Source: Nanobdellota archaeon
GTDB lineage: Archaea > Nanobdellota > Nanobdellia > SCGC-AAA011-G17 > GW2011-AR17
Length of the DNA: 35,905 nt
Assembly: GCA_018830945.1 (NCBI GenBank)
Contig: JAHJRD010000073.1
Span: forward strand, 1 to 35,905
Direction: 5' to 3'
This document shows, piece after piece, positions 1 to 35,905 of this stretch. The first letter of the stretch is position 1. Every line of letters starts with the position of its first letter. The position numbers and the translations under genes were made by a program. The notes under the pieces are model-generated. The model saw only the letters and a program-made list of their open reading frames with translations, was not told where the DNA came from and made no database searches.

Positions 1-8
1 CTGAAGGC

Positions 9-22
9 GAAAGTTATATAAA
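9..22 (+). promoter_or_regulatory. BRE/TATA promoter of lipoprotein gene
   Basis: GAAAGTTATATAAA is a good archaeal BRE plus TATA box. It lies about 55 bases before the ATG at 78, so the message should have a leader of roughly 30 bases carrying the Shine-Dalgarno AGGAGGT at 67-73. The same GAAAG-T/C-TTATA string recurs before several genes in the window. Confidence 0.6.
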
Positions 23-77
23 GAAATAGCTCTTTCCGAACCAAAGAGGCAATAAATGCTTCTATTAGGAGGTAAAA

Positions 78-635
78 ATGAAACCAATAACAATTGCAGC
101 AGTCGCGGTTGCCGGCTTGGCAGCATTAACTTTAGGGTGCAAGGATACGCCAGAAAAAAATGAAAAGGAATTCAGAGGTATATTGCAGGCAAATGCTCCT
201 GCTTGCGAGAATTCTCCTTATGTCGGGATGAATGAGCAAAATCTTCAGATTCAGTGTGGTGGCTATTCATCAGCATGTTATATGATGCCTGAAGATAAAA
301 AAACTACATGCTATTCATTTTGGATGATTCGGATGCCGGATGGTGCAGGCAATACATTTCTTCAATGTCATTTAGTAGAAGAGGTTGGCGTTTGGCAGGA
401 AACATACGATTCATATCACTTCCAAGATATGCATTGTGACGGCAATCTTGAAGAGTATTTTCATGCAAGACTAAGGAACGTGTCCGGTACCGAAGAGGAG
501 ATTGGCAGTGTGGTCTCGTCCTTTGAGCTGCCGCCAATAGATGCCGCTGTTATTGAAAGATACAATAGGGATTTAGAGGCCATCGGCGAGAATCAAATCA
601 AAGCCATGTGGCAGGAAAGGTTTGGGCAGCAATAA
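78..635 (+). CDS. small secreted lipoprotein, paralogous family
   Basis: The 185-residue product starts with a short basic n-region and a hydrophobic stretch ending in LTLGC, a lipobox with the lipidated Cys at residue 21, so it should be exported and membrane-anchored. The mature part is rich in Cys (CENSPYVGM, IQCGG, CYMM, CYSF, CHL, MHCDGN), suggesting disulfides. The pattern C-x-N/S-x-P-x-V followed by I-x-C-x-G, and the C-terminal YNRDLEAIGENQIKAMWQ, recur in the proteins encoded at 11634-12140 and 12110-12661, so this is a local paralogous family. AGGAGGT at 67-73 supports the start. I do not recognise the family and no function can be given. Confidence 0.85.
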   Translation: MKPITIAAVAVAGLAALTLGCKDTPEKNEKEFRGILQANAPACENSPYVGMNEQNLQIQCGGYSSACYMMPEDKKTTCYSFWMIRMPDGAGNTFLQCHLVEEVGVWQETYDSYHFQDMHCDGNLEEYFHARLRNVSGTEEEIGSVVSSFELPPIDAAVIERYNRDLEAIGENQIKAMWQERFGQQ

Positions 636-653
636 GAAACAATAATCTTCCAA

Positions 654-697
654 GCCTCCTTTTTTATTTTGTTTTTTCTCCCTAATTTTTATTTTTT
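654..697 (+). terminator. T-rich terminator
   Basis: Several runs of 5-7 T (CCTTTTTTATTTTGTTTTTT and further) follow the lipoprotein stop codon. Archaeal RNA polymerase terminates at such T tracts without needing a hairpin. It separates the lipoprotein gene from the aEF1A promoter. Confidence 0.55.
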
Positions 698-703
698 CAC
701 GCC

Positions 704-718
704 GAAAGCTTTATAAAC
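704..718 (+). promoter_or_regulatory. BRE/TATA promoter of aEF1A gene
   Basis: GAAAGCTTTATAAAC lies 55 bases before the aEF1A start. The leader carries TTAGGAGGAATT as Shine-Dalgarno, eight bases before the ATG at 773, which fits a highly translated gene. Confidence 0.65.
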
Positions 719-772
719 AACCCAAATCTACTATTTTGAAGCATATTAATAGACATTTAGGAGGAATTCAAT

Positions 773-2053
773 ATGGCAAAAGCAAAACCACACATAAATA
801 TCGTGTTTGTAGGACACGTAGACCACGGAAAGTCAACATCAGTAGGAAGGCTGATGTATGATTCAGGAAACATTGATGAGCAGGCCATGAGAAAGCTGAA
901 AGAGCAGGCCGGAGCCTTGGGAAAGGCCGGGTTTGAGTTCGCTTTCGTTATGGACAACCTGAAGGAAGAGCAGGAAAGGGGCGTTACAATTGACCTTTCA
1001 CACAAGAAATTCCTTACAGACAAGTTTGAATACACAATAATCGACGCACCTGGCCACAGGGACTTTATCAAGAACATGATTACAGGCGCGTCACAGGCAG
1101 ATGTTGCATTCCTTGTTGTTGCTGCATCAGACGGAATTATGGCGCAGACAAAGGAGCACGTATTTCTCTGCAGGACACAGGGTGTTAAGCAGATTGGCGT
1201 TCTTGTCAACAAGATGGATGTTGTTAAATGGGACCAGAAGGTTTATGACAAGGTAAAGACAGATGTCGGCAACCTATTAAAACAGGTTGGCTACAAGGTT
1301 GATGAAGTGCCTTTCATACCAATCAGCGCTTACCAGGGCGACAATGTTGTAAAGAAGTCAGCAAACATGGCATGGTACACAGGCCCTACTGTCAGGGAAC
1401 AGCTTGACAAGTTCAAGGAGCCTGAAAAACCGACAAACCTTCCATTAAGGCTGCCAATACAGGATGTCTATAACATCACAGGAATTGGCGTTGTCCCGGT
1501 GGGAAGAGTCGAGACAGGCGTTATGAAAGTCAATGACAAGGTTATTGTAGTTCCTGCAAGGGAAGGAACAGGCGTTACAGGCGAGGTTAAGAGCATAGAG
1601 ATGCACCATGAATCATTACAGCAGGCAGAGCCTGGCGACAATATTGGATTCAGCGTAAGGGGCATTGGCAAGAAGGACATTGCAAGGGGCGATGTGCTTG
1701 GCCATGTCAGCAACCCGCCGACAGTTGCTTCAGAGTTCACTGCGCAGATATTCGTGCTGAACCACCCAAGCGTTATTGCAGTTGGCTACACACCTGTATT
1801 CCACATACACACAGCCCAGGTTGCATGCCAGTTTGTCGAGCTTGTGAAAAAGCTTGACCCGGCAACAGGCGCGGTGCTTCAAGAAAAGCCTGACTTTATC
1901 AAGACAGGCGATACAGCAATTGTCAAGCTAAAGCCGACAAAGCCATTGGTTATTGAAAAGCAGTCTGAGATACCTGAGCTTGCAAGCTTTGCAATCAGGG
2001 ATGCAGGCATAACAGTGGCTGCAGGCAGGTGCATAGACATAGTGAAGAAGTAA
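773..2053 (+). CDS. tuf: translation elongation factor 1A (aEF1A)
   Basis: This GTPase brings aminoacyl-tRNA to the ribosome. The 426 residues match the usual archaeal length. The G1 motif GHVDHGKS is at residues 14-21, DAPGH (G3) at 91-95 and NKMD (G4) at 146-149, followed by the two beta-barrel domains and the conserved C-terminal stretch with [15 protein letters not shown] strong Shine-Dalgarno (AGGAGG) precedes the ATG. It is followed closely by uS10, the usual archaeal order, but fusA and the uS12-uS7 pair are not upstream. A hairpin with a T tract sits on its stop codon and may reduce read-through into rps10. Confidence 0.98.
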
Positions 2054-2069
2054 AACTTCTTCTTTTTTT
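2044..2069 (+). terminator. hairpin plus T tract between aEF1A and uS10
   Basis: GAAGAAG (2044-2050), loop TAAAA with the aEF1A stop codon, CTTCTTC (2056-2062) and then seven T. This 7-bp perfect stem with T tract resembles a bacterial intrinsic terminator. Since uS10 starts only 26 bases later without an obvious promoter, it is more likely a partial terminator that sets the aEF1A:uS10 ratio (inference). Confidence 0.5.
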
Positions 2070-2094
2070 ATTATTTTCATTATGAGGATAAAAC

Positions 2095-2403
2095 ATGCAA
2101 AAAGCAAGGCTAAAAATCTCAAGCACAGACATTGGCAGGATTAATGAGATATTAGATTCTATCATAGACATTGCAAAAAAAAGCAAGGTAAAGATTTTTG
2201 GCCCGATTCCATTCCCAACGCAGAAGCTTAAATTGACAACAAGGAAAGCGCCTGACGGAGAAGGAAAAGCCTCTTTTGACAATTTTGAGATGAGAATCCA
2301 TAAAAGGGTAATTGATTTGGGCGTTGATGAAAAGGCATTAAGGCTTGTGATGAGGGTTCATATCCCTGAAAGGGTTAACCTTTCAATAGAAATTCTAGAG
2401 TAA
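2095..2403 (+). CDS. rps10: ribosomal protein uS10
   Basis: The 102-residue protein has the uS10 pattern: an N-terminal strand (QKARLKISSTD), KIFGPIPFPTQKLKLTTRKAPDG in the centre, and MRIHKRVIDL. uS10 is a small-subunit head protein. It follows aEF1A by 41 bases as in the archaeal str operon, and has GAGGAT as Shine-Dalgarno. The length is typical for archaea. Confidence 0.97.
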   Translation: MQKARLKISSTDIGRINEILDSIIDIAKKSKVKIFGPIPFPTQKLKLTTRKAPDGEGKASFDNFEMRIHKRVIDLGVDEKALRLVMRVHIPERVNLSIEILE

Positions 2404-2434
2404 GCTTTAATAATCCATTTTAACACATATTATT

Positions 2435-3220
2435 ATGCTTCCAAAGGCAATTCCAAAGCTAAAATCAATATATGATTCAAAGCTGCATCATTTCTACAGA
2501 TTATTTCACAAGAAAAAAAGCGCAATGTCAATGAAAAGTTCATTGCAAAGGCTTAGGATGTCTGTGAACAGGCAGATAAGGGTGCTGAAGGCTATTGAAA
2601 AGCATTTAATTAAAAAATTCCCAGCGCTTGCTAAGAATGCATCCCCTGCATTAAAGCAAGTTATAAATGTGCTTGAGCAGGAAAAAACTATTTTATCTGC
2701 CACAAAACTCAAGAAAAATTATGATGAGGTATTGCTGCCTGTTGAGGAAAAGCTGTTAAACCTTCTTCACAAGGAAATAAGGCTTTTGGAAAAGCTTGAG
2801 AAGTCGCTTCCTGGAAATAAAGCAAAACAAAAGAAGGAATTAAAGCTTTTGAAGCAGGTAAATGAAAACATAAGAAAACTAAGAACTGCAATTGGCAATA
2901 AAAAAGAGGTTCAGAAAGCCGGAAGAATGCTTTTGAAGCATCTTGCAAGGCTGCAGCATACTGAGATGTATGAGTTCATCAAAAGCGATGCATTGAAAGT
3001 GAAAAAAGAAGTAAAATACGTAATGGAATATCCAAGGGAAACACGACTGAAGCAGGTGTTTGCAGGCATTTACCTTGTTGCCCCTTTCACATTTGACGCA
3101 ACAGGCGCGCTTGTTTTATTAAGATATGTTATCAAATACAGTATTGGGAAAAGCAGGAAAGTTGCTTTAACAATTAAAGCGTCTGCTGACAAAAGAAAAA
3201 GGCATATTAAAGTATTCTAG
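2435..3220 (+). CDS. hypothetical basic coiled-coil protein with one hydrophobic segment
   Basis: The 261-residue protein is very Lys-rich and mostly helical with heptad-like stretches (residues about 30-190). Near residues 205-225 there is a hydrophobic stretch (FAGIYLVAPFTFDATGALVLLRY), then a basic tail. It begins 31 bases after uS10 and may be co-transcribed. Its 3' end overlaps that of the convergent AK6-type gene by four bases. I do not recognise the family. A membrane-associated structural or ribosome-linked role is possible but only inferred from the operon position. Confidence 0.75.
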   Translation: MLPKAIPKLKSIYDSKLHHFYRLFHKKKSAMSMKSSLQRLRMSVNRQIRVLKAIEKHLIKKFPALAKNASPALKQVINVLEQEKTILSATKLKKNYDEVLLPVEEKLLNLLHKEIRLLEKLEKSLPGNKAKQKKELKLLKQVNENIRKLRTAIGNKKEVQKAGRMLLKHLARLQHTEMYEFIKSDALKVKKEVKYVMEYPRETRLKQVFAGIYLVAPFTFDATGALVLLRYVIKYSIGKSRKVALTIKASADKRKRHIKVF

Positions 3221-3681
3221 ATTATTGACTTAACAAGCTCTTTTGGCTTTTTCAAAGAAGTTTCCATAATCAGAATTTTATGCCCTGCTGCTTCTGTTAA
3301 GCAGACATCAAATATCTCTGCGTCCATGTTTTCCCTTACTTTTTCCTTTGAGTAGCCTTTCTTCTCTAATCTTTTCTTAAGAGCTTTCAAATTGCATTTC
3401 GTCACAATGCACAAATCAACATATTTAGCAGGCAAACACTGCGACATGTGCGAATCAATAACTAGATTGCCGCCTTTTTTTACTAAGTTGATTAACGCCT
3501 TTGAAAGCTTTTTTTCATCAACAACATTTGTTTTTCTCTTTTTGTCATAGCTCTCAATAAGATGGGTTGCCTTTATCACTTTATTAACATCAATATGCTT
3601 GTATCGAAGCCTTTTGGCAAGCTCTTTGGCTAAAGTTGTCTTGCCTGTTGAGGGCGTTCCAGTCACAATGATTACAGCCAT
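3217..3681 (-). CDS. AK6/Fap7-type adenylate kinase-like ATPase
   Basis: The 154-residue P-loop protein has Walker A GTPSTGKT at residues 8-15, then a lid-like basic segment and the short C-terminal half typical of the Fap7/hCINAP (AK6) family. DSHMSQCLP near residue 97 corresponds to the family's conserved D-x-H segment. In archaea and eukaryotes, Fap7 assists the final maturation of the small ribosomal subunit with uS11 and has adenylate kinase activity. A TATA box on the minus strand at 3703-3712 lies 22-31 bases before the ATG, suggesting leaderless transcription. The 3' end meets the convergent coiled-coil gene. Confidence 0.9.
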   Translation of the reverse strand: MAVIIVTGTPSTGKTTLAKELAKRLRYKHIDVNKVIKATHLIESYDKKRKTNVVDEKKLSKALINLVKKGGNLVIDSHMSQCLPAKYVDLCIVTKCNLKALKKRLEKKGYSKEKVRENMDAEIFDVCLTEAAGHKILIMETSLKKPKELVKSII

Positions 3682-3755
3682 GATTATACTTTGTTAATAA
3701 CCATTTATAAGCATTTCAGCCAAGGTTTATAAACTACAAGCCCGCTTCTACTATT

Positions 3756-4139
3756 ATGGCGCGCAAAAAGCCGCTGGAACAGAGGATGCCTGATGCAACT
3801 GACTTATTTTGCGCCTTAGACACAATTGTTAATCCAGATCCGGCATGTTATAATGAGTCTATAATTGCATATCCTGATAATGATCCGCGTGAAGACCACA
3901 GCGAAAGCGAAATATGGATGTATTTTGTGCACCTTACGCCTGATGAGCAAAAAATGGCAAAAAAGGAGATAAGGCGTTTTTCAAGAATAACAGGCAAGGA
4001 ATTCATGATATTAGCCCCAACCTACTGCAGTGAGAAAGGCTGTACAGGGCATTTTAAGGATCCCAAGGCACACATCCATTGCTTTCCAGGTGATCTTAAC
4101 AATTGTTATCTATACATTTCAAAAGCTAGCAGGCATTAA
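3756..4139 (+). CDS. hypothetical protein with possible Cys/His metal site
   Basis: The 127-residue soluble protein has an acidic middle and, near the C terminus, CSEKGCTGHF followed by HIHCF, a cluster of Cys and His that could bind zinc. The start is supported by a TATA box (GGTTTATAAAC, 3724-3734) 22-32 bases upstream, consistent with a leaderless message. Its 3' end overlaps the convergent protease gene by 14 bases. I do not recognise it. Confidence 0.7.
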   Translation: MARKKPLEQRMPDATDLFCALDTIVNPDPACYNESIIAYPDNDPREDHSESEIWMYFVHLTPDEQKMAKKEIRRFSRITGKEFMILAPTYCSEKGCTGHFKDPKAHIHCFPGDLNNCYLYISKASRH

Positions 4140-5331
4140 CGCCTTTTTCTTCAAGAAGCTTGTTGTTTACATATATAGGGCTGTCAAATCTTGCTCCAAT
4201 TGCAACAGCATCGCTTGGCTTTGCATCCACGCTTAGCAGTTTCCCTTCCTTTAATGCAAAAAGCCTGCCTGTAAAGTATCCTGCCTCATAGCCGTCAATT
4301 GCAACGCCAATAATGTCAATCCCAAATGAGTCAAATACTGCCGCTGCTGTGTCATGCGCATTAGGCCTGCCAAGCACTTTCTTGTATATGCCGCCTGCTA
4401 TTGAGTTTGCCTGCTCAAATGTAGTCACAGCAGGTATTGCAGTGCAGTTTACTTTGATGAATATGTTGCTGCCTGAGACAATTACATCAGCTGATGAATA
4501 TTCCTTGAGATTAACACCTAGCTCTGAAAGCAGCGCATGCTGCTTTTTTGTGGCTTCAACAGGGATGAGGGCATTATATTCTTCTTTTATGCTTTCAACG
4601 CTTTCAATGCTTACAGCTTCCAAGGCTTCCTGCAGTGTTGCAACCTCCTTGATAGGCACACCCATTGCACTCCCTTCAAGCAGGGGCATGTATGTTATTT
4701 CGCAGTAATCGCCTGTGCATGACTCTTTTCTTGTCTGCTCAAGAACACCGCCTTGCCCTGCAGGGACAATAAGAACAGATATATTCGCCTGCTTTGCAGC
4801 TTCTGCCTTCTTGTCGACAAGCCCGACAGGCATTATCTTGCCATCATTGTCAACAGCGCCGGTCATTGCAGCTTCTTTGCTTATTTCCTTGTTTTCAAGC
4901 ATTGCCATGACAAGAACAGCCATTGCCGCGCTTGCAGAGCCTCCGTCAATAACTCCTGCGTCTGTCTTCATTGAAAAGCTGACATCATAACCCTGCATTA
5001 CAGTGCCTGTTGCATTGCCTGCAGCATGCACTGCATTCCTTGCAAACACCTGCAGCTCATACCCTGCAATCACATCATTGACATTTACCAAAACCTGGCC
5101 ATTGCCTGGCTTGAGCATTGCTGTGAGCTCTGTCATTACTCCTTCTCCCTGCTGGTTCACGCCGGGGACATTGATGCTTGCTGTTTTTTCTTCACCCCTA
5201 ATATAAACAATCTCTTTTATTTTTTCAGGAAAAGCTTTTGTGCCGATAAGAATGCCCATGCCAAAAATGATTAATATTCCAACAACAAACGCAACATCAG
5301 CAATAATCCTTGCTGTATCCTTCTTTTTCAT
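4126..5331 (-). CDS. membrane-anchored S16 (Lon-type) protease fused to DUF151-like domain
   Basis: I chose the ATG at 5331 (401 residues), which puts a transmembrane segment right at the N terminus (residues about 8-30). Residues about 45-200 are a Lon-type proteolytic domain without an AAA module: catalytic Ser in DGGSASAAMAV (S132) and Lys in PVGLVDKKAEAA (K175). Their 43-residue spacing equals that of E. coli Lon S679/K722. Residues about 285-401 resemble the DUF151/bifunctional nuclease domain: RPNAHDTAAAVFDSFGI, GYFTGRLFAL and VDAKPSDAVAIGARFDSPIYV. Archaeal TM-anchored S16 proteases are known, but I do not know this fusion. It is divergent from the SemiSWEET gene. Confidence 0.88.
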   Translation of the reverse strand: MKKKDTARIIADVAFVVGILIIFGMGILIGTKAFPEKIKEIVYIRGEEKTASINVPGVNQQGEGVMTELTAMLKPGNGQVLVNVNDVIAGYELQVFARNAVHAAGNATGTVMQGYDVSFSMKTDAGVIDGGSASAAMAVLVMAMLENKEISKEAAMTGAVDNDGKIMPVGLVDKKAEAAKQANISVLIVPAGQGGVLEQTRKESCTGDYCEITYMPLLEGSAMGVPIKEVATLQEALEAVSIESVESIKEEYNALIPVEATKKQHALLSELGVNLKEYSSADVIVSGSNIFIKVNCTAIPAVTTFEQANSIAGGIYKKVLGRPNAHDTAAAVFDSFGIDIIGVAIDGYEAGYFTGRLFALKEGKLLSVDAKPSDAVAIGARFDSPIYVNNKLLEEKGVNAC

Positions 5332-5410
5332 AAGGTTAAAAGAGGGCTGATAGGATATAAATGTTTTGGGGATACAAGGATATATAAACACCTTAATTCT
5401 TCTAATCATA

Positions 5411-5665
5411 ATGGAACTAATTAGCTTGGTAGGGCTAATGGCTGCGTTTTGCACAACTGCCTCATTTATTCCGCAGGCAGTAAAAACAATAAGAACAAAG
5501 CAGACAAACGGCCTTTCACTTGGGATGTATTTAATTTTGACAATGGGATTGTCTTTATGGCTGACTTATGGAATTTTTATAAAAGATTTGCCCATCATCC
5601 TTGCAAACAGCATAACCCTTGCTTTTAGCATCATAATCCTTGTCCTGATAATGAAATACAGATAA
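5411..5665 (+). CDS. SemiSWEET sugar transporter
   Basis: The start at 5411 gives 84 residues, the normal size of a three-helix SemiSWEET/MtN3 half-transporter that works as a dimer. Three hydrophobic helices are visible, with the PQ motif SFIPQAVKTIRTKQTNGLS after helix 1. The earlier in-frame ATG at 5366 would add an unusual extension. A TATA-like GATATATAAAC (about 5380-5390) lies 20-30 bases before the chosen start. The substrate is probably a small sugar, by family. Confidence 0.88.
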   Translation: MELISLVGLMAAFCTTASFIPQAVKTIRTKQTNGLSLGMYLILTMGLSLWLTYGIFIKDLPIILANSITLAFSIIILVLIMKYR

Positions 5666-5692
5666 TTATCCTCTCAATCTTCTGATACTTGC

Positions 5693-6112
5693 TTATTTGC
5701 TTTTTGTCAAGCCAATAAAATACTTGAAATCATCATTTGGGTCTATTCCAAGCTCGGCGCACATTTCAAAGTATTCAGCCCATCCTGCGCTTCTGCTGTC
5801 CAGGGTTATTGGCTCTCTTATCTTAATGCCTTGCTCATCTAAGAGGGTTATTTTATCTCCTTCTTTACACTCTACGTGCGCAGCATACCCTTCTTTTCTT
5901 TCATCCCAAATTACCCATACGGCCCTTTCCAGGCCGGTTTCAAAATGGCTTGTAAGCCTGCCCAGCGCATCAAAACCCTGTGCTCCCATAATATCCTTGT
6001 ATAATTTTTCCAATGCCTGTTTTTTTGCCTTGCTAGCCCGATAATCGGCCAGGCATTCCAAAAGATAATTGTTTTCTTTCGTTGAAAGGCCGCCTATCTT
6101 ATGTTTACCCAT
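5693..6112 (-). CDS. hypothetical protein
   Basis: This 139-residue soluble protein is helical in the N-terminal half (KENNYLLECLADYRASKAKKQALEKL) and mixed in the C-terminal half, with no signal or membrane segment. A minus-strand TATA box (CTTTATAAATT, about 6133-6144) is 20-30 bases before the start. The gene lies just downstream of rpe but has its own promoter. I do not recognise the family. Confidence 0.7.
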   Translation of the reverse strand: MGKHKIGGLSTKENNYLLECLADYRASKAKKQALEKLYKDIMGAQGFDALGRLTSHFETGLERAVWVIWDERKEGYAAHVECKEGDKITLLDEQGIKIREPITLDSRSAGWAEYFEMCAELGIDPNDDFKYFIGLTKSK

Positions 6113-6148
6113 GCGAAGAATAATGTAACTGAAATTTATAAAGTTTTA

Positions 6149-6796
6149 CTATCTCTTTCCCGTATTCCTCATCCTTCCAATAGCCCTAACCCTGTCTTTT
6201 GCTTTGAAAATATAGCTTCCTGCAACAACAATATCAGCGCCTGCTGCAAAAGCCGCCTTTGCTGTTTTCGCGTTTATCCCGCCGTCAGCAGAGAATATGG
6301 CTTTTCTTGCTGAAGGGAACATCTTTTCAATATATCTTCTTGATGAAATCTTCCCAAGCGGCTCTTCAATAAATCTCTGCCCACCCTTGCCTGGGTTTAC
6401 AGTCATTATCTGCATATAATCCGTAAGCGCCTCTGTAATATGCGTCTCAGGGTTGTATGCAATGCCAAGATTGATGCCATATTTTCCTGCCTCTTCCATC
6501 ATCTGAATCCTTTCAATCGCGTTTCTCATTATTTCATAATGCACAATAACCCTTTCCACGCCTTCATTTACTAATTCCTCAAAATGCTGTTCAGGATTAT
6601 GCATCATCAAATGAACTTCAATCGGCTTTCTTGTTCTCAGCCAGGTTTTTTTAACAACAGAAATATCGTAATAGTTTTCAGGAACAAACAATCCATCCAT
6701 GAAGTCAATGTGAAACCCGTCAACAAACGGCTCAACAGAATCTATTTCTTTTTCAAGATTGTTTTTGTCAGCAGCCAGCAAGGAAGCGTATATCAT
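6149..6796 (-). CDS. rpe: ribulose-phosphate 3-epimerase
   Basis: This 215-residue TIM barrel interconverts ribulose 5-phosphate and xylulose 5-phosphate. Family signatures are present: ASLLAAD at the N terminus, GFHIDFMDGLFVPE (metal-binding His and Asp), VHLM, MTVNPGKGGQRF and the phosphate-binding FSADGGIN and GADIVVAGSYIF. It overlaps the radical SAM gene upstream by four bases, so the two are translationally coupled. Together with the RuBisCO at 31115 it suggests pentose-phosphate or nucleoside salvage chemistry. Confidence 0.95.
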   Translation of the reverse strand: MIYASLLAADKNNLEKEIDSVEPFVDGFHIDFMDGLFVPENYYDISVVKKTWLRTRKPIEVHLMMHNPEQHFEELVNEGVERVIVHYEIMRNAIERIQMMEEAGKYGINLGIAYNPETHITEALTDYMQIMTVNPGKGGQRFIEEPLGKISSRRYIEKMFPSARKAIFSADGGINAKTAKAAFAAGADIVVAGSYIFKAKDRVRAIGRMRNTGKR

Positions 6797-7818
6797 TTTA
6801 CCATTGCCGCAACATAGATATTATTCTTGCTCTCAAGGATTTTTACCCTTGCTCTTTTTCCAATCGCTGTCTTGCAGTTATTAATGCTGATGCACCTTTC
6901 TTTTGCAACGCCAATCATCTGGCCTTTTATCCAGCCAGGGCATTTTACAAGAACCTGCGCCTTATCTCCTTTCTCAAACATACTTGGCAGTCGTTTTGCC
7001 TTGTGTATGCTAAAATCAGCAGCAGTCATCACAAGCTTCATGCCATATTCTTTTTCCAAAGCTTTTAACTGCTGGTAAAACTTCCAAAAGTTCACTTGCT
7101 TTGCCCCTTTTACCTTCCTGCTGTACCTGTATATCTCATACTTTTGTATGCCTATTTTTGCATTAAGCTGCTTTGCAAGCTGGATCAATCTAGGCATTTC
7201 AGCGTCATTTATCTTTGGAATCCAGACAGGAGCTATCAAAAGCTCAATGCTTGAGTCAGAGATGATTTTTGCAAGCTGAAGTATATGTTCCAGGCTGTAA
7301 TGCGGAATCCCGCTTAAGTCTACTGCCTGAAACTGGTTCAAGGAGCTTATTGAAAGGTTAATCTGGTTCATTCCTGCTTTTTGCAATGCATAAACCTTGT
7401 CCCCTTCCAATAAAACCCCGTTTGTCTGCATTGAAACCCTTTTAACGCCTTTAATTGCTTTTAATCCTTTTACAAGCTCAATTAAATGCGGGTATGTTGT
7501 AACTTCGCCAACAGAATCAATGTTTATTTCGCATTCTGTTTGTTCGCTGCTGCTCTCAACTTCACTTCGCTCCGCTCGCGAAGTTTCCTTGAATCTTACA
7601 ACCTTTTCAATCTCCTCAAGAAGATAGCTTACATCAACGCTAAAGCATGTAGGGTGTATGTCAGGGTTGTTTGCGCTTACTGAGCAGAACCTGCATTTCA
7701 GGTTGCACCCTGACACAGGCCTTACTTGAAGCAGGTCAGTTCCCCTGTCTATAATGCCGAATGCAATGCACCCTATTAATGGGATTCCTGATTCTTTTGT
7801 AATATGTATTAATTCCAT
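6793..7818 (-). CDS. radical SAM protein with C-terminal TRAM-like domain
   Basis: The 341-residue protein has the radical SAM cluster motif CNLKCRFC (C38, C42, C45) and the following barrel (DSVGEVTTYPHLIELVKGL, VSMQTNGVLL). The C-terminal 60 residues (DKAQVLVKCPGWIKGQMIGVA onward) look like a small beta-barrel of TRAM type that could bind RNA. It resembles archaeal COG2100 oxidoreductases; the substrate is unknown. An insertion SRAERSEVESSS at about residues 80-91 is encoded by a palindromic element and looks foreign to the fold. A minus-strand TATA (CCATTATAAACCC) precedes it. Confidence 0.85.
   Translation of the reverse strand: MELIHITKESGIPLIGCIAFGIIDRGTDLLQVRPVSGCNLKCRFCSVSANNPDIHPTCFSVDVSYLLEEIEKVVRFKETSRAERSEVESSSEQTECEINIDSVGEVTTYPHLIELVKGLKAIKGVKRVSMQTNGVLLEGDKVYALQKAGMNQINLSISSLNQFQAVDLSGIPHYSLEHILQLAKIISDSSIELLIAPVWIPKINDAEMPRLIQLAKQLNAKIGIQKYEIYRYSRKVKGAKQVNFWKFYQQLKALEKEYGMKLVMTAADFSIHKAKRLPSMFEKGDKAQVLVKCPGWIKGQMIGVAKERCISINNCKTAIGKRARVKILESKNNIYVAAMVK
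7564..7584. repeat. palindromic element inside the radical SAM gene
   Basis: ACTTCGC-TCCGCTC-GCGAAGT is a 7-bp perfect inverted repeat. Its GCGAGCGGAGCGAAG core resembles dispersed palindromic elements found in many microbial genomes. It is in frame and encodes part of the low-complexity stretch SRAERSEVE. Only one copy is evident in the window. Confidence 0.45.
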
Positions 7819-7899
7819 GGGTTTGAGTGTAGAAATAAGGGTTTATAATGGTTGCTGTTAATGGGCAGATATATAAGCTTATTTGCCTTGTAGGGTCAT

Positions 7900-8493
7900 A
7901 TGGGCAGGCATCTTAAGCTTGAGCAGATGGCGCAGGAATCAATGGATTTTCTTATACCCTTCTTCTCTGAATTCTATTCAATTTCAATAAGAAGGCCGCT
8001 TCTAAGGGCTCCTGTCTGGAAAAAGGAGAGGGATTTTTCAGGGCAGTTTTGTCTCGAAGGCAGAAATGGGCTTATAGAACTGAACAAGGCGCATTGCAAT
8101 ATTGAGAAAGGCTATGGCGGCGTTGTTGCGCACGAGCTCGGGCATGCGGCAACATACCAGCATCATTCAAAATATTTTACACGAACAGGAGACAAGGCAA
8201 AAGATTGTTTGTATGATGCGCTAAGTGAGGGCATTGCAATGGAATTTGAGAAAACAGGGCTTGAGGCTTTGCTTGAGGCAGAATACATCACAAAGCGGGG
8301 ATTTGACACTGAAATGCATTCATATCATAGCGGATTATCCTATAGCCCGTTATTTGCGCTTGGCTGGACCTTGCTTGGCTTTCTGCAGCAAAGGGCAGCA
8401 ATGAGGGAAATCATATGTTCGCCTGAAAAGCATTTTAGTGCAGTAATGTCAAGATACGGGAAAGAAATAGAATCTTTATCAGGGGAAGTATAA
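7900..8493 (+). CDS. putative HEXXH zinc metallopeptidase
   Basis: The 197-residue protein has AHELGHA with HELGH at residues 78-82 and, 28 residues later, DALSEGIAMEFE with E110 as plausible third zinc ligand, a gluzincin pattern. There is no signal peptide. A hydrophobic patch (LFALGWTLLGFL) near residues 150-162 may be a helix packing against the membrane or core. A TATA box (GATATATAAGC, about 7867-7877) lies upstream. Its last bases overlap the convergent MetE-like gene. The family is not recognised; peptidase activity is inferred from the motif. Confidence 0.72.
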   Translation: MGRHLKLEQMAQESMDFLIPFFSEFYSISIRRPLLRAPVWKKERDFSGQFCLEGRNGLIELNKAHCNIEKGYGGVVAHELGHAATYQHHSKYFTRTGDKAKDCLYDALSEGIAMEFEKTGLEALLEAEYITKRGFDTEMHSYHSGLSYSPLFALGWTLLGFLQQRAAMREIICSPEKHFSAVMSRYGKEIESLSGEV

Positions 8494-9177
8494 TTCTTTT
8501 GCCTCTAACAGGAGCTCCAGCCCTTTTTCAGCGTCTTTAACTGATTTTGTCCCAAGCCCGCAAGGCAGCGTAATCAGGTCATCCCTCTTGAAATCCCTGA
8601 CGTCTTCCGGCTTTGAAATGCCCCATGCAATCTTCCCGCCTCTTTGCCTGAATTCATTGTAGTGCGGGTAAGAAGTGATGTTGCATTGCGATGCGTCAAA
8701 GCTGATGATATCAATGTTTGCCCGGAACATCCTGTCCCAGTCCATGGTGCCGCAGACATGCGCGCCTTTTATCGCAGTGCCTTCAATTTTAATAGAGCTG
8801 AATATTGCATCCCATAATGGGGAGTAATCAAACCCCGCATGCCCTAATGCCGGCTCATCAAGGAAAATATATGTGAACCATGAGTTAAGCCCTTCGCAAA
8901 TTGGTGTTAAATGCGAGCATATTCTTGAAACAGCATCATCTTCCCCGTAGCCGCTCTGGATTAATGTTGCAGGTCCGACACACTGCACTTTTTTTACAGG
9001 ATAAATAATTTCCTTGAATTTTTCAAGGCAGCTCATCTTTCCGGGATGTTTTATGTAATCGAGCATTGAATCCCCAAGCTTTGGAAGCTCTGGGAGAAAA
9101 GGGATGTCGTGCTTTAAAGAATAGGCAACTGCTTTCTCAACAGAATCATAAGGCAGTGAGCCGATTTGCGTTATCAT
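8479..9177 (-). CDS. MetE-like zinc methyltransferase domain protein
   Basis: This 232-residue TIM-barrel protein resembles the C-terminal half of cobalamin-independent methionine synthase and the UroD superfamily. It has ITQIGSLPY at the start, FLDEPAL, the zinc-ligand-like HVCGTMDW, and TLPCGLGTKSV near the end, matching the His-x-Cys ... Cys set of MetE. It is shorter than the archaeal MetE core (about 300+ residues). I prefer the ATG at 9177 because a minus-strand TATA at 9219-9230 would make the ATG at 9237 lie upstream of transcription. It may transfer methyl from a corrinoid or folate donor, but the substrate is unknown. Confidence 0.78.
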   Translation of the reverse strand: MITQIGSLPYDSVEKAVAYSLKHDIPFLPELPKLGDSMLDYIKHPGKMSCLEKFKEIIYPVKKVQCVGPATLIQSGYGEDDAVSRICSHLTPICEGLNSWFTYIFLDEPALGHAGFDYSPLWDAIFSSIKIEGTAIKGAHVCGTMDWDRMFRANIDIISFDASQCNITSYPHYNEFRQRGGKIAWGISKPEDVRDFKRDDLITLPCGLGTKSVKDAEKGLELLLEAKELYFP

Positions 9178-9218
9178 ATGGGAAAAGGGCAAATGCCTCT
9201 TTAAATGCGTTATGTATG

Positions 9219-9230
9219 CCTTATATATGC
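9219..9230 (-). promoter_or_regulatory. TATA box of the MetE-like gene
   Basis: GCATATATAAGG on the minus strand lies about 45 bases before the ATG at 9177 and inside the last codons of the AbrB-PhoU gene. It decides the start choice, because the in-frame ATG at 9237 would be upstream of the transcript start. Confidence 0.5.
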
Positions 9231-10120
9231 AGCCCAATCTCTAATTTTATAATATCAGCCATCAACTCAGTCATCTTCCTTATCCTGTACAATAGAATAA
9301 CATCATTAATGCACGGCTTGTTCATCTTCTCAAGAGTCATTTCCCTTAGCCTGTCCCTTGTGTTAAATATGTCAGTTGCAACAGCCTTGTCATACTTGTG
9401 GAACAAGGTGGAAAACTTCCTGCTCATTCCAACAAAATCCTCAAACAATTTAATACCCCCTCTTGAAACAGGCGCATGAATCCCCTTGTAAAGCCTTGCA
9501 TACTCATCCCCTAGCTGCTCAAGAAGCGCAATGATTGTGTAATAATGCATTGTCTTCTGAAAATCCCTGTATCCTTTCCTGTTCAGGCTGCGAAGGCAGT
9601 AGTTTGTGAACTTGTTTATTGCCTCGTCTGTTTTTGATATCACAATCAATGATTTAATGTCCTTTTTCTTCAAGGCCTCAAGCCCTGAATCGCCCATTGA
9701 GCCAATCAAAAGCAGTATCCGCCTGAAAAGCATGTCAAAGTCATTCTGCGTTGTTCCTGACAAATCCTTTAAAATGCAGTAATTCTTCCCCTGCTCAATA
9801 ATTGCAAACCCTAGTAAAGAATTGCACGCTCCTGTTATTACCTCAAGAAGCTCAGGGCTGTCATACCTTACTTTTATCTCATCATCGCCGCGTATATAGC
9901 AGTCTGTGATATAGACATAAGCCAGAGACTTCCTTAATCCTGAAATATCAATCTCGCTCTTTCTTGGCTTGAACTCAGCAGAAGTTGATATTAAAAGTCC
10001 CTTGTTTTCCTCGTTAAGCTCAACCTCATCGCCTGGCTTTAATCCAAATGAATTCACCCAAGCAGAAGGCAGGGAGATTGTTAAAGTATTCTCGCCCTGC
10101 TTCACAAGCTTTCTTTTCAT
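9221..10120 (-). CDS. AbrB-PhoU fusion regulator (phosphate uptake type)
   Basis: The 299-residue protein begins with a SpoVT/AbrB swapped-hairpin DNA-binding domain (KLVKQGENTLTISLPSAWVNSFGLKPGDEVEL, residues about 4-50). It continues with helical PhoU-like repeats (residues about 85-299). Such AbrB-PhoU fusions are common in archaea and are thought to link phosphate status to transcription or transport. No Pst transporter genes are in the window. A minus-strand TATA at about 10143-10152 lies 23-32 bases before the ATG. It is divergent from the PHP gene. Confidence 0.88.
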   Translation of the reverse strand: MKRKLVKQGENTLTISLPSAWVNSFGLKPGDEVELNEENKGLLISTSAEFKPRKSEIDISGLRKSLAYVYITDCYIRGDDEIKVRYDSPELLEVITGACNSLLGFAIIEQGKNYCILKDLSGTTQNDFDMLFRRILLLIGSMGDSGLEALKKKDIKSLIVISKTDEAINKFTNYCLRSLNRKGYRDFQKTMHYYTIIALLEQLGDEYARLYKGIHAPVSRGGIKLFEDFVGMSRKFSTLFHKYDKAVATDIFNTRDRLREMTLEKMNKPCINDVILLYRIRKMTELMADIIKLEIGLHI

Positions 10121-10244
10121 ATGGCTTTAGAATTGCTGCAAGTATATAAATATTGCTAAAGTATAGTTGTATATACGTAAATATATTCTATATTGAGTAA
10201 ATATATAGCAGATAAGCCACCTTTCTAATCTTGAGGTGGTTGAA
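10121..10244. promoter_or_regulatory. divergent promoter region with direct repeats
   Basis: This AT-rich gap holds a minus-strand TATA for the AbrB-PhoU gene and plus-strand TATA sequences for the PHP gene. GTAAATATAT occurs at 10177-10186 and 10197-10206, exactly 20 bases apart, about two helical turns, as expected for a dimeric regulator bound on one face. GAGGTGGT at 10233-10240 is the Shine-Dalgarno of the PHP gene. Confidence 0.45.
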
Positions 10245-11144
10245 ATGGAAACAAATGAAAAGCGCGGGCATCTGCACCTGCACACAGGCGCATCTGACGG
10301 GCTTGTGACAATAGAAGACATAGCAGAATCAGGCATTAGCTTTACTGCAATAACAGACCATGACACAATGGAAGGCATTGGAAAGTTCATGGCTTTGGAA
10401 AAGCACGGCATAGAAGTCATCCCTGGAATAGAATTGTCAGCAAGGCATATGGGAAAGAACATGCATATGCTTGTATATTATCCAAAAGCAAAGCCAGAGC
10501 TCTATGCAATGCTTGAAGAATTCAGGATGAAGAGGGTTAAAAGGGCATTGACAACAGCAGAAAAACTCGCAGAGCATGGCATAATAATGGACAGGGCCGC
10601 GATACTTGCTGAAAAAGGGCTTATTGCAAAAGGAAACATGGCAAGGATGGCTTTAGATTACCCTGCAAACAGGGCTTTGCTTGCAACGCAAGGTATTAAG
10701 GATGCGCAGGAATTCATACAGGCATACTTGAATAAAAACAAGCCAGGGCATGTAAAGCTTGGCGGCATGGAAGTGTCAGAGCTTATAAAGCTTGTTGACG
10801 GCGTGAAGGTTCTTGCCCATCCTGCGCATAACCTTGACATGGGAACACACGATTATATTGTTGAAGACTTAGCTAAAAATTACGGAATTTGGGGCATTGA
10901 GGTGTGGACAAGAAAGCACGACCCTGGCGCGCCTGAATATTATCTTAATCTTGCAAAAAAGCTTGGGCTTTACCCGATTATCTCAAACGACGTGCACGCA
11001 AAAGAGGATTTGAGTGAGAATAGAGCTCCTTATGAGATGGTTGAGGCGATAAAGAAACAAAAAACAGGTTTTAAGGCTCAGCAGGGCGCCTTGCACTGTA
11101 GGCACTCCATAATCTCGCAGCTTTTTCCTTGTCCATATCCATAA
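10245..11144 (+). CDS. PHP-domain metal-dependent phosphoesterase
   Basis: I take the ATG at 10245, five bases after the Shine-Dalgarno GAGGTGG, rather than the in-frame GTG at 10236 that overlaps it. The 299-residue product has all PHP metal-binding segments: HLHLHTGASDG, AITDHDTMEG, IPGIELSA, LAHPAHN and ISNDVHAKED. It resembles COG0613 enzymes that degrade short oligonucleotides or nucleoside bisphosphates. The last 25 residues (CRHSIISQLFPCPYP) are encoded antisense to the neighbouring lipoprotein gene, a 74-base convergent overlap, and may be a recent extension. Confidence 0.9.
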   Translation: METNEKRGHLHLHTGASDGLVTIEDIAESGISFTAITDHDTMEGIGKFMALEKHGIEVIPGIELSARHMGKNMHMLVYYPKAKPELYAMLEEFRMKRVKRALTTAEKLAEHGIIMDRAAILAEKGLIAKGNMARMALDYPANRALLATQGIKDAQEFIQAYLNKNKPGHVKLGGMEVSELIKLVDGVKVLAHPAHNLDMGTHDYIVEDLAKNYGIWGIEVWTRKHDPGAPEYYLNLAKKLGLYPIISNDVHAKEDLSENRAPYEMVEAIKKQKTGFKAQQGALHCRHSIISQLFPCPYP

Positions 11145-11637
11145 GGATTATTGCATATTCATTTGCAGCTTCAAAAAACCTTGCTGCATTTTCAACTATA
11201 TCTCCTTCTACCCTCATCCCCATGCCTTCAATCATCTCCACAGTTGAGAAATCAAGATAGCTCACAGAATTTCCGCTGCTTGGCTGGTACAATTCAATTA
11301 TGCCATTGCAGTCAACATCAGTCCATTTATCTGTAATCTCAGTAAGCAGTATTCTCTTTTCAAGAAATTCGCCAAAACATCCTTCCCTTCTAAGCATTGG
11401 CTTCATAAAAGTATATTCGCCGCACCATATCTGAAAGCCATATTCATCCATCACAACAACTGCTGTTTCCCCGCAAAAGCCAAGCCTTGTTGGAATTTTT
11501 TCAACTTCAACGCCTTCAGGCAATCCATACATTATCCTAAGAGTCTCGTTTTGGCTTACGATTGGCTCATAATCCCTGGAAGCAGTTGTAACAGCGCATG
11601 TTCCTGCAAGCAACGCAATCAAGGCAAGCCTTCTCAT
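11071..11637 (-). CDS. secreted Cys-containing protein, third gene of tandem set
   Basis: The start at 11637 overlaps the upstream stop by ATGA and yields 188 residues beginning MRRLALIALLAGTCAV, a signal peptide with a possible lipobox (LAGTC). LGFCGETAVVVMDEYGFQIWCGEY is the family's C-x6-V ... W-C-x-G/E segment, and DVDCNG matches the third Cys site. The C-terminal KEKAARLWSAY corresponds to the Q/E-V/I-x-A-x-W motif of the neighbours. It is the last and most divergent of three tandem genes. The function is unknown. Confidence 0.78.
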   Translation of the reverse strand: MRRLALIALLAGTCAVTTASRDYEPIVSQNETLRIMYGLPEGVEVEKIPTRLGFCGETAVVVMDEYGFQIWCGEYTFMKPMLRREGCFGEFLEKRILLTEITDKWTDVDCNGIIELYQPSSGNSVSYLDFSTVEMIEGMGMRVEGDIVENAARFFEAANEYAIILMDMDKEKAARLWSAYSARRPAEP

Positions 11638-12140
11638 AATTTGCCTCTTGGAGGAGCATGATACCTGAATCTCCATCTTGCATCAACTTCCCTCTGCCCA
11701 ATGCCCTCAAGCGTTTGATTATACTCATCTGCCTGCTCTTGTGTGGCAGGGCTGCTTTCTTCAACAAGCTGGTAATAGCTGTAATTCGGCCTGTGCCTTA
11801 ACATCCAATGCCAATAAATGTCAATGTTTTCATCACAACCATAATCAACAACTCTCTTTCTTTCATCTTCTGCCTCATACAAAAGCCGCGCTGTGCATCC
11901 TGCATCTGTTTCCATGTATGAAAAGCTGTAACCATCGCAGTCAATTGTGTAGAATCTATCATCCATCCTTACTGTCGGATTATTATTGCACAAAGGCGCA
12001 TTATATTCAGGCGCAGGCTGGCGCCATACAGCCGGCTGATGATTTGGAGCAGGCAATGCAGCAGGCATAGAACATCCTGCAAGAATCGGAGCCAATGCCA
12101 TCAGGTTTCTTAGAATGTTGCGCTTTTCCATTTTTCCCAT
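11634..12140 (-). CDS. lipoprotein, second gene of tandem set
   Basis: From the ATG at 12140 (or 12131) the 168-residue product has a lipobox LAPILAGC. It continues with a Pro-rich linker and the family core: LCNNNPTVRM, YTIDCDGYSF, GCTARLLYEAEDE and DYGCDENI. The C-terminal YNQTLEGIGQREVDARWRF is nearly the same pattern as in the protein encoded at 78-635. The gene start lies inside the end of the upstream gene, with AAAGGAGG about 13 bases before the ATG, so the genes are translationally coupled. The start is uncertain by three codons. Confidence 0.8.
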   Translation of the reverse strand: MGKMEKRNILRNLMALAPILAGCSMPAALPAPNHQPAVWRQPAPEYNAPLCNNNPTVRMDDRFYTIDCDGYSFSYMETDAGCTARLLYEAEDERKRVVDYGCDENIDIYWHWMLRHRPNYSYYQLVEESSPATQEQADEYNQTLEGIGQREVDARWRFRYHAPPRGKL

Positions 12141-12661
12141 GCTATTTCCACTTCCTCCTTTCCAATGCCTCTTCGTAAAAACCAATCATATGTTCCCTGT
12201 TCATTCTCAGACGGGGGAATCCTAGAATCCACTATGCTGACAGGGCTTTCGTTCCAGCTTGCGCCGTCCCAATAAGTCCACATTCGCCATTCATCTGCAA
12301 TCTCGTCTGTGTCTTCATCAATCCATTCCTCTTTTCCAACCAATGTCTGGCCTGAATAAGCATACCATGCCAAATTCTCGCTGCATGCGCTGTTGCATAT
12401 ATGGCGAAATTCCAAATCACCATTGCAGGAAATCACGTACTCGTTTTCCCTGAACACCACATAAGGCTGGTTGTCGCATGCAACAGCATCTTCAGCATAA
12501 ATATTTCCTGAAAATTCATTTGGCAAGACTGAATCGTCTGCTGTTTCTTGGATGTTTTGTATGCCTGTTTCCTGCTCAGGCAGGGGCATAATCACGGGGG
12601 TTTCTCTTGCGCAACTGCTTAAGGCGGCTATAACAATTGCTGTTAGCACTCTTTTCATCAT
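12110..12661 (-). CDS. lipoprotein, first gene of tandem set
   Basis: The 183-residue product starts MMKRVLTAIVIAALSSC, a signal peptide with lipobox ALSSC. The core repeats the family pattern ACDNQPYVVF, YVISCNGDLEF, and ends in GIGKEEVEIAWEKW. A central Trp-rich acidic part (DEIADEWRMWTYWDGASWNE) differs from its paralogues. GAGGATGAT precedes the two adjacent ATGs, and a minus-strand TATA lies at about 12692-12702. The IS element is inserted just upstream of this promoter. It heads a three-gene operon of related secreted proteins. Confidence 0.82.
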   Translation of the reverse strand: MMKRVLTAIVIAALSSCARETPVIMPLPEQETGIQNIQETADDSVLPNEFSGNIYAEDAVACDNQPYVVFRENEYVISCNGDLEFRHICNSACSENLAWYAYSGQTLVGKEEWIDEDTDEIADEWRMWTYWDGASWNESPVSIVDSRIPPSENEQGTYDWFLRRGIGKEEVEIAWEKWKSATF

Positions 12662-12691
12662 ATCATCCTCGTGAAGTGTTATTTTCTGTAC

Positions 12692-12702
12692 ATTTATAAA
12701 GG
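12692..12702 (-). promoter_or_regulatory. TATA box of the tandem lipoprotein operon
   Basis: CCTTTATAAAT on the minus strand lies 31-41 bases before the first ATG at 12661, with GAGGAT as Shine-Dalgarno between. It is about 35 bases from the left end of the IS element. Confidence 0.5.
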
Positions 12703-12734
12703 TTTAGCAGGATACTGCAGCAATAGTGACTGTC

Positions 12735-12748
12735 AAGCCCCGTCTTGA
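12735..12748 (+). repeat. IS terminal inverted repeat, left
   Basis: AAGCCCCGTCTTGA pairs in inverted orientation with the right-end repeat, differing at two positions. It lies downstream of the transposase stop codon at 12916. Confidence 0.55.
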
Positions 12749-12915
12749 TTTTTGAATTTTTTTGGCGGTTCCCGCCACAGGAAGCGGCCTGAATTTTTGC
12801 AAGGAGATTATTTCAAAGAAAATTCCGGGATTTCTGTCTGTTCTTTCAAAATTTGCCTTATCCTTTTATAGAACTTACTATGGAAAATCCCTAAGGGGTT
12901 TATATCTCTTTAAGC

Positions 12916-14330
12916 CTATGTGCCTGCAAAAAGGTAGAATATTTTTGCAAAGAGTTGCAAAAACTCCATAAATGGAAATCTTATATTTCCGATAGTGCCA
13001 TTCCATTTTTCTCTTACTATTTTCAATTTGAGAGACAGGCTTTCATTGCACCTAAACCTTTTCTTCTCTGTCTGTTGTAATGTTGCCGAGTAGTATTGTT
13101 CTATATTGTTATTGGTCGGCGGAACCAAGGAATTATCCTGAAAAACTGTAAGCTTATCGATATTCTCTATAATGCTCTTTATTCGTTTTTGTATTTTTTG
13201 GGGAAAAGTCCGATTTCTTTCTTTAATTTTTCAAGTATTTCCATAGTTTCTGTTTTAACTCGCCTTATTAAATATTTGAGGGGATGCTTCCGCCTATATT
13301 TCTTCAAACCTTTTCTGAATTCGAAGAAATCAAAAATCAACCTCATTTCATAATCCAGGATTATTTTTGAGTCCTCTTCGTAACAACCGCACCCCTTTAG
13401 GATTTCTCTTCTCTCGGTTAGCTTATTCAATTGTTGTTTAAGAAAACTGCATTCAACCGAATGTTCAAAAAAGAGATTTAATATCATGTAAAGATTATAC
13501 ATTTCTTGTAATGGCAAAACCTTTTTGCCATAACGATTTAATTTCTTTTCACTTTCAAAATCTTTGACGACGAGCTTATTCAAATGAAATAGGCACCATT
13601 GAACTTTAACATTGGGAAAAATGTCCTTCAGCATCTGTGGATAACCCATTGCTAAATCAACTATAAATGCCTCTTTTCTATAGGGGAGTAATTTTATTTT
13701 TAGCTTAGCTTTTAATGTCTCAATCCGTTTGTCTTCAACGATTTCATCAAATATTACATTTTTTGTAACAGCATCGATGACTACAACTCTGATACAAGAC
13801 TTGCCATTTACCTTGGGATGTTGTTCGTCATAGTTAAAAATACCTGAGCTGCCAAGAACTTTTGTTTCTTGTATTCTTTCAGCAGAATCAAGGTATATTT
13901 GTCTTACCCATTCATGGCTTATCGTTTTACCAAACATTCTTTCGATATGTGCATTAATATTATCCAATGAAACCTCAAATGTGCAAAGATTGAATATCTC
14001 TGTTCTGACAAGTTCTTTATATTGTTGAACAAAAAGTTCAGCATCTTTGCACCTTGTAGTCCATGTGTGCCCGCATTTTTTGCATATAAATTTACCTCTC
14101 TTGATTACCACACCTAATTCTTTTATGAGCTTATTTTTATACAAATCATTGCCATTGTGGTCGATACGATTACAGCCACATTTTTCACAAACAGGGGAAA
14201 GTTCATGGAACTTTCCGGAAATGTTTATGGAAAATCTCTTTTCCTGCTTGATTGGGGCGGTTATTTGCGTCAATAAAGGCACTACTCTAGCACCGAAAAA
14301 GTTATTTAGTCTGGAATTATATTCTATCAT
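12916..14330 (-). pseudogene. DDE transposase interrupted by a -1 frameshift
   Basis: The first frame (14330-13179, 383 residues) has two zinc-binding pairs at the N terminus (CEKCGC, CKKC) and DDE-type motifs FNYDEQHPKVNG (D168) and FIVDLAMGYPQM (D225), then WCLFHLNK, the C-x2-H motif of MULE-like transposases. It stops after FPKKYKNE. A -1 shift near the A6 run at about 13189-13194 restores a second frame to 12916 with the missing third acidic motif PPTNNNIEQYYS and RFRCNESL. Together they give about 470 residues. It is either decayed, expressed by frameshifting, or a homopolymer error. Confidence 0.78.
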
Positions 14331-14364
14331 TGGACAGCCTCCTTTTGATTTGTCTCAATACATC

Positions 14365-14378
14365 TTAAGAGGGGGCTT
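14365..14378 (-). repeat. IS terminal inverted repeat, right
   Basis: Read on the minus strand this is AAGCCCCCTCTTAA, matching the left repeat at 12 of 14 positions. It lies 35 bases upstream of the transposase ATG at 14330 and about 35 bases before the uS12 TATA box (GTTTATAAATAAC at about 14415-14427). Confidence 0.55.
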
Positions 14379-14468
14379 AGTTTATCAACACATTCCAGTC
14401 ACGGAGAATAGAAATGTTTATAAATAACACCCATCTCCTCTAACTGATATTTAAAGGTAAATCTTAAA

Positions 14469-14906
14469 ATGGGAAGCAAGTCAAAAGGATTATACTGCGG
14501 CAAAAAGCTAATCAGAAGAAGGAAAGCCGGCAGAAATGCTGACAGCAAATACATAAGAAAAGTTTTTCAGCTCAAGCAGAAAGCAGACCCATTAAGGGGA
14601 AGTTCTCAGGCAAAAGCAATTGTTCTTGAAAAAGTGCAGTTAGAGGCAAAGCAGCCAAACTCAGCAATGAGAAAATGCGTAAGATGCCAATTAATAAAAA
14701 ACGGAAAAAAGATAACAGCCTTTGTCCCTGGATATAATGCAATCAAGTTCATTGACGAACACGACGAGATAGTGATTGAATGCATCGGCGGAAAGATGGG
14801 CAGGGCAAAAGGAGATATTCCCTGCGTCAGATGGCAGGTAATCAAGGTAAACGACCAGAGCCTTTATGCATTGTGGAAAGGCAAGATAGAGAAGGGCAGA
14901 AGATGA
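14469..14906 (+). CDS. rps12: ribosomal protein uS12
   Basis: The 145 residues fit archaeal uS12, with [27 protein letters not shown] and the decoding-centre loop region typical of the family. [14 protein letters not shown] is a usual archaeal N terminus. A TATA box (GTTTATAAATAAC, about 14415) lies upstream. It overlaps rps7 by ATGA. The upstream flank is an IS element rather than the rpoA2-nusA-rpl30 genes common in archaea. Confidence 0.97.
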
Positions 14907-15502
14907 GCAAGATAATGCTTTTTAACAGATGGGATACATCAGAAGTTAAGGTAGATGACCCGGGGCTGCAGGGCTACATCAATCTGCGCCCAGTAATAGT
15001 GCCAAGGACAGGCGGCAGGAATGTCAAGGTTATGTTCTGGAAAACAAAAAACAATATTATTGAAAGGCTTATTAACAAGATAATGGTGCCCGGCCATAAG
15101 GGCAAGAAGCACAGGCTTTCATCAGGCCATTGCTGCGGCAAGGCAGCAGGCAAATACACTATAATAGAGAAATGCCTTGAAATCATAGAGTCAAGGGTAA
15201 AGAAAAATCCAGTTGAAGTGCTTGTAAAGGCAATTGAGAATGCAGCGCCAAGAGAGGAAATCACGACAATTGAGTACGGCGGCGCAAAATATCCAAAAGC
15301 AGTTGAGTGCTCTCCCCAAAGAAGGGTTGATTTTGTATTAAGGTATATGGTGCAGGGCGCATATGCAAAGGCGTTTAATGCAAAAAAGCATATTGAAGAA
15401 GTGCTTGCTGATGAAATCATAAAAGCATATAATCTTGACCAGAGTTCAAATGCAATTGGAAAGAAATTGGAAGTTGAAAGACAGGCAGACGCTTCAAGAT
15501 AA
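14903..15502 (+). CDS. rps7: ribosomal protein uS7
   Basis: Starting at the ATG that overlaps the uS12 stop (199 residues), this is uS7: [35 protein letters not shown] at the start, [45 protein letters not shown] in the middle, and [30 protein letters not shown] at the end. It initiates assembly of the small-subunit head. No fusA follows, unlike the usual str operon. Confidence 0.97.
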
Positions 15503-15509
15503 ATTCTTA

Positions 15510-15524
15510 GAAAGCTTTATATAT
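15510..15524 (+). promoter_or_regulatory. BRE/TATA promoter of secreted protein gene
   Basis: GAAAGCTTTATATAT lies 40-54 bases before the ATG at 15564, just after the rps7 stop. It supports the ATG at 15564 over the earlier in-frame ATG at 15435 inside rps7. Confidence 0.55.
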
Positions 15525-15563
15525 GAGCCAGATATCCCAACTTTTAGGGGGTATTACAATAAA

Positions 15564-16220
15564 ATGGCAACAACATTAACTAAAATTCTGGCTGCTTCTA
15601 TTATAGCAGGAAGTGTTTCAGCAGGCTGTATTGAAGAGGACTGCGCAGACACTTATTTTCTCAATGAGCCGCAGGTTATGGTTGAAAATGATTTGGATAG
15701 AAGGGTTGTCAGCATAGACCTTGGGTTGGCAACTGACCAGCGCCCATTTGTGCCTGCACAATACAGGGGCATTCCGGTAAGCAGCAACCTGAGCATTTAC
15801 TGCGCGCCTGTTGACAGGAACGGCAATCTGGCGAGCAGCGGATGCGTTGACGGAAAGAAGTTTGAGTTTTATGCATATTCCACAGATGAAGATGGCAATG
15901 TGCATCCGATCGCTTCTGACCATATGGCTGGGTTTGCGGCAAAAATGCTTAAGGAAATTAATGAAAATTATGCCAATAGCTGGGGCGCGGCAGAAACCTT
16001 AACATGTGTTGTGCGGACACCAAGGTGCTCCACTGCCGGATATCCTTATATTGATGAATATGGCAGGGAAAGGTTTCAGGAAACAGCATGGCGCCCGGAA
16101 ACGCTTGTCGGCACTGCAGAAGCAGAAATTGTGATAGAGCAGCTGTGCCCTGCGCCAATTCCTCCTTTCAAGCCTGTTGATGAAAGCGAATGGCGCCCGT
16201 CATCTGAAGATGAGCTTTGA
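15564..16220 (+). CDS. secreted lipoprotein, hypothetical
   Basis: The 218-residue product begins MATTLTKILAASIIAGSVSAGC, a signal peptide with lipobox. The mature part has six or more Cys, alternating hydrophobic strands and a Pro-rich C terminus (PAPIPPFKPVDESEW). It does not show the C-x-N-x-P ... W pattern of the lipoproteins at 78-635 and 11-12.7 kb, so I do not place it in that family. The last 21 bases overlap a small convergent gene. The function is unknown. Confidence 0.8.
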   Translation: MATTLTKILAASIIAGSVSAGCIEEDCADTYFLNEPQVMVENDLDRRVVSIDLGLATDQRPFVPAQYRGIPVSSNLSIYCAPVDRNGNLASSGCVDGKKFEFYAYSTDEDGNVHPIASDHMAGFAAKMLKEINENYANSWGAAETLTCVVRTPRCSTAGYPYIDEYGRERFQETAWRPETLVGTAEAEIVIEQLCPAPIPPFKPVDESEWRPSSEDEL

Positions 16221-16361
16221 AACAACATAATATACAATTATCAGCAATAAGAGCCCTATAAGCAATCCCCAGGGCACTCTAATTTTTGGCTTTTCAGGAG
16301 GCAGCTGCGCATACCTTTCAACAGCTCCCCTGTATAAAGCAGTTCTTTGCGAAGGTTGCAT
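16200..16361 (-). CDS. 53-residue single-pass membrane protein
   Basis: An open frame MQPSQRTALYRGAVERY... PEKPKIRVPWG followed by about 20 hydrophobic residues (LLIGLLLLIIVYYVVSKLIF) and a final Arg predicts a cytosolic N terminus and one C-terminal transmembrane helix. It begins 16 bases after the stop of the metallopeptidase/nucleotidyltransferase gene in the same direction and could be its operon partner. The layout (short N-terminal region, K-I-R-V-P, tail helix) is reminiscent of archaeal Sec61 beta/SecG, but the similarity is too weak to claim. Confidence 0.62.
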   Translation of the reverse strand: MQPSQRTALYRGAVERYAQLPPEKPKIRVPWGLLIGLLLLIIVYYVVSKLIFR

Positions 16362-16377
16362 GAATATTCAGTGTGAT

Positions 16378-17481
16378 TTAGGATATATAATTGTTTCTTT
16401 TTTCAAAAGCACTGAATTCTTCCGGGTATCTTGCCATTAAAGCCCTCAAAGTCATAGGCTTTCTTCCTTCCTTCATTTCAACTGCATTTAATGCATATGA
16501 AACAGCATACCTTGCAGCGCTCCTTTTTTTAGAAGAGTCATCGCATTTTTCAGACAATGCTTTTGCTTTTCCTAAATGCATTTGATGAAATGAAATTGCC
16601 TCCGGGGAAACAAGGGCATCAGCCGCCTTTCTTTTAGCGTTCTCAAAAGAAGTTTCATCGCCGTAAACAATCTTTCCTGAAAACAATGCATCTGTTACTG
16701 AAATGTCAAGCTTTGAAAGCAGGCCATTAAACATTTCATGCGAAACAGAATAAACATCAAGCCATCCTGTGAAGAATGAAGGAACAACATCAGAAACAAT
16801 GAACATGTCAATGTCAGAATAAGGCTTGCCAGAGCCGTAAGCAACTGCAAAATCAATGCTGTTAATGTCATCCTTAAACACATTTCTTACAATCTCATTT
16901 AATATTGAATTATCATAATATTTTGGGAATCTGTTTGCATACAATAAAGCATAATCCGTGTTTGATTTTGAAAACTCAATAAAATCACTGCAAAGCCTTT
17001 GCTTGTTTTCATGCATTGCATTAAACCGCTTTTCATAAGACTGCATATTATCTGTAAGCATTGAAAGATACCATTCCATCCACAATGCAACCCCTTCATA
17101 AGATGCAATGTTCCTTTTCTCCAGCTCTTCAATCTGCCTGCATGTGCTGCTCTGCCCATGAAAAGCATCAAGCTCATCCCTTGTTTGAATGCCGGCTTCT
17201 TCCTCCTCTTTTAAAAGCCGCCTTTCAAGCGAATAAAGCTCTTTTCCAGGCAGTGAATGCTCAATGTAAAGCCCGTGGCCGAAATATTCGTGGAAAACAT
17301 CAATAGGGGAATCTGCCTTAACATTGGCTGACATGTCCCTTACAAGATAAACACCGTCTGCGCCAGGGCATTGTTCTCTTGCAAAATTCTCCCATCCCTC
17401 TTCACTATGCTGTAATAATGTTGATTTTTCAGCACAAAACCCAAACCTTTCCTGCAGATAATTATTAACAGCTTCAATCAT
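16378..17481 (-). CDS. HEXXGH metallopeptidase-like / nucleotidyltransferase fusion
   Basis: This 367-residue protein combines two unusual parts. Residues about 55-145 carry DVFHEYFGHGLYIEH with HEYFGH (64-69), an HEXXGH zinc motif as in M49 dipeptidyl peptidase III, and YEGVALWMEW (E129/E136) as possible third ligand. Residues about 195-275 contain IDFAVAYGSGKPYSDIDMFIVSD, the G-S ... D-x-D signature of the DNA polymerase beta-type minimal nucleotidyltransferases. The C-terminal 80 residues are helical, a place often taken by HEPN or similar domains. It begins three bases after the Lrp-type gene stop. I do not know this architecture. Confidence 0.8.
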   Translation of the reverse strand: MIEAVNNYLQERFGFCAEKSTLLQHSEEGWENFAREQCPGADGVYLVRDMSANVKADSPIDVFHEYFGHGLYIEHSLPGKELYSLERRLLKEEEEAGIQTRDELDAFHGQSSTCRQIEELEKRNIASYEGVALWMEWYLSMLTDNMQSYEKRFNAMHENKQRLCSDFIEFSKSNTDYALLYANRFPKYYDNSILNEIVRNVFKDDINSIDFAVAYGSGKPYSDIDMFIVSDVVPSFFTGWLDVYSVSHEMFNGLLSKLDISVTDALFSGKIVYGDETSFENAKRKAADALVSPEAISFHQMHLGKAKALSEKCDDSSKKRSAARYAVSYALNAVEMKEGRKPMTLRALMARYPEEFSAFEKRNNYIS

Positions 17482-17483
17482 TC

Positions 17484-17948
17484 TTATACCGCATTCAACG
17501 TCACAAGAGAAGGACTTGCAAGAAAAGCCTCCCTTTTAAGCTCGTCAATTATATAGAATGTCTCCTTGTTTGTAATCTTGAACTTATGCTCAATTGTCTC
17601 AAGAAAATCCTCCATGTCCTTGATATGCTCGAAAATCATCTCAGCCATGAAGTCAAAGCCGTTGTTGACTTTCAAAAGCGTGTTCACGTGCTTGCTGATA
17701 TTTAGAAAATTCTGGAGCTTCTGCCTCTCTGTCTTGTCAACCTTGAGCATGACTTTTGCCCTTGTATTGTAGCCGAGCCTGCCGAAATCAACCAGGGCAG
17801 TGTGCTTTCTTATCAGCCCCTTGCTGTACGAGTGTATCTTCTCATGCAGGGTTGAAACAGGTATGTTTGTTTCCTTGCTCATGTCAGTCAGGCTCTTCCT
17901 GCAGTTCTGCCTTAGCGATGCGATGATTGCCAGTTCCCTTTTATCCAT
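17484..17948 (-). CDS. Lrp/AsnC-type transcription regulator
   Basis: The 154-residue protein has an N-terminal winged helix (DKRELAIIASLRQNCRKSLTDMSKETNIPVSTLHEKI) and a C-terminal alpha/beta sensor half (residues about 60-145), consistent with the Lrp/AsnC family, though the RAM domain sequence is divergent. GGAGGACAAAAAAATG gives a strong Shine-Dalgarno. The gene is immediately followed by the metallopeptidase/nucleotidyltransferase fusion, which it may control. A perfect AT palindrome at 18087-18108 upstream is a candidate binding site. Confidence 0.85.
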   Translation of the reverse strand: MDKRELAIIASLRQNCRKSLTDMSKETNIPVSTLHEKIHSYSKGLIRKHTALVDFGRLGYNTRAKVMLKVDKTERQKLQNFLNISKHVNTLLKVNNGFDFMAEMIFEHIKDMEDFLETIEHKFKITNKETFYIIDELKREAFLASPSLVTLNAV

Positions 17949-18086
17949 TTTTTTGTCCTCCTGAGTTTTGCGAAGGGAGGCTCAGAATGCAAGTCCTGAA
18001 CGTCCCCCTTGGCTTGTGTAAATCTGAACACAAAGCCGCAAATCTTTCCAGAATTCCGTAAATTGGGGCGTACTTAAAGCTAATCC

Positions 18087-18108
18087 ATATAAATTATATA
18101 ATTTATAT
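18087..18108. promoter_or_regulatory. 22-bp perfect AT palindrome, candidate Lrp operator
   Basis: The half-site ATATAAATTAT is followed directly by its reverse complement. It lies between the divergent Lrp-type gene and the small membrane protein/FtsY operon, contains TATA-like sequence on both strands, and would suit a dimeric regulator. AT-rich palindromes are typical archaeal Lrp sites. It is about 140 bases before the Lrp ATG, so a long leader must be assumed. Confidence 0.5.
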
Positions 18109-18148
18109 AATTCTGCAAAAAGCGTATTAGAACGGGGTTTTGCCCGCA

Positions 18149-18161
18149 GAAAGTTTATATA
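18149..18161 (+). promoter_or_regulatory. BRE/TATA promoter of small membrane protein-ftsY operon
   Basis: GAAAGTTTATATA lies 24-36 bases before the ATG at 18185. This spacing implies a nearly leaderless message beginning with the small membrane protein gene and running into ftsY. Confidence 0.6.
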
Positions 18162-18184
18162 TCATAAAACCCTAAGAATTATCA

Positions 18185-18322
18185 ATGGATGCAATAACAT
18201 TACTCATTATCATCTTGATTATTTTTATGGCTGTCATAGGTTTCTGGGCAGTATATTATTTGTGGGTAATATATAATTTCATCCGCTCCTTTGTAAGGGA
18301 CATAATAAGGAAGCTGAGATAG
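18185..18322 (+). CDS. 45-residue single-pass membrane protein upstream of ftsY
   Basis: The open frame encodes MDAITLLIIILIIFMAVIGF, an N-terminal transmembrane helix continuing through WAVYYLWVIYNFI, then the basic tail RSFVRDIIRKLR. The promoter at 18149-18161 places it as first gene of the FtsY transcription unit, 35 bases before ftsY. I do not recognise it. The position suggests a link to the membrane or to protein targeting, by inference only. Confidence 0.6.
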   Translation: MDAITLLIIILIIFMAVIGFWAVYYLWVIYNFIRSFVRDIIRKLR

Positions 18323-18357
18323 CAACCTTTATTTACCCTGATTAATTCTACAAATGC

Positions 18358-19656
18358 ATGTTTAAGTTCCTAAAAGACAAGCTAAAGTCAGCTGTAAGCA
18401 GGATAAGCAAAGCAATAGAAAAGGAAGAGCCTGTTGATGTTCCATTGCCCCCTGTGATAGAGGTGGAAGAAGTTTTTACAAAGGATGAAGCAAGGCATAT
18501 AGAGGAAGTTGAAGTTCCTGCGCCGCCTGAAGAGATTGTTGAGAAACCCAAGAAAGAGGAAACGCCAAAGATAAAAGAAGAGCCAAAAAAAGCTGTTGAA
18601 AGGCCAAAGGAAATAATCAAGGAAAAGCCAAAAGAAGAGAAAAAAGAGGCTATTGAAGAAAAAAAGAAAGAAGCTCCTGAAACTCTCGAAAAAGGAACTT
18701 TTTCAGGGCACCAAAAATCCGAAAGATTTTTGAGTGTAAAAGAAGAGCCAAAAGAAACCCTGCCTCCAAAAGAAGAGAAAAAAGGAATGTTTGCAAGATT
18801 CAAGGAAGCTGTCACAACAACAAAGGTTTCTCCTGCAAGGTTTGATGAATTGTTCTGGGAATTGGAGATTGCAATGCTTGAAAACAATGTTGCGTTTGAA
18901 GTTATAGGCAAGATAAAGGCTGACTTAAGAAAAGATATTGTTGAAAAGCCTGTAAGAAGAGGCAAGGTGGAAGATGCAGTTGTTTCAAGCCTGAGAGCAA
19001 GCATTCTCAGCTTGTTTGAAGGCAATAAGCAAATTGACATGCTGAAAAACGCAAAGGAAAAAAAGCCGTATGTTATTGCATTTTTAGGCGCAAATGGCTC
19101 TGGCAAGACAACAACAATTGCAAAGCTAACAAACATGTTCCAGAGCAATGGCTTGAAATGCGTGTTGGCTGCAGGTGACACATGGAGAAGCGCCGCTATA
19201 CAGCAATTGGAAGAGCATGCAAATAAGCTAAATGTGCCTATTGTAAAGCATGATTACGGCGCAGACCCTGCTGCTATTGCGTTTGACGCGATTGAAATGG
19301 CAAAGGCAAGAAAGCTGGATGTTGTTCTTATAGACACAGCAGGAAGGCAGCACAGCAATGCGAATTTGATGGATGAGATGAAGAAAATAATAAGAGTTGC
19401 AAAGCCTGACTTGAAAATATATATCGGCGAGATGATTGCAGGCAATGACTGCATTGAGCAGATTCAGAGCTTTGATTCAGCAGTAGGCATAGACGGGGTT
19501 ATATTGTCAAAAGCAGATATTGATGAGAAAGGCGGCACAGCAATCTCAGTGACTTATGTGACTAAGAAGCCAATATTGTATTTAGGAATGGGGCAGGAGT
19601 ACAGGGATTTGGAAGTGTTTGATAAAGAGAAGATAGTGAAGGGGCTGGGATTATGA
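18358..19656 (+). CDS. ftsY: signal recognition particle receptor FtsY
   Basis: The 432-residue protein has an amphipathic N terminus (MFKFLKDKLKSAVSRI), a long charged acidic/Lys-Pro linker (about residues 20-140), and the SRP-type N and G domains. G1 FLGANGSGKTTTIAKL is near residue 242, DTWRSAAIQQL follows, DTAGRQ is near 327 and SKADIDEKGG near 384. It docks SRP-ribosome complexes at the membrane. Two hairpin-forming segments at 18688-18731 encode an odd part of the linker (GTFSGHQKSERFL). It overlaps the next gene by ATGA. Confidence 0.96.
   Translation: MFKFLKDKLKSAVSRISKAIEKEEPVDVPLPPVIEVEEVFTKDEARHIEEVEVPAPPEEIVEKPKKEETPKIKEEPKKAVERPKEIIKEKPKEEKKEAIEEKKKEAPETLEKGTFSGHQKSERFLSVKEEPKETLPPKEEKKGMFARFKEAVTTTKVSPARFDELFWELEIAMLENNVAFEVIGKIKADLRKDIVEKPVRRGKVEDAVVSSLRASILSLFEGNKQIDMLKNAKEKKPYVIAFLGANGSGKTTTIAKLTNMFQSNGLKCVLAAGDTWRSAAIQQLEEHANKLNVPIVKHDYGADPAAIAFDAIEMAKARKLDVVLIDTAGRQHSNANLMDEMKKIIRVAKPDLKIYIGEMIAGNDCIEQIQSFDSAVGIDGVILSKADIDEKGGTAISVTYVTKKPILYLGMGQEYRDLEVFDKEKIVKGLGL
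18688..18731. repeat. pair of short inverted repeats inside ftsY linker
   Basis: GAAAAAG-GAA-CTTTTTC (18688-18704) and AAAAATC-CGAAA-GATTTTT (18713-18731) are two perfect 7-bp hairpins only eight bases apart in the region encoding the non-conserved FtsY linker. They may be an inserted palindromic element or the result of low-complexity Lys/Glu coding. Confidence 0.35.
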
Positions 19657-20207
19657 CTGACAAGCTTTTCATCACAGCAGACCAATTAAACATGGATTCT
19701 TTCAGGCTCGCAAAGCAAGTATATGACTCCGGCTTTAAGCCCACATTCATGGTTGCGTTATGGAGAGGCGGCACATTGGTTGGATGCCCTGTACAGGAAT
19801 TTCTTGCATACAAAGGCATAGAAGTAGACCATATTGCAATAAGAACATCACGGTACACAGGGATAGAACAAGCAGAAGATACAGTAAAAATTCACGGGCT
19901 TGATTATATTATAAAAAAAGCAAACAGCACAGACAGGTTATTAATTGTGGATGATGTCTGGGACACAGGAAAAACAATAGAGGCATTAATCCAAAAGCTG
20001 AAAGAAGAGTCAAGGGCAAATGCGCCTTCTGAAATAAAAACAGCAGCTGTTTACTACAAGCCAGCAAAAAACAAGACAGACATAACGCCTGACTTCTATA
20101 TTCACGAGACAGACAAATGGCTTATTTTCCCGCACGAGCTTGAGGGGCTCTCAATTGATGAGATAGAAGCTGGAAAAGGGAAAGATGTTGCAGAGCTGTT
20201 AAAATGA
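19653..20207 (+). CDS. type I phosphoribosyltransferase
   Basis: The 184-residue protein has the PRPP-binding signature LLIVDDVWDTGKTIE at residues 96-110 and an upstream VALWRGG loop (34-40), as in purine phosphoribosyltransferases of COG2236 and Gpt type. It probably salvages a purine base with PRPP. The ATG overlaps the ftsY stop, and its own stop overlaps the next ATG, so the three genes form an operon. The base specificity cannot be read from the sequence. Confidence 0.88.
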   Translation: MTDKLFITADQLNMDSFRLAKQVYDSGFKPTFMVALWRGGTLVGCPVQEFLAYKGIEVDHIAIRTSRYTGIEQAEDTVKIHGLDYIIKKANSTDRLLIVDDVWDTGKTIEALIQKLKEESRANAPSEIKTAAVYYKPAKNKTDITPDFYIHETDKWLIFPHELEGLSIDEIEAGKGKDVAELLK

Positions 20208-20500
20208 GCTCCATAAGAAAATGCTTTGAGCATGCAAAGGCTGTTCTTGAAGGGAAAATAGAAGCGCCTTTAGAAGATGTAAAGGACATAATTAGGATTA
20301 TTGAAGAAACACTAAAGTATAAAGGCCCCTGCTATTTCCGCTGCTGCAATGAGATGGAAACAAGAGAGGGGATAACTTACATACACTGCGACTCCTCTCC
20401 TGACATGCCTTTAACTGAATTTAAGGGGTATTGCAATAACTGCGCAAAAGAAATAAGGCAGCAAATGCCCTATCTGAAAAAACAATTAAAGAAAAGCTAA
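20204..20500 (+). CDS. small Cys-rich hypothetical protein
   Basis: The 98-residue protein is helical at the N terminus and then has CYFRCCNE, HCD and CNNC, a cluster that could bind zinc, followed by a basic helix (KEIRQQMPYLKKQLKKS). Its ATG overlaps the phosphoribosyltransferase stop. Its stop overlaps the convergent Spt5 gene by four bases. I do not recognise the family. Confidence 0.75.
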   Translation: MSSIRKCFEHAKAVLEGKIEAPLEDVKDIIRIIEETLKYKGPCYFRCCNEMETREGITYIHCDSSPDMPLTEFKGYCNNCAKEIRQQMPYLKKQLKKS

Positions 20501-20979
20501 TCCTCGTCCTTCTCTTCTGTGATCTCGCCTTCCCTTCTGATAACCTTAACAGAATCCATCTTCAATGTAATAGGAATAGGAACAGCTGCTTCCAACAGCT
20601 CAACAATGATTTCCTCTTTCTGCTGGTCAATCCTTGTAACCTTTGCCTTTTCCCTTTTGAAAGGCCCTGATATGATTTCAACAATATCATTAATCTGGAC
20701 ATTCATCTGCACCTTTACCTGCTCAAGCATTGGCTCTACCTCATCATACCTGACTTCTTTCTCAAGAACGCCTTTTGCATAAGGGACGCCTGCGCATGCT
20801 TCAACAGCTGATGACCTGTCTTTTGCCTCAATAAATATATAGCCCCTCATCTTGTGCGGCTTTATGATTGAATATACTTCTAATCCCCTCTTGGTTACAT
20901 GAGCCTGCACAAAGTCAACTACCTGGTCTTCCCTGTTTGCAGTTGTCTTCAATGCGTACAAGTGTGCTTCTTCTTCCAT
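20497..20979 (-). CDS. spt5: transcription elongation factor Spt5
   Basis: The 160-residue protein has the NGN domain (YALKTTANREDQVVDFV, IIKPHKMRGYIFIEA, YAKGVLEKEV) and a C-terminal KOW motif (INDIVEIISGPFKREKAKVTRID), the archaeal Spt5 form. With Spt4 it clamps RNA polymerase to increase processivity. It lies three bases after secE, the classic archaeal secE-spt5 pair, but rpl11 does not follow; the next gene is convergent. Confidence 0.96.
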   Translation of the reverse strand: MEEEAHLYALKTTANREDQVVDFVQAHVTKRGLEVYSIIKPHKMRGYIFIEAKDRSSAVEACAGVPYAKGVLEKEVRYDEVEPMLEQVKVQMNVQINDIVEIISGPFKREKAKVTRIDQQKEEIIVELLEAAVPIPITLKMDSVKVIRREGEITEEKDED

Positions 20980-20982
20980 TTG

Positions 20983-21177
20983 TTATACCAATCCTATCAG
21001 TGTTGCTATCAGGCTTATTACAAAGCCCACAGTACCTATCAGCGCCATGCCCATTGCTGAAACCTTGACAATCATCTTGAATGTCTCCTTGTTTGGCTTT
21101 TTTGTTACTCTTACAACCCTTACACATTCAACAAAAAAGCTTTTCAGCTTAATCATAGCCTCCTGAATAGATGCCAT
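20983..21177 (-). CDS. secE: preprotein translocase subunit SecE (Sec61 gamma)
   Basis: The 64-residue protein has the family's amphipathic helix and VVRVTKKPNKETF motif, then one transmembrane helix (MALIGTVGFVISLIATLIGLV). It braces SecY in the translocon. A minus-strand TATA (GCTTATAAACTCCC, about 21200-21213) precedes it, 25-35 bases from the ATG. Confidence 0.94.
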   Translation of the reverse strand: MASIQEAMIKLKSFFVECVRVVRVTKKPNKETFKMIVKVSAMGMALIGTVGFVISLIATLIGLV

Positions 21178-21269
21178 ATCAAAAAGTAGAAAATAAGGGA
21201 GTTTATAAGCATTGCGGTTATCGAGGGAACCGTGATGCCAGGAACGCAGTTACTAAGGTTTTCTAATGC

Positions 21270-21749
21270 CTAAAGCCTTGAAATCAGGCTCTTCAGCTCA
21301 GCCAACTCTGACTCAAGCTTGTCCTGCGGCTGTCTTTTTGCTGGCCTTGCCGGTTCCTTTGGCAGAACTCTTGCCTGCTCAGGCGCCTTCTTCTCTTTTT
21401 TAGGAAGCTCTTCTTTCAGCTTCTCCTCTTTCTTTGCAGCAGGCTTCTTCTCAGGCAAGACAGGCTCTTCAATCGCATGCGCCTGTTTCAGCTCACCCAT
21501 TGAAAGCGGAAGCTCCTCAACATTAAGCTCCTTTGTAAGCCTTTTTATCTCATTCACATCAGCCCTTAAAAGCTTCATAAGGTCATCTTTATGCTTTTTT
21601 GTATCAATATACTCATAATACCTTTTCAAAAGGCTTATCACATCAACAGCCAGGCTAAGCACTTCTTTCCTAATACCCATCGGAGTGTCCAGCCTGACAT
21701 GTATGCTGTCATCCGGGGTTTCTGGTTTTTCTGCTTTTTTCCTGGCCAT
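21270..21749 (-). CDS. hypothetical coiled-coil protein, second of pair
   Basis: This 159-residue protein has a conserved-looking N-terminal domain (DDSIHVRLDTPMGIRKEVLSLAVDVISLLKRYYEYIDTKK, helical) and then a Lys/Glu/Pro-rich linker (residues about 95-140) and a short C-terminal coiled coil (LESELAELKSLISRL). It starts 15 bases after the neighbour gene. The pair probably works together; both end in coiled coils. The family is not recognised. Confidence 0.72.
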   Translation of the reverse strand: MARKKAEKPETPDDSIHVRLDTPMGIRKEVLSLAVDVISLLKRYYEYIDTKKHKDDLMKLLRADVNEIKRLTKELNVEELPLSMGELKQAHAIEEPVLPEKKPAAKKEEKLKEELPKKEKKAPEQARVLPKEPARPAKRQPQDKLESELAELKSLISRL

Positions 21750-21764
21750 TAATGCTAAACCTCT

Positions 21765-22172
21765 TTAAAGCTCAAACAGAGTCCTGTCAATGTTAACAAG
21801 CTTCTCTTTTATTGCATTCAGGTCATCCTGCCATGCAGACAATTCCCTTTCTTCCTGCTCTTTTATCTTGTTAAGCTCAACAAGCAAATCCCCTGCATCC
21901 TTGAGCTTGTTCTTTAGCTCATTAAGGGTGACCATGACTTCCCTGTATTTCTCAACCTTGACAAAGAGGGGCTTTTCTTCCTTGTCATCAGCATAGTTGG
22001 GAGCAGCCTCAGTAACAGGCGGCGGCATTGACATAGGCGCTACAGCCTGCTTGATTGCTTCTGTTTCAATTGCTGTTGGCTCATTCTCTTCCGGCGGCAG
22101 TTCAGGAAATTTTAACGGCGGCAGTTCTGTCTTGACTTCTACTTCTTTCTTCTTTTTTGAGAAAAGTCCCAT
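21765..22172 (-). CDS. hypothetical coiled-coil protein, first of pair
   Basis: The 135-residue protein starts MGLFSKKKKEVE, a basic patch, then a Pro-rich acidic linker (residues about 15-70) and a C-terminal coiled coil (YREVMVTLNELKNKLKDAGDLLVELNKIKEQEERE). AATTGGAGGTGCGCTT gives a good Shine-Dalgarno, and a minus-strand TATA (TTTTTATATAGGG, about 22212-22224) the promoter. It heads a two-gene operon. Confidence 0.72.
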   Translation of the reverse strand: MGLFSKKKKEVEVKTELPPLKFPELPPEENEPTAIETEAIKQAVAPMSMPPPVTEAAPNYADDKEEKPLFVKVEKYREVMVTLNELKNKLKDAGDLLVELNKIKEQEERELSAWQDDLNAIKEKLVNIDRTLFEL

Positions 22173-22389
22173 AAGCGCACCTCCAATTTAATATAGATTG
22201 AGTGTACTTCCCTATATAAAAACATTTCGTAGTCTGGAATGTGTTATCTTTCAAAGAAAGGCCGCTGGAATAATGGCTTTAAATGCTTTTAATTGCCATG
22301 AATGCTTATATTGCAGGCTGGTTTTGTGTTTTATTGAGATTTAATAATTGCAGAAACATTTATAAGTCAAAGACTTAATCATAAACCTC

Positions 22390-22464
22390 AGCGGGATGGG
22401 GCAGCCAGGAGTGCCCGATGGGCCCATAACCCATAGGTCGGTGGTTCAAATCCACCTCCCGCTA
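22390..22464 (+). tRNA. initiator tRNA-Met (CAT)
   Basis: A full cloverleaf fits: acceptor AGCGGGA/TCCCGCT with discriminator A, D stem GGGC/GCCC, anticodon stem ATGGG/CCCAT with loop CCCATAA (anticodon CAT at 22415-22417 of the stem-loop segment, bases 22425-22427), T stem GGTGG/CCACC with loop TTCAAAT. A1:U72 and three consecutive G:C pairs in the anticodon stem are archaeal initiator marks. The CCA end is not encoded. A TATA (CATTTATAAG) lies about 30 bases upstream. Confidence 0.93.
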
Positions 22465-22522
22465 TTTTTCTTTCCAATTCTTTAGCATAAAGCTTAAATA
22501 GCAGCCATAAACCAAAAAAGCC

Positions 22523-22957
22523 ATGGCATTGCTGATTGGAGTGGAGCATGAAGAGGAATTCACAAGCAGAGTAATAAGAAGGCTCAGCCATGAAAACCTC
22601 GAAGGCAAAAAAGTAATGCTTGAAACGTCTTCATATCCAGTTGGAGGGATAGCAAAAACCATAAGTCCTTCATTTGCGAACTTTTACGACGGAATTGCAG
22701 CATACGTGCTGGAGCGGAACGGGATGCTTGTATTTGGTGAAGACCCGGCTCTTCATAAAAGAGCAATTGAAAAAATGAATGAATTAGGGCGCCTCATGGC
22801 AGATCTTCGGGGAGATTATTGTCAAAGGTGGGAGGAATACAGGAAAGAACAATGGAGGTATTCCTCCTTTAAACAAGAACAGATTGAGGCGGAACTCGGG
22901 GCAGAACGGGAAAAACTTGAAAAAAAAGAAAAGCCCCTTTGGGAAAAAGTGCTTTAG
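22523..22957 (+). CDS. ChaN/TraB-like protein, N-terminal part (frameshifted)
   Basis: The 144-residue frame has GVEHEEEFTSRVIRRL near the start and KVMLETSSYPVGG, a G-x2-H ... E pattern seen in the ChaN/TraB/EreA-like superfamily. It then has a charged helical stretch and ends EKKEKPLWEKVL. The expected C-terminal part of the fold (RDPHFARVI ... DIVILGFKH) lies in the -1 frame immediately after, so the two frames seem to be one gene broken at or near the A8 run at 22920-22927. No clear function can be given. Confidence 0.6.
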   Translation: MALLIGVEHEEEFTSRVIRRLSHENLEGKKVMLETSSYPVGGIAKTISPSFANFYDGIAAYVLERNGMLVFGEDPALHKRAIEKMNELGRLMADLRGDYCQRWEEYRKEQWRYSSFKQEQIEAELGAEREKLEKKEKPLWEKVL

Positions 22958-23145
22958 CCCCGCACAAAGAAAGAGACCCGCACTTTGCCAGGGTAATTGC
23001 AACGCAAAAGCCGGATATTGTGATTTTGGGCTTCAAGCATATGCCTTACCTGATTGAACACTGCTTTCGTGATGAGAATTATTCATTAATCCGCATCCCC
23101 TCAGACAGCCTTATTGCATTTTTAAAAAAGGAAACAGGATTCTAA
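22939..23145 (+). pseudogene. ChaN/TraB-like protein, C-terminal part in -1 frame
   Basis: Opening with a TTG at 22939, this frame reads HKERDPHFARVIATQKPDIVILGFKHMPYLIEHCF, the R-D ... V-x-x-G-x-x-H ending expected for the gene begun at 22523. It has no ATG or Shine-Dalgarno of its own and overlaps the first frame by 19 bases. It is therefore the tail of a frameshifted or recoded gene of about 207 residues. Confidence 0.5.
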
Positions 23146-23234
23146 GCGTCCTGCGGTAAATACACAGCAGGTACTCTTCTCAAAGATTATTCTCCATTAG
23201 ATTTATATACAATACAAAACTCTGAAAAAAGGAA

Positions 23235-24230
23235 ATGTCATCAGTTGAAATGTATATTAACATGAACTCAGGCAAGAACCGGAGAGGCGATCTGCGGACA
23301 CGCAAGTTCAGAAAGATTGTCGGCGACAATGGCCAGGTATTTGCAACAAAAACAGTGGACCAGCTTGAGCTGATTGTTGAGGACATGCCCAAGCGCCGCC
23401 CGAAAAGTGTTATAATAGACACAGGCGACGGCGGATTAGGCATATTCATCAGCCTTCTTGTAAAAACCTATGGGCCTAAATTAGAAGAATTGCCTTCAAT
23501 AGCAGTGTTAGGAGGCGGTTCATTCGAGTTCTTTGCAAAGCAGTGTAATGCGCCAAAGAAAAGAAAAGATGTTAAAAAATATATTGAGCAGATTATAAAA
23601 GATGAAGGAATATACAGGCAGAATATTGATTTTATGAAAATAACAGACAACAAAGGCATTGAAAGCTATGGCTTCAACTTCGGGGTTGGAGCTGTTGTCA
23701 CGCTGCTTGAGGAGATCTATAAGCATAAAACCTGGAAATGGGCAGGGGTTGCATTCGTGCTTACCAAGTTATATCTTTCAAGGAATACAAAGGGGCCTTA
23801 TTACCAAATCTTCAACCAGAAAACCCCGCTGGAAGTGGCAATAAGTTCTGGAGAAGATGTTCAAAGATTTGACGGAGATTACTTTGCGCTCATGGCGCAG
23901 ACAATAAAGTCAATAGGGCTCAGGGGCTCTGAAACATTTTACATAGCGCAGGAACGCGCAGGGTACTTCCATGCAAGGGGCGTGACAGAAGAATTGGGAG
24001 AGGTCATGAAATTAACAAACCTGGCAAAAATTTATTCAGGCTCTGTATTTGGAAAGCCTGATATGCAGGCAAACTCAATGAGCCTCCGCTCTGAAGAGCA
24101 ATTTCCTTACACAGTCAACGGAGAGCTGGAGTCCCGCACAAACGGGCACACTGTTCCTTATCTTGCGAATGAAGTTGAGGTAAAGCACGGCGTAACCCTT
24201 AAGATTATCAAGGTAAAGTCAGCTGAATAA
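23235..24230 (+). CDS. diacylglycerol kinase-like lipid kinase
   Basis: The 331-residue protein opens MYINMNSGKNRRG, the N-x-x-S/G-G-K nucleotide loop of the DAGK/sphingosine kinase family, and has VIIDTGDGGLGIFI, equivalent to the G-G-D-G-T motif. The second domain shows LANEVEVKHGVTLKI near the end, as in family members. It probably phosphorylates a lipid or isoprenoid alcohol. Gly replaces the usual Thr after G-D-G, so activity is not assured. A TATA (GATTTATATAC, about 23200-23210) lies upstream. The PUA gene follows after one base. Confidence 0.75.
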   Translation: MSSVEMYINMNSGKNRRGDLRTRKFRKIVGDNGQVFATKTVDQLELIVEDMPKRRPKSVIIDTGDGGLGIFISLLVKTYGPKLEELPSIAVLGGGSFEFFAKQCNAPKKRKDVKKYIEQIIKDEGIYRQNIDFMKITDNKGIESYGFNFGVGAVVTLLEEIYKHKTWKWAGVAFVLTKLYLSRNTKGPYYQIFNQKTPLEVAISSGEDVQRFDGDYFALMAQTIKSIGLRGSETFYIAQERAGYFHARGVTEELGEVMKLTNLAKIYSGSVFGKPDMQANSMSLRSEEQFPYTVNGELESRTNGHTVPYLANEVEVKHGVTLKIIKVKSAE

Positions 24231-24231
24231 A

Positions 24232-24702
24232 ATGAACTACAAAATCCTAAACACAAGAGAAATAAAAGCTATTCTTGAAGAATTAAAAGAGCATTTTGAA
24301 GCAAAAGCAGATATAAAAGAGGCAATGATTGAAGGCGCAGAAGGAAAAATACATCTAATCTCAAGAAAGCTTGCTGAATTGCCAATGGATAAGGTAAGAA
24401 TCAACAGCATGGGAATGTATTTCTGCAAAAAGGAAAAGGGAGGATTAAGGCCCACAATTGAAGGCTGCCAAATATTAAAGCCGACAAAGAATGTGTTTGA
24501 AATGGATGAAAAGCAGAGAGATGCATGGATGCACGGCAAGGATTTGGAAGTTGGAAAACAAGAACTTAACGGCATGGTTATTGTAAAGCATAACAATGAT
24601 TTCTACGGCGCAGGCGCATACAAGGAAGGAAGAATCCTTAACATGGTGCCTAAAGAGAGAAGGATAAGGCAAAGCAAGAGAATTCCCGAGGATAAAGAAT
24701 AA
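24232..24702 (+). CDS. PUA-domain RNA-binding protein
   Basis: The 156-residue protein has an N-terminal alpha/beta domain (residues 1-75) and a C-terminal PUA-like domain (about 75-150): GCQILKPTKNVFEMDEKQRDAWMHGKDLEVG, VIVKHNNDFYGAGAYKEGRI. It resembles archaeal and eukaryotic PUA proteins of the MCT-1/Nip7 type that bind rRNA or tRNA. It is one base behind the lipid-kinase-like gene, so co-transcribed. Confidence 0.82.
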   Translation: MNYKILNTREIKAILEELKEHFEAKADIKEAMIEGAEGKIHLISRKLAELPMDKVRINSMGMYFCKKEKGGLRPTIEGCQILKPTKNVFEMDEKQRDAWMHGKDLEVGKQELNGMVIVKHNNDFYGAGAYKEGRILNMVPKERRIRQSKRIPEDKE

Positions 24703-24880
24703 AGGCGTCCGGCAAAGCTGAAAATAAGCTTAATATTAACCTCCTTTTCTGCTGTATTTTCAGAGTATTTAACAATATTTCCAATTCCAGCGGAAAAACA
24801 CACGAAATTTTTCAGCAATCTTTATAAAGGAAAGAATCGCAAACGCCTGCATGGAAACAAAAGCAGCAGAACAAACCGAA

Positions 24881-24892
24881 AGCTATTTATAT
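24881..24892 (+). promoter_or_regulatory. TATA box of the AbrB/RelE operon
   Basis: GCTATTTATATC lies 25-36 bases before the ATG at 24917, the distance for a leaderless message. It supports this ATG over the one at 24851. A second TATA (TCTTTATAAAGG, about 24820-24831) would serve the earlier ATG. Confidence 0.5.
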
Positions 24893-24895
24893 CCA

Positions 24896-24911
24896 GTAAG
24901 ACTAGTCTTAC
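24896..24911. promoter_or_regulatory. palindromic operator before AbrB/RelE operon
   Basis: GTAAGACTAGTCTTAC is a perfect 16-bp palindrome between the TATA box and the antitoxin ATG. This is where the antitoxin or the toxin-antitoxin complex would bind to repress its own operon. Confidence 0.6.
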
Positions 24912-24916
24912 CTAAT

Positions 24917-25183
24917 ATGGAATTTGCTATTGCAAAGCTAAGCTCTAAGGGGCAGATAGTCATACCTGAGCGTATGCGGAAAAAGCTGAAGAAAGGCGAT
25001 GAGATGGTTTTCATACAAAACAAAGACCAGATTATACTCAAGCCTGCAAAGAAGTTCAGCAAGCGGTTTCTTGAAGACCTGGAATTCGCAAGAAGGACAG
25101 AGGAAGCATATAAGAGGTATGAGAGGGGGGAATTCATAGAGATGGATTATGATGAATTCCTGAAAAAGCTTGAAAAATGGTAA
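24917..25183 (+). CDS. AbrB-family antitoxin
   Basis: I choose the ATG at 24917 (88 residues), just after the palindrome, because it begins directly with the swapped-hairpin domain: FAIAKLSSKGQIVIPERMRKKLKKGDEMVF. An earlier ATG at 24851 would add 22 residues. The C-terminal half is a charged helix (KRFLEDLEFARRTEEAYKRYERGEFIEMDYDEFLKKLEKW) that should wrap the toxin. The stop overlaps the toxin ATG by seven bases. Confidence 0.85.
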   Translation: MEFAIAKLSSKGQIVIPERMRKKLKKGDEMVFIQNKDQIILKPAKKFSKRFLEDLEFARRTEEAYKRYERGEFIEMDYDEFLKKLEKW

Positions 25184-25425
25184 GAGCAGTATTAGACCCT
25201 AAGTTTGAAGGGAAATTCTCAAGGATAAAAGATAAGGGATTTAAGAGGAGAGTTATCAAGCATCTGGAGAAGCTAAAATCACAGCCCGAGCTCGGCAAGC
25301 CCATGATGTTTGAAAGAAAAGGCACAAGGGAGGTTTATATCGCTCCTTTTAGGCTTTCATATGTTTACCTCAAAGATGAAAATAAGATAATATTGCTGGA
25401 CTTGTATCACAAGGATGAGCAATAG
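25177..25425 (+). CDS. RelE-type mRNA interferase toxin
   Basis: The 82-residue protein has the RelE/ParE fold pattern: LDPKFEGKFSRIKDKGFKRRVIKHLEKLKSQPELGKPM, then strands GTREVYIAPFRLSYVYLKDENKIILLDLYHKDEQ with the conserved basic and Arg/Tyr positions. It probably cleaves mRNA on the ribosome unless bound by the AbrB-type antitoxin encoded just upstream. Its last 19 bases overlap the convergent endonuclease gene. Confidence 0.88.
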   Translation: MVRAVLDPKFEGKFSRIKDKGFKRRVIKHLEKLKSQPELGKPMMFERKGTREVYIAPFRLSYVYLKDENKIILLDLYHKDEQ

Positions 25426-26087
25426 GCGCATTTCTTTCTTAAAACACAGCCTTCACAAGAAGGCTTCTTTTTACAATGCCTTTTCGCATGCTCCACAATC
25501 AGTGCATGATACTCTTTGAATAGGGAAACATCAGAAGGGAGCGCCTTTTCAAAGGCAGATTGAATCTCTTCATACTTGTCTTTCTCATTGCAAATCCTTA
25601 ACCTTGAAAATATTCTTCTTGTATAAGCATCAACAACAAATGACGGCTTTTCAAAAGCATACAACACAATAGAGTCAGCTGTCTCATTTCCAATGCCTTT
25701 CACTTTCAATAACTCTTCTCTTAACTCTTTTGCATTCTTAAGAAAAACATTCTTATTCTTTAGGAAGTACTCAGCAATAATCTTCAATCTTTCAGCTTTC
25801 TGATTATAATAGCCAGCAGGCTTAATCAAGGAAGCTATCTTCTTCACATCAGCTTTTTTTATCTTCCCAGCATCTAACAATTTCGCCTTATTCAAATTAA
25901 GAATAGCCTTCTCAACATTTAACCATGATGTATTCTGCGTGAGAACAGCCCCAACCATAATCTCAAACCTGTCTTTATCACAAGCAGGATTCCCATTATG
26001 GTGCTTTGTATACAAAAAACCTTTAGACAAAGGCCACCAACCCTGCTTTCCATACTTTTTAAGCAATGAATTGAAAATATTATCCAT
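25407..26087 (-). CDS. endonuclease III-like HhH-GPD DNA glycosylase
   Basis: The start at 26087 gives 226 residues and fits a minus-strand TATA (CTTTATATATGC, about 26108-26119) at leaderless distance. The domain has VGAVLTQNTSW, the helix-hairpin-helix LLKVKGIGNETADSIVLYAF, catalytic Asp in FVVDAYTRRIF, and a 4Fe-4S cluster loop CKKKPSCEGCVLRKKC. It lacks the catalytic Lys of true Nth (usual K in the hairpin is replaced by N-E-T), so it resembles MutY/MIG- or HhH-GPD-type monofunctional glycosylases. Confidence 0.88.
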   Translation of the reverse strand: MDNIFNSLLKKYGKQGWWPLSKGFLYTKHHNGNPACDKDRFEIMVGAVLTQNTSWLNVEKAILNLNKAKLLDAGKIKKADVKKIASLIKPAGYYNQKAERLKIIAEYFLKNKNVFLKNAKELREELLKVKGIGNETADSIVLYAFEKPSFVVDAYTRRIFSRLRICNEKDKYEEIQSAFEKALPSDVSLFKEYHALIVEHAKRHCKKKPSCEGCVLRKKCAYCSSL

Positions 26088-26251
26088 AAGGATAGGAAAT
26101 ATTACTGCATATATAAAGATTTTCAGAAGCAAAACCTTAAAATAACCATACACCTTTACTTTATCATAAGAGGTGCATAAAAATAGTAATAATCACAAAG
26201 TCAAACAGGGAAAGAGTAAAGTTTGACCCTAGAAAGCTTCTAAACTCATTA

Positions 26252-26989
26252 ATGAGGGCTGGCGCTGAAAAAGCAACAGCAGAGACAGTAATAAAAAAAA
26301 TCACCCCTAAGCTCTATGACGGCATCTACACTGGAAAGCTTTACAGGCTTGCATTCAGGGAATTAAGAAAGCTTGACATGCCTGCGTCATCAAGGTATGA
26401 AATCAAATGGGCAATCACAAGATTGGGAAGGAATGGAGAAGGTTTTTCTTTTGAGCAGTTCACTGCAAAGGTTTTTGAAAGGCTGGGATACAGGGTAAGG
26501 CTCAACCAGACAGAAACAGGCAGAAGCGGGATAACGCATGAGATTGATTTGGTTGCTGAAAAAGGCAGTGAAAGATTGATGATAGAATGCAAGCACCACT
26601 CAAAGCAGGGCATGTGGGTTAATGTGCACACGCCATTATATGTATATGCAAGATACCTTGACTTAAAGGAAAGATTCACAGGCGCAGTAATAATAACAAA
26701 CTCCAGGTTCTCAGAGCAATCTGAGACTTATGCCAAAAGCGTTGGATTAAGGCTGATGGGATGGAACTACCCAAAAGATGGAAGCCTGCAGAATATTCTT
26801 GACAAGTATGCTGTCTATCCAATAACTGTGCTTCATTCAGTTGACAATGCAATACTGAGAAGGCTATTAGTAAAGAACATAGTGACTGTTGCTGACATTC
26901 TTTCAATGCCTGTTTCAAAGCTTTCTAACTTAATCGGAAAAAGGGCTGTTCTTGTGAGGAAAGAGGCAGAAGCAGTTGCAAAGGCGTGA
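26252..26989 (+). CDS. ATP-cone and Mrr-type nuclease fusion
   Basis: From ATG 26252 the 245-residue protein holds most of an ATP-cone (residues 1-65), then a restriction-endonuclease-like domain with HEIDLVAEKGSERLMIECKHH (D99, E112, K114; the D-x(n)-E-x-K core), and a C-terminal helix-hairpin-like tail. The ATP-cone clearly continues upstream: the frame is open to 26141 and encodes TKSNRERVKFDPRKLLNSL before this ATG, but with no ATG, GTG or TTG. An ATA at 26183, seven bases after GAGGTG, may be the true start. It may act in DNA repair or defence under nucleotide control. Confidence 0.8.
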   Translation: MRAGAEKATAETVIKKITPKLYDGIYTGKLYRLAFRELRKLDMPASSRYEIKWAITRLGRNGEGFSFEQFTAKVFERLGYRVRLNQTETGRSGITHEIDLVAEKGSERLMIECKHHSKQGMWVNVHTPLYVYARYLDLKERFTGAVIITNSRFSEQSETYAKSVGLRLMGWNYPKDGSLQNILDKYAVYPITVLHSVDNAILRRLLVKNIVTVADILSMPVSKLSNLIGKRAVLVRKEAEAVAKA

Positions 26990-26993
26990 ATGC

Positions 26994-27008
26994 GAAAGTT
27001 ATATAAAC
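26994..27008 (+). promoter_or_regulatory. BRE/TATA promoter of M16 pair
   Basis: GAAAGTTATATAAAC lies 23-37 bases before the ATG at 27031, leaderless spacing. It is almost identical to the promoter at 9-22. Confidence 0.6.
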
Positions 27009-27030
27009 CGCCAGTTTATCCCAAAGCTCA

Positions 27031-28305
27031 ATGGATTACAGCAAACACACTCTTGATAACGGCACTGAGATTTATGTTGTGCAGTCAGATATGTATACAC
27101 ATACTACCGCAAGGGTTTCCCTTTATTCAAGAAGCAGTAAAGGCAATGCGGCAAAAACCCTTGCAAGCCATCTTCTGATGGAAGGGAGCAGAAATTATCC
27201 CACAAGACAGGCAATAAGCCTTGCATCTGACAGGGAGTTTGGGGCAGCAATAGGGACGGGGGCAAAAACAGCCGGCGACCTGCATGGGGCGGCCATTGCA
27301 ATAAAAGTCCTTACAAATGAGGCATTGACCGCAGGCCATAACCCTCTGGAGAATATGGTCGGGCTTTTAGCAGAAGTTTTGAACAACCCCCTGATGGACG
27401 AGGGCAGGTTTAATGACGAATATTTTGCAAGAAAAAAACAGGAACTAGCTCTCAGCGTAAAGCAGGCCAAGCTTGATAAGGGCGAGCGCGCAAAGCAGAG
27501 GTTTCTTGAAACTGCCCTGGGCAGGGGCAACAGCTTTGTTCTGCCTGCAACAGGCGAAGAGGATGAAATTATGGTGCTTGGCAATGAAACAACAGCGGAA
27601 ACTTACAGGGATTTAATTGCTGCATGCCCGAGAAAAATATTTGTCGGCACTCATCTTGCGCCGGAATATATTCATGGTGTTTTTGCAAGGCACCTTGGAG
27701 GCATGCCAAAAGTTAAAACCGAAATTTTTATCGGCAATGCGCCTGAAAAGCAGCCCAGAACAAGGATTGAAGAGCCGTCAGAATTTGACCAGAGCATGGT
27801 TTTTGCAGGATTCCCGCTGGAAGTTCCTGCAGAAAGGCTTGAGAGGGAAGCGCTGATGCTGTTGAATGTTTATCTTGGAGGATATTTCGGATCCAGGCTT
27901 ATGACAGAGATAAGAATAAAAAGGAATATGGCTTATTATGCGGTTTCAGAACTAGCCCTGCAAACCGGGATTCTTGCCTGTAAGTCTGCAGTTGACCAGC
28001 AGAATAAGGATATTACAATAGGGCTCATGCAGGAAGAAGTAGAAAAAGCAATAAGAGGAGATATTAGCAAAGAAGGATTTGAGGAAGCCAAAAATTACGC
28101 CCTTAACTCTTTACTCAGGGGGCTGCATGCAAAAGACAGCAGGATGGATTTTGTTGCTGCAAAAGTCCTGGAAAACAAGCCAAGTGATATAGATTCCTAC
28201 GAGGAGAGGCTGAAGTCTGTGTCTTATGATGATGTAATAAGGGCAGCTGCAAGAATACATAATGAGCCTATTGTTTACTGCCAGCTGCAGGGAGAGAAAC
28301 AATGA
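27031..28305 (+). CDS. M16-family protease-like subunit lacking the zinc motif
   Basis: The 424-residue protein has the two-lobed M16 fold: YSKHTLDNGTEIYVV at the start, NNPLMDEGRFNDEYFARKKQEL, and the C-lobe signature YFGSRLMTEIRIKRNMAYYAVSEL with the Arg/Tyr substrate-binding motif. The HXXEH zinc site is absent (SHLLMEG in its place), so it should be the non-catalytic partner. Its stop overlaps the start of the active subunit by ATGA. The pair resembles bacterial YmfF/YmfH. Confidence 0.87.
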   Translation: MDYSKHTLDNGTEIYVVQSDMYTHTTARVSLYSRSSKGNAAKTLASHLLMEGSRNYPTRQAISLASDREFGAAIGTGAKTAGDLHGAAIAIKVLTNEALTAGHNPLENMVGLLAEVLNNPLMDEGRFNDEYFARKKQELALSVKQAKLDKGERAKQRFLETALGRGNSFVLPATGEEDEIMVLGNETTAETYRDLIAACPRKIFVGTHLAPEYIHGVFARHLGGMPKVKTEIFIGNAPEKQPRTRIEEPSEFDQSMVFAGFPLEVPAERLEREALMLLNVYLGGYFGSRLMTEIRIKRNMAYYAVSELALQTGILACKSAVDQQNKDITIGLMQEEVEKAIRGDISKEGFEEAKNYALNSLLRGLHAKDSRMDFVAAKVLENKPSDIDSYEERLKSVSYDDVIRAAARIHNEPIVYCQLQGEKQ

Positions 28306-29636
28306 GAATAGAAGTATCAAAGGATGCGCTTCTTGGCAAAGAGATGTACAGCGCACAACTGACCTCGGGCATGCCTGCCCATTTTATCCCCCTGCACAGT
28401 AGCGTGCATGTTGCAATGTACCATGTTTTCACAAGGTTTGGCAGCATTGATGCAAGGTTCAGAAACCCCGCCGGCGAAACAGTGGAAGTGGAAGACGGCA
28501 CTGCACATTTCCTGGAGCACTGCGCGTTTTACGACCAGCAGGGCAATGACGCACTGAAGTGGTTTAATTCAAAAGGCATGCTCGGCAATGCATGGACTTC
28601 CTTTGACCATACAACCTATTATTTCCACAGCACAGGGCAGGATGTAGAAAGAAACCTGGAATTCCTGCTTGGCTTTGTAACAACACCATACTTGACCGAT
28701 GAGGTTGTTAAAAAAGAGCAGGGCGTTATCAGCCAGGAGATTGCCATGTACAAGGATATGCCTGACTGGGTTTTGTCAGAAAACCTCAGGCTGGCTCTCC
28801 TAAAAGAGCATCCCTTGCGCCGTTCATTAGCAGGAGAGAAGGATACAATTATGAGAATAACAAAAGAATACCTGCAATCCGCATATGATACATTTTACCA
28901 TCCGTCTAATCTTAATCTAGTGATATTCTCCCCGTCAGCAGATGCGCTGCGTGATGCAGAATCCCATTTCAAAATTGCAGAGGATATCTGCGCAAGAAGG
29001 GGGTTCGCGCACAGGACTGCTCCTAAATACTTGTATGTTGATGAGCCGGCAGAGGCAAATCAAAAAAGAATTGTAAGCCAACATTCTGTGCCAGAGCCGC
29101 TAATTTCCATAGGCTTTAAAGGCAGCATGGGAATGGCAGGCGCTGCAGATGAGAGGCTTAAAATAGACATGGTAAACAGCCTGCTTATAGAAACTCTTTT
29201 CAGCGGTAGCTCAGAAGCAAGGTATGGCCTAGTTAAAAGAGGAATTATTAGAAGCGGTGCATTCCAAAGCTCATATGAGTCAGGCAGAGGATTCGGAGTG
29301 TTTGATATTACAGGGTCGATTGATGATGTTGACAAATTTGAGGAAGGCGTTATTGGAATGCTTAAAGAGCAGGCTAACGGTGGCCTCTCCAGAGACCTAT
29401 TTGATGTTATCAAAAGCGGGCAGAAAAGCAGCGCAGCAGGGGAATGGGAACTCGGAAATGCGCCAAAATATGCGCTGCAACAAACTGTGATTCAAAAGCT
29501 CGCATCTGGTCACAATCCAATGCATGTATTGCAGACACTGGCTAGCGTAACATACGAAGACGTGCTTGAAGCTGGAAAAAGATACCTCGACACTGACAAT
29601 TATGCTGTCTCCATTGTACTGCCGAGAAAAAGCTGA
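28302..29636 (+). CDS. M16-family zinc metalloprotease, catalytic subunit
   Basis: The 444-residue partner carries HFLEH (residues 69-73) and E146 in KKEQGVISQEIAMYKD, the complete inverted zinc motif HXXEH-x(n)-E. The segment LIETLFSGSSEARYGLVKRGIIRSG is typical of YmfH-like proteins. With the preceding gene product it should form a heterodimer that degrades or processes peptides inside the cell. No peptide precursor gene is next to it. Such pairs are best known from bacteria, so acquisition by transfer is possible. Confidence 0.9.
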   Translation: MRIEVSKDALLGKEMYSAQLTSGMPAHFIPLHSSVHVAMYHVFTRFGSIDARFRNPAGETVEVEDGTAHFLEHCAFYDQQGNDALKWFNSKGMLGNAWTSFDHTTYYFHSTGQDVERNLEFLLGFVTTPYLTDEVVKKEQGVISQEIAMYKDMPDWVLSENLRLALLKEHPLRRSLAGEKDTIMRITKEYLQSAYDTFYHPSNLNLVIFSPSADALRDAESHFKIAEDICARRGFAHRTAPKYLYVDEPAEANQKRIVSQHSVPEPLISIGFKGSMGMAGAADERLKIDMVNSLLIETLFSGSSEARYGLVKRGIIRSGAFQSSYESGRGFGVFDITGSIDDVDKFEEGVIGMLKEQANGGLSRDLFDVIKSGQKSSAAGEWELGNAPKYALQQTVIQKLASGHNPMHVLQTLASVTYEDVLEAGKRYLDTDNYAVSIVLPRKS

Positions 29637-29690
29637 TTCTGGATTAAAGCATAGAAAAGCTTAAATATAATGCCTTTAAAAATAAGAGAG

Positions 29691-31001
29691 ATGAAAGCAG
29701 GAATAGACTCTATTGAATTATTCATCCCAAGGCCTTATCTGCATTATGTAGATTTTGCAGCTATGAGAGGGATAGACCCTGAAAAGCTTGAGAAAGGCAT
29801 TGGCGTAAAGTCAATGGCAATCCCTGATTCTGATGAAGACACTGCAACAATGGCTGCAACAGCCTGCCTAAGGCTGATGGAAAAAAACCACCTTTCTCCG
29901 GAAGACATAGGAAGGATAGACATTGCAACAGAAGGCGGCTTGGATGAGTCAAAGCCTTTGACAACATATGTTATTGGAATGCTTGAGCAGATTTGCGGCA
30001 AGGGTTCTTTCCAGCATTGCATGGGTGTTGAGTACAAGTCAGCGTGCGTTGCAGGCTCAAGGGCATTGCTTGACAGCGTTAACTGGATAAATGCAGGGGA
30101 AAACAGGACTAAAGCTTCTATTGTGATTACAAGCGACATTGCAAAATATGACATCGGCTCGCCAGGAGAATACACGCAGGGAGCAGGAGCTGTTGCAATG
30201 CTTTTAACAGAAAAGCCAAGGATTATTTCCCTTGACAAGGGAGTTGCATCATGGGTAATCCAGGATAATTATGACTTTTACAGGCCGCACAACAGGGACA
30301 CGCCGATAGTAAATGGCAAACACTCATTGGGGTGTTATGTTGAGCAGGTTGCAAAGGCATTTAAAGGATTTAAAGACAATGTCCTGCAATTAGGGGTTGC
30401 CCCGCATTATAATTTCACAAATCTAATTGATTACTTTGCATTCCACCTTCCATTTCCAAAGATGGGAAAAAAGGCGCTTGAAAAAATTCTCTTTGAAGAG
30501 TTCGCTGAAGATGCAACTGCCGTTGGTGTGCCTTTTCTGCGTTATTTAGTCGAAAGAGTTGAAGATAAAGAATCTCTAAGAAAGATTCTCGATATAAAGA
30601 AAAGCGGGGAAGTTTTCAGGCAAAAAGTTGAGCCGTCCATTGCAGGCTGCGCCGGTGTCGGCAATATCTATACAGGCTCTGTATTCCTGAGCCTTGCAAG
30701 CATTCTTGAAGCAGAACACTTTGAAAGAAAAGATATTGCAGGCAAAAGGGTAGTGTTCCTTTCATACGGCAGCGGAAGCTCTGCAGTTGTTTATAGCGGG
30801 GTTATAGGAAGTGAATATGCTTATTCTGTCGGCAACGGCATTTTAATGCCTGCGCTTGAAAACAGGCAGAGAATCACAATGGAGCAGTATGAAGCATTGC
30901 ATAGAAGCAAGGCAAGAGCGCCTGTTATTGAAAAAAGAGGCCAGTTTGTCCTCACAGGCATTGACGAGAACAGCAGAAGAACTTACAAATATATTGAATA
31001 A
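29691..31001 (+). CDS. mvaS: hydroxymethylglutaryl-CoA synthase
   Basis: I choose ATG 29691 because a TATA-like AGCTTAAATATA lies 22-34 bases upstream, overlapping the in-frame ATG at 29670. The 436-residue product makes HMG-CoA for mevalonate and archaeal lipid synthesis. Catalytic Glu is in ATEGGLD (E81), Cys in EYKSACVAGSRA (C119) and His in AFHLPFPKMGKKAL. Archaeal members are usually shorter (about 350 residues); this one is closer in length to the bacterial/eukaryotic type, which should be checked. No other mevalonate gene is in the window. Confidence 0.93.
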   Translation: MKAGIDSIELFIPRPYLHYVDFAAMRGIDPEKLEKGIGVKSMAIPDSDEDTATMAATACLRLMEKNHLSPEDIGRIDIATEGGLDESKPLTTYVIGMLEQICGKGSFQHCMGVEYKSACVAGSRALLDSVNWINAGENRTKASIVITSDIAKYDIGSPGEYTQGAGAVAMLLTEKPRIISLDKGVASWVIQDNYDFYRPHNRDTPIVNGKHSLGCYVEQVAKAFKGFKDNVLQLGVAPHYNFTNLIDYFAFHLPFPKMGKKALEKILFEEFAEDATAVGVPFLRYLVERVEDKESLRKILDIKKSGEVFRQKVEPSIAGCAGVGNIYTGSVFLSLASILEAEHFERKDIAGKRVVFLSYGSGSSAVVYSGVIGSEYAYSVGNGILMPALENRQRITMEQYEALHRSKARAPVIEKRGQFVLTGIDENSRRTYKYIE

Positions 31002-31010
31002 AGCGCCTCC

Positions 31011-31025
31011 AACAATTTTATAAAC
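31011..31025 (+). promoter_or_regulatory. TATA promoter of RuBisCO gene
   Basis: CAATTTTATAAACTT just after the HMG-CoA synthase stop is a good TATA box. Transcription would start near 31045, leaving a structured leader of about 70 bases before the ATG at 31115, longer than usual for this genome. Confidence 0.55.
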
Positions 31026-31054
31026 TTCTAAATACATTATTAAAGCAAGAAAAA

Positions 31055-31108
31055 GGAGGCATCGGAAATAACTTTCCGGGCCTCTCTTCGTTAAAACTCG
31101 AGAGGTGA
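31055..31108 (+). promoter_or_regulatory. RuBisCO leader with two mutually exclusive hairpins
   Basis: Hairpin A pairs GGAGGC (31055-31060) and CGGAAA (31063-31068) with TTTCCG (31073-31078) and GCCTCT (31080-31085) around a TAAC loop. Hairpin B pairs CCTCTC (31081-31086) with GAGAGG (31100-31105), which hides the Shine-Dalgarno GAGGTGA (31102-31108). As CCTCT is shared, A and B exclude each other, so the leader could switch RuBisCO translation on (A) or off (B). No known riboswitch class is recognised. Confidence 0.55.
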
Positions 31109-31114
31109 TTTGAA

Positions 31115-32413
31115 ATGGCAGGATATGAAGATTTCATTGACTTAAAATACAAGCCTGACTCGCATGATGTGATTGCATCATTCAGGGTAAAGGTACCAAG
31201 GTGGAGCTCTGCAAAAAGAGCATGGGGCGCTGTTGCAGCTGAAAGCTCAGTAGGCACATGGTCTCCGTTAAAAGCAATGAATTACAAAAATGTAAAAGCA
31301 GTTGCCGCAAAGGTGTTTGAGGCAAAAGGCGAATGGATTAAGATTGCATATCCTGAAGAGCATTTTGAAGAAGGCAACATGAGCCAGATTCTTGCTTCTA
31401 TTGCAGGCAATGTGTTTGGGATGAAAGCAGTGGATGCATTAAGATTGGAAGATATTGAATTCACTAAAAAGATTGTAAAGTCATTCCCAGGGCCAAAATT
31501 CGGAAGAAAAGGCATAAGAAAGATATTTGGAATATATGACCGGCCATTAATGTTATCAGTTGCAAAGCCAAAAGTGGGATTGACAACAAAGCAGCATGTG
31601 GAAGTTGGAAGGCAGATATGGGAAGGCGGCTTGGATTTATTGAAAGACGATGAAAACCTTTCAAACCAGTCATTTAATCCGTTTGAAAAAAGAGTCAAGG
31701 AAAGCCTGAAAGTAAGGGATAAGATTGAAAAGAAAACAGGGGAGAAAAAAAGCTATTTAATCAACATAACAGGCCCTACTGTGAAAGAGATGGAAAAAAG
31801 AGCGAAATTCATAAAAGCGCAGGGCGGAGAGTATGCAATGATTGACATTATCACAACAGGATGGGCGTCTGTTGCATCAATAAGAGAAATCTGCGGCGAC
31901 TTGGGATTGGCTCTGCACGCGCACAGGGCTATGCACGGCGCAATGTCAAGAGTGCCAACGCACGGCTTTTCAATGGAATGCATTGCAAGCTGCGCAAGAT
32001 TATTAGGAGTTGACCAGCTGCATATTGGAACTGCAAATATAGGGAAACTTGTAGGCTCTGCAGCTGAAGTCATTGAACTTGAAGATGAGATTACTTCTGA
32101 CTTGAACAAGGAAAACAAGCAATTGCACTGCCTTGAGCAGGATTGGTTTGGAATAAAGCCAGTATTCCCTGTTTCTTCAGGCGGATTGCATCCCCTGCTT
32201 GTTGACAAGGTAATGGACAAATTAGGCACTGACATAATGCTGCAGATTGGCGGCGGAATACATGGGCATCCATCAGGTTCTTATGCAGGAGCAAGAGCAA
32301 TGCGGGAAGCAGTGGAAGCATACATGGCTGGTGTTGATTTGGCTGTTGCTGCTAAGAAGTGCAAGGAATTGAAAGTTGCATTGGACTACTGGGGCAGAAA
32401 AGGAACCAGATAG
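31115..32413 (+). CDS. rbcL: ribulose bisphosphate carboxylase large chain, archaeal form III-like
   Basis: The 432-residue protein has every catalytic element: E43 in AAESSVGTW, K151/K153 in AKPKVGL, carbamylated K177 with D179 and E180 in LLKDDENLSNQ, HAHRAMHG (268-275), loop 6 K311 in IGKLVG, S354/S355 in SSGGLHP and IGGGIHGHPSG. It should be active. In archaea without a Calvin cycle it converts ribulose bisphosphate from AMP breakdown to 3-phosphoglycerate. AMP phosphorylase and ribose-bisphosphate isomerase are not in the window. Its leader can form alternative hairpins over the Shine-Dalgarno. Confidence 0.95.
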   Translation: MAGYEDFIDLKYKPDSHDVIASFRVKVPRWSSAKRAWGAVAAESSVGTWSPLKAMNYKNVKAVAAKVFEAKGEWIKIAYPEEHFEEGNMSQILASIAGNVFGMKAVDALRLEDIEFTKKIVKSFPGPKFGRKGIRKIFGIYDRPLMLSVAKPKVGLTTKQHVEVGRQIWEGGLDLLKDDENLSNQSFNPFEKRVKESLKVRDKIEKKTGEKKSYLINITGPTVKEMEKRAKFIKAQGGEYAMIDIITTGWASVASIREICGDLGLALHAHRAMHGAMSRVPTHGFSMECIASCARLLGVDQLHIGTANIGKLVGSAAEVIELEDEITSDLNKENKQLHCLEQDWFGIKPVFPVSSGGLHPLLVDKVMDKLGTDIMLQIGGGIHGHPSGSYAGARAMREAVEAYMAGVDLAVAAKKCKELKVALDYWGRKGTR

Positions 32414-32423
32414 CTTGAGAAAA
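32391..32423 (+). repeat. direct repeat, copy 1 (end of RuBisCO gene)
   Basis: This 33-base segment spans the last codons (GRKGTR-stop) of the RuBisCO gene and the bases just after. It matches 32506-32538 at 30 of 33 positions. Two of the three differences are synonymous in the codons for GRKGTR. Confidence 0.6.
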
Positions 32424-32505
32424 ATATTGCATAAATCCCGGTGTTTCTGGGGACTGAAGCAATAGCGGAAGTCGCCAAGGGGCTCAAGCGGCGTACTGCT
32501 TGCTG

Positions 32506-32538
32506 CGGGCAGGAAAGGAACAAGATAGCTTGAGAAAA
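32506..32538 (+). repeat. direct repeat, copy 2 (downstream of RuBisCO gene)
   Basis: The copy lies 115 bases after the first and encodes GRKGTR-stop again in its own frame, with no open gene upstream. It looks like the remnant tail of a second RuBisCO copy or of a local duplication. The 82 bases between the copies hold only a CTGCTTG/CGGGCAG hairpin overlapping the copy and no gene. Confidence 0.6.
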
Positions 32539-32546
32539 GGAACACG

Positions 32547-33569
32547 CTAAATACCGTAAAGAGCCAATACAAATATTATCAGCATTATTTCAAAAGCAAA
32601 AATCAGATGCACTACATTTGATTCAGAAACCCTTCTCTTAAACTGCTGAAGAATCCTTATTGCAAGATGTTCCAAGCCATAAATCTTTTTGTATGGCGCT
32701 TCAAGGCTGCCGTCATACAGAAGCTTTGCAAAGCTTTCTTTCCTGAATCTGCCTCTTGCCTTTAAGATAAATTCAATAAAATAAGGCAAAAACAAGACAA
32801 CAGCAATCCTTTCAATATTCCCTAATATTGCAATCACTGCTATCAGCCCGCCAATGGGATAAGACAGCACATTGCCTGGAAATACGCTTGCAGGACACCG
32901 ATTATAAACATAAAATGCAAGCAGCGCAAAAACAGCGCACAAGGCAAGGACGGCAACATGGTTGCTTTTGGTAATCCATGCAAAGTATGCCAAGGCAGAA
33001 AGTATAAGCGCGCCCATGCCTGACTCAAGCCCGTTATATCCGCCTATCATGTTAAAGCCGTTTGAGGCGCCGCTTACAGCAAGAGGGATAACCACTAACG
33101 GAAACAAGATGCCAAGATCAATCCTTCCTATAATAGGAAGAGCGACCACTGTCTGCCCTGCATTTACAACAGCCAAAGGCACTGCAGCAAATAAAGCAAT
33201 AATTGGCTTCTGCCATTGCCTTAGCCCAATTTTCCAGCCAAGGATATCATCAGCAAAACCCACTATGGCTAAAATTAGAACCGTTGCAAGTCCTGCCATA
33301 ATACTAAGATCACGATGCAGGGAAGTGCTGATATCAGCATGCATTATAATAAACGTGTCAATGGCAACATAAGCCAAAGCCCCGAAAAGAAAGCCAAACA
33401 CAACAATAAGGCCGCCGAGATTTGCCACCTGCCTGCCGTCTCTTTTATGCATGTCCTTTCCAGTAAGCCCTGCAGAATGCGCCCTCCTTATCCAATAAGG
33501 CGTTATAGTAAGCACTATTAAAAAGCTTATCAAAAAGCTTATGAAAATAACAGGATAACTCAGCGCCAT
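32547..33569 (-). CDS. GT4-family (MraY/WecA/AglH-like) sugar-1-phosphate transferase
   Basis: The 340-residue polytopic protein has about ten transmembrane helices and the family's cytosolic motifs: HKRDGRQVANLGGL, GFADDILGW (Asp-Asp for magnesium) and NGFNMIGGYNGLESG. It transfers a sugar-1-phosphate, probably GlcNAc-1-P, to a polyprenyl phosphate, the first step in N-glycan or surface glycan synthesis. The archaeal AglH/Alg7 type is more likely than the peptidoglycan MraY. A minus-strand TATA (GGTTTTTATATGC) lies at about 33590-33602. Confidence 0.9.
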   Translation of the reverse strand: MALSYPVIFISFLISFLIVLTITPYWIRRAHSAGLTGKDMHKRDGRQVANLGGLIVVFGFLFGALAYVAIDTFIIMHADISTSLHRDLSIMAGLATVLILAIVGFADDILGWKIGLRQWQKPIIALFAAVPLAVVNAGQTVVALPIIGRIDLGILFPLVVIPLAVSGASNGFNMIGGYNGLESGMGALILSALAYFAWITKSNHVAVLALCAVFALLAFYVYNRCPASVFPGNVLSYPIGGLIAVIAILGNIERIAVVLFLPYFIEFILKARGRFRKESFAKLLYDGSLEAPYKKIYGLEHLAIRILQQFKRRVSESNVVHLIFAFEIMLIIFVLALYGI

Positions 33570-33670
33570 TGTAAAAAGAATCAGAAAACAGCATATAAAA
33601 ACCTTATGGAGTTGTTTAGGCAGGAATAAAGACAGTTAGATTTATAAGCCATGCAAGACATAGAAATATC

Positions 33671-34357
33671 ATGGCTGTATACAGGACAATCGGGCTGTCG
33701 CTGGCATGGCTTTTGCGCGCATTTCTCCTGTTATCAGGATTTGCATACCTTTATGCAGGCGACGCTGTAATGCTAATCATATTCCTGCTGATGTTTGTGC
33801 TTACCCTGGTTCCAATAATGCTTGAACAGCTGTATGACATCAAGTTCCATTGGGTATTTGAGCTTGCCCTGACAATGATAGTGGCAATACACATGTTTGG
33901 CACAATGGGCGCCTATATCTGGTTTCCTATTTATGACAATCTTGCCCATATATTCAGCTCTGCAGTGCTTGCCCTGATTGGCTTCTGCCTTATATTTTCT
34001 TTAAATTATTCCGGAAAAATCAAAGTAGGAATTGGCTTCATGGGCATATTTACATTCCTCTGGACAATGGGCATAGGCGCATTTTGGGAGATAATTGAAT
34101 TTATCTGGGATAATCTTGTTATATTTTTCTGGGGAACATTGATACCAGTCACATATGAGTATGGCTTTATGCAGAACAGCTTATTTGACACAATGATTGA
34201 TTTGTCTTTGGACGGAACAGCAGCCATTCTTATTGCAATGCTGTGCATATTCATTGTTAAAAGAGCAAAGAAGAGCACGCTTGAAGGCATATTCCGGCCG
34301 TTCATAAGAATGATAGAGCATAAAAAGCCAGAATCCCCTGTTACTGCAAAAAGCTGA
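33671..34357 (+). CDS. DUF2238/YjdF-like polytopic membrane protein
   Basis: The 228-residue protein has about seven hydrophobic helices. Conserved-looking polar positions within helices are YDNLAHIFSSAVLAL and GAFWEIIEFIWD, as in the YjdF/DUF2238 family, whose function is unknown. The C terminus is basic and cytosolic. A TATA (GATTTATAAGC, about 33639-33649) lies 22-32 bases before the ATG. It is divergent from the GT4 gene. Confidence 0.78.
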   Translation: MAVYRTIGLSLAWLLRAFLLLSGFAYLYAGDAVMLIIFLLMFVLTLVPIMLEQLYDIKFHWVFELALTMIVAIHMFGTMGAYIWFPIYDNLAHIFSSAVLALIGFCLIFSLNYSGKIKVGIGFMGIFTFLWTMGIGAFWEIIEFIWDNLVIFFWGTLIPVTYEYGFMQNSLFDTMIDLSLDGTAAILIAMLCIFIVKRAKKSTLEGIFRPFIRMIEHKKPESPVTAKS

Positions 34358-34387
34358 ATCAAGTGTAATCACGCAATAAGAAGGCGG

Positions 34388-34402
34388 TTGGGGATGCCCC
34401 AA
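34388..34402. terminator. hairpin at convergent gene junction
   Basis: TTGGGG-ATG-CCCCAA is a perfect 6-bp stem in the 105-base gap between two convergent genes. It could act as a terminator for either strand or protect 3' ends. Strong T tracts are lacking, so termination is uncertain. Confidence 0.4.
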
Positions 34403-34462
34403 ACCCCTTGTTTGCCTAAATGATCGTTGTGCATAAAACAAAAAATTCCGGCGGAGCCTAGC

Positions 34463-35722
34463 CTACTTCCCAGCGCCCTTTGCATACTCTTGCATTTTCT
34501 TGTATTTTACCTTTGGCCTTATCTTAAATATAAGAAGCGCTGCAAGAGCAACAACAGCAATAATAAGAATTACTGCAATCTTCAGGCTTTTCATTCTTTC
34601 TTCGTCTGTCTTTTTCTCGACTTCACTGTAATTAAAGCTAATGTTAAGGGACGCAGGAGCTTCACTAACAGTGATATTTGCCTTTTTCTTAGGCTCAACA
34701 GGCGCAGCGGGAGCCTCTACAGCCTCAAACTCCACTGACAAGCTTATAACCACTTTTGCACCCTCATCACTTTCAGCTGTTATTTCCCCATCATATTTTC
34801 CAGGAATAGCATCCTTCTGCCTGTTTATTGTTATCTGCTGCGTAAACGTTTCTCCAGACATTATCAAAGGAACATTTGCCATATTGAATTCAACTCCTGG
34901 CACGCCTGAAGCGGAAAACAACAAATTATGCAATGGAAGAGGATGCGTATTCTTGAATGAAACAGGGCCTGCGATTACAATATTCTGTTTTACCTTTCTG
35001 ATTATTGAAGACACATTGCCAACAACCTGAATAGCGTTTTCAAACCCAGGCTGCTGTATTTCATTTTGCGCAGTTTCATTAACAGGGGCAGCTTCCTTAA
35101 CAGCAACTACAGGTATTGCATAGGATATATTGCCTGCTTTCAGCATAATGCTTGCATCCTCTTCAAAATTTTTATAATCCACAAACAATGACTTTGATTC
35201 TCCAGGAGCAACTGAAATTGTCTGCCTGACAGGCTTTAATGAAGCGCTTGATGATGAGACATCAATAACAGACTCTTTGCCGTATGTATGCCTTAATTCA
35301 AGCTTGAAAGAGCCTGTTTTTGCATTAAGCCTGACAATTGCAGGAGATACAGCAAAAGCAGCGTCTGTTTTTTCAACAGAGAATGGCGCAGTTGCATTGA
35401 CAAATTTTAAAGAGCCTTCTTCAATAATCCTGTCTGACACAAAAAGCGAATAACTGCCTGCTGCAAGCGAAGGAGGGAATATGAAATATACAAAATGCTT
35501 TTCTCCATAAGGCTGTGAGAAAAAGCTTGCGCCAAGCCTGTTTCCTGAGCTTCCAAGAAGCGAAATCTTTGTGACTGAAAAATCATCCATCTGAACCTCA
35601 GCCTGCACTGTCTGCCCTAAATAGAATTTATCGCTGATTAGAGAAACACTGATATTGCCTGCTGAAACAGGCACAACAGCCGCAAGAAACATTAAGATAA
35701 CCAGCAAAAACCTCTTTTTCAT
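34463..35722 (-). CDS. secreted membrane-anchored beta-sandwich protein
   Basis: The start at 35722 gives 419 residues with a signal peptide (MKKRFLLVILMFLAAVVPVSAG), a long extracellular part of beta-rich repeats (NISVSLISDKFYLGQTVQAEVQMDD; a KISLLGSSGNRL-type immunoglobulin-like pattern), and a C-terminal transmembrane helix (SLKIAVILIIAVVALAALLIFKIR) with a basic tail. It has the look of archaeal surface proteins that help build or anchor an envelope, or of COG1470-like proteins. A minus-strand TATA (AGTTTTATAATT, about 35742-35753) lies 20-31 bases before the ATG. Confidence 0.85.
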   Translation of the reverse strand: MKKRFLLVILMFLAAVVPVSAGNISVSLISDKFYLGQTVQAEVQMDDFSVTKISLLGSSGNRLGASFFSQPYGEKHFVYFIFPPSLAAGSYSLFVSDRIIEEGSLKFVNATAPFSVEKTDAAFAVSPAIVRLNAKTGSFKLELRHTYGKESVIDVSSSSASLKPVRQTISVAPGESKSLFVDYKNFEEDASIMLKAGNISYAIPVVAVKEAAPVNETAQNEIQQPGFENAIQVVGNVSSIIRKVKQNIVIAGPVSFKNTHPLPLHNLLFSASGVPGVEFNMANVPLIMSGETFTQQITINRQKDAIPGKYDGEITAESDEGAKVVISLSVEFEAVEAPAAPVEPKKKANITVSEAPASLNISFNYSEVEKKTDEERMKSLKIAVILIIAVVALAALLIFKIRPKVKYKKMQEYAKGAGK

Positions 35723-35803
35723 AAGAATATAGTGTTCAAGGCAAATTATAAAACTTTCCTTCTTATGGCACTGTCTGAAAAGTGAGTGATAGACCTTATA
35801 AGG

Positions 35804-35844
35804 GGAAAACACCCTATTTTAATTGCTAAAACGAGGTGTTTTCC
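35804..35844. repeat. inverted repeat before partial gene
   Basis: GGAAAACACC (35804-35813) and GGTGTTTTCC (35835-35844) form a perfect 10-bp inverted repeat with a 21-base AT-rich loop, directly before the ATG at 35846. The right arm overlaps the likely Shine-Dalgarno GAGGTG. It may be a translational hairpin or operator. GGCACTGTCTGAAAAGTGAG just upstream recalls IS ends. Confidence 0.5.
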
Positions 35845-35845
35845 A

Positions 35846-35905
35846 ATGACAGAAATACATACAACCTTTTTTAACTTTTCGGAAGTCACACTCCTAAGTG
35901 AGATA
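35846..35905 (+). CDS. partial gene cut by the window edge
   Basis: ATG at 35846 with GAGGTG 7-12 bases upstream opens a frame MTEIHTTFFNFSEVTLLSEI that runs off the end. Only 20 residues are visible, so no family can be named. The flanking inverted repeat and IS-end-like sequence make a transposase possible. Confidence 0.4.
   Translation, partial: MTEIHTTFFNFSEVTLLSEI

Follow-up and report, generated by a model that had tools for sequence, protein, structure and literature searches.

A predicted membrane-anchored S16 protease joined to a BFN/DUF151 domain, and its counterparts encoded by gene pairs, in Nanobdellota

The window analysed here (the whole stretch of DNA, 35,905 nucleotides) encodes a 401-residue protein in which a transmembrane (TM) anchor, a Lon-type (S16) protease domain and a BFN/DUF151 domain follow one another in a single chain, and the locus raises the question of what a DUF151 domain would do beside a protease at the membrane. 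An earlier note, drawn from the sequence alone, had proposed this order for positions 4126-5331; these coordinates are right, the strand is minus, and Pfam, AF2, Foldseek and hydropathy fully support the order. That note knew of no described protein with this combination, and our searches of the open-access literature likewise turned up neither an S16-BFN protein nor such a gene pair. The domains themselves are known; it is the architecture and the conserved gene pair that we rate as new. The features of the gene are as follows.

4126..5331, minus strand: the fused gene, 401 aa, with its ATG at 5331 and its stop at 4128-4126; four genomes of the genus carry it intact
5233..5316, minus strand: N-terminal transmembrane helix, residues 6-33 (AF2 helix 6-33; hydropathy and positive-inside charge)
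4612..5187, minus strand: S16 (Lon-type) protease domain, residues 49-240 (Pfam Lon_C; Foldseek match to the Lon P domain)
4936..4938, minus strand: codon of the catalytic Ser132, invariant in 27/27
4807..4809, minus strand: codon of the catalytic Lys175, invariant in 27/27
4702..4719, minus strand: Cys205-Cys210, the conserved pair of the S16 part (25/27)
4501..4611, minus strand: fast-evolving linker, residues 241-277, in place of the BFN protein's own TM anchor (30-65% identity versus 59-85% in the flanking domains)
4129..4500, minus strand: BFN/DUF151 domain, residues 278-401 (Pfam PF02577; AF2 pLDDT 94; fold match to TM0160)
4444..4446, minus strand: Cys296, first conserved Cys of the BFN part (21/23)
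4354..4356, minus strand: His326, equivalent of TM0160 His58 (conserved 20/23)
4210..4212, minus strand: Asp374, equivalent of TM0160 Asp115 (conserved 23/23)
4129..4131, minus strand: Cys401, the C-terminal residue and second conserved Cys of the BFN part (21/23)

Domains of the fused protein

By Pfam, catalytic dyad and predicted fold, the part that follows the anchor (residues 9-27 are hydrophobic, mean KD 2.6) is a genuine S16 domain for which proteolysis is predicted. Pfam Lon_C (PF05362) matches residues 112-192 (E=1e-10; 42.0 bits against a gathering cut-off of 21.1), and Foldseek aligns this part with the proteolytic domain of E. coli Lon (1rr9, E=1e-12, TMt 0.75); the AF2 model of the full-length protein has a pLDDT of 75, with the S16 core mostly above 85. 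The S132/K175 dyad with its Lon-like 43-residue spacing, which the earlier note had picked out, is confirmed and is invariant in all 27 aligned members, therefore proteolysis is the best-conserved activity. No AAA+ ATPase domain was matched by Pfam or NCBIfam anywhere in the 401 residues, so that processive unfolding is not expected and the protein, judged by its sequence, is neither LonA nor LonB. The same genome has, as a separate gene, a LonB-like open frame of 629 aa.

Several known systems resemble the S16 part. Archaeal LonB is likewise membrane-bound and has an S16 core with a Ser-Lys dyad, but its chain includes an AAA+ ATPase and its domains lie on the cytoplasmic side; a 2015 review that tabulates archaeal membrane proteases gives LonB as its S16 entry (PMC4343526). 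The class-wide archaeal S16 proteins of about 600 aa, which we take to be COG1750-like, have a related S16 domain and no other recognised Pfam domain; one of them (L049) ends in a TM helix followed by RKKKR, which suggests an outside S16 domain. They differ from the fused protein in their longer C-terminal part, the lack of a BFN domain and the placement of the anchor. A further parallel is the streptococcal SepM family, membrane-anchored S16 proteins without an AAA+ ATPase that act outside the cell. SepM carries a PDZ domain. By score the fused protein is not SepM, as the NCBIfam model NF041438 (340 aa, no BFN domain) matches the S16 part only weakly (E=4e-4; 19.6 bits, far below the cut-off of 200).

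The C-terminal part, in which the earlier note had recognised DUF151-like patterns, is a genuine BFN/DUF151 domain by profile and by predicted structure. Pfam BFN_dom (PF02577) matches residues 298-399 well above its gathering score (E=1.1e-17; 64.3 bits, cut-off 27), and the AF2 model of this part (mean pLDDT 94) has the DUF151 fold, its only significant Foldseek matches being to the DUF151 protein TM0160 (1sj5/1vjl, E=8e-11, TM 0.79). The outcome that the earlier note had named as refuting its reading, a missing DUF151 match together with an unlike fold, therefore did not arise. It shares the RPxxHD and DxxPSDA motifs with TM0160 and other PF02577 proteins (Rv1829, plant BBD1/2, UVR-DUF151), here as RPNAHD at residues 322-327 and VDAKPSDAV starting at 368. 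For those proteins, by contrast, the literature compared describes neither a TM anchor nor a protease fusion, and the two conserved cysteines of the BFN part set this archaeal group apart from them. The residues proposed as catalytic in TM0160 are unevenly kept: across the family Asp is conserved in 23/23, His in 20/23 (Tyr in three members) and Thr in 10/23, and the fused protein has Asp374 and His326, with Ala325 at the position of TM0160 Thr57. The molecular role of DUF151 has been described as unknown (PMC7249048).

A 127-aa ORF at window positions 3756-4139 (plus strand) converges on the 3' end of the fused gene with a 14-bp overlap; it lies beside the fusion in 4/4 genus genomes and has no Pfam match. 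A divergent gene at 5366-5665 (plus strand), 34 bp from the start of the fused gene, encodes a 99-aa PQ-loop/SemiSWEET-like transporter. Elsewhere in the window, three paralogues at 78-635 (plus), 11634-12185 (minus) and 12110-12661 (minus) encode small proteins that contain Cys and look secreted or lipoprotein-like; they are related to one another by blastp (E 9e-9 to 9e-4) and have no Pfam match, with a possible fourth paralogue, by eye, at 11071-11676 (minus). The window also holds a RuBisCO large-chain homologue at 31115-32413 (plus; PF00016, E=1.5e-86, and PF02788) and a 383-aa ORF at 13179-14330 (minus) that is transposase-like by eye.

The fusion and the separate gene pair in relatives

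All four genomes examined from the genus carry the fusion without interruption, at 62-66% protein identity to the window protein. Where dN/dS could be computed it is 0.07-0.24 for the S16 part and 0.08-0.19 for the BFN part, at high to saturated synonymous divergence, which indicates that both domains are under purifying selection; the linker evolves faster than the flanking domains in these four genomes. An assembly artefact is very unlikely, because four genomes carry an intact, selected fusion. One of them is a public record, DUKS01000024.1, a Nanoarchaeota archaeon by a name for which the NCBI taxonomy now has Nanobdellota. A scan of genome contigs returned only this genus member and one Flavobacteriales S16 protein, which proved unrelated, and no relative was found on viral contigs. 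The S16 tree places the four fusions together in a single clade with full support; members of separate pairs, among them one from the same family (G006), group loosely with it, and a single fusion event is the simplest reading of this tree. A candidate second fusion, a 482-aa open frame in G384, was rejected, as it consists of two genes 15 bp apart.

Outside the genus, and within the phylum, the two domains are encoded by separate genes; the domain order that the earlier note proposed to survey among archaeal S16 proteins is found as a fusion in one genus only among the genomes compared. We took a census of all 103 genomes available for the order, counting as short membrane S16 (mS16) a short S16 match with E below about 1e-40 and an open frame under 300 aa, plus the four fusions; genomes with mS16 and BFN were counted by eye from the match tables, and gene starts were set at the first start codon of the ORF except where homologues fixed them. 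In alignments A2-A5, which combined rows for the fusion with rows for S16 or BFN alone, MAFFT placed the rows wrongly, and none of these was used for modelling. mS16 occurs in 28 of the 103 genomes and BFN in 21, and the dependence is one-way: every one of the 21 BFN genomes also carries mS16, BFN occurs in 0/75 genomes without it, and seven genomes have mS16 without BFN (Fisher p=2.9e-16, in a test that ignores shared ancestry).

The association extends to gene order. Among the 21 BFN genomes of the order, 4 have the fusion, 14 have the S16 gene directly ahead of the BFN gene on one strand, and 3 (family f11) have the two on different contigs. A phylum-wide draw of 371 genomes gave BFN in only 19, fused or adjacent in 14 of these, and with G384 and G373 the adjacency reaches other families of the class. 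Thirteen of the 16 separate adjacent pairs examined overlap by exactly 4 bp (an ATGA stop/start at the junctions where the letters were read), one overlaps by 1 bp, and two are separated by gaps of 15 and 73 bp. Adjacency is kept in families f1, f8, f10, f12, f20, f60 and f104 while the flanking genes change, and no operon shared beyond the S16-BFN pair was found. The flanks differ between families, therefore the pair itself is the conserved unit. It appears, from its distribution and gene order, to be a real working unit, which lends support to the functional link between S16 and DUF151 that the earlier note had suspected.

Family f12 has the pair near a large class I-like synthetase gene. 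Where members of one mS16 clade have no BFN beside them (L043, L046, L042, L045, L117), a methionyl-tRNA synthetase-like gene lies within a few kb. Elsewhere in the class, BFN occurs without a short S16 in G072, G177, G319 and G338, which counts against reading it as a dedicated partner. The BFN protein of G072 (L102 6064-6615), in whose genome no short S16 was found, is TM-anchored and has both cysteines; its gene sits among glycolytic-looking genes and overlaps the next gene by 4 bp.

Membrane topology and the role of the BFN domain

Where the two domains are separate proteins, mS16 and BFN alike have a TM helix of their own at the N-terminus, in every case in which the contig includes it. 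Positive charge strongly precedes this helix in both families: K+R/D+E is 93/14 in the 15 residues before the TM versus 44/47 after it in mS16, and 69/8 versus 37/50 in the BFN proteins. By the positive-inside rule both domains therefore probably face outside the cytoplasm. The conservation of C205/C210 and C296/C401, with C401 ending the chain both here and in the majority of relatives, suggests that disulfides are plausible. Disulfide machinery, taken as a check on this argument, gave a mixed picture. DsbA-like thioredoxins are present in the window's genome, and Thioredoxin_4 occurs in 11/18 genomes; VKOR has no match in the window's genome and is found in 5/18 genomes overall, which weakens the disulfide argument.

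We tentatively favour, at close to an even chance of being right, a model in which the fused protein is an ATP-independent, outward-facing, membrane-tethered S16 Ser-Lys protease and the BFN domain is its dedicated accessory module rather than an independent cytosolic nuclease. The S16 catalytic domain would be tethered by the TM helix outside the cytoplasm and would work without ATP. The BFN domain would most likely recognise particular envelope or secreted proteins and present them to the protease, or regulate it; exposed segments or peptides would be cleaved, rather than substrates being processively unfolded, by analogy with SepM, which cuts a signal peptide outside the cell (PMC8545107). 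Sister lineages encode the two domains as separate TM-anchored proteins, from overlapping genes; this genus has them fused, with the second anchor gone. The accessory role is favoured, on the strength of the association with mS16, because of the one-way dependence and the incompletely conserved TM0160 site; with the putative DUF151 catalytic residues not strictly conserved and the charge bias pointing outside, an accessory or adaptor role would be at least as likely as a nuclease. Against this reading, His and Asp are largely kept in the BFN family, and nuclease activity may be present. An independent hint of BFN as a protease partner comes, by analogy, from plants, in which UVR-DUF151 proteins show strong enrichment among the interactors of ClpC1 (PMC8889267).

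An unlikely alternative is that both domains are degradative, a surface protease and nuclease scavenging external protein and nucleic acid for an auxotrophic archaeon with a small genome. The BFN fold, the conserved H326 and D374 and the predicted outward topology are in keeping with this, as is the non-specific DNase and RNase activity of plant DUF151 proteins in vitro (PMC7249048). However, the TM0160 Thr is Ala here and variable in the family, the His is Tyr in three members, and no transporter or salvage gene recurs beside the pair across families; moreover, a scavenging nuclease need not depend on S16, yet in the order BFN never occurs without it.

It is less probable still that the BFN domain is a nucleotide or nucleic-acid sensor gating the protease, with a logic as in CARF-Lon and SAVED-Lon (CalpL). 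These type III CRISPR proteins likewise join a Lon-like protease, some with TM helices, to a nucleotide-handling domain, and the SAVED domain of CalpL is itself a ring nuclease (PMC11417357). PADLOC gives weak matches to CRISPR-Lon, SAVED-Lon and CARF-Lon (E 1e-5 to 7e-3), confined to the S16 region, and the physical linkage of the two domains is conserved. In CalpL and CARF-Lon, by contrast, the sensor is SAVED or CARF rather than BFN and the signalling is cytoplasmic and CRISPR-linked; PADLOC found neither sensor domain in the fused protein, which by sequence is not a CARF- or SAVED-Lon, and gave no match at all for the separate BFN protein. A predicted outside location would be unfit for a cytosolic messenger, and no gene family besides the pair recurs nearby across families.

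The earlier note had itself proposed that the protein could tie proteolysis at the membrane to nucleic-acid binding or signalling. The first half of this proposal is likely; the second is made less likely by the outside charge bias and the variable DUF151 site residues. A cytoplasmic placement of both domains, linking membrane proteolysis to DNA or RNA metabolism, has precedent in LonB, whose domains lie in the cytoplasm (PMC4343526), and in the DUF151 proteins studied so far, which act inside cells or organelles; we nevertheless consider it improbable, given the conserved cysteine pairs and, in both families, the strongly positive residues ahead of the TM. Genes in small genomes often lie close together, but co-transcription and fusion without functional coupling, through gene packing or an assembly artefact, is very improbable and already largely refuted by the fusion kept intact under purifying selection in four genomes and by adjacency that outlasts changes of flanking genes.

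Returning to the favoured accessory role, the fused protein and the gene pair may represent an undescribed two-component surface system of DPANN archaea (Nanobdellota/Nanoarchaeota), in which a BFN domain, stabilised by disulfides and lying outside the cytoplasm, would control or guide an outward-facing S16 protease that needs no ATP; we regard this as possible, if somewhat short of an even chance. DUF151 is old and widespread, and strict co-occurrence in one order, overlapping genes and a natural fusion with S16 give it a concrete partner. If the proposal is true, DUF151 would gain a general role as a protease partner, as the plant UVR-DUF151/ClpC link also hints, and the pairing suggests that DUF151 can work outside the cytoplasm. 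Envelope proteolysis in DPANN archaea, of which little is known, would also gain a surface S16 protease that works without ATP.
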